DNA of 64,000 nt from Pseudomonadota bacterium (GTDB taxonomy: Bacteria > Pseudomonadota > Alphaproteobacteria > Acetobacterales > Acetobacteraceae): positions 62,001 through 126,000 of the forward strand of contig JAJZSY010000001.1 of the NCBI GenBank assembly GCA_021849425.1. The letters run 5' to 3'. The notes below the pieces were generated by a model. The model searched no databases. It had not been told where the DNA came from and saw only the letters and a list, made by a program, of their open reading frames with translations. Of the stretch, positions 1 to 64,000 are shown piece by piece (the first letter of the stretch is position 1; each line of letters starts with the position of its first letter). A program made the translations under genes and the position numbers.

Positions 1-789
1 CACGGCTAGGAAACGGTCTGTAAAAGACTGCACAAAATTCTTGTCCTGAAATTTCGTTACGTCCAGGCGACTATTTATCGCTTGCTCTTGTGCATTTAGA
101 GGCTGAAACGCTATTTGCTGGGGTAATCCGAGCGCTGTTGTGACAACCGATCGCATGACAGCGTCACCTAGAATTTGCGTGGCGTTCGTAAATTTTGAGG
201 CATTTTGAATAAAATAAAGGGCATTAGATAAACCAGGCGTTTGCTTATCAAGAGACTGACGCCATAATACCTCTGCATAAGCATTTGTCAAAGTTGAGAT
301 TGTTGACTGCTTTTTAATTACTGACAGCCCCTGCGAGTAAAATTGATATAGCTGTGCTGTTGCCAGCCATTGCGTGTTCGTTGAGGCTAATTGATTTGCG
401 AGACCGTTGGGGTCTTTTGGATTCGATAGCAACGCCTTTTGCGCAAGCGCCGGAAATCCTGCCTCTGCACCCAGTCCATTTGCAGTCAGAAGTACCTTTA
501 GAACTGTTGGATTTGATAATAGTTCTTTAGGTGATTTTGCTTTGTTAACCGCCTTTGTAAAAGCGGCGATATCCCTCTGAACTTGAGGAGTTTTAGCCTG
601 CGCTTGGATATCTTTGGTCTCATTCCGCTGCGCGATGTCGAGGGCAAGGATGGGATTTTGTGAGCTAAATGTTGTTGCGCCTACTGTTCCACCGTAACTC
701 GCCTGAAGCAGAGATACTGTGTTGGATGATGAACCAACGCCGGATGCCGCAAATAGCGAATTTATGTTGGACGAAAACGAAACAGACAC
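1..789 (-). CDS. DUF1217 flagellar-cluster protein, 3' end cut by window
   Basis: The frame is open from a GTG at 789 to base 1 (263 codons) with no stop, so the C-terminus lies outside the window. The GTG is preceded on its strand by ACGGAG at six-base spacing, which decides the start. The N-terminus is Ser/Asn-rich. The visible distal part, with an ALGLPQQ segment and then KNFVQSFTDRFLA, resembles DUF1217 proteins, which sit in alphaproteobacterial flagellar clusters and have no settled function. It lies 21 bases after flaF and is probably the next gene of the flgE-flgK-flgL-fliC-flbT-flaF series. Its codons end in A/T far more often than those of flgE or flgK, as in flaF and flbT. Family assignment is from pattern recognition only. 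Confidence 0.75.
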   Translation of the reverse strand, partial: MSVSFSSNINSLFAASGVGSSSNTVSLLQASYGGTVGATTFSSQNPILALDIAQRNETKDIQAQAKTPQVQRDIAAFTKAVNKAKSPKELLSNPTVLKVLLTANGLGAEAGFPALAQKALLSNPKDPNGLANQLASTNTQWLATAQLYQFYSQGLSVIKKQSTISTLTNAYAEVLWRQSLDKQTPGLSNALYFIQNASKFTNATQILGDAVMRSVVTTALGLPQQIAFQPLNAQEQAINSRLDVTKFQDKNFVQSFTDRFLAV

Positions 790-810
790 AGATTGCTCCG
801 TAGCTTTATG

Positions 811-1152
811 TTACGCCCTACCACTCAAGCCATTTGCAAAATTATCGCAAATTGTTGCAATGAAATCAACGTCTATGGTTTCTAAATTCATCTGTCTAAG
901 AACAGTGTTTGCAACAGATACAATTTGAACTCGCAATGATTCTGGTAATGGATTTAGTGGGTCTAGATTTGTAGCTAAAACTGTTTGCCAAACTCTTCTT
1001 GCTGTAGCCAGCGCCTTGACACGTTCAAGTTCATTATCTGCCGACCGTAATAACACACTGACGCTACGAAAGACCTCTGCGTCCTGCTGCCGCTGATCAC
1101 GGAGGCTATTGGCGGACTCGTAAGCTTTAAGAGCTTTTGCTTGATAAGACAT
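811..1152 (-). CDS. flaF: Flagellar biosynthesis regulator FlaF
   Basis: The protein is 113 residues, the normal FlaF size. It has the typical start MSYQAKALKAYE, a central LATARRVWQTVLATNL helix and LPESLRVQIVSVANTVLRQM near the middle. FlaF is a small cytoplasmic alphaproteobacterial protein that promotes flagellin synthesis or secretion and works opposite FlbT, as known from Caulobacter. The ATG at 1152 follows AAAAGGGATC; an upstream in-frame ATG at 1176 would add eight residues but has no better ribosome site. The gene lies 33 bases after flbT and 21 before the DUF1217 gene. It is AT-richer than the hook genes. Confidence 0.88.
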   Translation of the reverse strand: MSYQAKALKAYESANSLRDQRQQDAEVFRSVSVLLRSADNELERVKALATARRVWQTVLATNLDPLNPLPESLRVQIVSVANTVLRQMNLETIDVDFIATICDNFANGLSGRA

Positions 1153-1185
1153 CGATGATCCCTTTTGGTGACCCACATTTCGTTA

Positions 1186-1584
1186 TCACTGACATGACCC
1201 CAGGACCGCTGCCTCGTGCCGCATGATCCTCCGTGACAATTTTAGAGCTTCGTAACAATCATCTGCCTTCGCACATTCAAGCGCCCGGTCTAGAATTTCC
1301 CGGGCTAGGGGGGAGGTGGTTGCCTGCTTGAACTGCTCGATAAGCTCACGCGCCCTTAAAAGGGCAGATTCACGTTCTTCAGTTGTTCCAATATATGCAG
1401 TTTGTAGAGCAAAATATATCTGCTTCGCTGGCGTATTTACTTCATCCGGACGTAGTATTTGCTTTCCGAACATGAAGCGAGCCTTCGCGGTTAGCTCTAT
1501 CCGCGATTTTGTGCGGAAGCGGATCGGTGCGCCATTCAAAACCATGATATCGCCTTGGCGAAGCTCCAGCACCAGAACCGACAT
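1186..1584 (-). CDS. flbT: Flagellin mRNA regulator FlbT
   Basis: The 132-residue product matches the size of FlbT. Features are the beta-rich N-terminus (MSVLVLELRQGDIMVLNGAPIRF), then FMFGKQILRPDE and a helical second half with LSRRIMRHEA. In Caulobacter FlbT binds the 5' untranslated region of flagellin mRNA and couples flagellin translation or decay to hook assembly; the same role is inferred here. AGGA lies about seven bases before the ATG. The gene starts 70 bases downstream of the flagellin stop, beyond a strong hairpin (1612-1644), which probably lowers its transcript level relative to flagellin. Confidence 0.9.
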   Translation of the reverse strand: MSVLVLELRQGDIMVLNGAPIRFRTKSRIELTAKARFMFGKQILRPDEVNTPAKQIYFALQTAYIGTTEERESALLRARELIEQFKQATTSPLAREILDRALECAKADDCYEALKLSRRIMRHEAAVLGSCQ

Positions 1585-1611
1585 TCGAGTATCCTTTTTA
1601 AGGCGGGAGAC

Positions 1612-1644
1612 GGAGCCGGCCTGCCTAGTCTCCAGGCCGGCCCC
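1612..1644 (-). terminator. Hairpin between fliC and flbT
   Basis: GGAGCCGGCCTG (1612-1623) and CAGGCCGGCCCC (1633-1644) form a 12-pair stem with one wobble pair and a nine-base loop. On the minus strand no T-run follows directly. It can act as a partial terminator or a 3' stabiliser of flagellin mRNA, so that flbT and flaF are made at lower levels. The structure is visible; the function is inferred. Confidence 0.55.
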
Positions 1645-1654
1645 TGGCTGATGG

Positions 1655-2548
1655 CTAGATCAGCTTCGTGAGAATTGACGGCTGCTGATTCGCGATGGAG
1701 AGAGCCGATGTCGCAAGCTGCTGCTGGATCTGGAGGGACTGAAGCTTGGCAGACTCAGCCGCCATGTTAGCGTCAACAAGCGCTCCAAGACCGTTGCTCA
1801 GAGCATCCATTTTGTTTTGATTATATGTAATTTGGGCGTCGATTTGGTTAGTTAAATTACCATATGTATTTAGGTAAGAACCGACACTGGAGACCTGTTT
1901 GCTGAATGAGCCAGTGGCGGTCAAAAAGTTCGCAACTGTTGCGTAGCTGTATGTGCCGGAAGCAACTTTTGCGAGCGACGCTCCGATTGTAGACAACGCA
2001 CTGTATACACTGCCGAGGGAGTTTGCTGTGATCGATATTGTGTTGCCGTTAGCATCAAGTGACACGTGCAGGGCAGAGGACGTAAATGTGGCCGAAGATG
2101 TTTTGAGAGTGCCGCTGCTGGACCCAATCAGGGTCTGCCCATTATATCCGGCTCCCTGGATATAAAATTGGAGATTTTTTAGCTGAGACGTAAACTGAGC
2201 TGCGTACTGTGACTTTTGGGAGTCCGAAATCGACGAGCTCGACAAGTTCACCAGCGTCGAATCCATGCTCTGCATCAGATTCGAGATATTGGTCAGGGCG
2301 GTATTAGTCGTCGAAAGCAGCCCCTGGGTATCACCAAGCTGCTGGTTTGCCGCCGTAAGGCCGGAGATGTTGGTACGGACCGACTGGGCCACCGCGAACG
2401 CGGCACCGTTGTCAACGGCGCTGCTGACAGAATAGCCCGTCGAAATCTGGTTCTGAACGCTGTTCAGCGCCGTGTTAATTGAGTTGAGGGTTTCAACGCC
2501 CACCATAGCGGCGGAGTTGGTGATAATCGAGCTAACCACACCGGACAT
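1655..2548 (-). CDS. fliC: Flagellin
   Basis: The 297-residue protein is the filament subunit exported by the flagellar type III system. The N-terminal D0/D1 region includes LNSINTALNSVQNQISTGY and a SAVDNGAAFAVAQ segment. The C-terminal D0/D1 ends with LVDANMAAESAKLQSLQIQQQ and ALSIANQQP, the most conserved flagellin signature. The middle (about residues 140-215) is short and Ser/Thr-rich, giving a small flagellin with little outer domain. It has no cysteine. The gene is 96 bases after flgL, with its own leader containing a small hairpin at 2583-2595. Ser/Thr richness would fit O-glycosylation, perhaps by the glycosyltransferase at 11513, but that is speculation. Confidence 0.92.
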   Translation of the reverse strand: MSGVVSSIITNSAAMVGVETLNSINTALNSVQNQISTGYSVSSAVDNGAAFAVAQSVRTNISGLTAANQQLGDTQGLLSTTNTALTNISNLMQSMDSTLVNLSSSSISDSQKSQYAAQFTSQLKNLQFYIQGAGYNGQTLIGSSSGTLKTSSATFTSSALHVSLDANGNTISITANSLGSVYSALSTIGASLAKVASGTYSYATVANFLTATGSFSKQVSSVGSYLNTYGNLTNQIDAQITYNQNKMDALSNGLGALVDANMAAESAKLQSLQIQQQLATSALSIANQQPSILTKLI

Positions 2549-2582
2549 GCTTTGTATCCTTGGCTATCATTCAGTCTTTGGT

Positions 2583-2595
2583 CCGCATTTTGCGG
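2583..2595 (-). promoter_or_regulatory. Hairpin in flagellin leader
   Basis: CCGCA and TGCGG, separated by three bases, form a small stem-loop about 35 bases before the flagellin ATG. Caulobacter FlbT acts on the flagellin 5' leader, and flbT is downstream here, so this is a candidate regulatory element. The stem is short and the link is inference. Confidence 0.3.
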
Positions 2596-2644
2596 AGATG
2601 ACGTATATTACGCCGCACTCGTTAACGCCCGATGAAGTTCGGCC

Positions 2645-3706
2645 TCAAATATATTGAGTGAGGCTCATCGTTTTCACCGCGGCGATAAGCTGATAAGAAG
2701 CCTGCAATTGCGTTTGCGTTGACGACAATTGCGTGAGAGTCTTTGCCATATCAACCTGATCGAAGCCTGCAACCTGGTTTGTGAAGGCCGTGTATGTGTT
2801 CTGCAGATCAGATATTTGCGTATTCACCAGCGCCTGGTTATTTCCGAGCGCGCCAGCATCCTGAGCCATCGTGTTGATTGCGTTTCCGAGGCTGGACGAC
2901 ATCGCGCTGGCAAAGCCGTTGAAATTCGGATTTGATATCTGACTAGAATTGAGACTGCCAATCGCGGAAAGCGTTGTGAGAATGTCCTTGATGTAGGACC
3001 CAGTTGTGTTGCTTCCCGTCGACTGCCCGATGAACTGGTTACCGCTAGCGACGATCCCCGTGGTGATCGGTACCCCGCCGGCACCTAGAACAACCGGAGC
3101 GGCCGCGTTGCTCGATAAAGTGCTGGAGAATGGGCTGTTCGATGCACTCGTCGCCGCCGCGAACACACCCGAAACCGAAAGGTTGCTGGTCGCACTCTGG
3201 ATGCTCACGTAAAACGCGGCACTGGTAAAACTGGTCGCGTTCGGCACCGGCGGTATCGTGCTGTCCTGCCCGGCGAAGATATACCTCGTGCCATCCTGGC
3301 TGTTCAGCAGGCTGGCAATCTGGGTCACCGCTGTTCGCGCGGTTGCCGCCGCAGTGTCTAGCGCTCCGCTCGTGAGCGAGCTTACACTCTGGAATTGTTG
3401 CAGCGCCTTTGACGCGATATCGCTGATCGTCTGGATCGCATTCTGCTGCACGCCCATTTGCCCCTGGGCAACCTTCAGATTTGAGATCGTATTATTGAGC
3501 GTATTGAGCGATGCGTTGACGGTGAGCGTGGGGCTGGCCGATCCAGCCTGCGCGCTCTCAAGACCCGCATAGGTCGTTGCGACATATCCCGTCTGTGACT
3601 GGATCGTCAGCTGGCCGAGCTTCTGATTGATGACGTCCGAATTCGCCGCGAGCTGCTGGATCAGCCCGAAATTGCCGGTGGAGAGTCCTGATATGGATGC
3701 ACTCAT
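2645..3706 (-). CDS. flgL: Hook-filament junction protein FlgL
   Basis: This is the flagellar hook-associated protein 3, joining hook (via FlgK) and filament. The product is 353 residues from the ATG at 3706, whose ATGA overlaps the flgK stop, indicating translational coupling. The N-terminus (LSTGNFGLIQQL...LTIQSQTGYVATTYAGLE) and the C-terminus (TLTQLSSTQTQLQASYQLIAAVKTMSLTQYI) form the flagellin-like helical ends. The motif RYIFAGQD around the first third is typical of FlgL. The middle is Ser/Ala-rich. An in-frame ATG nine codons upstream exists but would lie deeper in flgK. Confidence 0.88.
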   Translation of the reverse strand: MSASISGLSTGNFGLIQQLAANSDVINQKLGQLTIQSQTGYVATTYAGLESAQAGSASPTLTVNASLNTLNNTISNLKVAQGQMGVQQNAIQTISDIASKALQQFQSVSSLTSGALDTAAATARTAVTQIASLLNSQDGTRYIFAGQDSTIPPVPNATSFTSAAFYVSIQSATSNLSVSGVFAAATSASNSPFSSTLSSNAAAPVVLGAGGVPITTGIVASGNQFIGQSTGSNTTGSYIKDILTTLSAIGSLNSSQISNPNFNGFASAMSSSLGNAINTMAQDAGALGNNQALVNTQISDLQNTYTAFTNQVAGFDQVDMAKTLTQLSSTQTQLQASYQLIAAVKTMSLTQYI

Positions 3707-5163
3707 TGGACCATCGCCTGCACCGCCTGCCACATCTGTTGGGCGATCGTCACCGTTTTGGCGTTCGCCGCGTAAGCGTTCTGCAGCGTGACGAGCAGAC
3801 TCATCTGCTGATCTATATTCACGCCACTGGTGGACGCAGCCTGCGTCTGCAAGGCTGTTGAAAGGCTACTCGCATTCGTCGCGGCAGTTTTTGCCGTACT
3901 GCTGAGCGTTGCCTCGTTGGCGGTGAAGTTCGAGGCAACGGTCGTAAGCGATCCGGAACCGGAATAGGGGAGCGTCGCGGTGCCTGACGCATCCGTATAG
4001 GTGGAAATCGCTGCGGGCTGCGCCGACCCACTCAGTGTTGTGGTTCCGAGCGCGGCGTTCAGAACATTTTGGATCAGCCCGGTGAAGCCCGCCGGACCAT
4101 TAGAGGGGTTTGGTGTAAACAATACCCCACCGGATGAATTCGTTACGGTATTGGTGCCATCGCGCACCAGCGCGGGATTGGCGGTAACGGTGGGGTTAAC
4201 GGTAATGGATGCCGAATATCCGTTGCCAGCACTGGTTGGCACCGCACCCGAGGGATCCGTGAACAGGCTCAGACCGGCATTGGCGAACCGGCTTGAGAGA
4301 GCCTGGGAGAACGAGTCGAGGCCTGCCTGGATTTGAGGAAGCGTCGTGTTGACGAGCTGCTGAGCACCGCCAAGCTCGCCACTGAAGCTGACGGCGGTAC
4401 CGCCGACTGAAAATGTGGTCCCGCCCGCGGTCGACGAAACATTGACCTGGGACTGGCCGCTCAAGGGCAACTCGATCCCGTTCGGCGAAAACAGGGAAAC
4501 AGCGCCGTTGGCTTGCGTGATCGTCTTCGCACCGGTCAGGGAGGCGACGGTCTGAATAGCCAGGTCGCGCTTGTTTGTCAGATCCGCGGTGCTTTTGTTC
4601 TGCTGCCCGAGATTGATGATCTGCGCATTCAACGAACCGATCGTGGTTAGCGTGGCGTTCAGTTTCGTGACGTCAGCAGCAACCGTAGTCCCGGTTGATT
4701 GCACCGCCGATTGGACGGTATTGGCAATCGTGTTGATCTGGCTCGTGAGAGACTGGGCGGCATTCACGACAGAGAGCTGCTGAACCGCGCTGGAGGGATC
4801 GGTCAGCAAGGTCTGGAAGCCAGATTGCAGATTGGCCACCAGGCTAGGCAGGTCATTGCTCTGGCCCGGCGTCCCCATGACCTGATCGATCCCGGACAAG
4901 GTCGAGGAGACGATGCCCTGATAGGAATTCTGCGCCAGAGACTGATTGACCTGCGTCTGAATGGCCGTGTTGAGCTGCCGCGTCGCGGGACCGGCGATGA
5001 CGCCAGACCCTTGGCCACCGGCGGTTTCGGTCGAAAGATTGACGGTCTCGACCGAATAGCCGGGCGTCGTTGCGTTCGCCACGTTCTGCGACACGACGGC
5101 CATCTGCTGGTCGATCGCGCTCAGCCCGCTGCTGGCGATCGCGAGTCCGGTTCCGATGCTCAT
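3703..5163 (-). CDS. flgK: Hook-associated protein FlgK
   Basis: At 486 residues this is hook-associated protein 1, the first junction protein after the hook. It shows the flagellar rod/hook N-terminal signature (SGLSAIDQQMAVVSQNVANA, then TPGYSV) within residues 12-40. The C-terminal helix (NIDQQMSLLVTLQNAYAANAKTV...QAMVQ) is typical of axial proteins. Between them is an FlgK-type coiled region with LTNKRDLAIQTVASL. The gene begins 43 bases after flgE, with a weak AAGAGA ribosome site, and ends by overlapping flgL (ATGA). It has the usual high GC of the chromosome, unlike flbT and flaF. Confidence 0.92.
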   Translation of the reverse strand: MSIGTGLAIASSGLSAIDQQMAVVSQNVANATTPGYSVETVNLSTETAGGQGSGVIAGPATRQLNTAIQTQVNQSLAQNSYQGIVSSTLSGIDQVMGTPGQSNDLPSLVANLQSGFQTLLTDPSSAVQQLSVVNAAQSLTSQINTIANTVQSAVQSTGTTVAADVTKLNATLTTIGSLNAQIINLGQQNKSTADLTNKRDLAIQTVASLTGAKTITQANGAVSLFSPNGIELPLSGQSQVNVSSTAGGTTFSVGGTAVSFSGELGGAQQLVNTTLPQIQAGLDSFSQALSSRFANAGLSLFTDPSGAVPTSAGNGYSASITVNPTVTANPALVRDGTNTVTNSSGGVLFTPNPSNGPAGFTGLIQNVLNAALGTTTLSGSAQPAAISTYTDASGTATLPYSGSGSLTTVASNFTANEATLSSTAKTAATNASSLSTALQTQAASTSGVNIDQQMSLLVTLQNAYAANAKTVTIAQQMWQAVQAMVQ

Positions 5164-5206
5164 AATCTCTTATTATCCGGTGAAATGATTACGGAAAGGT
5201 AAACGA

Positions 5207-6505
5207 TTACTGAACCATATTAACCGTTGTCTGGAGCAGCTGTTGTGCCGCGGTGACGACTTTCGTATTCGCGGTATAGGCTTGCTGGGCGTTGATCAGA
5301 TCCGTGAATTGCGTCGCAATATCCACGTTGGAATTCTCGATCGACCCCGTCACGAGCGATCCGCCGCTCCCGCCAACGGCGTTGACCGTGGCAGACCCCG
5401 AAGCCTGCGTGGCTGTTTCGAGCTGGCCGCTCTGGTTCTGCAGCGCATCCGGCGATGCGAAGGAGGCCAGCGGCACCTGCGCCACGAGTTTGGAAAACCC
5501 GTTGGTGTAATTCGCGGTGATGTTGCCCTGCGTGTCGATCGACAAATTGCTGAAATTGCCGGACGGCGATCCGTTCTGGGTAACCCCCTGCAGGTTCAGC
5601 GTCGTCCCGGCATACTGGGTAAGCCCGGTGGTGCTGCCAGGCGTACCGAAATCCAGAGTGATGGGCTGGGATGTGCCGCTGAATGTCGGCGAAATCTGCA
5701 ACTGTCCGCCCGTTGCGGTGGCGCTCGAGCCGGTAGCGGGGGTGATGGAATTCAGCGTGCCGTTCCCATTGAACACGACATTGGCCGTGAAGGTCTTCCC
5801 GCTCGTATCATTCGGCGAGGACGCCGTCAGCGTCCAGGTTGTTGTTGGCTGACCCGCGGTAGTCGTTGATGTTGGAGAGGAAAACTGGAGATCCAGCTGC
5901 TGCAGGTTGCCCAGCGAATCATACGTATCAACCTGCGTCGTCACCGGCGTGGTTGTCGGCGTGGTCGGCAATGTCGCTGAAATCGTCACATTCGAGGTCG
6001 GCACCGGCGGCGAGGCCCCCTGGGAGACCTGGATCGGCGCGAGCGCCGAGGTATTGATGGTTCCTGTCGTGGGATCGGCGGACCAACCGTCGAGATAGGC
6101 GCCGGAGCCGTTCACCAGATAGCCCGATGCATTCAGCTTGAAGTCGCCCGCACGCGTGTAATATTGCTGGGCATTGAAGGTCTGGGTGGTTTTGCCGCCA
6201 ACTGTTGTGCTGGCGCCCGGAAGTGACACTGTGAAATATCCGTTGCCGTTGATCGCCATGGCAAGCGGATTGCTCGACTGGGTGATCGTCCCCTCGACCG
6301 TATTGGTATATTCGGGGTTGGCCACCACCGAGTCAGGCCCGTTGCTGGAAGCTGTGCTCTGGACGAGATAGTTGATGAAATGGGTGTTGACGCCCTTGTA
6401 GCCGGTCGTCTGGGCGTTCGCGATATTGTCGCTGATATTGGTGAACGCGGCAGACTGGGCCTGCAGACCACTGACCGAAGTATCCAAAGCACCGAAAATC
6501 GACAT
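5207..6505 (-). CDS. flgE: Flagellar hook protein FlgE
   Basis: The product is 432 residues and forms the flagellar hook. It starts MSIFGALDTSVSGLQAQS with NISDNIANAQTTGYKG, the rod/hook signature, and ends NVDIATQFTDLINAQQAYTANTKVV. A central FlgE domain (TQVDTYDSLGNLQQLDLQF) is clear. The ATG at 6505 is chosen because GAGGACAGG lies directly before it and because the open upstream extension to 6751 is unrelated, basic sequence. A sigma54-like promoter at 6596-6610 would give a leader of about 79 bases. This is the first gene of the leftward flagellar run. Confidence 0.92.
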   Translation of the reverse strand: MSIFGALDTSVSGLQAQSAAFTNISDNIANAQTTGYKGVNTHFINYLVQSTASSNGPDSVVANPEYTNTVEGTITQSSNPLAMAINGNGYFTVSLPGASTTVGGKTTQTFNAQQYYTRAGDFKLNASGYLVNGSGAYLDGWSADPTTGTINTSALAPIQVSQGASPPVPTSNVTISATLPTTPTTTPVTTQVDTYDSLGNLQQLDLQFSSPTSTTTAGQPTTTWTLTASSPNDTSGKTFTANVVFNGNGTLNSITPATGSSATATGGQLQISPTFSGTSQPITLDFGTPGSTTGLTQYAGTTLNLQGVTQNGSPSGNFSNLSIDTQGNITANYTNGFSKLVAQVPLASFASPDALQNQSGQLETATQASGSATVNAVGGSGGSLVTGSIENSNVDIATQFTDLINAQQAYTANTKVVTAAQQLLQTTVNMVQ

Positions 6506-6595
6506 CCTGTCCTCAGCTCCAAATGGTTGACGGCTCATCCGCCGCGCCGCCAGCGTCGCCTTGTGGGCGAGAGGAAACGCGCTCACCCCGCTGCT

Positions 6596-6610
6596 GCACG
6601 AACCATGCCA
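6596..6610 (-). promoter_or_regulatory. Sigma54-type promoter for flgE
   Basis: Read on the minus strand the sequence is TGGCATGGTTCGTGC, with GG and GC separated by exactly ten bases, against the known -24/-12 consensus TGGCACG-N4-TTGC. The predicted start is near 6584, about 79 bases before flgE. Sigma54 control of hook genes is known in Caulobacter. The match is visual. Confidence 0.55.
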
Positions 6611-6762
6611 AGACGCAGGAGCGCGCCCTGCCGCCGTTTCAACGCCGCCCGGCAGAAGAAACCCGGCAGAAACGGCCGGCCCATTCGGTCCAACCCGGCA
6701 GTTTTTGCCGCCCGACCGCAAGTCTGCGCCGCGATCGCCGTGCGTTTTCATCAGGCGCGTCT

Positions 6763-6778
6763 TGGCAAGTTTTTTGCT
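6763..6778 (+). promoter_or_regulatory. Sigma54-type promoter for fliK-flgD
   Basis: TGGCAAGTTTTTTGCT has GG at 6764-6765 and GC at 6776-6777, separated by ten bases, a good -24/-12 match including TTGC. The predicted start falls at about 6789, one base before the fliK ATG, implying a nearly leaderless message. It faces the flgE promoter across the same intergenic region, which suggests one enhancer-binding protein could drive both. Confidence 0.62.
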
Positions 6779-6789
6779 TATTAGCTCGC

Positions 6790-8403
6790 ATGACCTCTGG
6801 AACCGTCATCTCCGTCGCGCCCGGCCTCCCCGCTCCACCGCCGCCTCAGGGCGGCAGCCAGATCTCGGCGCCGTCCAGCGCTGAGGGAAGGGACAAAAGC
6901 TCGGCCGCCACCGCCTCCGGCACCGCCAGCAGCCAACCCTCCTCGACGACACCGTCCACCGCGCCACGCCTATCGGCGGTCGCAAATGGACAGGCCGATG
7001 CAAAGACGACGGCGGGCAGCGGCCATGCGCCTTCCTTCGGCGCCGCGCTGGCCGGGGCGGCCAAAGGATCCGGTGAGGCGAAATCCACCGCCGCTGGCGG
7101 CACGGCCCAGGCCGCATCCAGTGCGAGCGCAGATCCCAAGGGCAAAACGTCCGGCAAAACGGCTGCTCGCCCTGCCGTCGATGCAGCGGGCGCGCCGTTG
7201 CAGATCGCGCAACCCGACCCTGGGGGAGCCCAGCCGGCGACGCCAGCCGCAGCGGCGCCGGCAAGTGCCTCTACCGGACAGGCGAAGGACAATTCGCACA
7301 AATCCGGTCACACCGCCTCGACATCTGGCGCAAGCGCGGCTCCAGCAAGCGCGCTCCCTGCCGCCCAGCCTGCAACGCCGCCAGCACCAACCGGGCCCGT
7401 CATCGCGATCGTGACCACGGCGGCGCACGCGGTCGCCAGCGGCCCAACGACCCCCGCAGCAGCCGACGGGAACGCTGCGCCATCGATTTCCGGCAAGCCG
7501 GCGGCCAGCAGCACCGCGACGACCTCGGCCTCCGGCAACACGTCCGCCGGCGCCGCGTCCTCCGCCGCGGCCGGTTCCGCCGGCAGCCCACCCTCCGCCG
7601 GACCGACACCTGCCGAAACAGCCCTGGCGCATGAGGCCGCGGCGCGGTTTCATATGGCGCTCGCCGCCGCCACGCCCGGGCACGCCGAGCCGGCCCATGC
7701 GAAACCGTCCTCAGCGGCCGGGACAACCGGACAACCCGGTACGACCGTATCGCCCGGAACCGTTTCCTCGCCCCTGCTCGCCGCATCGGCCGCGGCCCCG
7801 TCACAAACTGGCGGCGCAACTGCCTCGGGCGCTGCCGCAAGCGCCAGCCCGGCTTCGGCGTCGAGCCAGATTTCCGCGGCCCTGGTCAATGTCAGCAAGC
7901 TCGACGCCTCTCACGGCGCCGCCGGCGCGGCATCGGGCACCCGCCTGACCATCGCGCTGGCGCCGCCGGCTATCGGCACCGTCACGCTGCAGATCGACCG
8001 TCATGCCGATGGCAGCTCCTCGGTCACAATCGGGGCCAGCCATGCGCAAACGCTGCTCGACCTGCGGAACGACCATACGACTCTCGATCAGGTCCTGACC
8101 CAGGCCGGCCTGCCAGCAGCCAACCGGAGCATCAGCTTCAACCTGATCGAGCCGCGCGCGAGCACCGCAAGCCAGCCGCAACCCGGATTCGGCGGCGGCT
8201 TCGGGTTTTCCGGCGGCGCGCCCCAAGGTGGGTCTGCGGGGGGCTCTGGAGGGGGCTCCGGGGGCGGTTCGGCGCGAAACGCCGCGCCCGTTTACCAGGT
8301 CCCGTCCATTGCCGCCGGCCCCGCCACAACCTCTGTCGCGGAAGCCGTAGGGCTTCCGGCCAATGTGACGCTGCGCCGCTTCGGCGTGAATGTCATGGCC
8401 TGA
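6790..8403 (+). CDS. fliK: Flagellar hook-length control protein FliK-like
   Basis: The 537-residue product is Ala/Ser/Pro/Thr-rich and low-complexity for its first 370 residues, as in FliK rulers. It has a compact C-terminal Flg_hook domain at about 380-465 (LTIALAPPAIGTVTLQID, then LRNDHTTLDQVLTQAGL). A Gly-rich stretch follows. FliK measures hook length and switches the type III export gate to filament substrates. The ATG at 6790 is the only reasonable start in the region; no Shine-Dalgarno precedes it, and the sigma54-like promoter would place the transcript start beside it. The frame stays open back to 6523, but that part overlaps promoter DNA. flgD follows after 45 bases. Confidence 0.82.
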   Translation: MTSGTVISVAPGLPAPPPPQGGSQISAPSSAEGRDKSSAATASGTASSQPSSTTPSTAPRLSAVANGQADAKTTAGSGHAPSFGAALAGAAKGSGEAKSTAAGGTAQAASSASADPKGKTSGKTAARPAVDAAGAPLQIAQPDPGGAQPATPAAAAPASASTGQAKDNSHKSGHTASTSGASAAPASALPAAQPATPPAPTGPVIAIVTTAAHAVASGPTTPAAADGNAAPSISGKPAASSTATTSASGNTSAGAASSAAAGSAGSPPSAGPTPAETALAHEAAARFHMALAAATPGHAEPAHAKPSSAAGTTGQPGTTVSPGTVSSPLLAASAAAPSQTGGATASGAAASASPASASSQISAALVNVSKLDASHGAAGAASGTRLTIALAPPAIGTVTLQIDRHADGSSSVTIGASHAQTLLDLRNDHTTLDQVLTQAGLPAANRSISFNLIEPRASTASQPQPGFGGGFGFSGGAPQGGSAGGSGGGSGGGSARNAAPVYQVPSIAAGPATTSVAEAVGLPANVTLRRFGVNVMA

Positions 8404-8448
8404 CCGTTTGTTTCACCCGCCGTTCCGAATTCGATCCCAAAGGAGCCC

Positions 8449-9204
8449 ATGATGACCAGCAGCGTCGCCTCAGTCGCCTACCAGCAGAGCCAGCTGACCG
8501 CCGCCGCCAACGCCGCCGCTGCCGGGATCGGCGGCGCAAGCTCCAGCACGAGCGCCGCCAGCAGCGCGGCCGCGTCCAGCACCGGTGGCAGTTCGACGGC
8601 GAACGCCCTGAGTTCGCTCTCCTCGAACTACAACAACTTCCTGACCATGCTGACCACGCAGTTGCGCAATCAGGACCCCACCAACCCTGTCAGCTCAAGC
8701 CAGTTCACCTCCGAGCTGGTGCAGTTCTCGCAGGTCGAGCAGCAGATCAACACCAACCAGAGCCTGACGCAGTTGCTGCAACTCACCCAGGCGGGCGACC
8801 TTACCCAGGCCAGCGCGATGCTTGGCAGCAAGGTCACCGCAACATCGAGCCAGCTGCCGCTGCAGAACGGCACGGCGACGCTCAACTTCAATGCGCCCAC
8901 ATCCGGCCCGGTGGCGGTCGCGGTTTACAACAGCGCCGGCCAGCAGATTCTCGACAGCGCGATCAACGCCACCGCCGGCAGCAATTCCTGGACCTGGAAC
9001 GGCAAGGACGCGTCCGGCACGCAGATGCCGGACGGTGCCTATAACGTCGCCGTGGTCGAAGGCGGGGCGAATGGCGCCACCACCACCCTCCCCTTCACCA
9101 TCACCGGCACGGCCACCGGCGTGACGAGCAGCGCCAACAGCGTTTCGCTGCAACTCGGCAACGTCGCGATTCCCTTCACAGCTGTCACCAACGTCACGAA
9201 ATGA
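8449..9204 (+). CDS. flgD: Flagellar hook capping protein FlgD
   Basis: The 251-residue protein is the hook assembly cap. After an Ala/Ser-rich N-terminus comes the FlgD signature NNFLTMLTTQLRNQDPTNPVSS with QFTSELVQFSQVEQQINTN (about 62-104). Next is a FlgD Ig-like/Tudor region with TWNGKDASGTQMPDGAY. AAAGGAG precedes two adjacent ATG codons (8449 and 8452); the second has the better spacing, so the true protein may be one residue shorter. It is co-transcribed with fliK and followed by a GC-rich hairpin at 9212-9239. Confidence 0.93.
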   Translation: MMTSSVASVAYQQSQLTAAANAAAAGIGGASSSTSAASSAAASSTGGSSTANALSSLSSNYNNFLTMLTTQLRNQDPTNPVSSSQFTSELVQFSQVEQQINTNQSLTQLLQLTQAGDLTQASAMLGSKVTATSSQLPLQNGTATLNFNAPTSGPVAVAVYNSAGQQILDSAINATAGSNSWTWNGKDASGTQMPDGAYNVAVVEGGANGATTTLPFTITGTATGVTSSANSVSLQLGNVAIPFTAVTNVTK

Positions 9205-9211
9205 GATACGA

Positions 9212-9239
9212 CCGGCCGGGCGGTTCCCCGCCCGACCGG
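9212..9239 (+). terminator. GC-rich hairpin after flgD
   Basis: CCGG-x-CGGGCGG pairs with CCGCCCG-x-CCGG around a TTCC loop, eight bases after the flgD stop. No T-run follows, so it may terminate poorly alone or protect the 3' end. Confidence 0.5.
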
Positions 9240-9490
9240 CGCCAGCCCCCGATCTCCATCCCGCGGGCCAACTCCGTTTTCCCTGACGGGGGAAGCGCCC
9301 TCGCAGGCAGGTCGTGAATATGAATGGGGCCAAGCAAGAGAATCATCCGCTCCGGAAGGATCGGATGCTGCTCAGGTCTCGCGCATTGGTCTTATTGCGT
9401 CATAAATACTGACATAAAAGCCGTCCCCTGTCACCGGAGCACTTTCCGAGCCATCCGGATCGGATTCAGTGCGCTATAATATTGATAAAC

Positions 9491-9539
9491 AAAGCATCTT
9501 TACCCGATCAGATGTCTCCATCTGATCGGTTGATGCTTT
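9491..9539. repeat. Dispersed palindromic repeat, copy A
   Basis: Outer arms AAAGCATC and GATGCTTT enclose inner arms CCGATCAGATG and CATCTGATCGG around a TCTC loop. It is the same family as the copies near 34370, 46243 and 48732-48880. Such near-perfect palindromes fold into a long hairpin and resemble REP-type elements. Confidence 0.8.
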
Positions 9540-9893
9540 CGCAGCACGGCTGAGCCCGTCAGCGCCGCGCTGTATTTCAAAAATCGCATATCACTCCACG
9601 GACAGACGAGCCGGCCACCATGCCCTCACAACGGGCGCGACAGGTCGAGGACTGATTATGGTGGTTTTTCTGCTCCAAATTTTCTAAATCTCTGAAAACA
9701 TGACGTATTTTTATTTTTACAATCAAACGAAAAATAATTCGTATTATTTACCAAAGTGTAAATTATTCTATAAATTGTAAATATAGGATTACAATATTTT
9801 CTTTCTTAATATTTATCTTCTTACAGAATCAAATTGTCCCATCTCTTGTGCATTTAGAGTATTCGTTTATGTAAAACCGAGTGAATTATCTGA

Positions 9894-9914
9894 ATCGAAA
9901 CGAAACGGATAATT
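9894..9914. promoter_or_regulatory. Inverted repeat upstream of OmpR-type regulator
   Basis: AATTATC (9894-9900) and GATAATT (9908-9914) form an inverted repeat about 30 bases before the regulator ATG at 9943. Position and symmetry fit an operator, possibly autoregulatory. The flanking DNA is AT-rich, so chance symmetry is possible. Confidence 0.35.
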
Positions 9915-9942
9915 TTGATTACGAAATAATGAGGATACCTCG

Positions 9943-10767
9943 ATGAACTCGCTCTCCCAGAACGGCAAATTTGATATGGAAATTGATATAAAAAAATACA
10001 ACATATCTCTGTTCTGTGAATCTGAAGATATCAATATCGATTTTCCTGATAATTTATTTAATGTTAATTATTTTGAAATAAAAAATAATATCCAAAATAA
10101 TATCAAAGACAACATAATTGTAAGTGACGTATTTATATTTGTGTTGAACGGTGACAATTTTTCCTCTCTGGCCAGTATAACCGAGATTCGTGACCTGACG
10201 CGTAGGCCGATCATAGTCCTTGTAAAGAATTACAGCGAGGCGGTGGCTGTGACCCTGTTCCGGATCGGCGCCGACGAGGTTCTCGATGCCTCGATCGGCA
10301 TGCACGATCTGGAAATCCGCATCGGCAACATGGTCAGACGGCAGGCCAAACATGCCCCCAGAGACATGGAAACGCCCAGCGTCGCGATTGCGGATTTCCT
10401 GTTTCTCAACATCCGCAACCGTGCGGTGCTCCATGAAATTTTCACGCCCTATGAGCTGATGGCGCTCAGCCTCCTCGTGCGCAATGCCGACAAGATTCTG
10501 TCACGCGGCGACATGGCCTCAGCCATCAAGGGCCGAGCCGTCGGCTACAACGATCGCAGCATCGACAACCTCATGTCGCGTATCCGCAAGAAACTCCGCA
10601 ACCTTGGTCTTGAGAAATACAAGATCCGCAGTTTCAATTCCGTTGGCTATCACTTCATCTCCGGCGGCGAAAACTTCATCGCCGATCTCGACAACGCGCT
10701 GCAAACCCAGATTTACGCGGGCATGAATCCCCACGACCCCGAAACACCATCATCGGATACCGACTGA
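9943..10767 (+). CDS. Orphan OmpR/PhoB-type transcriptional regulator with degenerate receiver
   Basis: The product has 274 residues. Residues about 145-237 form a winged-helix DNA-binding domain of the OmpR/PhoB type (FTPYELMALSLLVRNADKILSRGDM, YNDRSIDNLMSRIRKKL, then VGYHF). The N-terminal 130 residues have a receiver-like layout ending LTRRPIIVLVKNYSEA and RIGADEVLD. However, the expected phospho-acceptor Asp strand reads VFIFVLNGDNF and the conserved Lys-Pro is missing, so phosphorylation is unlikely. AGGA lies before the ATG. Codons for residues 1-80 are AT-rich while the rest are normal high-GC, so the gene looks like a mosaic. No histidine kinase is adjacent. Its place between the flagellar cluster and a glycosyltransferase suggests control of motility or a surface glycan, but nothing proves that. 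Confidence 0.75.
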   Translation: MNSLSQNGKFDMEIDIKKYNISLFCESEDINIDFPDNLFNVNYFEIKNNIQNNIKDNIIVSDVFIFVLNGDNFSSLASITEIRDLTRRPIIVLVKNYSEAVAVTLFRIGADEVLDASIGMHDLEIRIGNMVRRQAKHAPRDMETPSVAIADFLFLNIRNRAVLHEIFTPYELMALSLLVRNADKILSRGDMASAIKGRAVGYNDRSIDNLMSRIRKKLRNLGLEKYKIRSFNSVGYHFISGGENFIADLDNALQTQIYAGMNPHDPETPSSDTD

Positions 10768-11136
10768 TAATCACGCCCCACGTTTGCGAACAGCAAAGAG
10801 GCGGCCTCCGCGCGGATGACGGATCGCGCGCGGAGGTCTGCACGTTCTCGCCGTGCATCTCCGCCGGGGCACATTGTCAGCCCCCAGGCCGATGGGAGAG
10901 CGATTGTCCTCATCAGCGACCCTGCAAAGCAGAATTATTTTTTAGATTTTATTGAAACAATTTGAATAATAAATAAAATTGTAATCAATCAAATATATTT
11001 TATCTATTTCATATAATACATATGATATTTTTTATATAGATAGTGAATTTATTCCTTCGTTCACCCGATATTCAAACTTGTATTATGTATTTTCATATTT
11101 TATCGGTCATGCGTTCAGACCACAGGAACCTGACAG
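10768..11136. other. Intergenic region with AT-rich core
   Basis: Apart from the hairpin at 10805-10836, the segment from about 10930 to 11108 is very AT-rich, unlike flanking DNA. It probably contains the promoter of the 11137-14479 chain. No convincing -35/-10 pair could be picked among the many A/T runs. Confidence 0.5.
10805..10836 (+). terminator. Hairpin after the OmpR-type regulator
   Basis: CCTCCGCGCG (10805-10814) and CGCGCGGAGG (10827-10836) form a ten-pair stem with a 12-base loop, 37 bases after the stop. No T-run follows, so it is a candidate terminator or 3' stabiliser only. Confidence 0.5.
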
Positions 11137-11193
11137 ATGAACAAAGATTGCACATCGCCCGGCTTCCGCAGAACTCCCGTTATCAACCCATGA
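11137..11193 (+). CDS. Possible 18-residue leader ORF
   Basis: A short frame encodes MNKDCTSPGFRRTPVINP and stops at TGA 11191-11193, overlapping the next ATG as ATGA. AGGA lies nine bases before its ATG, whereas the next gene has no ribosome site of its own. The arrangement fits a leader peptide that delivers ribosomes to the downstream start. The ORF is tiny and could be chance. Confidence 0.35.
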   Translation: MNKDCTSPGFRRTPVINP

Positions 11194-11513
11194 TCAAGAA
11201 GAGCCATGCGAGGCGGATCGCCGGTTCCTGCCTCAACCGGCTTGCCGATCTGGTTCGTCCCCATCAGCGGTTGCGGCGTCTGGCGCTGGCCTGCCTGCAC
11301 GCCACCCCCTGGCTCGACAGGTGGCAGCGCAGTCTCCGCCATCAATCGCTGGCCGGCGCCGCCGGCGAACGGGTAATCGGCAAGCCCCGACGGCCGCGCC
11401 CCACGATCCGGGCCAGGCAGTTCCACCATCGCCGCGATCTCGCAAACCTCAGCGCCACGGCCGGACGACTGTATCTGCAAATGCTGCGCGCCAGCGCCAA
11501 CCGGCAGGGCTGA
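11190..11513 (+). CDS. Small basic protein upstream of glycosyltransferase
   Basis: From the ATG at 11190 the product is 107 residues, very rich in Arg and His, with no membrane segment or recognised domain. The C-terminal part (LSATAGRLYLQMLRA) loosely resembles tails seen at the ends of some bacterial glycosyltransferases. The stop overlaps the next gene's ATG as TGATG, and its own start overlaps the short ORF before it. The frame also extends upstream to ATG 11109 without a ribosome site. High GC in third positions supports coding. Function is unknown; coupling suggests it is made together with the glycosyltransferase. Confidence 0.5.
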   Translation: MIKKSHARRIAGSCLNRLADLVRPHQRLRRLALACLHATPWLDRWQRSLRHQSLAGAAGERVIGKPRRPRPTIRARQFHHRRDLANLSATAGRLYLQMLRASANRQG

Positions 11514-14479
11514 TGCGCCTCGTCATCGATGTTCAGGGCGCGCAGACCAAAGGCAGCGCGACACGCGGCATCGGCCGCTATACCCTGGCTCTGACACAGG
11601 CGATCGCCCGGCTGCGCGGCAACCACGAAATCATCGTCGTCGCCAGCGATGCCTTCCCCGAGAGTCTCGCCCGGCTGCGCAACGGCATCGCCGATCTGCT
11701 GCCACCGGGCTGCTTCCGGGTCTGGCAGTGCCCACGGGGTCTGAGCCCGCATACCCCGGCCGGACTCGCCCGCAGGCGGGCCGCCGAAATGGTCAGGGAA
11801 GCTTTCCTCGCCGCGCTCAGGCCTGACGCGATCCTGATCTGCAGCCTGTTCGAAGGCGGCGACGATGATTGCGTCGCCAGCATCGGCATGCTGCACGACA
11901 TCCCCACCGCGGTGGTGCTCTACGACCTGATCCCGCTCATCCACCGTGAAATCTACCTCTCGCCCTGCCCCGCACGGGAAGCCTGGTACGAGGCGCAGCT
12001 CGCGCATCTCCGGCGTGCCGATCTCGTGCTCGGCATTTCCGGCTCGACCTGCCGCGAGGCCGAAACCATGCTCGGCCTGCCGGCGTCGCGCATCGCCGCC
12101 ATCGGCGCCGCCGCCGACAAGGCGTTCCACCGCGAGGCGCTGCCGGCGGATGCGGTGCAGGCGGTCCGCTCCCGGCACGGGCTTCGCGAGCGCTTCGTGA
12201 TGTATACCGGCGGCATCGACCACCGGAAGATCCTCGATCGGCTGGTCGCCGCCTTCGCCCGCCTGCCGGCGCACCTGCGCGCGGCGCACCAGCTCGTTAT
12301 TGTCTGCGCCGCCGACGCCGCGGCGCGCGAGCGGCTGCAAACCCTCGCCCGGCGGGAAGGGCTGGGGCCGGCCGATCTGGTGCTGCCCGGCTTTGTCCCG
12401 GAAGACGAGCTGATCGCGCTCTACCAGGCCTGCACCCTCTTCGTGTTCCCGAGCTGGCACGAGGGCTTCGGCCTGCCGGCGCTTGAAGCCATGGCCTGCG
12501 GCGCGCCGGTGATCGCCAGCAACACATCGAGCTTGCCCGAAGTCGTCGGGTGCGACGACGCGCTGTTCGACCCGATGGAGACCGGGGCAATCGCGGCGAA
12601 ACTCGAACAGGCGCTCGACGATGAGCCGTTCCGCCGCCGCCTTGCCGCGCACGGACTTCGCCAGGCGACGACCTTCTCGTGGCACGCCACCGCCCGTCGC
12701 GCGCTCGATGCCATCGACGCCCTGCCACGCCGCCAGCTGGCTCCGGCGCCCACGCCACAGCGCCCGCGCCTCGCCTATGTCTCGCCGCTCCCGCCCGAGC
12801 GCAGCGGCATCAGCGAGTACAGCGCCGAACTCCTGCCCGAACTCGCCCGGTTCTACGAGATCGAACTGATCGTCCGGCAGGACGAGGTTCTGCCCGCGTG
12901 GCTCGGCACCCAGTTTCCCATTCGCACGCCGGATACGCTGCGCGAGACCCCTGCCCGCTACGATCGCGTGCTGTATCATGTCGGCAATTCCGCCTTCCAC
13001 GAGCACATGTTCGACCTGCTGGCCGAAGTGCCGGGCGTCGTCGTGCTGCACGACGTCTGTCTCTCCGGCGTCATGCGGTGGATGGAGGACAACCGGCAGA
13101 GCGCCGGATTCTTCGCCCGCGCGCTCTATCGTAGCCACGGCTATGCCGCCGTCGCGCGCGGCACGCGCGACGGCGGCGAGGGACTCGCCCCCTACGCCTG
13201 CAATCTCGACGTGCTCGAAAACGCGGTGGGGGTCATCGTCCACAGCGCCGGCGCGGCGCGGCTGGCCGCGGAGATCCACGGCCCGGCGATGGTGCGCGAC
13301 TGGCAGGTGATCCCGCTGCTGCGCACCCCAGCGCCACCGATCCCGCGCGGCGCGGCGCGGGCAAGGCTTGGCCTGCCCGCCTCGGCCCTGCTCACCTGCA
13401 GCTTCGGTATCCTGGCGGAAACCAAGCTGAACCACGCCCTGCTCGATGCCTGGCTCGCCAGCGGGCTGGCCGAAAACCCCGACGCCCTGCTCGTCTTCGT
13501 CGGCGAATCGAGCAGCGATGCCTACACCGCCGCCCTGCTCGACCGCATCGCCGGCAGCCCCGCTGCCGGGCGTATCGCGATCACCGGATGGACCGACGCC
13601 GCCACCTATCGCGACTATCTCGCCGCCGCGGACATCGCGGTGCAGCTGCGCGCCGCCTCGCGCGGGGAAACCTCCGCCGCGGTGCTCGACTGTCTGAACA
13701 GCGGCATTGCCACCATCGTCAACGCCAACGGATCGATGGCCGAACTCGATGAGAGCATCGCCGTGAAGCTGCCGGAGGATTTCGAACCGGCAAGTCTGGC
13801 CGCCGCCCTCGAACGCCTCGCCGCCGACACCGCGGCACGGCAGGCACTCGGCGGCCATGCGCGCGACCATGTCCGTCACCACCACGCACCTCGCGCCTGC
13901 GCCGAGGCCTATCATCAGGCGATCGAGACGGCATGGCGGCGGGCGCTGATGTCGGTCCAGGGGGCGATCGCGCGGATCGGCCAGCTCGCCCCCCCGTTAT
14001 CGCGGGCCGAACTCGGCGAGGCCGCCGCATGCCTCGCGCAGAACCGCGAACACGGCGGACTGCGTCAGCTGCTCGTTGAAATCCCGCCCGAACCCGGGCC
14101 CGACGCCGCCCAGCGCAGCCTGCTGGCCAGGCTGCTGCGCGCGCCGCCAGCGGGATTCCGGGTCGAGCCGATCCGCTTCGAGGCGGCGTCCTGCCGCTAC
14201 GCGAGATGCTGGACGATGGAGCTGCTCGACCTGCCCCGCGCCGGCTTCACCGATGATCACGTCGAGGCGCATGATGGCGATATCGTGCTGTCGCTGCCCG
14301 CAGGGCACGCGATGCAGGAGACACGGGACGCATTCACCCGCCGCTGGCAGGCCCTTGGCATCCGGTTCGGCCAATTCGACGATTACATCCGATCGGATGA
14401 TGCTCCCTACGCTGCCCCGCGCTGTCCGCCGCAGCGCCTCAGCCCCGCGGCGCGGCCGCGCGCGCAAGCCGGTCGTTGA
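11513..14479 (+). CDS. Two-domain family 4 glycosyltransferase
   Basis: The 988-residue protein contains two GT-B units. The first (about 1-395) begins MRLVIDVQGAQT and carries the GT4 donor-site motif HEGFGLPALEAMACGAPV near 316. The second starts near 417 (RPRLAYVSPLPPERSGISEYS) and has a weaker donor site, RGETSAAVLDCLNSG, near 717. The last 170 residues match nothing I recognise. Tandem GT4 proteins build short sugar chains on LPS, capsule or flagellin from nucleotide sugars in the cytoplasm. The start overlaps the upstream stop as TGATG. The 3' end contains a half-copy of the dispersed repeat (14386-14405) and runs 41 bases into the 3' end of the convergent tsaC gene. Proximity to flagellin makes flagellin glycosylation one option. 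Confidence 0.85.
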   Translation: MRLVIDVQGAQTKGSATRGIGRYTLALTQAIARLRGNHEIIVVASDAFPESLARLRNGIADLLPPGCFRVWQCPRGLSPHTPAGLARRRAAEMVREAFLAALRPDAILICSLFEGGDDDCVASIGMLHDIPTAVVLYDLIPLIHREIYLSPCPAREAWYEAQLAHLRRADLVLGISGSTCREAETMLGLPASRIAAIGAAADKAFHREALPADAVQAVRSRHGLRERFVMYTGGIDHRKILDRLVAAFARLPAHLRAAHQLVIVCAADAAARERLQTLARREGLGPADLVLPGFVPEDELIALYQACTLFVFPSWHEGFGLPALEAMACGAPVIASNTSSLPEVVGCDDALFDPMETGAIAAKLEQALDDEPFRRRLAAHGLRQATTFSWHATARRALDAIDALPRRQLAPAPTPQRPRLAYVSPLPPERSGISEYSAELLPELARFYEIELIVRQDEVLPAWLGTQFPIRTPDTLRETPARYDRVLYHVGNSAFHEHMFDLLAEVPGVVVLHDVCLSGVMRWMEDNRQSAGFFARALYRSHGYAAVARGTRDGGEGLAPYACNLDVLENAVGVIVHSAGAARLAAEIHGPAMVRDWQVIPLLRTPAPPIPRGAARARLGLPASALLTCSFGILAETKLNHALLDAWLASGLAENPDALLVFVGESSSDAYTAALLDRIAGSPAAGRIAITGWTDAATYRDYLAAADIAVQLRAASRGETSAAVLDCLNSGIATIVNANGSMAELDESIAVKLPEDFEPASLAAALERLAADTAARQALGGHARDHVRHHHAPRACAEAYHQAIETAWRRALMSVQGAIARIGQLAPPLSRAELGEAAACLAQNREHGGLRQLLVEIPPEPGPDAAQRSLLARLLRAPPAGFRVEPIRFEAASCRYARCWTMELLDLPRAGFTDDHVEAHDGDIVLSLPAGHAMQETRDAFTRRWQALGIRFGQFDDYIRSDDAPYAAPRCPPQRLSPAARPRAQAGR
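14386..14405 (-). repeat. Half-copy of dispersed repeat inside the glycosyltransferase gene
   Basis: The minus strand reads AGCATCATCCGATCGGATG with one extra flanking base. This equals the left half of the copy at 34370. It encodes IRSDDA near the glycosyltransferase C-terminus, so the tail may derive from a repeat insertion. Confidence 0.6.
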
Positions 14480-15407
14480 TCGCAACGCCAAGCCCCCGCA
14501 AAGGCACCCGCGCCACCGCGATGCGCCGAAGCCCGGCGGCGATCGCGGTATCGTCCAGCTCATGCAGAGCATCGAACAGCCGGGCGGCGGCCTCGACCAG
14601 ATCGCCCGCCGGCGAGAGATTGAGCCTGACCGCGGCTGCACCACCCGGCTCCGGCCCGAAACCGAGCCAGGCCTCTTCCGCCTCCGGCGTCTCGGCATCG
14701 AGGCGCAGCGGCAACACCGGCGCGTAGTGCGACGCCAGCATTCCCGGCGCCTTCACGTCTCCCCCCGTCCCGCTTGCGAGATCGATCGGGCCAAGCACCG
14801 CTTCCAACGCCTCGCGGGACACGCCGCCGGGGCGGAGAATGGCGGCACGCGGTCCGGTGAGGTCGAGAATGGTGGACTCAAGCCCAACACCGCAGGCTCC
14901 GGACTCCAGAATCCCGGCAATCCGCCCCTCCAGCCCGGCGAGAACATGCGCAGGGCGCGTCGGGCTCAGCCGGCCGGACAGATTGGCCGAAGGCGCCGCC
15001 ACCGGCCGGCCGGTGGCGGCAAGCAGGGCGCGCGCCACCGGATGGTCGGGCACCCGAACGGCGAGGCTGTCGAGCCCGGCAGTGGCGAGGGCGGCGATGT
15101 CGCTCTCGTCGCGGCGCGGCAGAACCAGGGTCAGCGGCCCCGGCCAGAACGAAGCCGCCGCCCGCGCCGCCCGCGCATCCGCCAGCGCATGGCGGAACGC
15201 CGCATCGGCGTCGGGCAAGTGACTGATCAGCGGGTTGAAGCGCGGCCGGCCCTTGGCCTCGTAGATCGCGGCGACCGCGCTGGCATTGGTGGCGTCCGCC
15301 CCCAGTCCATAGACGGTCTCGGTGGCGAACGCGACGAGTTGGCCGGCGGCCAGCAGCGCCGCGGCCCGGGCGATTCCGGCCGCATCCGCGGCAAGGCGCT
15401 CGGTCAT
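14439..15407 (-). CDS. tsaC: L-threonylcarbamoyladenylate synthase (TsaC/Sua5 type)
   Basis: The enzyme makes threonylcarbamoyl-AMP from threonine, bicarbonate and ATP for the t6A37 modification of ANN-decoding tRNAs. At 322 residues it has the long Sua5 form: a YrdC domain (about 1-200, with LVAFATETVYGLGADA, KGRPRFNPLI and PSANLSGRLSPT) followed by a Sua5 domain starting after KAPGMLASHYAP. The ATG overlaps the rbfA stop by four bases (ATGA type). It is therefore the last gene of the rimP-nusA-infB operon, a position often held by truB elsewhere. The 3' end overlaps the convergent glycosyltransferase gene. Confidence 0.93.
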   Translation of the reverse strand: MTERLAADAAGIARAAALLAAGQLVAFATETVYGLGADATNASAVAAIYEAKGRPRFNPLISHLPDADAAFRHALADARAARAAASFWPGPLTLVLPRRDESDIAALATAGLDSLAVRVPDHPVARALLAATGRPVAAPSANLSGRLSPTRPAHVLAGLEGRIAGILESGACGVGLESTILDLTGPRAAILRPGGVSREALEAVLGPIDLASGTGGDVKAPGMLASHYAPVLPLRLDAETPEAEEAWLGFGPEPGGAAAVRLNLSPAGDLVEAAARLFDALHELDDTAIAAGLRRIAVARVPLRGLGVAINDRLARAAAPRG

Positions 15408-15795
15408 TCCTCGTCCGGCTTCAGCAGGTCTCTGGCGACTTCCGGCCGGTGCAGCAACTGGTTGATCCGCGTCGCCTCATCCAGCGCGTGATCGGGCTGG
15501 AAATGCAGCTCGGGGACGAATTTCATCCGCAACCCGTGGCCGATCGCGCCGCGCAGATACGGGCCGACGCGCCGCAGCGCCGGCAGATAGCGCTCGATAT
15601 CCGCGGCGCCGAGCCGGGAGACGAACACCGTCGCGTGCTTGAGGTCCGGGCTCATCCGCACCTCGGCTACCGTGACATGCACGCCCGCAAGGTCGGGATC
15701 GCGGAACTCGGTGCGAGCGAACAGTTCGGCAAGCCGGTGGCGGAGATCCTCCGCCACCCGGCGCTGCCGTTGCGAGGGCCCCTCGGCGCCGCCCT

Positions 15796-18477
<2,682 letters not shown>

Positions 18478-18532
18478 TCAATCCGGTCCGTAATCAATTC
18501 TGTGTCTTCATCAGCATCTTGTCGGCGGGCGG

Positions 18533-19291
18533 TCAGATCTGCCGGCCACCCCGGTCGGTCTTCTCTCTGCCCGCTCCCTGCGGCGGTTGCAATCGCAAGG
18601 CCGCAGGTTCGGTATCGGTCACCCCCGCCAGCCGGACGGAGTCGGCCTCGATCTGGACGGCGAGCCGTCCCGGCCCGATCGCCACGTGCACCGAGCGTTC
18701 CCGCCCGAACACCGCCCCGAGCCGCGCCGCGTCCAGCGGCCGCACCACCCTGGTTTCGCGGCGCTGGACCAGCCGTTCCTGCTCGGCCAGGCTGCCATCG
18801 GACGCCTCGACCAGCAGGGCGCACTGCCCGGCGGCAATCTTTTCCTTCGCCTTCTCGAAACCGCACACGGCCTGACCGGCGCGGCGCGCCAGCCCGAGAC
18901 GTTCGGCAATCCGCTGTTCCAGCGTGCTGGCCACGATTTCCGCCAAGCCAGACGGTGCCACCAGACGCCGCCCCGCCGCGCGGGAGAATGCGTTGGCCTT
19001 CACCGCCTTGTCTATCACATCCCGGCGCGCACTCAACCACAGCCCGCGACCGGGCAGGGTTGCAGCGGCGTCGAAAACCAGCGCATCCGACGCCAGCGCC
19101 TCCGGGGGCGCGACGAATCGCAGCATCGTCTCCCGCGGCAGGCGCGCGCGCGTCACCAGGCAGCGGCGCAGGGGCCCGTCCTCGGCCGCGTCGTCTTCCG
19201 CAAGCCCGGCCAGTGTGTCGGGATCAGCCAGCGTCCTGCTCTCCCTCGAACCAGTGGGCGCGCGCCGCCATGATGACGGCGTTCGCCGCAT
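18533..19291 (-). CDS. ylxR: YlxR (DUF448) and L7Ae-like RNA-binding protein
   Basis: The product, up to 252 residues, joins an N-terminal YlxR domain (RRCLVTRARLPRETMLRFV and GRGLWLSARRDVIDKAVKANAF) to a C-terminal L7Ae/L30e-like fold (LGLARRAGQAVCGFEKAKEKIAAGQ). Such proteins sit between nusA and infB and bind RNA. The only ATG at the 5' end (19291) lies 68 bases inside nusA and adds about 20 basic residues not typical of the family. A CTG overlapping the nusA stop, preceded by AGG, could be the real start. The gene itself is certain; the start is not. Confidence 0.88.
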   Translation of the reverse strand: MRRTPSSWRRAPTGSRESRTLADPDTLAGLAEDDAAEDGPLRRCLVTRARLPRETMLRFVAPPEALASDALVFDAAATLPGRGLWLSARRDVIDKAVKANAFSRAAGRRLVAPSGLAEIVASTLEQRIAERLGLARRAGQAVCGFEKAKEKIAAGQCALLVEASDGSLAEQERLVQRRETRVVRPLDAARLGAVFGRERSVHVAIGPGRLAVQIEADSVRLAGVTDTEPAALRLQPPQGAGREKTDRGGRQI

Positions 19292-20744
19292 CCTCGTCCA
19301 TCGCCTCGGCGCCGACGATCTCGATCAGCTCGTCGGAGGCGAGGTCGGCCAGATCGTCCAGCGTCTTCACCCCCTTCTCGCCGAGCGCCACCAGCATCGG
19401 CGCGGTCAGCCCCTCCGTCCCGGCGAGGTCGTCGGCAACGCCGAGGGCGCGGCGTTTGTCCTCAAGCTCGTTCGCCTTGCGTTCGAGCGCGGCCTCGGCG
19501 CGGCGCTGCAGCTCGGCGGCGATCCCCTCGTCGAACCCCTCGATGGAGGCCAGCTCATCGACCGGCGTGGCCGCAAGGTCGTCCACCCCCTCGAAGCCTT
19601 CCGTCACCAGCAGGCCGGCGATCACGTCGTCGACATCGAGCGCCTCGACGAACAGGCCGGAGCGGCGGCGGAACTCTTCCTGCCGGCGCTCGCTTTCCTC
19701 GGCTTCGGTGAGGATGTCGATGTCCCAGCGGGTAAGCTGGCTGGCGAGGCGGACATTCTGGCCACGTCGGCCGATGGCGAGGCTGAGCTGGGTGTCGGGC
19801 ACCACGACCTCGACCTTGCCGGCCTCCTCGTCGAGCACGACCTTGGACACTTCCGCCGGCGCCAGCGCGTTGACCACGAAGGTCGCCGGATTCGGGCTCC
19901 AGGGAATGATGTCGATCTTCTCGCCCTGCAGCTCGGCCACCACCGCCTGCACGCGCGAGCCGCGCATGCCGACGCAGGCGCCGACCGGGTCGATCGAGCT
20001 GTCGCGGCTGATCACCGCCATCTTCGCGCGCGAGCCCGGATCGCGGGAAACCGCCTTGATCTCGATGATCCCCTCGTAGATTTCCGGCACTTCCTGGGCG
20101 AACAGCTTGGCGAGGAAGCCGGGATGGGTGCGCGAGAGGAAAATCTGCGGCCCGCGCGGTTCCTCGCGCACATCGTAGATGAAGGCGCGCACCCGGTCGC
20201 CATTGTGCAGATTCTCGCGCGGAATCGTCTCGTCGCGCCGCAGCAACGCTTCCGAGCGGCCGAGATCGACCATGAGGTTGCCGTATTCGGTCCGCTTGAC
20301 CACGCCGGTGATGATCTCGCCGACACGATCCTTGTATTCCTCGAACTGCCGCTTGCGCTCGTATTCGCGAACGCGCTGAACGATCACCTGCTTCGCCGTC
20401 TGCGCCGCGATGCGGCCGAAATCGATCGGCGGCAGCGGGTCGACCAGAAATCCGCCAACCTCGATCTCGGGCTTGAACTTCCGCGCGATATGGATCGGGA
20501 TCTGGGTTTCCTCGTTCTCCACCGTCTCGACCGCCTCGGTCCAGCGCGAGAGGCGCACATCGCCGGTCTTGCGGTCGATCGTCGCCCGGATGTCCTTCTC
20601 GTGGCCATACTTGGCGCGGCCGGCCTTCTGGATGGCCTGCTCCATCGCCTCGAGCACTTCTTCACGGTCGATCTGCTTCTCGCGGGCGACCGCGTCGGCG
20701 ACGAGCAGAAGTTCGGGGCGGGCTATGGCGGTGTCCATGGTCAT
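19224..20744 (-). CDS. nusA: Transcription termination/antitermination protein NusA
   Basis: At 506 residues NusA binds RNA polymerase and nascent RNA. Visible parts are the N-terminal polymerase-binding domain (IARPELLLVADAVAREKQIDREEV), an S1 domain (about 135-200), and KH1 with CVGMRGSRVQAVVAELQGEKID. KH2 follows with AIGRRGQNVRLASQLT. Two acidic helix-hairpin-helix repeats (EGFEGVDDLA and EKGVKTLDDLADLA) form the C-terminus. It starts 24 bases after rimP. A second in-frame ATG at 20738 is possible. Confidence 0.97.
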   Translation of the reverse strand: MTMDTAIARPELLLVADAVAREKQIDREEVLEAMEQAIQKAGRAKYGHEKDIRATIDRKTGDVRLSRWTEAVETVENEETQIPIHIARKFKPEIEVGGFLVDPLPPIDFGRIAAQTAKQVIVQRVREYERKRQFEEYKDRVGEIITGVVKRTEYGNLMVDLGRSEALLRRDETIPRENLHNGDRVRAFIYDVREEPRGPQIFLSRTHPGFLAKLFAQEVPEIYEGIIEIKAVSRDPGSRAKMAVISRDSSIDPVGACVGMRGSRVQAVVAELQGEKIDIIPWSPNPATFVVNALAPAEVSKVVLDEEAGKVEVVVPDTQLSLAIGRRGQNVRLASQLTRWDIDILTEAEESERRQEEFRRRSGLFVEALDVDDVIAGLLVTEGFEGVDDLAATPVDELASIEGFDEGIAAELQRRAEAALERKANELEDKRRALGVADDLAGTEGLTAPMLVALGEKGVKTLDDLADLASDELIEIVGAEAMDEDAANAVIMAARAHWFEGEQDAG

Positions 20745-20768
20745 CTCGCTCTGTTCACGGATCGTGGG

Positions 20769-21293
20769 TCAGTTGGCAGACGGCGGGGTTTCCGTCGCCT
20801 TGATGAGGTCTTCGGTCAGCACGAGCTTGGCGCGGCGGATATCGCCATGCGGCAGCTCCACCGTCTCGCCGGAATCGAGCTTCACCCGCGCATGGGCGGC
20901 ATCGGCGCCAAGCACCGTGCCGGTCAGGCGCTTGCGGCCCGAGGCGGTCGGCACGTCGAGATCGATGCGGGCGAGATGGCCGGCATAGCGGTTCCAGTCC
21001 TTCACCCGGGTCAGCGGCCGGTCGATCCCGGCGGAACTGACTTCCAGCGTCCAGGCCGAGCTGATCGGATCATCGACGTCGAGCACCGCCGAAACCAGGT
21101 GGCTGATCCGCTCGCAATCATCGAGCGAAAGCTGGGTCTGGTCGGCGCGGTCAGCCATGATCTGCACGGTCGGCGTCTGCTTGCCCATGATCGCGACGCG
21201 CACAAGCTCGTAGCCGATCGATTCGAGGCCCGGCGCGATCAGCTCGGCGATCCGGCCCTCAAGGCCGCTATGGGTGGGTCTGGTATCGTTCAC
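20769..21293 (-). CDS. rimP: Ribosome maturation factor RimP
   Basis: The 174-residue product has the RimP layout: [24 protein letters not shown], a middle [18 protein letters not shown], and the hallmark [15 protein letters not shown] near residue 87. A C-terminal SH3-like domain follows. RimP is needed for 30S assembly. The start codon is GTG at 21293 with no strong ribosome site. It is the first gene of the rimP-nusA-ylxR-infB-rbfA-tsaC series. Confidence 0.94.
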
Positions 21294-21317
21294 AGGAAAC
21301 TCTCGGCATATCCGGAA

Positions 21318-21346
21318 AACAAAAAAGGCGGCCGGTAAGGGCCACC
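21318..21346 (-). terminator. Intrinsic terminator between mlaC and rimP
   Basis: On the minus strand GGTGGCC and GGCCGCC pair (one wobble) around CTTACC and are followed by six T residues. It lies about 85 bases after mlaC and 25 before the rimP GTG. It may end the mla transcript or act as a leader attenuator of the rimP operon. Confidence 0.75.
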
Positions 21347-21429
21347 TCCATAACGCTGGAGATTTTGATTTCTCTCAATATAGACCGATCACCGCCCCCG
21401 GGCAAGGGCGGCGATCGTCCGGCGGCGGC

Positions 21430-22056
21430 TCAGCCCGCCGCGATGCGGCTGATCTGCTGCTTCATCGCGTCGAGCAGGGCACTCACCTCGCCGCCATGAT
21501 CGTTGATCACGCTGGAATAATCGGAGCGCTCGGTGATCCTGAGCGACGTGCCCTCGACCACGACATCGACGATGCGCGGCGCGCCGCCCACCGTATCCAC
21601 GACCCATTGCACATCCGCCGGCGACTGGCCCGGCCGGGTGACGGTGGTGGCGACCATCTGCCCCTCCGGCCCGGGCTTCGCCCCGTCCACCGCGAAGGTC
21701 ACACCCTTGTAGGCGCGGATCTGGTTGGTGATGTTGTAGGCCAGCGTCTGGTGGAACAGATGCAGGTATTCCTGCTGCTGCGCCGGCGTCGCCACCCGCC
21801 AGTAGCGGCCGAGCACGAAGCGGCCGATCTGGTCGACCGCGACGATGCGGTCCACCAGCGCGCGCAGCTTGGCCGACTTGGCCTGGTTCGAGCCAGGCCC
21901 GTTGACGATCGAGACGAGCTGGTCGCCGGACTGCTTGATGAAGTCCCGGGCCGTCGTCGCGTCCGGTGCCGCGGCCAGGGCGGTCGCGGGCAGCGCGCCG
22001 AGCATCGGCAGCACGGCGAATGCGCCGAGCAGAACGCGGCGGAAGGAAGCAGCCAT
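21430..22056 (-). CDS. mlaC: Phospholipid-transport periplasmic protein MlaC
   Basis: The 208-residue product has a signal peptide (about 1-29, ending ALAAA). It shows the MlaC/Ttg2D fold with a DQIGRFVLGRYWRVATPAQQQEYLHLF segment and GAPRIVDVVVEGTSLRIT near the end. MlaC carries phospholipids across the periplasm between MlaA and the inner-membrane MlaFEDB complex. It lies 39 bases after mlaA on the same strand. Genes for MlaFEDB are not in the window. Confidence 0.9.
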   Translation of the reverse strand: MAASFRRVLLGAFAVLPMLGALPATALAAAPDATTARDFIKQSGDQLVSIVNGPGSNQAKSAKLRALVDRIVAVDQIGRFVLGRYWRVATPAQQQEYLHLFHQTLAYNITNQIRAYKGVTFAVDGAKPGPEGQMVATTVTRPGQSPADVQWVVDTVGGAPRIVDVVVEGTSLRITERSDYSSVINDHGGEVSALLDAMKQQISRIAAG

Positions 22057-22095
22057 GAGGGGAAATCCTTTCTGCTGTGGGTCGTCCCTGAAGCC

Positions 22096-22905
22096 CTACG
22101 GCGCGCCGTAGGGGCGCGGATGCATCGCGTTCCGCTCTTTCGTCGGATACCAGGCCGGCGGAGTCGCGATGTCGCGCTCGTTGATTGTCTTCAACTGTGC
22201 GGCACGATGTTGGCGATAAAGGCTCCGGAATGTGGCATAGGGGTCGAGCGACGATTTCTTGATGTTGCCGATCGTGCCGATCAGGTTGGCCCGCGTGTTG
22301 ACCACGCCGAGCCCGTCCGAGCCATAATTGAAGATGGTCAGGCCGGTCGAGGGCGGGGCGGCGGCGGTGGGCGAGAGAAACAGCCCGGCGGGCAGCACCG
22401 CGGCATCCCGCAGGTCGGACGGGCCGGCGAAGGGCAGATAGAGATACGGCCCTTCCGGCACGCCATAGCCGGCCAAAGTGAGGCCGAGATCGGTATAGAC
22501 CCGCCGGTAGCCGAGCGCGCCCGCGGGGTCGAAAATGCCGCCGATCCCCACCGTCGAGTTGAGGAGGAAGCGGACCAGCGTGGTTCCGGCGTCGCGCGGC
22601 TTGCCGGCGGCCATGAACTCGACGAGCTGCGCCGGCGCATCCATGTTGTTCATGAAATCGCCGACATGCTGGCGGATCGCCGGGGTGGTGACATGGCTGT
22701 AGCCCACCGCCACCGGCCGCAGCGCATAGGCATCCAGCACGTTGTCGAACCGGTAGAAGGCCTGGTTCGCCGGTTTCAGCGGATCGTTCTGCTGGCGATA
22801 GGCCTCGTAGGCCGCCTGGTTGCTCCGCGGCGGCGGCGTGGCGCAGCCGGCGAGCAGAACCGGCACGGCCAGCAACGACAGCAGCGATGTCTTGACGATA
22901 CCCAC
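22096..22905 (-). CDS. mlaA: Outer-membrane lipoprotein MlaA (VacJ)
   Basis: The product is 269 residues from the GTG at 22905, preceded by AAGGAG at good spacing. It starts with a lipoprotein signal ending LLAGC (Cys about residue 21). It has the MlaA signature NDPLKPANQAFYRFDNVLDAYALRPVA, then FLLNSTVGIGGIFDPA and GLTLAGYGVPEGPYLYLPF (parts of one family block). MlaA removes phospholipids from the outer leaflet of the outer membrane and passes them to MlaC. The frame is open far upstream, but that part is antisense to metF and not real. Confidence 0.93.
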   Translation of the reverse strand: MGIVKTSLLSLLAVPVLLAGCATPPPRSNQAAYEAYRQQNDPLKPANQAFYRFDNVLDAYALRPVAVGYSHVTTPAIRQHVGDFMNNMDAPAQLVEFMAAGKPRDAGTTLVRFLLNSTVGIGGIFDPAGALGYRRVYTDLGLTLAGYGVPEGPYLYLPFAGPSDLRDAAVLPAGLFLSPTAAAPPSTGLTIFNYGSDGLGVVNTRANLIGTIGNIKKSSLDPYATFRSLYRQHRAAQLKTINERDIATPPAWYPTKERNAMHPRPYGAP

Positions 22906-23103
22906 GAGCCTCTCCTTGTCTCGGCGTCCGGAACGGCGCCGCATCGTTGCGTGGCGTCCGCCCGGGGGTCTGCCCGACCGGCGCGCACGCTCTATATCGC
23001 CGGTATGTAGCGTCGCGGCCGGGCGGATCAACAGCGCCTCTCGCCGCGGGCCAGCCTTGCCACCGGCGGCACTTGCTGCCACGAGACGACCGAGGAGTTT
23101 TCG

Positions 23104-24036
23104 ATGAGTCACACCCCGCCCCGCGCCGTCCTGGAACGCTGGCTGTCCGGCCCGCGCATCGCCCCGCTGCCCGCCCGCGCGCAGCCGGCCCAGGCCCCGG
23201 CGATTTCGTTCGAATTCTTCCCGCCCAAGACCGAGGCGCTGGAAACCCAGCTCTGGGCCTGCATCCGCCGGCTCGAACCGCTGGCGCCGCGCTTCGTCTC
23301 GATCACCTACGGCGCCGGCGGCTCGACGCAGGAGCGCACCCACGCCACCGTCACCCGCCTGGTGCGGGAAACCACCCTTGTTCCGGCAGCGCATCTGACC
23401 TGCGTCGGCGCCTCGCGCGGCGAGGTGGATGATGTCGCCCGCCGCTACTGGGATGCCGGCGTGCGCCACATCGTCGCCCTGCGCGGCGATCCGCCGGGCG
23501 GCACCGCCTATGCGCCGCATCCCGAGGGCTACGCCTATGCGGCGGATCTCGTCGCCGGCCTCCGCCGCGTCGCCGATTTCGAGATCTCGGTTGCCGCCTA
23601 TCCCGAAACCCATACCCAGGCGGCAAGCCCGCAGGCCGATCTCGACAACCTCAAGCGCAAGCTGGATGCCGGGGCAACGCGGGCGATCAGCCAGGTCTTC
23701 TTCGAGACCGGCCATTTCCTCGACTTTCTCGACCGCGCGCTGGCCGCCGGCATCACCGCGCCGATCATCCCCGGCATCATGCCGGTTTCGAATTTCGCCC
23801 AGGCGAAGCGGATCAGCGAGATGGCCGGCACCCATGTCCCGGCCTGGATGGGCGAGATGTTCGACGGGCTGGACGACGATGCCGAGACCCGCAAGATGGT
23901 CGCCGCCAGCATCGCCGCCGAGCAGGTCCGCACGCTGCAGGCCAACGGCATCGACGAGTTCCATTTCTACACCCTCAACCGCGCCGACCTCACTTACGCG
24001 ATCGCGCGCATCCTGGGTGTGAAGCCGGCCAGGTGA
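23104..24036 (+). CDS. metF: 5,10-methylenetetrahydrofolate reductase
   Basis: The 310-residue flavoprotein reduces methylene-THF to methyl-THF for methionine synthesis. Recognisable are ISFEFFPPKTEALE (with the catalytic Glu), FVSITYGAGGSTQERT, IVALRGDPPGG and a late QVFFETGHF. It ends with HFYTLNRADL. GAGGAG stands before the ATG. The stop overlaps the uvrD GTG by four bases, so the two are coupled. The divergent 198-base gap to mlaA should hold promoters for both directions. Confidence 0.95.
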   Translation: MSHTPPRAVLERWLSGPRIAPLPARAQPAQAPAISFEFFPPKTEALETQLWACIRRLEPLAPRFVSITYGAGGSTQERTHATVTRLVRETTLVPAAHLTCVGASRGEVDDVARRYWDAGVRHIVALRGDPPGGTAYAPHPEGYAYAADLVAGLRRVADFEISVAAYPETHTQAASPQADLDNLKRKLDAGATRAISQVFFETGHFLDFLDRALAAGITAPIIPGIMPVSNFAQAKRISEMAGTHVPAWMGEMFDGLDDDAETRKMVAASIAAEQVRTLQANGIDEFHFYTLNRADLTYAIARILGVKPAR

Positions 24037-26219
24037 GCGACTATCTCGACAGGCTGAACACCGCCCAGCGCGAAGCCGTCGAGGCGGTGGACGGGCCGGT
24101 TCTGGTGCTCGCCGGCGCCGGCACCGGCAAGACCCGCGTGCTGACCACCCGCTTCGCCCATATCCTCCTCACCCGCCGCGCCTTTCCGAACCAGGTGCTC
24201 GCCGTCACCTTCACCAACAAGGCGGCGCGGGAGATGCGCGAGCGCGTCTCCGCCCTGCTCGGCGAGCCGGCGGAGGGGCTCTGGCTCGGCACCTTCCACG
24301 CCCTCGCCGCGCGGATGCTGCGCCGCCACGCCGAGCTTGTCGGCCGCACCGCGAATTTCTCGATCCTCGACCCCGACGACCAGCTCCGCCTGCTCAAGCA
24401 GGTGATGGAAGCGCGGCGGATGGACGTGAAGCGCTTCACCCCGCAAGGGCTGATGGGCACGATCCAGCGCTGGAAGGATCGCGGCCTGCTGCCGAACCAG
24501 GTGCCGCGCGAGCTGGATATCGACTGGGGCGCCGAATCCGCGCGCGATCTCTACGCCGCCTATCAGGAGCGGCTGCAGGCGCTGAACGCGATGGATTTCG
24601 GCGACCTGCTGATGCTCGCGACCGACCTGCTGAAGCGCGAGCCCGAAATCCTCGCGCAATATCACCGCCGCTTCCGCTACATCCTGGTCGACGAATACCA
24701 GGACACCAACCTCGTCCAGTATTACTGGCTGCGCCTTCTGGCCCAGGCCTCGAAGAACATCTGCTGCGTGGGCGACGACGACCAGAGCATCTATTCCTGG
24801 CGCGGTGCGGAGATCGAGAACATCCTGCGCTTCGAGCAGGATTTCCCAGGTGCGAAAATTGTCCGGCTGGAGGCGAATTACCGCTCGACGGCGCCGATCC
24901 TGCGCGCCGCCTCGGCGCTGATCGCGCATAACGAGGGACGGCTCGGCAAGACGCTGCATGCCGGGCGGAACGATTCCGAGGGCGAGCAGGTCGAGGTGCT
25001 CGCCTTCTGGGATTCGGACGAGGAAAGCCGCGCCGTCGCCAGCCGGATCGAGGCGTTGCGCGCCGACGGCCACCGTCTCGCCGAATGCGCGGTGCTGGTC
25101 CGCGCCGGCTTCCAGACCCGCGGCTTCGAGGAGCGCTTCATCACCATCGGCCTGCCCTATCGCATCGTCGGCGGCCTGCGCTTCTACGAGCGGGCGGAAA
25201 TCCGCGACGCCATCGCCTATCTGCGGGTGCTCGCCCAGCCGGCGGACGATCTCGCCTTCGAGCGCATCGTCAACACGCCCAAACGCGGCCTCGGCGACAC
25301 CGCGCTGCGCACGCTGCACGACCGCGCCCGCGCCGATGGCGTCCCGCTCGCCGAGGCCGCCGCCCGCGTCGTCGCCGAGGGCGGGCTGCGCGGCAAGGCG
25401 CGGGACGGGCTGCGCGACCTGCTCGCCCAGTTCGCCGAATGGCGCGAGACCCTGCGGCTCGATGGCCATGTCGTCGCCCTCTCCACCCTGCTCGATGCGA
25501 GCGGCTACATCGCCATGTGGCAGGAACAGAAAACGCCCGAGGCGACCGGCCGGATCGAGAACCTGAAGGAGCTGGTCCGCGCCGTCGCCGAGTTCGAGAC
25601 GCTCGGCGGCTTCCTCGAACATGTCGCCCTTGTGATGGACAACGACAACGAGCCGGACGACGACAAGGTCGTGCTGATGACGCTGCACGCGGCGAAGGGG
25701 CTGGAGTTCGACAGCGTGTTCCTCCCCGGCTGGGAAGAGGGCGTGTTCCCCAACCAGCGCTCCCTCGACGAGGGCGGCGGCCGCGCGCTCGAGGAGGAAC
25801 GGCGCCTCGCCTATGTCGGCATCACGCGGGCGAAGCAGCGCGCCATCATCTCCCACTGCGCCAACCGCCGGATCTACGCCAACTGGCAGAGCAGCGTGCC
25901 ATCCCGCTTCATCGAGGAACTACCGGAGGACGCGATCCGCACCGGCGGCTCCGCGTCACTCGCGCAGCGCAACGCGCCGCCCGTCTTCGCCACCGCGCGC
26001 CCGCTGGTCGCCGCACGGCGGGCGAGCGGCGAGCACGCCGATGCCTGGGCCGCCACCCCGCGCCCACCCCGCACCGACAGGATCACCGAAGGAACCCGCG
26101 TGTTTCACCAGAAATTCGGCTATGGCGTCGTGATCGACGCGGAAGACGACCGGCTCGACATCCGGTTCGACAATGCGGGCGAAAAACGCGTGCTCGACCG
26201 TTTCGTGGAACGGGCGTGA
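24033..26219 (+). CDS. uvrD: UvrD/PcrA-type ATP-dependent DNA helicase
   Basis: The 728-residue superfamily 1A helicase has all motifs: AGAGTGKTRVL, TFTNKAAREM, LVDEYQDTN, GDDDQSIYSWRGA, LEANYRSTAPI, TLHAAKGLEFD and YVGITRAKQ. The C-terminal 40 residues (HQKFGYGVVIDAEDDRLDIRF) form the Tudor-like RNA-polymerase-contacting domain of PcrA/UvrD. It works in mismatch and nucleotide excision repair and clears replication or transcription blocks. The GTG start overlaps the metF stop (GTGA), and its stop overlaps prmA (TGATG). Confidence 0.95.
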   Translation: MSDYLDRLNTAQREAVEAVDGPVLVLAGAGTGKTRVLTTRFAHILLTRRAFPNQVLAVTFTNKAAREMRERVSALLGEPAEGLWLGTFHALAARMLRRHAELVGRTANFSILDPDDQLRLLKQVMEARRMDVKRFTPQGLMGTIQRWKDRGLLPNQVPRELDIDWGAESARDLYAAYQERLQALNAMDFGDLLMLATDLLKREPEILAQYHRRFRYILVDEYQDTNLVQYYWLRLLAQASKNICCVGDDDQSIYSWRGAEIENILRFEQDFPGAKIVRLEANYRSTAPILRAASALIAHNEGRLGKTLHAGRNDSEGEQVEVLAFWDSDEESRAVASRIEALRADGHRLAECAVLVRAGFQTRGFEERFITIGLPYRIVGGLRFYERAEIRDAIAYLRVLAQPADDLAFERIVNTPKRGLGDTALRTLHDRARADGVPLAEAAARVVAEGGLRGKARDGLRDLLAQFAEWRETLRLDGHVVALSTLLDASGYIAMWQEQKTPEATGRIENLKELVRAVAEFETLGGFLEHVALVMDNDNEPDDDKVVLMTLHAAKGLEFDSVFLPGWEEGVFPNQRSLDEGGGRALEEERRLAYVGITRAKQRAIISHCANRRIYANWQSSVPSRFIEELPEDAIRTGGSASLAQRNAPPVFATARPLVAARRASGEHADAWAATPRPPRTDRITEGTRVFHQKFGYGVVIDAEDDRLDIRFDNAGEKRVLDRFVERA

Positions 26220-27136
26220 TGGCGCGGGGGAGCGCGGAAATGCTCGAGCGCGTCACCGTGACGGTGCCGGAGTCAGCACTCGAATCCTTCGAGGCGGCGC
26301 TGGCTTCCTGCTGCCGCAGCGTCGGCTTCTTTCTCGACGAGGCGAACGATACCTGGATCGTCGAAGGGCTGCGCGAGCCGGGCGGCGCGGATGGCGACCT
26401 CGCCGCCGCCCTGCTGCTGGCCGCGGCCGCGAGCGGCGTCAGCCCCGCGGTCGAGCGGGCGCTGGTGCCGGCCGGCGGCTGGCTCGCCCGCAGCTACGAA
26501 GGTTTCCCCGAACAGCTCATCGGACGCCGCTTCGCCATTCGCGGCACCCATGTCACAACCCCGCACGTGCCCGGCCGCATCACCATCCTGCTCGATGCCG
26601 GCCTCGCCTTCGGCACCGGCGAACACGGCTCGACGCGCGGCTGCCTGCTGGCGCTGGAGCGGCTCGCGAAACGGCGCGCGCCGGGCCGAATCCTCGATCT
26701 CGGCACCGGCTCGGGCATTCTCGCCATCGCCGGAGCAAAGATCTGGGGAAAGCCGGTCCTCGCCACCGATATCGACCAGCGGGCGGTCCGGGTCGCCAGC
26801 GCCAACGCGGCGCTCAACGGTGTCGCTCCGCTGCTGCGCGTCATCCGCTCGGAGGGCTGGTCGGCGCCGCTGCTCGCCCGCCGCGCGCCCTATGATCTGG
26901 TTTTCGCCAATATCCTCGCCCGGCCGCTGGTCGCCATGGCGCATGAACTGGCGGCGCATCTCGCCCCCGGCGGCACCGCCATTCTCGCCGGCCTGCTCGG
27001 CCGTCAGGCGCGCTGGGTGATGTCGGCGCATCGCCGCCACGGCCTCGTCCTCAAGGGCCGGATCGACGACGGCGAATGGACAACGCTGATCCTCGGCAAG
27101 GGCCGCCTGGCCCCGGACAGCAGAAACCCGGGCTGA
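26219..27136 (+). CDS. prmA: Ribosomal protein L11 methyltransferase
   Basis: The 305-residue product methylates ribosomal protein L11. It has an N-terminal substrate-recognition domain and a SAM-binding domain with LAFGTGEHGSTRGCLLALE, then ILDLGTGSGILAIAG and ATDIDQRAVRVA. NILARPL follows. The ATG overlaps the uvrD stop (TGATG); a second ATG at 26240 fits many homologue starts. The last four codons form one arm of a terminator-like hairpin (27122-27160). Confidence 0.92.
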   Translation: MARGSAEMLERVTVTVPESALESFEAALASCCRSVGFFLDEANDTWIVEGLREPGGADGDLAAALLLAAAASGVSPAVERALVPAGGWLARSYEGFPEQLIGRRFAIRGTHVTTPHVPGRITILLDAGLAFGTGEHGSTRGCLLALERLAKRRAPGRILDLGTGSGILAIAGAKIWGKPVLATDIDQRAVRVASANAALNGVAPLLRVIRSEGWSAPLLARRAPYDLVFANILARPLVAMAHELAAHLAPGGTAILAGLLGRQARWVMSAHRRHGLVLKGRIDDGEWTTLILGKGRLAPDSRNPG

Positions 27137-27160
27137 GGCTGGCCGCCCGCCCGGGTTTCT
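27122..27160. terminator. Bidirectional terminator hairpin spanning the prmA stop
   Basis: AGAAACCCGGGC (27122-27133) and GCCCGGGTTTCT (27149-27160) pair perfectly over 12 bases. The prmA stop codon sits in the loop, and the left arm is coding. Convergent prmA and the DUF1127 gene can both use it. T-runs are short. Confidence 0.65.
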
Positions 27161-27182
27161 CCAGTCATTCGAGCGCGATGGA

Positions 27183-27452
27183 TCAGATCGGGCGCTTGAA
27201 CGTCCCGTTCAGCACGGCGCGGATATCGGCGCGGCCGATGCCGAGATCCGCCAGCTCGCGGTCGCTCAGGCTCTGCAGTTCACGATAGGCCTCGCGCGCG
27301 GCGCGGCGCTCGGCGAACCAGGCGCCAATGCGGGCGAACCCGTTCGCCGCCAGCCGGGCGCTGTCGACCAGAGCCGCATCGATCGCTGCGGTATGGGCCG
27401 CCATCGTGTTGGCGGCCGGGACAGTGCGCTTGTTGTGTGTCGTGGAAGACAT
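27183..27452 (-). CDS. DUF1127 family small protein
   Basis: The 89-residue protein ends with the DUF1127 helix pair, RAAREAYRELQSLSDRELADLGIGRADI, starting near residue 50. Small DUF1127 proteins are common in alphaproteobacteria. Some affect RNA turnover or phosphate/carbon metabolism, but no role is established for this one. A GGTGAAG ribosome site precedes the ATG. It is divergent from the aminopeptidase gene across 165 bases. Confidence 0.85.
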   Translation of the reverse strand: MSSTTHNKRTVPAANTMAAHTAAIDAALVDSARLAANGFARIGAWFAERRAAREAYRELQSLSDRELADLGIGRADIRAVLNGTFKRPI

Positions 27453-27617
27453 GATACTTCACCGTTGTTTAAGGAGCCAAACCTCGATGCGGACAGTCAT
27501 TGCCGTGCCATCCGTCACCGTGTTTTCGCAGTGCAACATAAGGGCGGCGACTTGGTTTGGGGAGCGATACGTTGCTTTGTCAGCCATGCGTAAAATCGAT
27601 GGGAATTTTATTAAGAT

Positions 27618-29375
27618 ATGATGAAAACGCAGATCGGTTCCCTCCGAAACACGCTGCGCGCACAGGGGCTCGACGGCTTCATCCAACCGCGGAGCGACGA
27701 GTTCCTCGGTGAATACGTGCCCGACTCGGCGGCGCGGCTGGCCTTTCTGACCGGCTTCACCGGCAGCGCCGGCCTCGCCATCGTGCTGGCCGACCGCGCC
27801 GCCGTCTTCTCCGATGGCCGCTACACGCTGCAACTCGCCGAGCAGACCGATCCTGCGATCTGGGAGCGGCGTCACATCGTCGAGACCCCGCCGGTCGAAT
27901 GGCTGAAAGCCGCCGCCCCCGGCGCGCGGATCGGCTACGATCCCTGGCTGATGACGGCCAACGCCGTCGCCGTCTATGCCGATGCCGGGTTCACCATGGT
28001 GCCGGTGGCCAACCCGATCGACCCGCTCTGGACCGACCGCCCGGCCCCGCCTTCCTCGCCCGCCCTCGCGCATCCACAGGAACATGCCGGGGAGTCCGCC
28101 GCCGCCAAGCGCGCCCGCATCGCCGAAACCATCGCGCAGGACGGGGCCGACGCGGTCATGCTGACCGACCCGCACGCCGTCGCCTGGCTGTTCAACCTGC
28201 GCGGGGCGGACCTGCCGCATACGCCGATCGTGCTCTGCTTCGCCCTGCTCCGGCGCGACGCCACGGCGATCATCTTCATCGACCCCGCGCGGGTGCCGCC
28301 GGCGACGCGCGCGCATCTCGGCGCCGGCGTCGAGATCGTCCCCCGCGCGGCGCTGGAACAGGGCCTCGCCGCGCTGCGCGGCCAGCGCGTCCGCCTCGAC
28401 CCGGCGACGGCGCCGATCCGCTTCAGCCAGCTGCTCGGCGATGCCGGGGCGATCACGGTTTCCGGCGGCGATCCCTGCGTCCTGCCGCGCGCGATCAAGA
28501 ACCCGACCGAGCAGGAAGGCGCCCGCGCCGCCCACCGGCGCGACGGTATCGCGCTCTGCCGCTTCCTCGCCTGGTTCGCCGAAACATCATCCGAAGGCGG
28601 CCAGACCGAGCGGAGCGCGGCGGCGCAGCTGCTCGCCTGCCGCGCCGCCGCCCCGGGCTTTCACGGCGAGAGCTTCCCCGCCATTTCCGGCGCCGGCGAG
28701 CACGGCGCCATCATCCATTACAGCGTCACCCCCGCCTCGGACCGGCCGATCCGCCGCAACGAGATCTACCTGATCGACAGCGGCGGCCAGTATCCCGATG
28801 GCACGACGGACGTGACCCGCACGCTCTGGACCGGGCCGGACGCGCCGCCGCAGGCGCTGCGCGACCGCTTCACCCGCGTGCTCGCCGGCCATGTCGCCCT
28901 CGCCCGCGCGCGCTTCCCGCAAGGCACGTCGGGCCCGCAGCTCGACGCGCTCGCCCGCGCGCCGCTCTGGGAGGCGGGGCTCGATTTCGATCACGGCACC
29001 GGCCACGGCGTCGGCTCCTATCTCTCGGTGCATGAGGGGCCGGTGAGCTTCCACCGGCTGGCGAAGCCGGTGCCGCTGGCCCCCGGCATGATCCTGTCCG
29101 ACGAGCCCGGCTATTACGAACCCGGCGGCTACGGCATCCGGCTGGAAAACCTGCTGCTGGTCGTCCCGGCGCCGGTCGAGGGTGCGAAACCGTTCCTCGA
29201 ATTCGAGCCGCTCACCCTCGCCCCGTTCGACCGCCGGCTGATCGACCCTGCCCTGCTCACCCCCGCCGCCCGCGCCTGGCTCGACGCCTATCACGCCCGC
29301 GTGCTGGCGACGATCGGCCCGGATCTCGGCGCCGCGGCGCGCGCCTGGCTCGAAGCCGCCTGCGCGCCGCTGTAA
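27618..29375 (+). CDS. Xaa-Pro aminopeptidase (M24B)
   Basis: The 585-residue metallopeptidase removes N-terminal residues before proline. It is the three-domain eukaryote-like form: two creatinase N-domains (DGFIQPRSDEFLGEYV and DAVMLTDPHAVAWLFNLRG) and a catalytic pita-bread domain. Metal ligands are visible in LIDSGGQYPDGTTDVTRT (two Asp), HGTGHGVGSYLSVHEGP (His), and DEPGYYEPGGYGIRLEN (Glu, Glu). The C-terminal extension is the M24_C domain. Two adjacent ATGs (27618, 27621) both have a weak AAGAT site. Confidence 0.94.
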   Translation: MMKTQIGSLRNTLRAQGLDGFIQPRSDEFLGEYVPDSAARLAFLTGFTGSAGLAIVLADRAAVFSDGRYTLQLAEQTDPAIWERRHIVETPPVEWLKAAAPGARIGYDPWLMTANAVAVYADAGFTMVPVANPIDPLWTDRPAPPSSPALAHPQEHAGESAAAKRARIAETIAQDGADAVMLTDPHAVAWLFNLRGADLPHTPIVLCFALLRRDATAIIFIDPARVPPATRAHLGAGVEIVPRAALEQGLAALRGQRVRLDPATAPIRFSQLLGDAGAITVSGGDPCVLPRAIKNPTEQEGARAAHRRDGIALCRFLAWFAETSSEGGQTERSAAAQLLACRAAAPGFHGESFPAISGAGEHGAIIHYSVTPASDRPIRRNEIYLIDSGGQYPDGTTDVTRTLWTGPDAPPQALRDRFTRVLAGHVALARARFPQGTSGPQLDALARAPLWEAGLDFDHGTGHGVGSYLSVHEGPVSFHRLAKPVPLAPGMILSDEPGYYEPGGYGIRLENLLLVVPAPVEGAKPFLEFEPLTLAPFDRRLIDPALLTPAARAWLDAYHARVLATIGPDLGAAARAWLEAACAPL

Positions 29376-29388
29376 TGCCGCGATAAAC

Positions 29389-30042
29389 TCAGCCGACCGA
29401 GGCCCGCAGCGCCGCCCCCGCGGCCAGCGGGGCGATCGGCAGGAACAGCGCGAGCAGCCCGCCGAGCATGGCCAGTTCGGCGAAGGGCGACTGCGCCACC
29501 GCCCCCGCCGCGCCGAAGATCACCGCCGGGATCATCAGCGGCAGGGCGATCAGCGGCAGCAGCACCGTGCCGCCGCGCGCGCCCAGCGTCACCGCCGCAC
29601 TCATCCCGCCCACCAGCGAGAGCAGCATCGTCCCCGGCAGCAGCGTCGCCAGCAGCTGCGGCACCGCATCGCCGCCGAGCCGCAGCATGATCGCGACCGG
29701 CCCGGCGATGAGCAGCAGCGGCAGCCCCGTGGTCAGCCAGTGTCCGACGATCTTGCCGAGCGCCACGGCGCTGGCCGGCAGGCCGGAGAGCATCAGCTGG
29801 TCGAGCGAGCCATCCTCGAAATCGGCGGCGAACAGCCGGTTGAGCGGCAGCAGCGCCGCCAGCAGCGCGATCACCCAGACCACCCCCGGCGCGATGCCGG
29901 ACAGCACATTGGCCGAGGGCCCGATCGCGAAGGCGAACAGGCTCGCCGCGATCACGAAGAACAGGAGCGAGGCAACCGAGTCGCCGGCATGGCGGAGGGC
30001 GAGGATCAGCTCGCGGCGGATCAGCGCGAGAAAGGGTTTCAT
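29389..30042 (-). CDS. ccmB: Heme exporter protein CcmB
   Basis: The 217-residue product is a six-helix inner-membrane protein of the CcmABC(D) transporter in cytochrome c maturation. It begins FLALIRRELILALRHAGDSVASLLFFVI and contains FAADFEDGSLDQLMLSGLP, both CcmB hallmarks. Its ATG overlaps the ccmA stop by four bases, so the two are translationally coupled. It ends 13 bases from the convergent aminopeptidase gene. Confidence 0.95.
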   Translation of the reverse strand: MKPFLALIRRELILALRHAGDSVASLLFFVIAASLFAFAIGPSANVLSGIAPGVVWVIALLAALLPLNRLFAADFEDGSLDQLMLSGLPASAVALGKIVGHWLTTGLPLLLIAGPVAIMLRLGGDAVPQLLATLLPGTMLLSLVGGMSAAVTLGARGGTVLLPLIALPLMIPAVIFGAAGAVAQSPFAELAMLGGLLALFLPIAPLAAGAALRASVG

Positions 30043-30644
30043 GCCGCCTGCCCCGCAAGGTCGAACGGCCGCGCGCCGGGCAGGTCGAGCGGCAGATGCG
30101 TCGCCGCGATCACCATGCCGCCAAGGCCGAGATGCCGCGCGATATTGGCTTCGAGCCGCCGCACCGAGGCGGCGTCGAGCCCGGTGGTCGGCTCGTCGAG
30201 CAGCCAGAGCGGTGCGGCCGAAAGCGCGAGGCGCGAAAGCGCCAGCCGCCGCCGCTGCCCCGAGGAGAGCAGCCGCGCCGGCAGATCGGCGAACCGTTCG
30301 AGGTCAACGCTGGCCAGCGCGGCCAGCACCTCGGCGCGCGGGCGCCTGCGATCGAGGCCGAGATTTTCCGCCACGCTCAGCCCCGGCTTGATCGCGTCGG
30401 CATGGCCGACGAAGCACAGCCGCGCCGCGTGCAGCGGCGGATCGTCGAGCGCATCCGCCCCCTCCCACAGCAGCGCGCCGGCGGCCGGCGGCGTCAGCCC
30501 GGCCACCAGCCGGATCAGCGATGACTTCCCCGCCCCGTTCGGCCCGACCAGCACCAGCGCCCCGCCCCGCTCCAGCCGGAACGAGATGTCGCGGAACACG
30601 AGACGTTCGCCGCGGATCGCGGCGAGGCCCTTCGCTTCCAGCAT
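30039..30644 (-). CDS. ccmA: Heme exporter ATP-binding protein CcmA
   Basis: The 201-residue ATPase powers release of holo-CcmE in cytochrome c maturation. It has Walker A GPNGAGKSS, signature LSSGQRRRLALSRL, Walker B LWLLDEP and the switch His in ATHLPL. The length is normal for CcmA. It overlaps ccmB (ATGA) and is divergent from acnA across 117 bases. The other ccm genes are not in the window. Confidence 0.94.
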   Translation of the reverse strand: MLEAKGLAAIRGERLVFRDISFRLERGGALVLVGPNGAGKSSLIRLVAGLTPPAAGALLWEGADALDDPPLHAARLCFVGHADAIKPGLSVAENLGLDRRRPRAEVLAALASVDLERFADLPARLLSSGQRRRLALSRLALSAAPLWLLDEPTTGLDAASVRRLEANIARHLGLGGMVIAATHLPLDLPGARPFDLAGQAA

Positions 30645-30715
30645 GGCTAGCGACCAGCGCAGGACATGGACGCGGGGGCCACGCCGTGATTAAAGCGGCG
30701 CGAAACCGGGTTTTG

Positions 30716-30736
30716 CTGCGGCGCAACGCGCCGCAG
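30716..30736. promoter_or_regulatory. Perfect hairpin in the acnA upstream region
   Basis: CTGCGGCGC and GCGCCGCAG pair perfectly over nine bases with a three-base AAC loop, 25 bases before the acnA ATG. It could be an mRNA leader structure or an operator in the ccmA/acnA divergent region. No function is known. Confidence 0.4.
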
Positions 30737-30761
30737 TGGCGCGCGAAGAGGAGCGAACGCG

Positions 30762-33449
<2,688 letters not shown>

Positions 33450-33501
33450 GCGCGACCCCGCCGCCCCTTGACGGGGGCGGCCGCATGACGGCTTGAAGAG
33501 A

Positions 33502-33533
33502 GGCCGGCGCCGGAATCACGGCGCCGGCCTTTT
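33502..33533 (+). terminator. Intrinsic terminator after acnA
   Basis: GGCCGGCGCC and GGCGCCGGCC form a perfect ten-pair stem with an eight-base loop, followed by TTTT. It lies 53 bases after acnA and 18 before the SDR gene, so the SDR gene likely has its own promoter or depends on readthrough. Confidence 0.85.
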
Positions 33534-33550
33534 CGCTGTCGGGAGGAAGA

Positions 33551-34252
33551 ATGACCAAGGAACGCGTGCTGGTCACCGGAGGGGGAGCGGGCATCGGGGC
33601 GGCAACCGCCGCCCGCTGCCGCGATGAGGGCTACGAGGTCGTGGTGATCGACCGGGTGGGCGATGGCATCGTCGCCGACCTGTCCGACCCGGCCGCGACC
33701 GAGGCGGCCCTGGCCGAGGCGCTGCGCGGCGGGCCGATCACCCGGCTGGTCAACAATGTCGGCACCGTCCGCCCCGCCCCGGTCGAGGCGCAGACCGTCG
33801 CCGACCTCGACGCCGTGGTCTCGCTCAACCTGCGGTGCAGCCTGCAATGCGTGCAGGCGCTGCTGCCCGGCATGAAGGCGGCGGGGTTCGGCCGCATCGT
33901 CAACATCGCCTCGCGCGCGGCACTGGGCAAGGAAGACCGCACCGCCTATGCCGCGACCAAGGCGGGGCTGATCGGCATGGCGAAGGTCTGGGCGCTGGAA
34001 CTCGGCCGCTTCGGCATCACCGCCAACGCCGTCGGCCCCGGCCCGATCCGCACCGAGCTGTTCGATCGGGCAAACCCGCCGGACGATCCGCGCACCGCGG
34101 CGATCATCGAGGCCATCCCGGTCCGCCGGGTCGGCACCCCGGCGGACGTCGCGCACGCGATCGCCTATCTGCTCGACCAGCGCAGCGGCTTCGTCACCGG
34201 CCAGGTGCTCTATGTCTGCGGCGGCATGACGGTCGGCGCCGCCGGAGCCTAG
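33551..34252 (+). CDS. Short-chain dehydrogenase/reductase
   Basis: The 233-residue NAD(P)-dependent oxidoreductase has TGGGAGIGAA (cofactor glycine motif), NNVG in place of NNAG, catalytic Ser in IVNIASRAAL and the YAATKAG (YxxxK) pair. The end (GSFVTG-like GFVTGQVLYVCGGMTVG) is classical SDR. The cofactor-strand acidic residue (VVIDR) suggests NAD. Substrate cannot be told. GGGAGGA lies before the ATG. A cluster of inverted repeats follows the gene. Confidence 0.9.
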   Translation: MTKERVLVTGGGAGIGAATAARCRDEGYEVVVIDRVGDGIVADLSDPAATEAALAEALRGGPITRLVNNVGTVRPAPVEAQTVADLDAVVSLNLRCSLQCVQALLPGMKAAGFGRIVNIASRAALGKEDRTAYAATKAGLIGMAKVWALELGRFGITANAVGPGPIRTELFDRANPPDDPRTAAIIEAIPVRRVGTPADVAHAIAYLLDQRSGFVTGQVLYVCGGMTVGAAGA

Positions 34253-34262
34253 CGTCCCGAAC

Positions 34263-34371
34263 CTGAAATCCGGTGGATTTCAGATTCAACGTGGACACTA
34301 GAAAAAGCAATAATCTAGTGGCCCGCTTGTCCCTGAAATTCCCCCAACGAATTTCAGGAACAGGGCACTAG
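34263..34371. repeat. Nested inverted repeats downstream of the SDR gene
   Basis: Three stems occur in succession. CTGAAATCC/GGATTTCAG spans 34263-34283, and CACTAG/CTAGTG lies at 34296-34320. CCTGAAATT/AATTTCAGG (34332-34358) sits within an outer CTAGTG..CCC/GGGCACTAG pair (34315-34371). The shared CTGAAAT and CACTAG words suggest a mosaic mobile repeat. It abuts copy B of the dispersed repeat. Confidence 0.6.
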
Positions 34372-34415
34372 AGCATCATCCGATCGGATGGAGTCATCTG
34401 ATCGGAAACCGCTCT
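34370..34415. repeat. Dispersed palindromic repeat, copy B
   Basis: AGAGCATCATCCGATCGGATG on the left pairs imperfectly with TCATCTGATCGG and a degenerate GCTCT arm. The right end overlaps the ugd stop codon (34414-34416), so it can form the 3' hairpin of that operon. Confidence 0.75.
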
Positions 34416-35778
34416 AATCCGCGGCGGCGAGCGCCAGTTCCGCCATCTCGCCGGCAAACGCCCGGTGCGGCGCCGGCCGGCCGATCGCGTGATGGTCGAG
34501 CCCCGCCGCGCGCATCGCCGCCGGGTCGAACACGTTGCGCAGATCGACGACGACGCGCCCGCGCATCGTCGCGCGCAGCCAGTCCGGCGCAAGGGCGCGG
34601 AACTCGTTCCACTCGGTCACCAGCACCGCGCCATCCGCGCCGGCCAGCGCCGCCGCGGCTCCCGGCGCATAGACCACCCCGTCCGGCAGGTCCCGCCGCG
34701 CCTGCTCCATGCCGGCCGGATCGTAGGCCACCACCTCGGCGCCAAGCTCGACCAGCCGGTGCACGATGGGGATCGCCGGGGATTCGCGCATGTCGTCGGT
34801 CTCCGGCTTGAAGGTCAGGCCGAGCACCGCGATCCGCCGCCGCCGCACCGTGCCGCCGAAGGCTGCGAGAATCCGCCCGGCCATCGCCGCCTTGCGCGCC
34901 TCGTTCACATTCACCACGGTCTCGACCAGCCGCGCCGGCGCGTGCGCATCCTGTGCGATCCGCATCAGCGCCTGGGTATCCTTCGGGAAGCACGAGCCGC
35001 CGAAGCCGGGGCCGGGATGCAGGAATTTCGGGCCGATCCGCCGGTCGAGCCCCATGCCGCGGGCGAGTTCGTGAACATCCGCCCCGACCTGCTCGCACAG
35101 ATCCGCCATCTCGTTGATGAAGGTGATCTTCATCGCGAGGAAGGCGTTGGTCGCGTATTTGACCAGCTCCGCCGTCTCCAGCCCGGTGCGGAGCAGCGTC
35201 ACCCCGGCCGGGTTGAGCGGGCGGTAGAGCGCGCGCAGCACCGCCTCGGCCTGCGCGCTGTCGGTGCCGACGACGATTCGGTCCGGCCGCATGAAATCCT
35301 CGATCGCGCTGCCCTCGCGCAGGAATTCCGGGTTGGAGGCCACATGCACGTCGAGATCCGGCCGGATCTCGCGCATCAGCGCGGCGAGCCGCCGCCCGGT
35401 GCCCACCGGCACGGTCGATTTCGTCACCAGCACGGTCGGCGCCGGCAAAGACTCGGCCAGTTCGGCGGCGGCGGCGAACACATGGGACAGATCGGCATGG
35501 CCATCGCCCCGCCGCGATGGCGTGCCGACGGCCAGAAACACCGCCTCGGCGCCAGGCAGCGCGCGGTCGAGCGCGGTCTCGAAGCGCAGCCGCCCCGCCC
35601 GCACGGAGTCTTCCACCAGCCGCTCCAGCCCCGGCTCATAAATCGGAATCCGCCCCGCGCGCAGGGCCGCGACCCGGGCCGGGTCCTTCTCCACGACGAT
35701 CACCTCGTTGCCCATGCTGGCGAAGCAGGCGCCGGAGACAAGACCCACATAGCCGGCGCCGATCATGACGATGCGCAT
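34414..35778 (-). CDS. ugd: UDP-glucose 6-dehydrogenase
   Basis: The 454-residue enzyme oxidises UDP-glucose to UDP-glucuronate with two NAD. It has the N-terminal MIGAGYVGLVSGACFA Rossmann motif, the catalytic Cys in GFGGSCFPKDTQAL near residue 262, and LGLTFKPETDDMRESPA at the second Rossmann domain. The ATG at 35778 lies four bases after the phosphatase stop; a longer open frame upstream overlaps that gene and is rejected. Last gene of the glycan operon, it supplies the glucuronate donor for the upstream glycosyltransferases. Confidence 0.94.
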   Translation of the reverse strand: MRIVMIGAGYVGLVSGACFASMGNEVIVVEKDPARVAALRAGRIPIYEPGLERLVEDSVRAGRLRFETALDRALPGAEAVFLAVGTPSRRGDGHADLSHVFAAAAELAESLPAPTVLVTKSTVPVGTGRRLAALMREIRPDLDVHVASNPEFLREGSAIEDFMRPDRIVVGTDSAQAEAVLRALYRPLNPAGVTLLRTGLETAELVKYATNAFLAMKITFINEMADLCEQVGADVHELARGMGLDRRIGPKFLHPGPGFGGSCFPKDTQALMRIAQDAHAPARLVETVVNVNEARKAAMAGRILAAFGGTVRRRRIAVLGLTFKPETDDMRESPAIPIVHRLVELGAEVVAYDPAGMEQARRDLPDGVVYAPGAAAALAGADGAVLVTEWNEFRALAPDWLRATMRGRVVVDLRNVFDPAAMRAAGLDHHAIGRPAPHRAFAGEMAELALAAAD

Positions 35779-35782
35779 CGGT

Positions 35783-36439
35783 TCACTCCACGGTTTCATG
35801 ATGGGAAGGCGGCGGCGCCGCAGCCGCGCCGCCCAGGAAAAAGCGCCGCACCGCGCAGGGTGCGATCCTGATGCCGCGAAACCCGTCATCGCCGCACCCC
35901 TCGGCGTCGAGACAGGCGAGGCGGATCATCCCGGCATGGGTCACGGCCAGAACGGCCCCGCCCCGCGCCGGCAGATCGGCGAGAAACGCATGCAGCCGCG
36001 CCCGCGCCTCGGCCAGCGTCTCGCCGCCCGGAAAGCGCATCCCGCCGGGGTCGCGCTTCCAGCGCCGCAGCGCCTCGGGCGTCGCGGCGCGGATCTCCGC
36101 CTGGGTGCGGCCCTCCCAGTCGCCGAAGGCGATCTCGGCCAGCCGGTGATCGACAAGCACGGCCAGGTCGCCGCGCCGCGCGGCGATGCAACCCGCCGTC
36201 TGCCGCGCCCGCAGGAGCGGGCTCGTATAGATCGCCGCGAGCGTCTCCCCCGCCAGCGCGGCGGCAAGGCCGGCGGCATCGGCCCAGCCCTCGGGCGAAA
36301 GCGGCAGGTCGCTGCGGCCCTGATACCGGCCCTCGCCGGTCCACGCCGTCCGTCCATGCCGCGCGAGCAGCAGCGCCCGCCCGCCGGGCCGCGGATCAGT
36401 AATGCACCGCAACGCCCAGCTCCACCCGGCTGCCGGCAT
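35783..36439 (-). CDS. Histidine phosphatase family protein
   Basis: The 218-residue protein has the phosphoglycerate-mutase-like RHG motif (LLARHGRTAWTGEGRYQGRSD), TSPLLRARQTA, the acidic EIAFGDWEG and the second His in AVTHAGMIRL. Within the glycan operon it may dephosphorylate a sugar phosphate or lipid intermediate, but the substrate is unknown. The ATG at 36439 lies 44 bases inside the preceding gene; no nearer ATG or GTG exists. It is spaced four bases from ugd. Confidence 0.86.
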   Translation of the reverse strand: MPAAGWSWALRCITDPRPGGRALLLARHGRTAWTGEGRYQGRSDLPLSPEGWADAAGLAAALAGETLAAIYTSPLLRARQTAGCIAARRGDLAVLVDHRLAEIAFGDWEGRTQAEIRAATPEALRRWKRDPGGMRFPGGETLAEARARLHAFLADLPARGGAVLAVTHAGMIRLACLDAEGCGDDGFRGIRIAPCAVRRFFLGGAAAAPPPSHHETVE

Positions 36440-37238
36440 GAATCCCCTCCCCCGCCACGTTCACCTCGTAAAGCAGGAACGGCCGGACCGTCTTCGTCAG
36501 CCGCCAGGTCAGGCCGACCGCCGGGCGCACCAGGTTGTAAAGCTCGCCTTGCGCGCCGGGCGGAATCGTCGAGGCCTGCCGGATCGTCTTCACCGCGAAC
36601 ACCTCGCCGGTCAGCGCGAGCCGGCGGGTGAGATGGAGCGAGAGATCGATCGTCGCGCGCAGCTGCGTCGCCGCACCGTCGAGGAAAACCCGCGCCCCCG
36701 TGACCATCGTCAGGCTGCCCCAGGGCCGCGAGATCCCGGCCTGGAAATCCGGCTCCACCGACCATCGCCCGGTGCCGAGCGCCGGCGCCGGCTTCGTCCG
36801 CCCCGCTGGGACGATCACGTTCAGAGTCACCGAATCGGCGAAGCGCGGCGTCTGCGTCAGCCCGTAATTCAGGCCGATCTCCTCGTCCTGCAGGCCGGAT
36901 GAAACGCTTGCCACCGGCCGGTGATGGCGGTCGGCGAAGCTGCGCACCCGGCCGCCGCGCAGGTCGTATTCGATCGACAGGTCATGCCCGATCCCCTGCA
37001 CGCCGGTGATCCGGTACTGGGTCGAACTCTCGCTCGATCCGCGCACCGTGCCGGTGGTGAAGCCGCCGGCGGGAAACGCCTGGTTGCCGTGAAAGAGCCG
37101 CACCATCGGCTTCACGACGCCATCGCCCGCCGCAGGAATCCAGGGATCGGCGCGCGCCACGTTGAGCGGCGCAGCAAGGGCGGCACTGGCGGCGATGCCG
37201 GCGAGCAGGCGTGGAACAGCGGGAACGGAACGGGTCAT
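36396..37238 (-). CDS. Outer-membrane beta-barrel protein of glycan operon
   Basis: The 280-residue product has a signal peptide (about 1-30, ending NVARA). It then shows alternating amphipathic strands rich in aromatic residues and Gly, ending in Tyr (VELGVAVHY), typical of outer-membrane barrels. It is like the phenol-degradation MetA/transporter type. The barrel architecture is seen; a role in passing glycan or lipid to the surface is inferred from its position right after an ABC exporter gene. The ATG overlaps the exporter stop (ATGA). Confidence 0.72.
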   Translation of the reverse strand: MTRSVPAVPRLLAGIAASAALAAPLNVARADPWIPAAGDGVVKPMVRLFHGNQAFPAGGFTTGTVRGSSESSTQYRITGVQGIGHDLSIEYDLRGGRVRSFADRHHRPVASVSSGLQDEEIGLNYGLTQTPRFADSVTLNVIVPAGRTKPAPALGTGRWSVEPDFQAGISRPWGSLTMVTGARVFLDGAATQLRATIDLSLHLTRRLALTGEVFAVKTIRQASTIPPGAQGELYNLVRPAVGLTWRLTKTVRPFLLYEVNVAGEGIHAGSRVELGVAVHY

Positions 37239-39043
37239 TGAGCCACCAGACGAAGTTGCGGGGACGGAGAATCATCGCGCAGCGCCTGCCAGAGCGCGGC
37301 ATAGCGCCCGCCCTCGGCCAGCAGCGCCTCATGCGTGCCGCGCTGGACGATGCGGCCATCGTCGAGCACCAGGATTTCGTCGGCGGTCCGCACGGTCGAG
37401 AGCCGGTGAGCGATCACCAGCGCGGCGCGGTTCGCCGCCAGCCGGTCGAGCGCCGCCATCACCCGCCGCTCGGTGCCGGCATCGAGGCTGCTGCTCGGCT
37501 CGTCGAGAATGACGATCGGCGCGTCGCACAGCATGGCACGGGCGATGGCGATGCACTGGCGCTGCCCGCCGGACAGGCTCTGCCCGCGCTCGGCGACCAT
37601 GGTGTCGAACCCGTCGGGCAGGGACGCGACCATCTCGTCGATCCCGACCGCCCGCGCCGCTTCGATCGCCTCGTCCCGCCCCGCGCCCTCGCGCCCATAG
37701 GCGATGTTTTCCCACACGCTCGCCTGGAACAGCACCGGGTCCTGCAGCACGAGCGCCACCTGCCGGCGCAGATCCGCAAGCCGCACTGCGCGGATATCCC
37801 GCCCGTCGAGCAGCACCGCGCCGGATGTCGCGTCGTAGAAGCGCGGAATCAGGCTCGCGATCGTGCTCTTGCCCGAACCGGTCGCGCCCACCAGCGCGAT
37901 GGTGCGCCCGGCATCGAGCGCGAACGAAATGTCATGCAACACCTCATGATCGCCCCGATAGCCGAAGCCGACCGCGCGGAATTCCACCCGCGTCGCCCGC
38001 CCGGCGAAAGGCAGCGCGTCCGGCGCCTCGGCCACGCTCGACTGCTCGGCCCGGTATTCGCCGATCCGCTCGATCGCGACGGCGGCCCGGCCGAACACCC
38101 GCCCGGTCTTCGCGAGCTGGCGCGCCGGGGTGGCGATGCCGCGCAGATAAGCGAGGAAGATCAGCAATTCCCCCGGCGTCAGCGCGCCGCTTATCACCGT
38201 CGCCGCGCCATACCAGGCGATCGCCCCGGTCGCGACCGCGATGGCGAGGTTCATCGCCGGGCTGAACTGCGCCTGCACCGCGTTGGCGTGCAGCCCGGCT
38301 TCGAGGCTGCGCCCGGCATGGGCGCCGAACCGCCCGTCCTCGTGCGGTTCGCGGCCGAAGGCCTGCACCACCTGCACGCTGCCGAGAATTTCCTGCATCA
38401 CCCCGCTCAGCGTCGTCTCGTGCCGCCGCACCTGGCGCAGCGCATGGCGCAGCCGCCCCGCATAGACCCGCGCGATCCAGAACAGCAGCGGCGCGACCGA
38501 CAGCGCGATCAGCGCATACCGCCAGTCGATCAGCAGCATCACCGTCGCCATGCCGAGAATGGTCAGCCCGTGCGGCAGCAGGTCGATCCCGACCGCGGTG
38601 ATGAAATCCTGCAATTGCCGCACATCGCCGGTCAGCCGCGCCATCAGTTCGCCGGCGCGCTGGCGGCGGTGAAAGGCGAGCGACAGGCGCTGGAGATGCG
38701 CGAACAGATCGGCGCGGATGGCGAAGACGATCCGCTGCCCCGCGTCGAGAAACAGCCGGTTGCCGAGATAGACCAGCAGCGCATCGGCGATGCCGAGCCC
38801 GAGCATGGCGAGGCCGAGCGTGTCGAGCAGCGCCATCCGCTGGGTCAGCGGATCGGGCAGAACCCCGTGCAGCCAGGGGGCGAGGCGGCGCTGGAAGATG
38901 ACATTGTCGATGATGAATTTCAGCGGCCAGGGCAGCATCAGCAGCACGCCGGCGCGCGCCGCCATCACCGCGGCACCGGCCGAGAGCGCGCGGCTTTCCC
39001 GCCGCAGGTAAGCCCGCAGCCAGGCGCCGTCCGGCCCGCTCAT
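37235..39043 (-). CDS. ABC exporter, fused membrane and ATPase domains (MsbA-like)
   Basis: The 602-residue half-transporter has a six-helix membrane domain (about 20-320) and an ATPase domain. The latter shows Walker A GATGSGKST (near 384), LVLQDPVLF, signature LSGGQRQ, Walker B IVILDEP and switch His in VIAHRLSTV. It probably works as a homodimer to flip or export a lipid-linked glycan. The ATG at 39043 overlaps the preceding GT stop (ATGA), and the stop overlaps the barrel gene (ATGA). An upstream ATG extension is inside the GT gene and unlikely. Confidence 0.9.
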   Translation of the reverse strand: MSGPDGAWLRAYLRRESRALSAGAAVMAARAGVLLMLPWPLKFIIDNVIFQRRLAPWLHGVLPDPLTQRMALLDTLGLAMLGLGIADALLVYLGNRLFLDAGQRIVFAIRADLFAHLQRLSLAFHRRQRAGELMARLTGDVRQLQDFITAVGIDLLPHGLTILGMATVMLLIDWRYALIALSVAPLLFWIARVYAGRLRHALRQVRRHETTLSGVMQEILGSVQVVQAFGREPHEDGRFGAHAGRSLEAGLHANAVQAQFSPAMNLAIAVATGAIAWYGAATVISGALTPGELLIFLAYLRGIATPARQLAKTGRVFGRAAVAIERIGEYRAEQSSVAEAPDALPFAGRATRVEFRAVGFGYRGDHEVLHDISFALDAGRTIALVGATGSGKSTIASLIPRFYDATSGAVLLDGRDIRAVRLADLRRQVALVLQDPVLFQASVWENIAYGREGAGRDEAIEAARAVGIDEMVASLPDGFDTMVAERGQSLSGGQRQCIAIARAMLCDAPIVILDEPSSSLDAGTERRVMAALDRLAANRAALVIAHRLSTVRTADEILVLDDGRIVQRGTHEALLAEGGRYAALWQALRDDSPSPQLRLVAQ

Positions 39044-40239
39044 GCCGGCAGCCGCGCCGGCGCGCGGGCGAGGCTGAACCGCACCACATCGCGCCAGTCC
39101 CGCCCGGCGAGCCGCGCGCGGCCGCGGGCGCCCATCGCCCGGCATCCCGCCGGGTCATCCAGCAGGCGCGCCAGCGCGGCCTTGAGCGCGCCGGTCTCGC
39201 TCGCCGGATAGAGCAGCCCGGTCTCGCCATCGGCGACGATCCCGCCGATCTCGCCGATCGCCGGAGCGACCACGGCGCGCCCGGCGGCGAGCGATTCGAA
39301 AATCTTGAGCGGCGAGAAATAGAAATCCGGCAGCGGCAGATAGGGCGCGACAGTGAAGTCCATCGCCCCGAGCCAGGCGGGGATCTCGCCATGCGGAATC
39401 CTCCCCGGCAGCGTCACCCGCGCTTCGAGGCCGCGTTCGGCCACAAGTGAGGCGACCGCCTCGCGCTCAGGCCCGTCGCCCACCGCGACGAGATGCAGGT
39501 CGGGGTGACGCGTGGCGAGGGAAGCCACCACCTCGACCAGTTCAACCACGCCATGCCAGGCCTTGAAACTGCCGACGAACCCGGCAATCCGCCGCCCGCC
39601 GAGGCCGAGCCGGGCGCGCAGCGCCTGCCCCGCCGGATCGACATCGGCGAAGCGGGCGAGATCGACCCCGTTGGGAACCACATGAACGCGGTCCGCCCGG
39701 CCGAGCACGGCGGCGACATGCGCCGCCACCTGCCGGGAGACGGCGATGATCGCGTCCGCCCCGCGATACGACTCCGCCTCCGCCGCCAACGCCTCGTCAA
39801 CGAGACAAAGGCCGCGAAACCGCCGCTGCTCCTCGACCAGCGGCGCGTTGACCTCCAGGAGCCGCGGTACGCCCAGCCGCGTGGCGATGCACACGCCCGC
39901 GCGATGAAACAGCGCATGCCGCTCATAGACGAGGTCGGGCGCGATGCCGTGGCTGGCGAGCGCGGCGAGAACCCGGTCGCCGACCGACCAGTCATGCTCG
40001 ATCCGCACGCGCTCGCGCCGCTCGATCGGGTCGATGATCGCCATGTCCGCCGGCGGCGGCGCGAATTCCAGGAGGCGCGCCGGCGGCGGCGGATTGCCGG
40101 CGCCGCGCGTGGTGCAGGCGAGCGTCACCTCATGGCCGAGCGACGCCGCCGCGGCGACGAATTCGCGCACATGCACCGAAGCGCCCTTGTCGCCCTCGAC
40201 CGGAATGCCCCGATCGAGATTGAGATACAGGATCTTCAC
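39040..40239 (-). CDS. Family 4 glycosyltransferase
   Basis: The 399-residue GT-B enzyme begins with GTG (MKILYLNLDRGIPVEGDKGASVHVREF). It has the acceptor/donor segments VVPNGVDLARF, GFVGSFKAWHGVVELVE and SPLKIFESLAAGRAVVAP with the GT4 Glu motif. It transfers a sugar from a nucleotide donor in the cytoplasm. The start overlaps the previous GT stop (GTGA), and the stop overlaps the exporter ATG. Specificity cannot be read. Confidence 0.9.
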   Translation of the reverse strand: MKILYLNLDRGIPVEGDKGASVHVREFVAAAASLGHEVTLACTTRGAGNPPPPARLLEFAPPPADMAIIDPIERRERVRIEHDWSVGDRVLAALASHGIAPDLVYERHALFHRAGVCIATRLGVPRLLEVNAPLVEEQRRFRGLCLVDEALAAEAESYRGADAIIAVSRQVAAHVAAVLGRADRVHVVPNGVDLARFADVDPAGQALRARLGLGGRRIAGFVGSFKAWHGVVELVEVVASLATRHPDLHLVAVGDGPEREAVASLVAERGLEARVTLPGRIPHGEIPAWLGAMDFTVAPYLPLPDFYFSPLKIFESLAAGRAVVAPAIGEIGGIVADGETGLLYPASETGALKAALARLLDDPAGCRAMGARGRARLAGRDWRDVVRFSLARAPARLPA

Positions 40240-41603
40240 GACGATGCCTTCGCCAGCGATGAGGGTGCTGTGGGCGAATCGGCGCGAAACCGCGTCCCGC
40301 CGCCCTCCCGCGCCTGCGGCACGCAGCCGGCGCAGCCGAGCAGCGCATGCAGCCGGCGCGTGGTCGTCCAGAGGTCGAACTCGCCTTCGAGCCGCGCCCG
40401 CCCGGCTTCGGCCAGGCGGCGCGCGGTGGCGGGATCGGCCAGGATGTCCTCGATCGCCGCGGCCAGCGCCGCCGGATCGCGCGGCGGCACCAGCCGCCCG
40501 GTCTCGCCGTCGCGGACCAGTTCGGGAATCCCCGACACCCTGGTCGAGACCACCGGCACGCCGATCGCCATCGCCTCGGCGATCACGTTGGGAATCCCGT
40601 CGCGGTCGCCATCCTCCGTGATCCGCGGCGCGAGCGCGAACACATTGGCGGTGGCGTAGAGCGCGATCAGGTCGGCATGCGTCATCGCGCCGTCGAGCGT
40701 CACCACCCCGTCCAGCCCGTGCGCCGCGATCTGCGCCTGCAACGTCTCGCGCAGCGGCCCCTCGCCGATGATCCGGCAGCGGAAGGCGATGCCTTGCCGG
40801 CGCAGCCGCGCGCAGGCCGCGATCAGGTCGTCATGCCCCTTTTTCGGCACCAGCCGGCCCACCGAGAGGATCAGCGTCTCGCCGGCCTCCCGCACTGCCG
40901 CGTCCTGCCGGCGCGCGCCGAACAGGCCGAGATCGATGCCGTGATAGACGAGCTTGATCCTGTCCGTCTCGCCATCCAGCAGCCCGGCGAGATATTTGAC
41001 GTTGTACCCCGTGCAGGTCGCGACGAAGCTGGCCGCCAGCGCGCGCTTGCGGATCACCTGCGGCGGCGTGAGGTAGAGATCCTTGGCATGGGCGGTGAAG
41101 CTGAAGGGCAGCCCCGTCATCATGCTGGCGAACCACGCGGCGGCGGCCGGCGCATTGGCGAAATGGGCGTGAATGTGGCGGATGCCGTGGCTCCGGCACA
41201 GGGTCGCGATCACGCCGCCGCGCAGGAACTGCTTCCAGACCGAGAGCGGATTGGGCGACCGCGCGGAAAACAGCATCGCCCGGCCGAAGGCGGCGAGATA
41301 GCGCCCGGGCGCGGCGGCGATGGCGCGGCGATGGGCGGCGGCGATCTGCCGGCGCCCGGCCGCCTCGCTCATCGGCGGAACCGGATGCAGCGGCGCCTCC
41401 ACCTCGGCGACCATCGGGTGGTGCGGCGGCGGTTCCGGCGGCAGCAGCGAGACGATGTGCAGCTTCGCCCCCAGCCGCTCCATCGCGCGGATCTCGTTGA
41501 GAATGAAGGTTTCCGTCAGCCGGGGATAGCGCTTCATGATATAGATGACCGGCGCATCCCCGGCGGGGGCGGCGGCAGGGTCGAGGCTGGCGAAGGCGGG
41601 CAT
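40236..41603 (-). CDS. Family 4 glycosyltransferase (colanic-acid type)
   Basis: The 455-residue product resembles WcaL/AmsK-type enzymes. It has KRYPRLTETFILNEIRAME near the start, HAHFANAPAAAAWFAS, VYHGIDLGLF and SVGRLVPKKGHDDLI. PNVIAEAMAIGVPVVSTRVSGIPEL carries the GT4 donor motif (written here in parts of one block). The ATG at 41603 overlaps the upstream stop (TGATG) and the stop overlaps the next GTG (GTGA). It likely adds a sugar during assembly of the exported glycan. Confidence 0.9.
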   Translation of the reverse strand: MPAFASLDPAAAPAGDAPVIYIMKRYPRLTETFILNEIRAMERLGAKLHIVSLLPPEPPPHHPMVAEVEAPLHPVPPMSEAAGRRQIAAAHRRAIAAAPGRYLAAFGRAMLFSARSPNPLSVWKQFLRGGVIATLCRSHGIRHIHAHFANAPAAAAWFASMMTGLPFSFTAHAKDLYLTPPQVIRKRALAASFVATCTGYNVKYLAGLLDGETDRIKLVYHGIDLGLFGARRQDAAVREAGETLILSVGRLVPKKGHDDLIAACARLRRQGIAFRCRIIGEGPLRETLQAQIAAHGLDGVVTLDGAMTHADLIALYATANVFALAPRITEDGDRDGIPNVIAEAMAIGVPVVSTRVSGIPELVRDGETGRLVPPRDPAALAAAIEDILADPATARRLAEAGRARLEGEFDLWTTTRRLHALLGCAGCVPQAREGGGTRFRADSPTAPSSLAKASS

Positions 41604-43024
41604 CAGGCGATCTCCCAGGCCGGGCCGGCCACGTCCTGCCGCGACCCGGCGACGGCGGTGAGATGGGCGGCCACCCGTTCGGCGCCATTGAGATCGAGCC
41701 GTGCCCAGGTTTCGGGCGGCGGCTCGGCGGCGGCGAGGACGGACGGGATCTCGCGCGCGAGATCGGCGGCGAGATCCGGCCCCTGCTCGATGGCACGCAC
41801 CAGGCCAAGCCCCGCCAGCAGCCGCGCCCGCAGCAGCTGTTCCGCCCGCGGCGCCGGCCGCGGCACCAGAATCGCCCGCTTGCGCGCGGCGATCAGTTCG
41901 GTGCTGGTATTGTAGCCCGCCATCGCGATGACGAGATCGGCGGCGCGCAGGCTCGGCAGCGGATCGGTGATGTAGTCCACCAGCTCGACATCGTCCCGCC
42001 CGGCGGCCGCTGCGGTCAGCGCGGCGCGCTGCGCCGTCTGCATCAGCGGTCCGGTCACGATGACGGAATGGAACGCCGCCGGCATCCCCCGCGGCAGCCC
42101 GCGCAGATAGGCCTCCATCAGCGCGAACCCGTCGCCGCCGCCGCCGGCCGTCACCAGAACGACCTTCCGCCCCGCCGCCCGCAGCGCGGACCAGCACGGC
42201 GCCGCCCCCTCGCCGCCCGGCCGCAGCAGATCGGCGGCGACGACATGCCCGCAATACCGCACCCGCCCGGCCACCGCCCCGCCGATCCCGTACGCCTCCG
42301 CCACGTCGAACAGGGCGCGCGAGCCATAGACCAGAATATCGTCATAAGCCTGGTCGAGCAGGTCGGGGATGTCCTGCTCGGCCCAGATCGCCCGCACCGT
42401 CTCCGGACTGTCGAGAATGTCGCGCAGGCCGAGCATGACCCTGGTCTGCGGCATGTCGCGCCGCATCATCGCCAGCGTGGGCAGGATTTCCCCGTTCATC
42501 CCCGCCGGCGCGTGATCGACCAGGAACACGTCCGGCCGGTAGCGCAGCGCGAGGGTCAGGATCAGCGCGGCGCGATAGCCTTTCACCAGGCCGAAACTCT
42601 GCCCCGCCTCGCGCGCCTTGTAGGTTTCGGCGCCGGTCTTCACCACCGGCGGCAGCGGATGCACATGCAGCCCCGGCGGCAGCCGCCACCGCCCGATCAC
42701 CGGCGAGCCGGTCAGCAGGTGAACCGCGAACTGCCGCGTGTCGAGCAGCCGCTCGGCGATGGCGAGGTTGCGGCGCAGATGCCCGAGGCCGAACGTGTCG
42801 TGCGAATAGAGAAACACCACCGCCGGCCCGACGCGCCCGCCGCATCCCGGCGCCCGTGCGCCGCCCCGGCGCGTCAGAATGCCGCCCGGCCAGCCTTCCG
42901 GCGCCGCTTCATCCGGCATCCCCCCGCCGCCAAACGGCTCGGCCGCATCCACCCCCGCCTCCCGCCAGACGGCGCCGGCGAATCCTGGCGCGCTGTCCCG
43001 CTCAGCCACATGAACATCGCGCAT
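41603..43024 (-). CDS. COG4671-type (GT28-like) glycosyltransferase
   Basis: The 473-residue protein has the signature FLYSHDTFGLGHLRRNLAIA (near residue 70) of a poorly characterised MurG-like family. LVTAGGGGDGFALMEAYLRGL follows at the domain junction, and VIAMAGYNTSTELIAARKRAILVPR in the donor-binding half (given in parts). A Gly/Pro-rich 65-residue N-terminus is unusual and may be disordered. AAGGA precedes the ATG. It is the first gene of the tightly overlapping operon and is served by the promoter at 43057-43085. Donor and acceptor are unknown. Confidence 0.82.
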   Translation of the reverse strand: MRDVHVAERDSAPGFAGAVWREAGVDAAEPFGGGGMPDEAAPEGWPGGILTRRGGARAPGCGGRVGPAVVFLYSHDTFGLGHLRRNLAIAERLLDTRQFAVHLLTGSPVIGRWRLPPGLHVHPLPPVVKTGAETYKAREAGQSFGLVKGYRAALILTLALRYRPDVFLVDHAPAGMNGEILPTLAMMRRDMPQTRVMLGLRDILDSPETVRAIWAEQDIPDLLDQAYDDILVYGSRALFDVAEAYGIGGAVAGRVRYCGHVVAADLLRPGGEGAAPCWSALRAAGRKVVLVTAGGGGDGFALMEAYLRGLPRGMPAAFHSVIVTGPLMQTAQRAALTAAAAGRDDVELVDYITDPLPSLRAADLVIAMAGYNTSTELIAARKRAILVPRPAPRAEQLLRARLLAGLGLVRAIEQGPDLAADLAREIPSVLAAAEPPPETWARLDLNGAERVAAHLTAVAGSRQDVAGPAWEIA

Positions 43025-43056
43025 ACAGGGTTCCTTTCCGCTGTCGGTGTCATGTT

Positions 43057-43085
43057 GTTATCGTGGGAGAAAGTTCCACAGTCAA
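43057..43085 (-). promoter_or_regulatory. Sigma70 promoter with operator-like spacer for glycan operon
   Basis: On the minus strand TTGACT (-35) and GATAAC (-10) are separated by exactly 17 bases. The spacer itself is the inverted repeat GTGGAACTTTCTCCCAC, where GTGG.A and T.CCAC pair. A repressor bound there would block polymerase. The start of the first glycosyltransferase gene is about 33 bases downstream of the -10. Confidence 0.6.
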
Positions 43086-43185
43086 GCGCGAAAACGACAG
43101 CAAGCATGAACAAGCGGACAGGTTCACCCGTTCCGCGCCGCAGCGCGGATTCCGGTTTTTTCTGTCTAAGTTATTGAAAAGACTG

Positions 43186-43992
43186 TTAGAAATGCGCCAT
43201 GACGCCGAGGCCGGCGCCGAAGGCGGCACTCTGCGAGGTCAGCCCACGCGTTGCGTAAAGCTGCAATTCCCAACGGAAATTCATCCGCAGGTTATATGCC
43301 AGTATGGCGGAGGCCACCGCCGTGCGCCGCTTCTGGATCGGCGTGTGGCCGATCAGGATAACGCTGACGAACTGCCGGGGGGTCACCGCCACCGCCACCC
43401 CCGGCTCGAAGGTCATGACATTCAGGAGGTGCAGCCCCGGCAGACGGCCGACCACGCGGTAGCCAAGCTGAACATAGGGAAACACCCGGTCGCCGATCCG
43501 CCAGACCGTCCGCACGCCGGCTTCCTCGTCAAACCGCCCGGTCCCGAGCCCCTTGCGATAGGAAGCGACCGGCAGCTTCACCTTCACATAGGGCTCGATG
43601 GCCGGCACCGCGCCATGCGCGTGAGCGAGCCGGTATTCGGCCTTGACCCAGACATCGCCGAGGCCCTGGCGGGTGGCGCCGGAGCCGCGCCCGGAAATCA
43701 CCGACTGTCCGGCCACGATCCCAGCCCCCGCCACCGCGATATAGGGCAGTTCCACCCGCACCAGCAGACGGTTGTGCTGATAGACGACCGACAGCGGCAG
43801 GTCATAGATGTGAATGGTGTGATGGGTGCCGAACCGCCCGGTGAACAGCGAAGGTTCGAGCCCGATGGTGAAGCCGTTGGGCGCGGCGGCGCGCGCCGGC
43901 CCGGGCAGGGCCGCGGCGGCCAGCAGGGCCAGCGCCGAAAGCCCCCGGTATCCTTCCGCCGCCGCCACGCGCACGCTTCCCAAGACCGTCAT
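43186..43992 (-). CDS. Outer-membrane beta-barrel (transporter-like) protein
   Basis: The 268-residue product has a signal peptide (ending PARAA) followed by alternating strands, such as LSVVYQHNRLLVRVELPYIAV and WELQLYATRG, ending in Phe. That fits a barrel of the phenol-MetA/transporter type. GGGAAC lies before the ATG at 43992; a longer frame to 44073 is possible but lacks a signal-peptide start. It precedes the glycan operon by 161 bases on the same strand. The second barrel at 36396 resembles it in layout. Substrate unknown. Confidence 0.68.
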   Translation of the reverse strand: MTVLGSVRVAAAEGYRGLSALALLAAAALPGPARAAAPNGFTIGLEPSLFTGRFGTHHTIHIYDLPLSVVYQHNRLLVRVELPYIAVAGAGIVAGQSVISGRGSGATRQGLGDVWVKAEYRLAHAHGAVPAIEPYVKVKLPVASYRKGLGTGRFDEEAGVRTVWRIGDRVFPYVQLGYRVVGRLPGLHLLNVMTFEPGVAVAVTPRQFVSVILIGHTPIQKRRTAVASAILAYNLRMNFRWELQLYATRGLTSQSAAFGAGLGVMAHF

Positions 43993-44026
43993 CGCGTTCC
44001 CATAATGATCCAATCCAGTATCATAA

Positions 44027-44043
44027 TGGAATATGTCATTCCA
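44027..44043. promoter_or_regulatory. Operator-like palindrome in divergent region
   Basis: TGGAAT and ATTCCA form a perfect inverted repeat with a five-base spacer between the divergent barrel and DUF6502 genes. ATGAT/ATCAT lies beside it (44005-44024). Symmetry and place fit a regulator site. Confidence 0.4.
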
Positions 44044-44091
44044 ATGGCCTGCGCGGCTGTCATCCGATTGCAAATTTCTGCACGTGTATTA

Positions 44092-44110
44092 TGTGGGAGT
44101 TTATCACACA
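44092..44110 (+). promoter_or_regulatory. GTGGGAG box upstream of DUF6502 gene
   Basis: TGTGGGAGTTTATCACACA has TGTG/CACA ends and shares GTGGGAG with the spacer repeat of the glycan-operon promoter at 43063-43079 (plus-strand reading). A common regulator is possible. It ends 15 bases before the chosen ATG. Confidence 0.35.
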
Positions 44111-44125
44111 CAGAACGCGGGGCGG

Positions 44126-45004
44126 ATGGCTGAGGCAGCCACCCACGCCACGGTCGGCAGGCGAGCGGGAATGGAATCCGATATCGAGAACATGCTGGGC
44201 CGGTTGCTGCGTCCCCTCGTCGCCTATCTCATGCGACGGGGCTGGGGCTACATCGCCTTTCGCGACCTGCTCAAGCGCGTCTACATCGACGAAGCCGTCC
44301 GCAACCACGAGGGCGATGCCAGCCCGACCGACAGCCAGATCAGCGCCATCACCGGCATCAACCGCCGCGAGGTGAAGCGCCTGCGCGAGGCCGCCGCCGC
44401 CGCGGCAACACCGCCGCCGCGCGACCCGATGGCCGGGGTCAACGCCGCCGCCCGGGTGATCGGCACCTGGGTTTCCGCCGCCGCCTTCCGCGATGCGACG
44501 GGCGCGCCGCGGCCGCTGACGGTGCGCGGCGAGAGCGACGATCCGGGGTTCGATGCCCTGCTCCGCGCCGCGAAGGTCGATGTGCGCGGCCGCACCATCA
44601 TCGAGGAACTCGAACGCGCCGGCGCGATCGAGCGGTTGGCCGATGAGCGCATCCGCCTGCTGCGCGCGGCCTTCACCCCCGGCGAGCCGCGCGACAAGCT
44701 GCTCTTCCTCGCCGCCAATGTCGGCGATCACATGCGCAGCGCCTTCCACAACCTCGCCGGCGAGGAGCCGGTCTTCATCGAGCGGGCGCTGTTCCACAAC
44801 GGCATCGGCGCAACCCGGCTCGCCGCCGCCCGCCCCGTGCTGTCCGACATGGCGGACCGGCTGCTGCGCCAGTGCAACGAGCATCTGCTCGCGGGCAATC
44901 TCTCCAGCACCGAGGCCGAGGGTGCGGGCGATGGCGAGGGAAAACTGCGCCGGCTCCGCCTCGGCGTGTATTATTACGAGACCGATGCCGATGACCGTCC
45001 CTGA
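44126..45004 (+). CDS. DUF6502 family protein
   Basis: The product is 292 residues from the ATG at 44126, or 277 from 44171. The N-terminal helix-rich part (RLLRPLVAYLMRRGWGYIAFRDLLKRVYIDEAV) and SQISAITGINRREVKRLREA look like a DNA-binding helix-turn-helix with a winged character. The C-terminal half is helical. It belongs to a family I recognise as DUF6502, usually found beside DUF5666 genes as here. A regulatory role is inferred only from the HTH-like segment. It overlaps the next gene by about 20 bases. Confidence 0.72.
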   Translation: MAEAATHATVGRRAGMESDIENMLGRLLRPLVAYLMRRGWGYIAFRDLLKRVYIDEAVRNHEGDASPTDSQISAITGINRREVKRLREAAAAAATPPPRDPMAGVNAAARVIGTWVSAAAFRDATGAPRPLTVRGESDDPGFDALLRAAKVDVRGRTIIEELERAGAIERLADERIRLLRAAFTPGEPRDKLLFLAANVGDHMRSAFHNLAGEEPVFIERALFHNGIGATRLAAARPVLSDMADRLLRQCNEHLLAGNLSSTEAEGAGDGEGKLRRLRLGVYYYETDADDRP

Positions 45005-46211
45005 GCCGACCGCGCCGCGCCGGAAGCGCTGGCGCCTTGCCCTGCTGCTCGCCGTGCCGCTCGGCACCCTGCCCGGCCTTGCCGGCGCGCAGGAGACCGG
45101 CGGCATCGGCGGCACCGGCATCCGCCATGACACCGGCGGCATCGGCGGCACCGGCATCGGCCAGGAAACCGGCGGCATCGGCGGCACCGGCATCGGCCGC
45201 ACGGGCGCGCCCATCGTCGGCTATGGGCCGATCCAGCGCTTCGGCAGCGTCTTCGTGAACAACCGGGAATACCGCATCACCGCCGGCACCCTGGTCACGA
45301 TCGACGGCCAGCCGGCCACCGCCGCCGCTCTCCGGGTGGGCGACATGGCGATCGTCCACGGCGTCGCCGAGGGCGCGCATGGCGGCGTCGCCCGCAGCAT
45401 CGCCACCTGGCAGGCGATCATCGGTCCAGTCACCCACATCGCCGCCAACGGGCGGGAGATCACCGTGCTGCGCCAGACCGTCCTGCTGCCGCGCCCGCTG
45501 CCCGGCGCCGCGCTGCATCCGGGGCAGATGGTCGGGATCTCCGCCCAGCGCCAGACCGATGGCAACTGGGTCGCCTCCCGCGTCAACACCCTGCCCGCAT
45601 CGCACGGCTTCCGGCTGGAAACCACGCTCGGCGCGAGCCCGCCCGGGCAGGCGCGGCTCGGCGGCCTCGTGCTGACGGCGAAACCCGGAATGCTCGCCGG
45701 GCTGCACCAGGGCGAGCGCGTCATCGCCACTGGCCGCGTCATCGACGGGCAGCCGGTGCTCGCCGCCCTCGTGCCGCGCCCCCTGCGCCTCGGCACGCCG
45801 GGCACACGGGTCGAGGCGGTGAACTTCTTCCGCTCCACCGGCAGCGGGCGCCTCGTCGCGGCTGACGGGATGGCGGTGAAGGCGCCGCCCGGCGCGCACC
45901 GGTTCAGCGGCCTCACCCGCGTCGAGGTGATCGGCGAACTCTCCGAAGCCGGCGAGATCACGGCAACCGAGCTGACCCCGGAACTCCCCGAACCGCCCGA
46001 GACCGGACCATCCGGCGGCAAGCCGGGAGAGGCCGGCCCGCCTGTGCATACGGCCGCGCCGCCGGCGCACCATCTCGAGCCGCCGGAAGTCGGCGAGGCG
46101 CCGGAGGCCGAGACGGTGGAAGACGGCACGCCGGAAATCGAGATCCCGAACCCGCAGACGCCGGAGCCGGATATCGACGCGCCCGAGATCGAGCCGCCGT
46201 CCGACCAGTAA
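44985..46211 (+). CDS. DUF5666 family exported protein with TGGIGGTGI repeats
   Basis: The 408-residue product has a signal peptide (about 13-37, ending GLAGAQ). Three 12-residue repeats of TGGIGGTGI follow, and then two or three OB-like DUF5666 domains (IVGYGPIQRFGSVFVNN, QPATAAALRVGDMAIV, MLAGLHQGERVIATGR). The C-terminal 80 residues are Pro/Glu-rich. DUF5666 proteins are periplasmic or surface proteins of unknown function. Start codons at 44985 or 44991 both overlap the DUF6502 gene, so the two are co-translated. Confidence 0.75.
   Translation: MPMTVPEPTAPRRKRWRLALLLAVPLGTLPGLAGAQETGGIGGTGIRHDTGGIGGTGIGQETGGIGGTGIGRTGAPIVGYGPIQRFGSVFVNNREYRITAGTLVTIDGQPATAAALRVGDMAIVHGVAEGAHGGVARSIATWQAIIGPVTHIAANGREITVLRQTVLLPRPLPGAALHPGQMVGISAQRQTDGNWVASRVNTLPASHGFRLETTLGASPPGQARLGGLVLTAKPGMLAGLHQGERVIATGRVIDGQPVLAALVPRPLRLGTPGTRVEAVNFFRSTGSGRLVAADGMAVKAPPGAHRFSGLTRVEVIGELSEAGEITATELTPELPEPPETGPSGGKPGEAGPPVHTAAPPAHHLEPPEVGEAPEAETVEDGTPEIEIPNPQTPEPDIDAPEIEPPSDQ
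45093..45200 (+). repeat. Three tandem 36-base units in the DUF5666 gene
   Basis: Three 36-base direct repeats each encode a 12-residue E/D-TGGIGGTGI-xx unit. They are in frame, so copy-number slippage would change the protein by 12 residues at a time. Confidence 0.8.
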
Positions 46212-46242
46212 CTGAACGGCAAGCCTATCTATCTGATTTTCC

Positions 46243-46291
46243 AAGCATCTCTGTCCGATCAGATGACTCCATCTGATCGGACGTTGCTCTA
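46243..46291. repeat. Dispersed palindromic repeat, copy C
   Basis: Outer AAGCATC with a degenerate GTTGCTCT arm and inner CCGATCAGATG/CATCTGATCGG arms match copy A. It lies between the DUF5666 gene and the heat-shock gene on the same strand and can fold as a terminator-like hairpin. Confidence 0.75.
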
Positions 46292-46348
46292 GATTTCCGG
46301 GGGTCGACACCATCGGCACAACCCTGTCACCCGGAAAGGATCGCAGCC

Positions 46349-46879
46349 ATGTCGAGTACCCAGGTCGAACCCCGGCCCAAGACCGCCGAGCCGGAGCGGC
46401 GCCACGCCGGCATGCCGGATTTCTGGCGCCCCTTCGAATCCCTGCGCCGTGAGGTCAACCGCCTGTTCGAGGATTTCGACGGCATTCCGCCGCGCCGCGC
46501 CCGGCAGGCCGGCTTCCCCTTCGAGCCGTTCTGGTCGCGCGGTCCGGACTCCCCGGCCGTCGATGTCATCGAGCAGGAGAAGGCCTTCGTCATCACCGCC
46601 GAACTCCCCGGGCTCGCGCTGAAGGATGTCGAGATCAAGGCGACCGACGACATGCTGTCGATTTCCGGCGAGAAGCGCAGCACGCAGGAAACCACGGCGG
46701 CCGACTACCAGCTCAGCGAACGCCGCTACGGCCGGTTCGAGCGGCGCTTCAGCCTGCCCGGCAGCGCCGATCCGGCGCGGATCGAGGCGCAGTTCGCCAA
46801 CGGGGTGCTGACCATCACCCTGCCGAAACGGCCCGAGGCCATCCGCACCGAACGCAAGATCGAGATCAAGGCGGGCTGA
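46349..46879 (+). CDS. Small heat-shock protein (Hsp20)
   Basis: The 176-residue chaperone contains an alpha-crystallin domain (about 70-165): PAVDVIEQEKAFVITAELPGL, then VEIKATDDMLSISGEKR, and the conserved ANGVLTITLPK. Its N-terminus (FWRPFESLRREVNRLFEDF) is typical. It binds unfolding proteins without ATP. AAAGGA lies before the ATG. No CIRCE or clear sigma32 site was seen; the dispersed repeat upstream separates it from the DUF5666 gene. Confidence 0.94.
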   Translation: MSSTQVEPRPKTAEPERRHAGMPDFWRPFESLRREVNRLFEDFDGIPPRRARQAGFPFEPFWSRGPDSPAVDVIEQEKAFVITAELPGLALKDVEIKATDDMLSISGEKRSTQETTAADYQLSERRYGRFERRFSLPGSADPARIEAQFANGVLTITLPKRPEAIRTERKIEIKAG

Positions 46880-46886
46880 CCCGTCA

Positions 46887-46911
46887 GGGGCGTGCCGCAC
46901 CGGCGCGCCCC
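46887..46911. terminator. Hairpin between hsp20 and htpX
   Basis: GGGGCGTG and CGCGCCCC pair (one wobble) around a nine-base loop in the convergent 69-base gap. No long T-run follows, so it is a weak terminator candidate. Confidence 0.4.
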
Positions 46912-46948
46912 GCTGCGGTTTCCGCATGACCGCTGCCCCCGGCGCGCT

Positions 46949-47818
46949 TCATCCCGTGAGCCCGGCAGCGTCGAACTGGGCCATGCGACGCAGCCGGGCG
47001 ACGCGCTCGCGCAGCGGCGGGTGGGTCGCGAACAGGGCGTCGAACGCCGTGCCGGCGAGCGGATTGACGATGAAGAGCGAGGCGGTCGCCGGGTTGCGCT
47101 CGGCATCCTCGTTGCCGACCCAGCGCGCCATCTCCCCGATCCGCGAGAGCGCGCGCGCCAGCGCCAGCGGCTGGCCGGTCAGTGCGGCCGCACCGGCATC
47201 GGCGGCATATTCGCGGGCGCGGGAAATGGCGAGTTGCACCAGCGTCGCCGTCAGCGGCGCAAGGACCAGCAACAGCACGCCCGCGATGCCGGAAAACGGG
47301 CTCGCCCGGCGCTCGTCGCCGCCGCCGAAGATCAGCGCGAGGTTGGACATCATGCCGATCGCCCCGGCCAGCGTCGCGGTCACCGTCATCGTCAGCGTGT
47401 CGCGATGGCGGATATGCGAGAGTTCATGCGCCAGCACGCCGGCCAGTTCCGCCTCCTCCAGCGCGCCCAGCAGCCCGGTGGTCACGGCAACCGCCGCATG
47501 CGCCGGATCGCGCCCGGTGGCGAAAGCGTTTGGCTGGTCCGCATCGATCACGAACACCCGCGGCACCGCCATCCCCGCCTTGCGCGCCAGACGGTCGACC
47601 AGCGCAACGAGGCGGGGAAACGCCGCCGGATCGGCCGGCTGCGCCCCATAGGCCGCCAGCACCGCGCGGTCGGCCACCCAGTAGGCCACGAAATTCCCCG
47701 CGCCGGCGACCAAGAAGGCAACCGCCGCTCCCGTTCCGCCAGCCAGGCCATAACCAACCGCCATGAACAGCGCGGTGAGCACCGCCATCAGCAGGCCGGT
47801 CCGGATCAGGTTCGCCAT
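46949..47818 (-). CDS. htpX: Membrane metalloprotease HtpX (M48)
   Basis: The product, about 290 residues from the ATG at 47818, is an inner-membrane zinc protease for membrane-protein quality control. The catalytic HEXXH is in GVLAHELSHIRHRDT, and the third ligand lies in SRAREYAADAGAA. Two N-terminal helices (GLLMAVLTALFMAVGYGL and a second) and two more after the active site are seen. AAAGG lies upstream of the start. Being next to a small heat-shock gene fits a stress role. Confidence 0.93.
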   Translation of the reverse strand: MANLIRTGLLMAVLTALFMAVGYGLAGGTGAAVAFLVAGAGNFVAYWVADRAVLAAYGAQPADPAAFPRLVALVDRLARKAGMAVPRVFVIDADQPNAFATGRDPAHAAVAVTTGLLGALEEAELAGVLAHELSHIRHRDTLTMTVTATLAGAIGMMSNLALIFGGGDERRASPFSGIAGVLLLVLAPLTATLVQLAISRAREYAADAGAAALTGQPLALARALSRIGEMARWVGNEDAERNPATASLFIVNPLAGTAFDALFATHPPLRERVARLRRMAQFDAAGLTG

Positions 47819-48019
47819 GACACGCCGCCTTTCATCAACAACGGGAGCAGCGCCAGCATCCTGTCTGATAGGCCTCGGGCGGGCGGGCCTCATTGAGGTG
47901 AATCAAGCCCCGCGCATTGACCCCGCGCTGCCTTGTGTGATCTGCTCGGCCTCGATTCGTCATCACCACGCCGGCCCGGCACCAGACAGCCCGGGCGCCC
48001 TGCCCCCGCGAGACACGAC

Positions 48020-48733
48020 ATGCTCAAGCCGGAAACCCGCGCGCTCCTCACCCGCGTCAGCACCGCCACCCTCGCCACCGCGCTGTTCCGCCGCGGCCTG
48101 CGCCAACAGGCGATCCAGGGCGCGCTGCCGCTCAGCCCGCCGCGGCAGAGCATGGTCGGCGAGGCCTTCACCCTGCGCTACATCCCGGCCCGCGAGGACC
48201 TCAACCCGATCACCGTGTTCCGCAACCGCGACCACAAGCAGCGCCAGGCGATCGAGACCTGCCCGCCCGGCGCGGTTCTGGTGATCGACAGCCGCAAGGA
48301 CGCCCGCGCCGCCTCGGCCGGCGGCATTCTCGTCACCCGGCTGATGCAGCGCGGGGCGGCGGGCATCGTCACCGATGGCGGCTTCCGCGACAGCGCCGAG
48401 ATCGCCGCACTCGGCTTTCCCGCCTATCACACGAGGCCGAGCGCGCCGACCAACCTCACCTTGCACCAGGCCATCGCGATCGACGATCCGATCAGCTGCG
48501 GCGACGCGCCGGTCTTTCCCGGCGACGTGATCGTGGGCGATGCCGACGGCGCGGTCGTGCTGCCCGCCCATCTCGCCGACGAGCTGGCGCGGGAGGCGAC
48601 GGAGATGACGGTGTTCGAGGATTTCGTCACCGAGCGGGTGCGCGCGGGCGCCTCCATCCTCGGCCTCTACCCGCCGACCGACCCCGCCACCGAAGCCGAC
48701 TTCTCCGCCTGGCGCACCCGCACCGGCCGGTAG
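48020..48733 (+). CDS. RraA-like protein (aldolase/RNase-regulator family)
   Basis: The 237-residue product has the RraA fold signature: LATALFRRGLRQQAIQGA, VIDSRKDARAASAGGILVTRL, and the TDGGFRDSAEI metal-site motif. Members include the RNase E inhibitor and the 4-hydroxy-4-methyl-2-oxoglutarate aldolases. This longer, divergent form more likely acts on a small molecule, since the window lacks RNase genes. The start at 48020 matches homologue-like N-termini. The stop is followed at once by the palindromic array. Confidence 0.82.
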   Translation: MLKPETRALLTRVSTATLATALFRRGLRQQAIQGALPLSPPRQSMVGEAFTLRYIPAREDLNPITVFRNRDHKQRQAIETCPPGAVLVIDSRKDARAASAGGILVTRLMQRGAAGIVTDGGFRDSAEIAALGFPAYHTRPSAPTNLTLHQAIAIDDPISCGDAPVFPGDVIVGDADGAVVLPAHLADELAREATEMTVFEDFVTERVRAGASILGLYPPTDPATEADFSAWRTRTGR

Positions 48734-48780
48734 AGCATCATCCGATCAGAGGGAATCATCTGATCGGATAAAGATGCTCT
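48732..48780. repeat. Dispersed palindromic repeat, copy D (array unit 1)
   Basis: Outer arms AGAGCATC/GATGCTCT and inner arms CCGATCAGA/TCTGATCGG form a near-complete palindrome. It starts at the last base of the RraA-like stop codon (TAG). Confidence 0.85.
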
Positions 48781-48796
48781 AATCATCGATATCAAA

Positions 48797-48844
48797 CAGC
48801 ATCATCCGATCAGAGGGAATCATCTGATCGGATAAAGATGCTCT
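48797..48844. repeat. Dispersed palindromic repeat, copy E (array unit 2)
   Basis: Nearly identical to copy D and repeated at a period of about 65 bases. The spacers are similar too (AATCATCGATATCA against AATCGTCTATATCA), so the array arose by tandem duplication of repeat plus spacer. Confidence 0.85.
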
Positions 48845-48860
48845 AATCGTCTATATCATA

Positions 48861-48880
48861 CAGCATCATCCGATCAGATC
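48861..48880. repeat. Dispersed palindromic repeat, copy F (half unit)
   Basis: Only the left half, CAGCATCATCCGATCAGAT, remains, ending seven bases from the panE stop. The array therefore breaks off at the gene boundary. Confidence 0.75.
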
Positions 48881-48887
48881 GCGCGCC

Positions 48888-49802
48888 TCATCCGGCGCGG
48901 CGGATCTCGTAGGCGCGCAGATGCACATCGGCGATGGCGAGCAGCGGGCACGCCGCCGCGTCGCCCCGCCGCAGCAGATCGCCGATGATGTGCCCGGCCT
49001 CGATCCGCCCGCCCTGCTCCATGTCGCGCAGCATCGAGGCGGTCATCGCCGAGCCGGGGGTGGCGAGCCATTCCTTCAGCCGCGCGGCTGCCGCCGGGCG
49101 CAGCTCGAACCCTTGCCGCGCGGCGATGCCGGCGCATTCGGCCGCCAGCCCGAGCGCGATCCCGGCGCCGCCGGCCTCGACGATCGCCCCCACCGGCGCG
49201 CGCATCAGGCAGGTGATGCCCGCGAGGGCGGCGATGAACACCCATTTCTCCCACATGTCCTGCATGATGGCGTCGCTCAGCCTTGTGGCGAAACCGGCCC
49301 TGCCGAACAGCTCGGCGATCGCCCGCGCCCGCGCATCCTGCCCGGAGGCGCGCGGGCCGAAGGTCAGCGTATGCGCGTCGTTGAGATGCAGCACCTGCCC
49401 CTCGGCGTCGAGGGCGGCGGAAATCACGCACTGCCCGCCCAGCACCTGTGGCGCGCCGAACCGCGCATCGAGCACGTCGAGATGGCGCATGCCGTTGAGC
49501 AGCGGCAGGATCAGCGCGTGCGGGCCGATGCCCGGCGCCATCGCCGCCACCGCGTCGTCGAGGTCATAGGCCTTGCAGCTCAGCAGCACGAGATCGAACA
49601 CCGGCTCCAGCCGATCGGCGGTCACCACCGATGGCGCGGGCAGATGCGCATCGCCCTTCACGCTGCGGATGACGAGCCCGCCCGCCGCCAGCGCCCGCGC
49701 CCGCGCCGGGCGCACCAGGAATGTCACGTCGAGGCCGGCCTCGGCCAGCCTGCCGCCGAAATATCCGCCGGTGCCGCCGGCGCCGACCACCAGAATGCGC
49801 AT
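48888..49802 (-). CDS. panE: 2-dehydropantoate 2-reductase family protein
   Basis: The 304-residue NADPH enzyme reduces ketopantoate in pantothenate synthesis. It has the N-terminal GAGGTGGYFGGRLAEAG motif, the catalytic Lys in LLSCKAYDLDDA and the second in MWEKWVFIAALAG. HIIGDLLRRGDAAACPLLAI is near the end. Several PanE-like paralogues act on other 2-keto acids, so the exact substrate is not certain. The 3' end touches the repeat array. Confidence 0.85.
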   Translation of the reverse strand: MRILVVGAGGTGGYFGGRLAEAGLDVTFLVRPARARALAAGGLVIRSVKGDAHLPAPSVVTADRLEPVFDLVLLSCKAYDLDDAVAAMAPGIGPHALILPLLNGMRHLDVLDARFGAPQVLGGQCVISAALDAEGQVLHLNDAHTLTFGPRASGQDARARAIAELFGRAGFATRLSDAIMQDMWEKWVFIAALAGITCLMRAPVGAIVEAGGAGIALGLAAECAGIAARQGFELRPAAAARLKEWLATPGSAMTASMLRDMEQGGRIEAGHIIGDLLRRGDAAACPLLAIADVHLRAYEIRRAG

Positions 49803-49813
49803 GGGGCGTCTCC

Positions 49814-50251
49814 TCAGCGCTGCATGATGATGAGAGTCGAGGTGGCCGAAGCATAGAGCCGGCCGCTCGCATCTGTCAGCTTCGCTTCCGAGAAGCCGGC
49901 GCGCCGGCCCAGCGAAATCACCGTGCCGACCGCGCGCACCACCCCGGTCTCGACCGTCATCGCCCGGTGATACGAAACCTTGAGTTCGAGCGTCGAATAG
50001 GCCTGCTCGGCGGTGAGCATGGTATGCACCGCGCAGCCGCAGGCGGAATCGAGCAGCGTCGCGGCGTAACCGCCATGCACCGTGCCGAGCGGATTATAGA
50101 CCTCGCGCCCCGGACTGCCCTCGAACACCACCCGCCCCTCGGCGATCTCGACCAGGCGGAACCCCAGCGTCTGCCCCATCGCGAGCAGGTCGGAGTCCAT
50201 CACGGCGCGAAGCTGGTCGATGCCGGGAAGCGGCGGCAGGGGGTCGGGCAT
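49814..50251 (-). CDS. PaaI-type acyl-CoA thioesterase (hotdog fold)
   Basis: The 145-residue product has the hotdog-fold signature YNPLGTVHGGYAATLLDSACG and LELKVSYHRAM. It hydrolyses acyl- or aryl-CoA esters; the substrate is unknown. The ATG at 50251 is preceded by AGGA at six bases. Two upstream in-frame ATGs (50302 and 50281) lack this. It is 11 bases before panE on the same strand, so the two may be co-transcribed. Confidence 0.88.
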   Translation of the reverse strand: MPDPLPPLPGIDQLRAVMDSDLLAMGQTLGFRLVEIAEGRVVFEGSPGREVYNPLGTVHGGYAATLLDSACGCAVHTMLTAEQAYSTLELKVSYHRAMTVETGVVRAVGTVISLGRRAGFSEAKLTDASGRLYASATSTLIIMQR

Positions 50252-50320
50252 GGAGTATCCTGGTCTGTGATTGAGTGCCATGCCTAGCCTGCCCTGCCGC
50301 ATGCGACAATCCCGCGCGCC

Positions 50321-52006
50321 TCATCGCTCGGGCGCGGCCAGCCGCGCCTTCACCAGCCCGAGCATTCCCGCCGTCACCACCGACCCGGCGATGATGGCGA
50401 CCACATAGAGCCCCAGATGCGTCACCGCGTTGGGAATCGGCAGCACGAAAATCCCGCCATGCGGCAGGCGCAGCTTCACATCCGCCACCATCGAGATCGC
50501 CCCGGCCACCGCCGATCCGGTCATGGTGCAGGGGATCACGCGGAACGGGTCCTCGGCGGCGTAGGGAATGGCGCCCTCGGTGATGAAGGACAGGCCGAGC
50601 ACCGCGGTCGGCAGCCCTGATTCGCGTTCGAGCGTGGTGAAGCGGCTGGCGAACAGCCTGGTCGCCAGCGCGATGCCCAGCGGCGGCGTCATCCCCGCCG
50701 CCATCACCGCCGCCATCGGCGTGTAGACCCGCGCCGACAGCAGCCCGACCGCGAAGGTATAGGCCGCCTTGTTCACCGGCCCGCCCATGTCGAACGCCAT
50801 CATCGCGCCGAGCAGCAGGCCGAGGGCGAGCGCGCCCGAGCCCTGCATCGAGCGCAGCACATGCGTCATCAGGTGCAGCAGCTCGGCCACCGGCCGGCCG
50901 ATCACATAGACCATCAGCAGCCCGGTGCAGAGCGTGCCGAGCACGGGCAGCAGCAGCACCGGCTTCAGCCCCTGCAGGCCGCGCGGCAGGCGCAGCGTCT
51001 CGTTCAGCCAGCGCGTCGCGTAGCCGCCGATGAAGCCGGCGAGGATCGCGCCGAGAAACCCCGCCCCGGTCAGCGCGGCGAGCAGCCCGCCGATCATCCC
51101 CGGTGCGAGCCCCGGCCGGTCGGCGATGGAATAGGCGATGTAGCCGCCGAGCACCGGCACGAACAGGGTGAAGGCCGATTGCGCGCCGATCTCGAACAGC
51201 GCGCCGGCGAAGCTGCGCGCGGCCGCGGCGTCGGTCGCGTGGATTCCGCCGAAGGCGAAGGCCAGCGCGATCAGCAACCCGCCCGCGGTGACGAACGGAA
51301 TCATGAACGACACGCCGGTCATCAGGTGCCTGTAGGGCCCGGTTCTCGCGCGCCCGGCGCCGGCGGCCACCGGCGCAGCACCGCCCTGGGGCGCGGCGTC
51401 ACCGAGCGCGCGGGCGATCAGCGCCTCGCCGTCATTGATCGCGGCCCTGGTCCCGCTATGGAATACCCGCTTGCCGCCGAACCGCGCCTCCGCCACCTGC
51501 CGGTCGGCGGCGATCAGCACGACATCCGCCGCCGCGATCTCCGCCTCGGTCAGCGGCGTTCCCGCGCCGACCGATCCCTGCGTCTCGACGCGGATCTCGT
51601 GGCCGAGCGCCCTGCCCGCCCGCAGCAGCGCCTCGGCGGCCATGAAGGTGTGGGCGATGCCGGTCGGGCAGGAAGTGACCGCGACGATCTTCCGCCCGCC
51701 GGGCGCCGCCGCCACGGCGCGGCGCAGCACGGCGGCGGCATCGGCCAGCGCCTCGTCGATCGTGGCATCGCAGCGCCGCATCCCGGCGAAGCGCGGATCG
51801 CCCGCCGCCTCCGCCCCGATCTCGATCGCCACCGCCGCGGCGGCGATCCGGTCGGCGCCGAGCGGCTCGCGCACGCCATCGCCGCCGCGGATCTCGATCG
51901 CGATGTCATGCCCCGCATCGCGCGCTGCCCGGCGCAGCGCCTCGGCCGCCAGCCTGCGCGACACGGCACCCCGCCCGCCGGCAATCACCACGACGATCGC
52001 GCTCAT
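50321..52006 (-). CDS. fruA: PTS fructose transporter subunit IIB'BC
   Basis: The 561-residue product has a degenerate N-terminal EIIB' domain (no active Cys). A functional EIIB follows with VAVTSCPTGIAHTFMAAEAL (phospho-Cys), then an eight-or-more-helix EIIC with GVSFMIPFVTAGGLLIALAF and FITEGAIPYAAEDPFR (parts). It transports fructose and yields fructose-1-phosphate. Its ATG overlaps the fruK stop (ATGA), completing fruB-fruK-fruA. Confidence 0.94.
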   Translation of the reverse strand: MSAIVVVIAGGRGAVSRRLAAEALRRAARDAGHDIAIEIRGGDGVREPLGADRIAAAAVAIEIGAEAAGDPRFAGMRRCDATIDEALADAAAVLRRAVAAAPGGRKIVAVTSCPTGIAHTFMAAEALLRAGRALGHEIRVETQGSVGAGTPLTEAEIAAADVVLIAADRQVAEARFGGKRVFHSGTRAAINDGEALIARALGDAAPQGGAAPVAAGAGRARTGPYRHLMTGVSFMIPFVTAGGLLIALAFAFGGIHATDAAAARSFAGALFEIGAQSAFTLFVPVLGGYIAYSIADRPGLAPGMIGGLLAALTGAGFLGAILAGFIGGYATRWLNETLRLPRGLQGLKPVLLLPVLGTLCTGLLMVYVIGRPVAELLHLMTHVLRSMQGSGALALGLLLGAMMAFDMGGPVNKAAYTFAVGLLSARVYTPMAAVMAAGMTPPLGIALATRLFASRFTTLERESGLPTAVLGLSFITEGAIPYAAEDPFRVIPCTMTGSAVAGAISMVADVKLRLPHGGIFVLPIPNAVTHLGLYVVAIIAGSVVTAGMLGLVKARLAAPER

Positions 52007-52959
52007 GCCGCGTTCTCCCCCTCGCGCCGGACCACCACCTGCCGCGCCAGCGCCTCGACCGCGTCGCGCCCGGGCAGGTTCGCCCCCGGCGCGCGCAGCT
52101 TGGCGGCGGCGAAGGCGGTGCCCAGCCGGGCGATCCGTTCGAGCCCAGCCCCCGCATGCATCCCGGCGATGATGCCGGCCACCATCGCATCGCCGGCGCC
52201 GACAGTGCTGGCGACGAGCATCGGCGCAAGCGCCGCGCGCAGGCAGTCCTCGGCGGTGACGAACAGCGCCCCCTCGGCGCCGAGCGAAACGGCGACCAGC
52301 GACACCCCGCAGCCGAGCAGCCCGCGCGCCGCATCGCGCAGCGCCGCCGCATCCGCGAGGCGCCGCCCCGCCAGCGCCTCCAGCTCGGCGCGGTTGGGCT
52401 TGATGCACCAGGGCGGCGCGCCACCGGCCAGAGCGCAGGCGAGCGGCGGACCGGAACTGTCGAGCAATACCCGCGCGCCGCGCGCGGCAAGGTCGGCGAT
52501 CAGCCCGGCATAGAACCCCTCATCGACCCCCGCCGGCAGGCTGCCGGCCAGCAGCACGATCGCCCCCGGCGCCGCGAGGCCGAGCAGCCGCGCGCTCACC
52601 GCCCGCAGCGATGACGCCGTCACCTCCAGGCCCGGCAGGTTGATGTCGGTGGTGTCGCCCGCATGCGCGAGCTTGACGTTGGTGCGGGTCTCGCCCGGCA
52701 CCCGCAGGCATTCGTCGCGGATCGCCTTGGCCGCGAACAGTCGGGCGAAGGGCGCCTCGTTGGCGCGGCCGAGCAGCCCGGCGGCGATCACCGGAATGCC
52801 GCCCCAGTCGGCCAGGCAGCTCGCCACGTTCACCCCCTTGCCCCCGGCATGGAAGGCGACCGCGCGCGCCCGGTGCACCGTGCCGGGGGCGAGGGCGTCG
52901 AGGACGATCGTCTCGTCGATCGCCGGGTTGAGCGTCAGCGTGATCACCGGGCCGGTCAC
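52003..52959 (-). CDS. fruK: 1-phosphofructokinase
   Basis: The 318-residue PfkB-family enzyme phosphorylates fructose-1-phosphate to fructose-1,6-bisphosphate. The start TLTLNPAIDETIVLD is typical; FHAGGKGVNVASCLADWG is the first PfkB motif. VASTVGAGDAMVAGIIAGM holds the catalytic Asp and anion hole. The GTG at 52959 overlaps the fruB stop (GTGA). The open frame upstream is antisense-like noise over fruB. Confidence 0.95.
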   Translation of the reverse strand: MTGPVITLTLNPAIDETIVLDALAPGTVHRARAVAFHAGGKGVNVASCLADWGGIPVIAAGLLGRANEAPFARLFAAKAIRDECLRVPGETRTNVKLAHAGDTTDINLPGLEVTASSLRAVSARLLGLAAPGAIVLLAGSLPAGVDEGFYAGLIADLAARGARVLLDSSGPPLACALAGGAPPWCIKPNRAELEALAGRRLADAAALRDAARGLLGCGVSLVAVSLGAEGALFVTAEDCLRAALAPMLVASTVGAGDAMVAGIIAGMHAGAGLERIARLGTAFAAAKLRAPGANLPGRDAVEALARQVVVRREGENAA

Positions 52960-55451
52960 GCGCCCGCCTCCAGCGCCCGCACCTCGTCCGCCGTCGCGGC
53001 GTCGAGCGCGCGGGCGGCCAGCGCCCGCAAATCCTCCATCCGCGCGCCGCACAGCCGCGCCTTGACCGCCGCGATATCCGCCGGCGCCATCGACAGCGCC
53101 GTCACCCCGAGCCCGGCGAGCAGGGCGGCGCCGGCCGGATCGCCGGCGATCCCGCCGCACACGCCGACCGGGCAGCCCCGCGCCGCCGCCCCCGCCACAA
53201 CCTGCGCCACCAGCCGCAGCACCGCGGGATGCAGGCTGTCCGCCGCGGCGGCGAGGGCAGGGTTCTGCCGGTCGGTCGCGAGGGTGTACTGCGTCAGGTC
53301 GTTGGTGCCGATCGAGAGGAAATCGCACGCCGCGGCCAGCCGCTCCGCCAGGATCGCGGCCGCCGGCACCTCGATCATGACGCCCAGCGGCAGCGCCGGC
53401 GCGCCGAGTGAAGCGCGCACCCGCTCGCAGGCGGCGCGCAGCCGGACGACCTCGTCCACCGATGTCACCATCGGGAACATCACCGCCACATCCCCGCCCG
53501 CCATCGCCGCGCGGTAGATCGCGCGCAGCTGCGGCTCCAGCAGGTCGGGCCGGCGCAACAGCAGCCGCGCCCCGCGCACGCCGAGAAACGGGTTCGCCTC
53601 GCGCTTCAGGCCGAGATGCAGCGCCTGCTTGTCGCCGCCGAGATCGAGCGCGCGGATCACCAGCCGCCGCCCGTCCACCGCCGCGATCATCGCGCGGTAG
53701 ACCTCCAGCTGCGCGGCCTCGTCCGGCGGCGCAGCGGCGTCGAGAAACAGGAACTCGGTCCGCATCAGCCCGACGCCCTCGGCGCCCGCCGCGAGCGCCG
53801 CCGCCACGAGGCCGGGCCGGTCGACATTGGCGGCGATGCCGATGCGCTGGCCATCCTGCGTCACCGCCGGCGCGCCGGCGGCGCCGGAAGCGGCCGCCTG
53901 CCGCGCGCGGGAGGCTTCGCGCCAGGCGATGGCCGACCCGATCGCCGCCGCCGGCGGATCGGGGTAGAGACACCCCGCCGCGCCATCCAGAATCGCCATC
54001 GCGCCGGAGGGCAGGCCGAGCAGCGCGCCGCCGCCGCCGACCAGCGCCGGCAGGCCGAGCGTGCGGGCGAGAATGGCGGTGTGCGCGGCCGGCCCGCCCG
54101 CCGCCGTGGCCAGCCCGGCCACGCGGGCGGGATCGAGCCCCGCCGTCTCCGAGGGCGACAGGTCGTCGGTGACGAGGATGCACGGCTCCGCCGGCAGATC
54201 CGCCAGCGACCCGGAAGCTGAAGCAGGATCGAGCCGGGCGAGTACGCGCCGGCCTGCATCGCGCAGATCGGCCGCCCGCCCGGCCAGTACCGGATTGTCC
54301 AGCTCCGCCAGCGCCGCGACGCGCTGCCCGACCGCCGCATGCCACGCCCAGGCCGGTCCATGCCCCTCGACCATCAGCCGGCAGCACGCGGCGATCAGGT
54401 CGTCATCGTGCAGCAGCTCCGCCTGGGCGCGGAAGATCGCCGCCTCGCCCGCCCCGAGCCGGGCTTCGGTCGCCGCCGCAAGGTCGTGCAGCTCGCCGCG
54501 CGCCGCCGCCAGCGCGGCGTCGAGCCGCATCCCGCTCTCGGCCAGCGCGAGCGGTTCGTCGGCAATTTCCGCAGCGCCCCCGGCCACGACATGCAGCCGG
54601 CCGATGGCAAGGCCCGGGCTGGCCGCAATCCCGCCGATCGCCGCGAGCGGCTCGGGCGGCGTCCAGCCCCGCGCGGATGCCGCAGGCGTCGGCGCCCGCA
54701 CCAACGCCGGCGCGGCAGGCGCGGCGAGGCGCGCCCGCAGCCGGGCGAGGCCGGCGGCGGCGTTCTCCCCCTCGGCGGAGATCACCACGCGGTCGCCCGC
54801 GCGCAGGCCGAGATGCAGCAGCGCGACGAGATTGCGCCCATCCGCCACCGCCTCGCCATGCCGCACCCGAACCCTGAGGCCGCTCTGCCGCGCCGCCTCC
54901 GCCCAGGCGGCGGCCGGCCGCGCGTGCAGCCCGGCGGGATCCTCCACCACCATGTCGAACCGATGCGCGAAATCCGCCGCCGCCGCCGGGGCGGCAGGGC
55001 CGGCCGCCTCGCCCGCCAGCGCCTCGACGATCTCCTCCGCCGCCGTCGTCGCGGCGAGCGCGGCGAGCCTGTCCGGCGACTGCATCAGCGCGGCGAGGCG
55101 GCGGAGGATGGCGATGTGCGCATCGCCCCGCGCGGCGATGGCGACGATGAGCCGCGCCACCTGCCCCGCGCCCCACGCCACCCCGCCCGGCACCTGCAAC
55201 ACCGCGATCCCGTCGCGCCGGACCAGGTGCCGGTCCTCGCCCATGCCGTGGGGAATCGCCACGCCGTGGCCGAGAAACGTGCCGGTGACGGCTTCCCGGC
55301 GCAGCATGCTGCGCGTATATCCCGGCGCGATGCAGCCGGCGTCTTCCAGCAGGCGGGCGGCCGCCGCGATCGCCGCGTCCTTCGAGGCGGGTGCTGCGCC
55401 GAGCCCGACCAGCGCGCGGCCGAAAGCGACATCCTGCAAGGGGGGTGACAT
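52956..55451 (-). CDS. fruB: Fused PTS protein: EIIA(Fru)-HPr-Enzyme I
   Basis: The 831-residue protein passes phosphate from PEP to fructose. An EIIA domain (1-150) has active His68 in GHGVAIPHG. An HPr domain (about 163-250) has His176 in AGLHARPAA but lacks a Ser46 equivalent (GRNLVALLHLG). Enzyme I (about 268-831) has active His457 in GGPAAHTAIL and the PEP site GVGLMRTEFLFLD. One polypeptide thus supplies all soluble steps, so this system needs no separate general PTS. First gene of the operon, it is divergent from the LacI-type regulator. Confidence 0.95.
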   Translation of the reverse strand: MSPPLQDVAFGRALVGLGAAPASKDAAIAAAARLLEDAGCIAPGYTRSMLRREAVTGTFLGHGVAIPHGMGEDRHLVRRDGIAVLQVPGGVAWGAGQVARLIVAIAARGDAHIAILRRLAALMQSPDRLAALAATTAAEEIVEALAGEAAGPAAPAAAADFAHRFDMVVEDPAGLHARPAAAWAEAARQSGLRVRVRHGEAVADGRNLVALLHLGLRAGDRVVISAEGENAAAGLARLRARLAAPAAPALVRAPTPAASARGWTPPEPLAAIGGIAASPGLAIGRLHVVAGGAAEIADEPLALAESGMRLDAALAAARGELHDLAAATEARLGAGEAAIFRAQAELLHDDDLIAACCRLMVEGHGPAWAWHAAVGQRVAALAELDNPVLAGRAADLRDAGRRVLARLDPASASGSLADLPAEPCILVTDDLSPSETAGLDPARVAGLATAAGGPAAHTAILARTLGLPALVGGGGALLGLPSGAMAILDGAAGCLYPDPPAAAIGSAIAWREASRARQAAASGAAGAPAVTQDGQRIGIAANVDRPGLVAAALAAGAEGVGLMRTEFLFLDAAAPPDEAAQLEVYRAMIAAVDGRRLVIRALDLGGDKQALHLGLKREANPFLGVRGARLLLRRPDLLEPQLRAIYRAAMAGGDVAVMFPMVTSVDEVVRLRAACERVRASLGAPALPLGVMIEVPAAAILAERLAAACDFLSIGTNDLTQYTLATDRQNPALAAAADSLHPAVLRLVAQVVAGAAARGCPVGVCGGIAGDPAGAALLAGLGVTALSMAPADIAAVKARLCGARMEDLRALAARALDAATADEVRALEAGA

Positions 55452-55482
55452 CGGCGGTTTCCTCGTTTCCCTGGGAGAGAAC

Positions 55483-55494
55483 CGAAAACGTTTT
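55483..55494. promoter_or_regulatory. FruR-type operator 1
   Basis: GAAAACGTTTTC is a perfect 12-base palindrome centred on CG, as expected for a LacI-family site. It lies just downstream of a TTGACA -35 (55505-55510) reading toward fruB and covers the expected -10 position, so binding would repress the operon. Confidence 0.72.
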
Positions 55495-55504
55495 CAATTT
55501 TTCC

Positions 55505-55510
55505 TGTCAA
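55505..55510 (-). promoter_or_regulatory. -35 element of fru operon promoter
   Basis: The minus strand reads TTGACA, an exact sigma70 -35 box. The -10 at 17 bases is weak (TTTCGG) and is overlapped by operator 1. Confidence 0.5.
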
Positions 55511-55594
55511 CAACATTCTCGTGTTTTGGGGAAAAATAGCCGGGAGGGCGCTGGTTTTCGCTTGCCGGAACGGCGGGTTTCATGCTCAGTTTCT

Positions 55595-55606
55595 GAGAAC
55601 GATTTC
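55595..55606. promoter_or_regulatory. FruR-type operator 2
   Basis: GAGAACGATTTC matches operator 1 at 10 of 12 positions and sits 39 bases before the repressor ATG. It could mediate autoregulation or DNA looping with operator 1, 112 bases away. Confidence 0.5.
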
Positions 55607-55644
55607 GAGAGCCCGTTGCGGCAGGCAGGAAAGAGACCGCCCCG

Positions 55645-56652
55645 ATGGCCGTCAGTATCAAGGATGTGGCCCGCGCCGCCGGGGTTTCGCCGGCGACGGT
55701 CTCGCGCACGCTCGGCGGCGGCGCGGTCAGCGCCGCGCTGCGCGACAGGGTCGAGGAGGCGGTGCGGCGCACCGGCTACCGGCCCAACCTGTCCGCCCGC
55801 CGCCTCCGCTCGCAGGAGTCGCAGACGGTCGGGCTGATCGTCGCCGACATCTCGAACCCGTTCTTCACCGCCGTCGCCCGCGCCGTCGAGCATGCCGCCT
55901 ACGCCGCCGGCCTGCGCGTGATTCTCTGCAACACCGACGAGAATCCCGAGAAGGAGGCGATGTATCTCCAGCTCATGGAGCAGGAGCGCGTCACCGGGGT
56001 GATCTTCGCGCCCACCCGCGCCTCGGTCGAGCGGCTCGATCGCGGCGGCCGGCCGCCTTATCCGATGGTGCTGATCGACCGCGCCGGCCGCGCCAGCGGG
56101 CAGGACGCCGTGGTGCTCGACAATTTCGCCGCCGGGACCCTGCTGGTCGAGCACCTGCTCGGCCAGGGCTACCGGCGCATCGCCGGGCTGTTCGGCAATG
56201 CCAGCACCACCGGCATCGAGCGGCGGGACGGCTACGAGGCGGCGATGCGCCGCGCCGGGCTCACCCCGGCCGCGCATTTCGCCGCCCCCAGCATCGCGGC
56301 GGCGGAGCAGGAAATCGCCCGCTGGTTCGCGCGCGGCGCCCTGCCGGAGGCGCTGATCGCCAGCAACGGCCTGCTGCTGATGGGGGCGGTGCGCGCGCTG
56401 CGCGCCGCCGGACGGCGAATGCCGGAGGATCTCGCGGTCGCCGGGTTCGACAATGAGAGCTGGACCGACCTGATCGGCCCGGGCATCACCGTCATCGAGC
56501 AGCCGGTGGCCCAGATCGGCGCCGAGGCGATGCGCCTGCTGCTGGAGCGGCTCGACGCGCCCGCCGCCCCGGTGCGCAAGATCGTGCTCGGCGGGCGCTG
56601 CGTCATCCGCGGCTCGACCGCGCCGCGCGCCGTGAACGAAGCCGCCGAATAG
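55645..56652 (+). CDS. LacI-family fructose-operon repressor
   Basis: The 335-residue regulator has an N-terminal helix-turn-helix (SIKDVARAAGVSPATVSRTLGG) and hinge helix region (YRPNLSARRLRSQ). A periplasmic-binding-like sensor follows, with GLIVADISNPFFTAVARAVE and AVAGFDNESWTDLIGPGITVIEQP (parts). Divergent placement beside fruB and the two palindromes argue that it controls this fructose PTS, probably sensing fructose-1-phosphate. It ends 17 bases from the convergent nrdJ stop. Confidence 0.9.
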   Translation: MAVSIKDVARAAGVSPATVSRTLGGGAVSAALRDRVEEAVRRTGYRPNLSARRLRSQESQTVGLIVADISNPFFTAVARAVEHAAYAAGLRVILCNTDENPEKEAMYLQLMEQERVTGVIFAPTRASVERLDRGGRPPYPMVLIDRAGRASGQDAVVLDNFAAGTLLVEHLLGQGYRRIAGLFGNASTTGIERRDGYEAAMRRAGLTPAAHFAAPSIAAAEQEIARWFARGALPEALIASNGLLLMGAVRALRAAGRRMPEDLAVAGFDNESWTDLIGPGITVIEQPVAQIGAEAMRLLLERLDAPAAPVRKIVLGGRCVIRGSTAPRAVNEAAE

Positions 56653-56669
56653 ACCCTACCCGCGCCCCC

Positions 56670-58952
56670 TCATCCGCATTTCGACCAGCCGCAATGCAGG
56701 CAGCTCAGGCAGCCCGCCTCGCGCACCAGGCCGGGCTGGCTGCATTTCGGGCAGAGCGCGCCGAGCGGGGTTGCGGCCGGCACCTCCGCCACGCGCTTCT
56801 GGTCCGAAGGCGGCACCAGGAACCCGGTCTCGACCATGTGCCGCTCGATCACGTCGCCGATCGCCGCGACCAGCGAGGGCACGTAGCGCCCGCCGCTCCA
56901 CTGCCCGCCGCGCGGATCGAACACCTGCTTCAGCTCCTCGGCCACGAAAGCGACCTCGCCGCCCCGGCGGAACACCGCCGAGATCATCCGCGTCAGCGCC
57001 ACCACCCAGGCATAATGTTCGAGATTCTTCGAGTTGACGAACACCTCGAACGGCCGGCGCACCCCGTCCTGCTCGATGTCGTTGATGGTGACATACATCG
57101 CGTGCTCGCTGTCCGGCCAGCGCAGCTTGTAGGTGGCCCCGATCAGCTTGTCGGCGCGCACCAGCAGCCCGGCGGCGGTGGTCGCTGGCGCGGGCGCCGG
57201 CTTCGCATCCGCCGGCGGCGCGACCTCCAGCACCGAGCCGGTGATCGCGTTCGGCCGGTAGGTGGTGCAGCCCTTGCAGCCGCTGCGATAGGCGTCGAGA
57301 TAGACCTCCTGGAACGCCTCGAAGCCGATATCCTCCGGCACGTTCACCGTCTTGGAGATCGCGCTGTCGACATGGCGCTGCACCGCCGCCTGCATCCGCA
57401 CATGCTCGGCCGGGGTCAGCTCCTGCGCGGTGACGAAATGCGCCGGCAGGGCCGCGCTCTCGCCGAATTTCGCGCGGAACAGGCGCAGCGCGTAGTCGGT
57501 CACTTCCTCCTCGCGCCGGCTGCCGTCGCGTTGCAGCACCTTGCGCGTATAGGCCAGGGCGAAGACCGGCTCGACCCCGCTCGACACATTGTCCGACAGC
57601 AGCGAGATCGTCCCGGTCGGCGCGACCGAGGTGAGCAGCGCGTTGCGGATGCCGCCGGCCGCGATGGCGGCGCGCACGTCCTCGTCAAGCCCGCAGACGG
57701 TCTCGCCGGCGAGGTATTTCTCCGCGTCATAAAGCGGGAAGGCGCCCTTCTCGGCGGCGAGGGCGGCGGAGGCGAGATAGGCGGCGCGCTCGATCTGCCG
57801 CGCCCAGTCGCCGGCGCGGGCGGCGGCCTCCGGCGTGCCGTAGCGCAGGCCGCACATCATCAGCGCATCGGCAAGCCCGGTCATGCCGAGGCCGACCCGC
57901 CGCTTGGCCGCCGCCTCCTCGCGCTGCGCCTCCAGCGGGAAACCCGAGGCGTCGATCGTGTCATCGAGCATCCGCACCGAGATGGTCACGAGATCGGCAA
58001 GCTCCGCCTCGTCGATCCGCGCGCCGGGGCCGAACGGATCGCGCACCAGCCGGGCGAGATTGATCGAGCCGAGCAGGCAGGCGCCATAGGGCGGCAGCGG
58101 CTGCTCGCCGCAGGGATTGGTCGCGTGGATCGTCTCGCAGTAATACAGGTTGTTCCGCTTGTTGATCCGGTCGATGAAGATCACCCCCGGCTCGGCATAG
58201 TCATAGGTCGCGCGGGTGATCGCCTCCCACAGCGCGCGGGCCCGCAGCGTGCGATACACCTTGCCGTCGAACACGAGATCCCACGCGGCATCGGCCTCGA
58301 CCGCGCCCATGAAATCGTCGGTGACGAGCACCGAGAGGTTGAAGTTCCGCAGCCGCCCCTTCTCGCGCTTGGCGGCAATGAAGGCCTCGATATCGGGGTG
58401 GTCGCAGCGCATCGTCGCCATCATCGCGCCGCGCCGCGCGCCGGCGGACATGATGGTGCGGCACATCGAATCCCACACATCCATGAACGAGAGCGGGCCC
58501 GACGCATCCGCCCCCACCCCGCGCACCGCCGCCCCCCTCGGCCGGAGCGAGGAGAAATCATAGCCGATGCCGCCGCCCTGCTGCATGGTCAGCGCCGCCT
58601 CGCGCAGATGGGCGAAGATGCGGCCGAGATCGTCCTCGATGTCGCCCATCACGAAACAGTTGAACAGCGTCACCCGCCGTGCCGTGCCGGCGCCGGAAAT
58701 GATCCGCCCGGCGGGGACGAAGCGGAAATCCCGCAGCGCCTCGTAGAACGGCGCCTCCCAGCGCGCGGGCTCGCGCTCGGTCGCGGCCAGCGCCCGGGCG
58801 ACGCGCCGCCAGGTGTCCTCCACCGTGTGGTCCACCGGCGCTCCGGCCTCGTCCTTGAAACGGTATTTGGCGTCCCAGATCTGCGCCGAGATCGGCGCCA
58901 TCGTGTCGATCACGGAGGGAAGGGAAGCGGAAAACTCTGCCGGGATATCCAT
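56670..58952 (-). CDS. nrdJ: Adenosylcobalamin-dependent (class II) ribonucleotide reductase
   Basis: The 760-residue enzyme makes deoxyribonucleotides using B12. It has VTLFNCFVMGD, QQGGGIGYDFSSLRPRGA, the catalytic NPCGEQPLPPYGAC and SVAPTGTISLLSDNVSSGVEP. The C-terminus is a Cys-rich zinc-like tail (CPKCSQPGLVREAGCLSCLHC) for reduction by thioredoxin. The ATG at 58952 is chosen because GGAG lies eight bases before it; the GTG at 58961 overlaps that site. The upstream gap is too short for a cobalamin riboswitch. Confidence 0.95.
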   Translation of the reverse strand: MDIPAEFSASLPSVIDTMAPISAQIWDAKYRFKDEAGAPVDHTVEDTWRRVARALAATEREPARWEAPFYEALRDFRFVPAGRIISGAGTARRVTLFNCFVMGDIEDDLGRIFAHLREAALTMQQGGGIGYDFSSLRPRGAAVRGVGADASGPLSFMDVWDSMCRTIMSAGARRGAMMATMRCDHPDIEAFIAAKREKGRLRNFNLSVLVTDDFMGAVEADAAWDLVFDGKVYRTLRARALWEAITRATYDYAEPGVIFIDRINKRNNLYYCETIHATNPCGEQPLPPYGACLLGSINLARLVRDPFGPGARIDEAELADLVTISVRMLDDTIDASGFPLEAQREEAAAKRRVGLGMTGLADALMMCGLRYGTPEAAARAGDWARQIERAAYLASAALAAEKGAFPLYDAEKYLAGETVCGLDEDVRAAIAAGGIRNALLTSVAPTGTISLLSDNVSSGVEPVFALAYTRKVLQRDGSRREEEVTDYALRLFRAKFGESAALPAHFVTAQELTPAEHVRMQAAVQRHVDSAISKTVNVPEDIGFEAFQEVYLDAYRSGCKGCTTYRPNAITGSVLEVAPPADAKPAPAPATTAAGLLVRADKLIGATYKLRWPDSEHAMYVTINDIEQDGVRRPFEVFVNSKNLEHYAWVVALTRMISAVFRRGGEVAFVAEELKQVFDPRGGQWSGGRYVPSLVAAIGDVIERHMVETGFLVPPSDQKRVAEVPAATPLGALCPKCSQPGLVREAGCLSCLHCGWSKCG

Positions 58953-59079
58953 GTCGATCACTCCGATCTGGCGTTCGGGCGCAAGCGGCGCCGACTCGGG
59001 CCGGCACCGATCATACCAGCGCAGCCCCGAGGGCCGCCACCGCGGCGCCGCTCACGCCCAAAGACGGATCAGACGCGGC

Positions 59080-59970
59080 TCAGGGGCGGGGCGCGTCGCG
59101 GAACGCCTCCCAGGCCGGCTCCAGCCGGCGCCGCGCCTTCCGCGCCCGGCGCTTCGCCCAGCGCCGCACCAGCGCGCCCACCGGCACATCATCGGCGGCG
59201 AGCCCTTCGGCAAGCCCGCGCGCGACCGTGGCATCGTGGAACCGGCCGAGCTGGTCGAGCACCGCCCCGGCGGCGGCGCGGAACCTCCCGAGCGGCAGGC
59301 CGGGCGCGACATCCTCCAGCGCCTCGGCGGCGTAGTTCGCCCGTTTCAGCGCCCGGCGCAGCGCGTGCAACTCCTTGTCCGACAGGCGGCCGATCCGCCG
59401 CCCGCGCCGCCGGGCCCGCCGGTCCAGCAGGCGCAGCAGCTCCGGCGCCAGCGCCTCGACAGGAAGGTTCGTCGCCTCCGGCGCGATGACGGATGGCCCG
59501 GCCGCCCAGCTCGCGATCTCGCCGGCGAGATCGGCGCATTCCGCCGCCGCCCCGCTCGAAGCGAGACGCGCGCGCGCCGCGCCCCGCGCCTCGTCCGACG
59601 CCGCCAGCACGGATGCCGCCGCCGCCGCGTCCACCCCCTTCATCGCCGCCGGAAACGATCGCAGGCACGCCACGTCCCAGTCCCGGACCGGGCCGTAGGC
59701 GCGGCCCAGCTCGCGCAGCGCGACATCGTAGCGCCGGCGTTCCACCTTATCGAGGCAGGGGGCGAACAGCGCGAGCACGCTGCGCAGCCGGCGGATCGCG
59801 ACCCGGCGGCGATGCACCGAATCGGCGTCGCCGGCATCCTCGCGGCCAAGCTCGGCGCAGCGCGCGGCGACGATCCGCCGCCAGGCCGCGCGCACGCGCG
59901 CACGCCGCCTGCGCGGCTTCGCCGCCGCCCCGGCCTCTGCCCCGGGCCGGGCTGCGCTCTCAGCCTTCAT
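59080..59970 (-). CDS. CHAD domain protein
   Basis: The 296-residue protein is Arg/Ala-rich and helical, with the CHAD signature VHRRRVAIRRLRSVLALFAPCL and a second RALKRANYAAEALEDVAPGL half. CHAD domains bind inorganic polyphosphate through conserved His and basic residues. A role in polyphosphate granules is inferred from family knowledge. No CYTH or ppk gene is adjacent. It reads toward nrdJ, about 127 bases away. Confidence 0.88.
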   Translation of the reverse strand: MKAESAARPGAEAGAAAKPRRRRARVRAAWRRIVAARCAELGREDAGDADSVHRRRVAIRRLRSVLALFAPCLDKVERRRYDVALRELGRAYGPVRDWDVACLRSFPAAMKGVDAAAAASVLAASDEARGAARARLASSGAAAECADLAGEIASWAAGPSVIAPEATNLPVEALAPELLRLLDRRARRRGRRIGRLSDKELHALRRALKRANYAAEALEDVAPGLPLGRFRAAAGAVLDQLGRFHDATVARGLAEGLAADDVPVGALVRRWAKRRARKARRRLEPAWEAFRDAPRP

Positions 59971-60034
59971 CGCATCCCTCCGCGATCGCGGTCGGACCGC
60001 AAGGCCTTACCCTGCGCCCGCGCGGCGCGCGGCG

Positions 60035-61327
60035 TCAATGCACCAGAATTGCCGCGCCGAGGCTCGCCGCCGCCATCAGCGCCATGAAGATCACCAGCGG
60101 CGCGCCCGTCTTGCCGCGCGAATAGACGCTGGCATAGATCGCGTGAAACACATGGTTCGAGCCGGTGGCGATCAGCACCGAAGCCATCTCGACCGGATCG
60201 GGCGCCGCCCCGGCGCCATGGGTCGCGAGGCTGACGATGAAGGGGTTGATGTCGGTGACGCCGACGATGCCGGCCAGGGTGTAGAGGCCGGAACTGCCAT
60301 AGATCCGCATCGTCACCGAAGCGAGGATCGAGACGATGACGAACAGCACCCCGAAGGTCGCCGCGGTGCCGAGGCCGAGCGGGTTGGAGACATTGATGAT
60401 CGGCGGCACCGCGGCCTTGCGGTCGCGCAGCCTGTACCACCCCAGCGCGAGCAGCCCGCCAAAGGCGCCGACCGCGAGCATCCACGGCGCCAGCGCCAGC
60501 GCCATGTCCGGGTTGAACAGCAGGATCACGGCGAGCAGGCGCGGATACATCACCGCGTTCGCCACCACGATGCCGCTCTGCGCCTCGACCACCGCCTGCG
60601 CCTCGGCGCCCGCGCGGCGGGCGAGCACCACGGTGGTCACGGTCGAGGAATAGATGCCGCCGAGAAAGGCGACCAGCAGCCCCGAGCCGCGCGGCACCAC
60701 GTAGCGGCGCAGCAGGTAGCTCGCATAGGAAATCGACGAGACCGCGACCATCGCGAGCCACGCCTCGTGCGGGGTGACGCGGGTGATGGTCGTCACCGGC
60801 CGGTCGGGCAGCAGCGGCAGCACGAGGCCGGTGATCAGCAGGAACCGCCCGGCATTGACGATCTCGGCGAGGTCGATCCCGCGCGCGAGGCTGTGCAGCG
60901 TCTCGCGCGCCGTCAGCAGCAGCGTCGCCGCGACGGTGAGCCCCACCGCCATCCAGAACGGTCCGGCCAGCGCCAGCGGGCCGATCAGGAAGGCGACCAG
61001 GTTGGACAGCGGCGCCATCAGCCCGACATTGCGCGCCCCGTCCGGGGCAAGCTCCTCCATGCCGCGCCAGTAATAGAGGCCGAGCCAGAGGCCGAGCACG
61101 GCGAGCCCGGCGCCGAGCAGCAGCGGCGGCGCGGGGTCGAGCGCGAAGAGCACACCGCCGGCGAGGGCGAGCAGCGGAAAGCTGCGCACCCCGCCGGGCC
61201 TGCGTCTGCCGGTGCGGGCGTTGAAATCCTCGTAGGCGAGGCCGAAGAAGAAGCCGAGCCCGACAATGATGAGCCAGGCGACGAAGCCGGTATGCGTCAG
61301 CGTCGTCACGATCGCGCCCCGCTGCAT
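60035..61327 (-). CDS. MgtC/SapB and DUF4010 membrane protein
   Basis: The 430-residue integral membrane protein has about twelve hydrophobic segments. The N-terminal part (GFVAWLIIVGLGFFFGLAYEDFN) is MgtC/SapB-like and the second part (RRYVVPRGSGLLVAFLGGIYSSTVTTVVLARRA, parts of one segment) is DUF4010. The family is linked to divalent-metal or acid stress, without a proven transport activity. It lies 64 bases before the CHAD gene on the same strand. Confidence 0.85.
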   Translation of the reverse strand: MQRGAIVTTLTHTGFVAWLIIVGLGFFFGLAYEDFNARTGRRRPGGVRSFPLLALAGGVLFALDPAPPLLLGAGLAVLGLWLGLYYWRGMEELAPDGARNVGLMAPLSNLVAFLIGPLALAGPFWMAVGLTVAATLLLTARETLHSLARGIDLAEIVNAGRFLLITGLVLPLLPDRPVTTITRVTPHEAWLAMVAVSSISYASYLLRRYVVPRGSGLLVAFLGGIYSSTVTTVVLARRAGAEAQAVVEAQSGIVVANAVMYPRLLAVILLFNPDMALALAPWMLAVGAFGGLLALGWYRLRDRKAAVPPIINVSNPLGLGTAATFGVLFVIVSILASVTMRIYGSSGLYTLAGIVGVTDINPFIVSLATHGAGAAPDPVEMASVLIATGSNHVFHAIYASVYSRGKTGAPLVIFMALMAAASLGAAILVH

Positions 61328-61470
61328 CCCGCCCCCGTCATCCGCGCGCCCTCCGCTGGCGCCGGTTTTGCCCCGGCGCGACTCATGATACCGGAATGAA
61401 CGATGCGCCGCGCCCGCCTTGCCGGCAAGCCGGCGCGGAATGCCCCGATCGCAGCACAGGAGCCCGCCCC

Positions 61471-62544
61471 ATGAAGACCCACCGCATCGCCGCCATCCCC
61501 GGCGACGGCATCGGCCCCGAGGTGATCGGCGCCGGGCTCGACGTGCTCGCCGCCCTCGCCCGCCGCGATGGCGGCTTCGCGCTCGACGTCACCCGCTTCG
61601 ACTACGGTTCGGACCATTACCGCCGGCACGGCGTGATGATGCCGGATGGCGCGCTGGAGCGGCTGAAGACGTTCGACGCGCTCTATTTCGGCGCCGTCGG
61701 CGCGCCGGACATCCCCGATCATGTGACACTCTGGGGCCTGCGCCTCGCAATCTGCCAGGGGTTCGACCAGTATGCCAATGTCCGCCCGACCCGGGTGCTG
61801 CGCGGCCTCGCCTCGCCGCTGCGCGACTGCGCCCCGGCGGATCTCGACTGGGTGATCGTGCGCGAGAACAGCGAGGGCGAATATGCCGGCCAGGGCGGCC
61901 GCTCGCATCGCGGCCACGCGGAGGAGGTGGCGACGGAGGTGGCGATCTTCACCCGCGCCGGGGTCGCGCGGATCATGCGCTTCGCCTTCGCCCTCGCCGC
62001 GTCGCGCCCGCGCCGGCATCTCACCGTGGTGACCAAGTCGAACGCGCAGCGCCACGGCATGGTGCTGTGGGACGAGGTCGCCGCCGCGACCGCGCGCGAT
62101 TTCCCCGCCGTGACGTGGGACCGCATGCTGGTCGATGCGATGACGGTGCGCATGGTTCATGATCCCGCGAGCATCGATACGGTGGTGGCGACCAACCTGC
62201 ACGCCGACATTCTCTCCGATCTCGCCGCCGCACTCGCCGGCTCGATCGGCATCGCGCCGACGGCGAACATCAACCCGGAGCGGACCTTCCCCTCGATGTT
62301 CGAGCCGATCCACGGCTCCGCCTTCGACATCACCGGCAAGGGCGTCGCCAACCCGGTGGGTGCGTTCTGGACGGCGGCGCAGATGCTCGACCATCTCGGC
62401 GAGGCGGATGCGGCGCGGCGTCTGATGGCGGCGGTGGAGCGCGTCACCGAGGCCGGCATCCGCACCCGCGATCTCGGCGGCGACGCCACCACGGCGGCGG
62501 TCACGGCAGCGGTGATCGGCGCGATCGAGGGCGGCAACGCATAG
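61471..62544 (+). CDS. ttuC: Tartrate dehydrogenase/decarboxylase-type protein
   Basis: The 357-residue NAD enzyme of the isocitrate/isopropylmalate dehydrogenase family begins AAIPGDGIGPEVIGAG. PDIPDHVTLWGLRLAICQGFDQYANVRP fits the tartrate group rather than LeuB (given in parts of one segment). VIVRENSEGEYAG, VTKSNAQRHG and FEPIHGSAFDITGKGVANP (parts) form substrate and NAD sites. AGGAG lies before the ATG at 61471. It may act on tartrate, malate or related acids. Tartrate preference is inferred. Confidence 0.85.
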   Translation: MKTHRIAAIPGDGIGPEVIGAGLDVLAALARRDGGFALDVTRFDYGSDHYRRHGVMMPDGALERLKTFDALYFGAVGAPDIPDHVTLWGLRLAICQGFDQYANVRPTRVLRGLASPLRDCAPADLDWVIVRENSEGEYAGQGGRSHRGHAEEVATEVAIFTRAGVARIMRFAFALAASRPRRHLTVVTKSNAQRHGMVLWDEVAAATARDFPAVTWDRMLVDAMTVRMVHDPASIDTVVATNLHADILSDLAAALAGSIGIAPTANINPERTFPSMFEPIHGSAFDITGKGVANPVGAFWTAAQMLDHLGEADAARRLMAAVERVTEAGIRTRDLGGDATTAAVTAAVIGAIEGGNA

Positions 62545-62624
62545 GCGGCGCGCGGCGCGCACCTCTTGCGCCGGCCCCGCCCATGCGCAATTCGATAGTC
62601 AGGCAACGAGCACGAGGAGCAGCG

Positions 62625-63620
62625 ATGATCACCGGCAGCTTTCCGACCACCCGCCTGCGCCGCAACCGCCGCGATGGCTGGACGCGGCGCATGGTCGCCG
62701 AGACCACGCTGACGGTCGACAACCTGATCTGGCCGATCTTCGTCCGCGCCGGCGATGGCGACCCGACGCCGGTGGCGACCATGCCCGGCGTCGTGCGGGT
62801 CGGGCTCGACCGCCTCGCCGCCCATGTCGAGCCGGCGGCAAGGCTTGGCATTCCCGCCATCGCGCTGTTTCCCGCCACCCCGCCCGAGCTCAAGAACCCC
62901 GAGGGCACCGAGGCGCTGAACCCGGACAACCTGATCTGCCAGGCCGCCCGGCTGCTCAAGCGCGAATTCCCCGGCATCGGCCTGATCGGCGATGTGGCGC
63001 TCGACCCGTATACCGATCACGGGCATGACGGCGTGCTGCGCGAGGGCTACGTCGCCAATGACGAATCGGTCGAGATCCTCGAACGCCAGGCGGTGAACCA
63101 GGCGCTCGCCGGGATCGACGTGATCGCGCCGTCGGACATGATGGACGGGCGGATCGGCAGCATCCGCGCCGCCCTCGATTCCGAGGGGCTGATCGACACC
63201 CGGATCATGAGCTACGCCGCCAAATACGCCTCGGCCTTCTACGGCCCGTTCCGCGAGGCGCTCGGCTCGAACGCGGCGCTGAAGGGCGACAAGAAGACCT
63301 ACCAGATGGACCCCGCCAATACCGACGAGGCGCTGCGCGAGGTGGCGATGGACATCGACGAGGGCGCCGACATGGTGATGGTCAAGCCGGGGATGCCCTA
63401 TCTCGACATCATCCGCCGCGTGCATGAGTGCTTCGCGGTGCCGACCTTCGCCTATCAGGTGAGCGGCGAATACGCGATGCTCGCCACCGCGATGGAGCAC
63501 GGGCTGCTCGACCGCGAGCGCGGCATTCTCGAAACGCTCATGGGCTTCCGCCGCGCCGGCGCCGCCGGGGTGCTGACCTATTTCGCCATCGAGGCGGCCA
63601 CCCTGCTGCGGCGCGGCTGA
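62625..63620 (+). CDS. hemB: Delta-aminolevulinic acid dehydratase (porphobilinogen synthase)
   Basis: The 331-residue enzyme condenses two ALA to porphobilinogen in tetrapyrrole synthesis. The Schiff-base Lys is in MVKPGMPYLDI, and a second active Lys in SYAAKYASAFYGPF. Where zinc enzymes have three Cys, this has DVALDPYTDHGHDG, indicating the magnesium-dependent type. GAGGAG precedes the ATG at 62625. It supplies heme for the cytochrome c genes and corrin for the B12 enzyme above, in a general sense. Confidence 0.95.
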   Translation: MITGSFPTTRLRRNRRDGWTRRMVAETTLTVDNLIWPIFVRAGDGDPTPVATMPGVVRVGLDRLAAHVEPAARLGIPAIALFPATPPELKNPEGTEALNPDNLICQAARLLKREFPGIGLIGDVALDPYTDHGHDGVLREGYVANDESVEILERQAVNQALAGIDVIAPSDMMDGRIGSIRAALDSEGLIDTRIMSYAAKYASAFYGPFREALGSNAALKGDKKTYQMDPANTDEALREVAMDIDEGADMVMVKPGMPYLDIIRRVHECFAVPTFAYQVSGEYAMLATAMEHGLLDRERGILETLMGFRRAGAAGVLTYFAIEAATLLRRG

Positions 63621-63633
63621 ACCGGAGTCGGGA

Positions 63634-63695
63634 GGCCGGGCGGCAGCTTCGCGCCGTGCAGTGATTTATGCTGGCCGGGCGGCAGCTTCGCGCCG
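63634..63695. repeat. Duplicated 23-base segment after hemB
   Basis: The same 23-base sequence occurs at 63634-63656 and 63673-63695 (39-base period). The second copy continues into the right arm of a hairpin; the first lacks it. It looks like a partial local duplication. Confidence 0.75.
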
Positions 63696-63700
63696 CCCGG
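63675..63700. terminator. Terminator-like hairpin between hemB and gapR
   Basis: CCGGGCGGC and GCCGCCCGG pair perfectly over nine bases with an eight-base loop in the convergent gap. It can serve both genes, although T-runs are absent. Confidence 0.6.
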
Positions 63701-63705
63701 GTCAC

Positions 63706-63981
63706 TCACATCCCGAGCGCGCGGCGGTAGACGTCGATCAGCATTTCCTGCTCCTCGACCTCGGCCGGTTCCTGCTTGCGCAGCCGAATCAGCTGGCGCA
63801 GCACCTTGACGTCGAACCCGGCCGATTTCGCCTCGGCGTAAATGTCCTTGATGTCCGAGCCGAGCGCCTTGCGCTCCTCCTCGAGCCGCTCGATGCGCTC
63901 GACGATGCTGCGCAGCCGGTCGGCCGCGATGTTGCCGTGGCTCGCATTGTCTTCCTGGGTTTCTGCCGCATCGAACGCCAT
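63706..63981 (-). CDS. gapR: GapR-type nucleoid-associated protein (DUF2312)
   Basis: The 91-residue basic/acidic helical protein matches GapR. A coiled coil (ADRLRSIVERIERLEEERKALGSDIKDIYAEAKSAGFDVK, in parts) is followed by VLRQLIRLRKQEP and DVYRRALGM. GapR forms clamps on overtwisted DNA ahead of replication in Caulobacter and is essential there. GGAGAAAG precedes the ATG. It is the rightmost complete gene. Confidence 0.94.
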   Translation of the reverse strand: MAFDAAETQEDNASHGNIAADRLRSIVERIERLEEERKALGSDIKDIYAEAKSAGFDVKVLRQLIRLRKQEPAEVEEQEMLIDVYRRALGM

Positions 63982-64000
63982 GTGTCTTTCTCCGTCGGAT

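Follow-up and report, generated by a model that had tools for sequence, protein, structure and literature searches.

The open reading frame at positions 9943 to 10767 of the forward strand raises two questions: whether the regulator that it encodes still depends on phosphorylation, and whether the gene was assembled from more than one source. The first-pass annotation of the window (the entire 64-kb stretch of DNA analyzed, with a GC content of 68.3%) had read it as a phosphorylation-independent regulator, perhaps put together from two sources. The frame has an ATG start and codes for 274 amino acids, and its product was assigned as an orphan OmpR/PhoB-type regulator with a pseudo-receiver on the basis of Pfam, NCBIfam, profile alignment, and predicted structure.

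The window protein belongs to a family of four, the other members being a paralogue in the same genome (G000) and copies on plasmids pACMV1 of A. multivorum (L037) and pACRY01 of A. cryptum (L036), both hosts being Acidiphilium, a genus of acid-loving bacteria. It is 26 to 31% identical to its three relatives, while the two plasmid-borne regulators are 41% identical to each other. Among 100 related genomes and 299 genomes of Acetobacteraceae, family members were found only in the window's genome (two copies) and in G007 (one copy). With the window protein as query in the 100 genomes, the paralogue was recovered at an E value of 2.6e-27 and the G007 copy at 2.4e-22, the next match lying at 1.8e-11. 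A family-profile query of the 299 genomes, in which no more than 8 candidates were scored for each, recovered the same three loci, which are themselves rows of the query profile, at 1e-108 to 1e-121, followed by the next match at 4e-19. The window's genome belongs to a relative of Acidiphilium; of its 12 congeners G007 alone has a member, on a contig that corresponds to plasmid NC_015178.1 of A. multivorum AIU301.

Across 72,556 plasmid records the family was present in two, pACMV1 and pACRY01. The window protein itself matched 238 plasmid records at 1e-5; among the 20 matches listed, H1 and H3 are family members and the rest are less than 32% identical, those that are annotated being response regulators. 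No relatives were found in viral_contigs, and two phage records, both annotated rstA, matched the A. cryptum protein at 3e-4. In genome_contigs, 32 loci matched at 23 to 34% identity; 31 of them hold a receiver, in every case with an acceptor aspartate, and the remaining one (L077) consists of the DNA-binding part only. For phylogeny, 88 proteins were collected, of which 80 were left once identical ones were removed, giving 84 rows with the four members; the tree was computed from 70 OmpR-type proteins, leaving out 14 rows that were near-copies, second ORFs of a locus, or fragments. The four members clustered together, with support of 100/98, on a long branch, and a possible false join was flagged for the family and another dead-receiver group, both of which have long branches.

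Other receivers without a complete catalytic site were encountered in Acetobacteraceae. L005, L102, and L108 make up a separate OmpR-type pseudo-receiver group, with Gly at the acceptor and Arg in place of Lys, and a nearby group (L003, L056, L062, L076, and L085) keeps Asp and Lys without a Pro after the Lys. Separately, CtrA-like regulators, among them one in the window's genome (L218, G000:C51:60620-61291) as well as L212, L217, and L219 to L222, lack the phospho-Asp by eye: all seven sequences inspected have another residue at the acceptor (R, R, S, R, A, E, and N), and L223 and L224 are two further matches. Eleven of 12 genomes had only one CtrA-like match at an E value of 1e-30, and the L212 protein (as L084) scored best with the NCBIfam CtrA model, reaching 223 bits where the cut-off is 350. 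If these were the sole CtrA proteins, the master cell-cycle regulator of Acetobacteraceae may have turned phosphorylation-independent; a literature search of titles and abstracts found no report of a CtrA without the phospho-Asp in this family of bacteria.

Domain searches separated the two ends of the window protein. Trans_reg_C matched residues 168 to 238 with 41.9 bits over a cut-off of 26.2, which bears out the earlier statement that the winged-helix end is intact; the DNA-binding domain as a whole covers approximately residues 161 to 243 (positions 10423 to 10671, forward strand), with block means of pLDDT between 76 and 93. Response_reg gave no match at E values up to 1, and the sole other Pfam row was an insignificant match to DUF6559. 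Thirty-five NCBIfam models matched at E values up to 1, and the 25 listed were all response regulators with scores far under their cut-offs. By phmmer, the best solved relatives were KdpE chains. This pattern extends to the family, where Trans_reg_C exceeded its cut-off in all four members and the Response_reg cut-off of 30.2 bits was reached by none; the pACMV1 copy had no Response_reg match at 0.01, and the other two relatives scored 18.4 and 21.9 bits.

Despite the absent Pfam match, a receiver fold was predicted for the N-terminal half. The AlphaFold2 model of the window protein, based on an alignment of 16 sequences, consists of a receiver followed by a winged helix (mean pLDDT 68.2, pTM 0.45; 123 of 274 residues below 70), with the pseudo-receiver at approximately residues 1 to 133 (positions 9943 to 10341, forward strand) and strands beta1, beta3, beta4, and beta5 at residues 21 to 25, 63 to 68, 90 to 94, and 112 to 115. 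An alignment-free AlphaFold2 model was poor (pLDDT 48), yet placed strands at 21 to 25, 63 to 69, and 90 to 95. When the model was compared with VIA-align 2, the best 19 of the 50 rows listed were receiver-type chains (Z 12.3 to 13.3, rmsd 2.2 to 3.2, 103 to 117 residues). Full-length Foldseek matches included KdpE, CosR, and 2hqr, labeled "atypical orphan response regulator," which we take to be HP1043. Canonical response regulators predominate in both lists, and the absence of Rem and FtcR from them is uninformative. The structure prediction that had been suggested for this protein is consistent with the OmpR/PhoB architecture: the C-terminal winged helix was found, and the N-terminal (beta-alpha)5 receiver fold is predicted, with low confidence in places.

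The catalytic residues of this receiver were located by aligning the four members to 14 canonical proteins of the OmpR type, a set hand-picked as canonical, so that its agreement at the catalytic columns (14 of 14) is by construction. In the profile-profile alignment, which ran without gaps through beta3, Val67 of the window protein (codon 67, positions 10141 to 10143) fell on the phospho-Asp; phmmer alignment with KdpE gave the same result. In this register the family residues, listed with the window protein first, are V/Y/Y/Y at the acceptor, V/S/S/S at the conserved Thr (codon 94, positions 10222 to 10224), A/S/S/N at the Lys, and S/V/A/N at the following Pro, the last two being an Ala-Ser pair in the window protein (codons 116 and 117, positions 10288 to 10293). 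Thus, where the canonical set has the acceptor Asp with Thr/Ser and Lys, the window protein has Val67, Val94, and Ala116. The canonical Pro at D+4 and Gly at D+8 are likewise gone, and inspection of the four-member alignment by eye showed no conservation of the acidic pair that ends beta1. GAD is kept in all four members. The residues at K+2 are Ile/Asn/Ile/Val; Ile and Val at this position are among those said in a passage of PMC12632262 to shift CheY to active forms.

The register of the acceptor was disputed. Asp62 (codon 62, positions 10126 to 10128), which is invariant in the family, was placed on the acceptor Asp by MAFFT in 10 of 12 runs, with Val67 there in the other two, and also in alignment A3. 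Of two single-sequence HMM alignments, the one made with the window protein put Asp62 on the acceptor by means of a three-residue insert, whereas the one made with the paralogue chose Tyr67. On the other side, beta3 begins just past Asp62 in both AlphaFold2 models (63 to 68 or 63 to 69), even though A3, with Asp62 on the acceptor, was the input of the first model. The distance from Asp62 to Pro89 is also 27 residues in all four members; in the canonical protein L050, an Asp at the start of beta3 lies 27 residues, and the phospho-Asp 22 residues, ahead of the same Pro. Because beta3 follows Asp62 in both models and this spacing is constant, the Val67 register was preferred, and Asp62 as a surviving acceptor was provisionally rejected on these grounds and on the profile-profile and KdpE alignments, against the preference of MAFFT. 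Asp62 probably lies at the start of beta3 and is not the phospho-acceptor. The Thr and Lys are absent from the window protein whichever register is used, and the Lys and following Pro are lost in all four members. Of the earlier claim that the receiver lacks both the phospho-Asp and Lys-Pro positions, the loss of Lys-Pro stands, and the loss of the Asp holds for all four members in the preferred register.

The dimer face of the receiver was compared with that of KdpE, for which intermolecular pairs Asp97-Arg111, Asp96-Arg118, and Asp92-Arg113 are described in PMC4773095. Mapped by offset from the acceptor, they fall at positions 112-126, 111-133, and 107-128 of the family. All four members keep the first pair, as E/D/D/D with Arg. 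At the second, Asp is present in all four and Arg in the window protein only. The third is reversed: position 107 on alpha4 (codon 107, positions 10261 to 10263), which is Glu in 13 and Asp in 1 of the 14 reference proteins, is Arg in all four members, and position 128 on alpha5 (codon 128, positions 10324 to 10326), Arg in 10 and Lys in 4 of the reference set, is Glu in the three relatives and Gly in the window protein. Among the 80 nonmember rows, 55 have an acid-base pair at 107/128 and one has Arg-Glu; the latter (L002) is simply the family's own A. multivorum copy, and the reversal thus occurs in none of the 79 other OmpR-type rows. The Lys87-Glu107 pair, called key in PhoB, TorR, and YycF in a section of PMC4511772, has its equivalent at 102/122, where it is lost in all four members (A-D, E-I, V-D, and A-D). 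BfmR tolerates the absence of an interface pair, as stated in part of PMC4888885. Since the 107-128 pair is broken (Arg-Gly) in the window protein and the 102/122 pair is lost throughout, dimerization through alpha4-beta5-alpha5 is not assured. It is a speculative and rather doubtful idea that the family rebuilt this face to avoid mixing with host OmpR proteins; if true, the charge swap, the dead site, and plasmid carriage would amount to a portable, self-pairing regulator that works free of phosphate and is insulated from host two-component signaling. Of all the features of the family, the reversed charges on alpha4 and alpha5 are the most interesting.

As to the origin of the gene, its first 80 codons are indeed AT-rich, as had been noted: GC content is 0.29 in codons 1 to 40 and 0.27 in codons 41 to 80, against 0.49 to 0.61 in later blocks. 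GC at third codon positions (GC3) was 0.35 over codons 1 to 83 and 0.74 over the rest, a break matched in strength by none of 1,000 shuffles. Segmentation delimited an AT-rich island at 9677 to 11104 that encloses the gene, made up of a 26% GC stretch covering the upstream region and approximately codons 1 to 74 (9677 to 10163), a core of 58% GC (10163 to 10926), and a 17% GC stretch downstream of the gene (10926 to 11104). Twenty 240-bp stretches of the window, taken in 30-bp steps, were below 35% GC, and all start at 9571 to 10021 or 10861 to 10951. The relatives do not repeat this break. In the paralogue, GC3 changes after codon 173, from 0.34 to 0.84 (again 0 of 1,000 shuffles as strong), and both plasmid copies are rich in AT along their whole length (25 to 36% GC per 40 codons for pACRY01 and 19 to 38% for pACMV1), with no significant GC3 change (173 and 621 of 1,000 shuffles as strong, respectively).

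The break after codon 83 is sharp, and a true fusion would have joined an AT-rich N-terminal piece at about that codon to the latter half of a response regulator rich in GC. In keeping with this, residues 1 to 83 taken alone came only 20th of 79 when scored with the family profile and were weakly similar to the paralogue only (shuffle P of 0.034, compared with 0.34 and 0.38 for the plasmid copies). However, in leave-one-out comparisons with the profile of the other three members, which used 78 of the 80 nonfamily rows (the A. multivorum duplicate L002 and the fragment L198_-1 being dropped), residues 1 to 140 and 141 to the end each ranked 1 of 79, as did the N-terminal parts of each of the other three members. 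Residues 81 to 140 also ranked first, so the part of the receiver with normal GC content belongs to the family and not to the host. Asp62, Ile65, and Glu81 of the N-terminal part are invariant in the four-member alignment, the 27-residue spacing from Asp62 to Pro89 crosses the break, the strands flank it as in a receiver in both models, and a joint there would cut the receiver in mid-fold. A fusion is therefore very unlikely. The same joint, sought in relatives, was absent: the paralogue changes elsewhere and the plasmid copies not at all. Uniform composition in close relatives had been named in the first-pass annotation as evidence against its reading, and the plasmid copies show it, although the relatives are only 26 to 31% identical to the window protein. 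Breakpoints that differ between two copies and are missing from two others favor uneven amelioration or conversion over a shared fusion joint. Judging by composition, assembly from two sources is not supported, and the data fit one acquired AT-rich gene that may be adapting unevenly to a GC-rich chromosome.

It is likewise unlikely that the island is functionless acquired DNA in decay. Its AT richness, the patchy presence of the family, the low identity between copies, and the transposase genes that adjoin both plasmid copies are what a remnant would leave. Yet all four copies are intact frames of 268 to 274 amino acids, and the DNA-binding domain, at 33 to 47% identity among members, is overall better conserved than the rest of the protein. 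At identities as low as these, neutral frames would be broken; the intact frames therefore imply selection.

Sequences flanking the gene were compared among 13 genomes of the genus. The downstream flank matched nothing except itself and a 41-bp stretch in G006. The upstream flank matched a dispersed 101-bp repeat in the two family-holding genomes, G000 and G007, where shorter pieces also occur; three other congeners (G001, G009, and G010) have short pieces only and eight have none. Within the window the repeat lies at 9437 to 9537 (forward strand), with shorter pieces at 46243 to 46280, 48734 to 48842 (two), and 34372 to 34405. By eye it resembles REP/BIME elements, being composed of two imperfect hairpins that are often bounded by TA and CTA, and with 40 candidates scored in each genome it gave at least 46 matches in G000 (that of the window included) and at least 32 in G007, some in tandem. 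Intergenic repeats often sit directly behind genes, and the copy approximately 490 bp upstream of the paralogue lies directly behind an MCP gene; for this reason the repeat was taken as unrelated to the regulator. Between 9200 and 11400, five direct and four inverted repeat families were found, none with copies at both ends of the island. A mobile cassette and shared flanks were rejected on these results. A shared operator was also rejected: 7- to 9-mers common to the AT-rich upstream regions barely exceeded those of first-order resampled sequences (best P of 0.033 and 0.047, window versus paralogue, in 12 comparisons), three of the four members being AT-rich upstream and L036 GC-rich. Rfam found nothing near its gathering score at 8400 to 12000.

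The gene order in the window is flagellin, a flagellin-like gene (Flagellin_C only), flgK, a flgE-type gene, fliK, flgD, the regulator, a glycosyltransferase, Sua5, rbfA, infB, ylxR, and nusA, where fliK was assigned by position and composition, infB by eye, and the other neighbors by scanning. The regulator begins 738 bp downstream of flgD and precedes the 1,052-amino-acid glycosyltransferase frame. No kinase is encoded by the seven scanned window neighbors, flgE, flgD, or the glycosyltransferase gene, in agreement with the earlier observation that none is adjacent, and none was present among the scanned or annotated neighbors of any of the four members. The position between flagellar and glycosyltransferase genes was also described correctly for the window; it is not conserved, as tblastn of 1.5-kb flanks (less at contig ends) detected the regulator downstream of flgD in none of nine congeners with a flgD locus. 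The genes further downstream of flgD in those nine are others. The genes that follow flgD (from about 9204 in the window) vary among most of the nine, matching by eye in a few pairs only, and the closest A. multivorum relative of the glycosyltransferase lies approximately 140 kb from flgD. The site downstream of flgD is a recurrent rearrangement point.

Around the other members, the paralogue adjoins a PAS-PAS-MCP gene, and on the plasmids an H-NOX/EAL gene pair precedes the regulator at distances of approximately 2 and 4 kb. Between the two plasmids this H-NOX/EAL block shows 97.8% identity over 2,495 bp (proteins, 97%), whereas the regulators are only 41% identical, and different transposases separate the pair from the regulator on pACRY01 and pACMV1. 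The regulators therefore have separate histories, and their linkage to the block is not a co-inherited unit; from these identities, the plasmid regulator has apparently been replaced, or evolves much faster than its neighbors. Motility or c-di-GMP-type neighbors are found at all four sites, a theme picked afterwards, and by rough arithmetic about 8% of G000, which has 9 MCP and 13 EAL loci, is within 5 kb of one. The nearby motility, chemotaxis, and c-di-GMP genes are a weak pointer to targets.

Two more specific roles were weighed against this background. A protein with a dead receiver and no kinase in sight, encoded 738 bp past flgD in a flagellin-flgK-flgE-fliK-flgD cluster, recalls Rem, described in part of PMC9812332 as an aspartate-less OmpR-like flagellar activator, and could be a master regulator of the Rem/FtcR type that turns on hook and basal-body genes. 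Such a role is highly improbable, as the regulator is missing from downstream of flgD in all nine congeners with that locus, the family occurs in G007 alone of the 12 congeners and there on a plasmid, and flagellar structural genes are not beside the other three members. Alternatively, the pseudo-receiver might respond to a ligand, for example in c-di-GMP- or NO-linked signaling, as VpsT or FleQ does with c-di-GMP. The H-NOX/EAL genes near the plasmid copies, the PAS-PAS-MCP gene beside the paralogue, and the flagellar genes beside the window copy agree with this idea, and pseudo-receiver mechanisms of such a type exist according to a section of PMC12632262. We nevertheless regard it as quite unlikely, because it was chosen after the fact, with about 8% of G000 close to an MCP or EAL locus, and because the H-NOX/EAL linkage to the regulator was not inherited as a unit.

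Overall, we favor, with a probability of roughly 60%, the reading that the window protein is an orphan transcription factor of the OmpR/PhoB type that works independently of phosphorylation, encoded by what would be an acquired AT-rich accessory gene of Acidiphilium. Its independence from phosphorylation, as first proposed, is well supported at the sequence level by the loss of catalytic residues, the retained DNA-binding domain, and the lack of a kinase among the neighbors examined; the catalytic site is degenerate in all four members, all of which keep the winged helix and part of the alpha4-beta5-alpha5 face. Against this reading stand the middling quality of the model, the dispute over the register by MAFFT and one single-sequence HMM alignment, and the failure of the profile to recognize residues 1 to 83. 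On the favored reading, the gene would have been acquired horizontally as an AT-rich accessory gene that now resides on plasmids and, in two copies, in the window's genome, with the DNA-binding part having drifted or been converted toward host composition and the 5' part having stayed AT-rich. The receiver would serve as a permanent dimerization module and no longer as a phospho-switch: the protein would probably pair via alpha4-beta5-alpha5, its two winged helices would bind tandem half-sites, and its activity may be set by abundance, or by a binding partner or ligand, rather than by a histidine kinase.

The control of bacterial pseudo-receivers between on and off states is called a mystery in a passage of a 2025 review (PMC12632262). 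This tiny plasmid-linked family could offer a compact test case for the turning of a receiver from a switch into a fixed dimer, as the catalytic residues are lost in all four members and the interface charge pair is reversed in three; apart from that interest in pseudo-receivers, the gene is an ordinary accessory regulator. Among the titles and abstracts retrieved from the open-access literature, none described these Acidiphilium proteins.

Among known systems, the canonical regulators KdpE, PhoB, and CreB have the same domain order and are among the best sequence and fold matches of the window protein, but they possess the DD, D, T, and K catalytic set that its family is without. Rem of rhizobia and FtcR of Brucella are, like the window protein, aspartate-less OmpR-like proteins encoded near flagellar genes; the location of the window gene is not conserved in the genus, and the gene was not found in most flagellated congeners. 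The window family also resembles the pseudo-receiver or aspartate-less regulators (ALR) of the OmpR type, ChxR, HP1043/HsrA, CosR, and RitR, which are likewise orphans whose receiver fold has lost catalytic residues and is joined to an OmpR-type winged helix. Passages of PMC12632262 and PMC3960148 document dimers of ChxR and HP1043 that form independently of phosphorylation, and OmpR-type aspartate-less regulators are put at 609 sequences, or 2% of that architecture, in a section of PMC4395418. Compared with these four, the window family is distant in sequence and narrow in range, and Response_reg stays under its cut-off in every member. Judged by its sequence, the window protein nonetheless fits within the pseudo-receiver or aspartate-less atypical response regulators, a known class.
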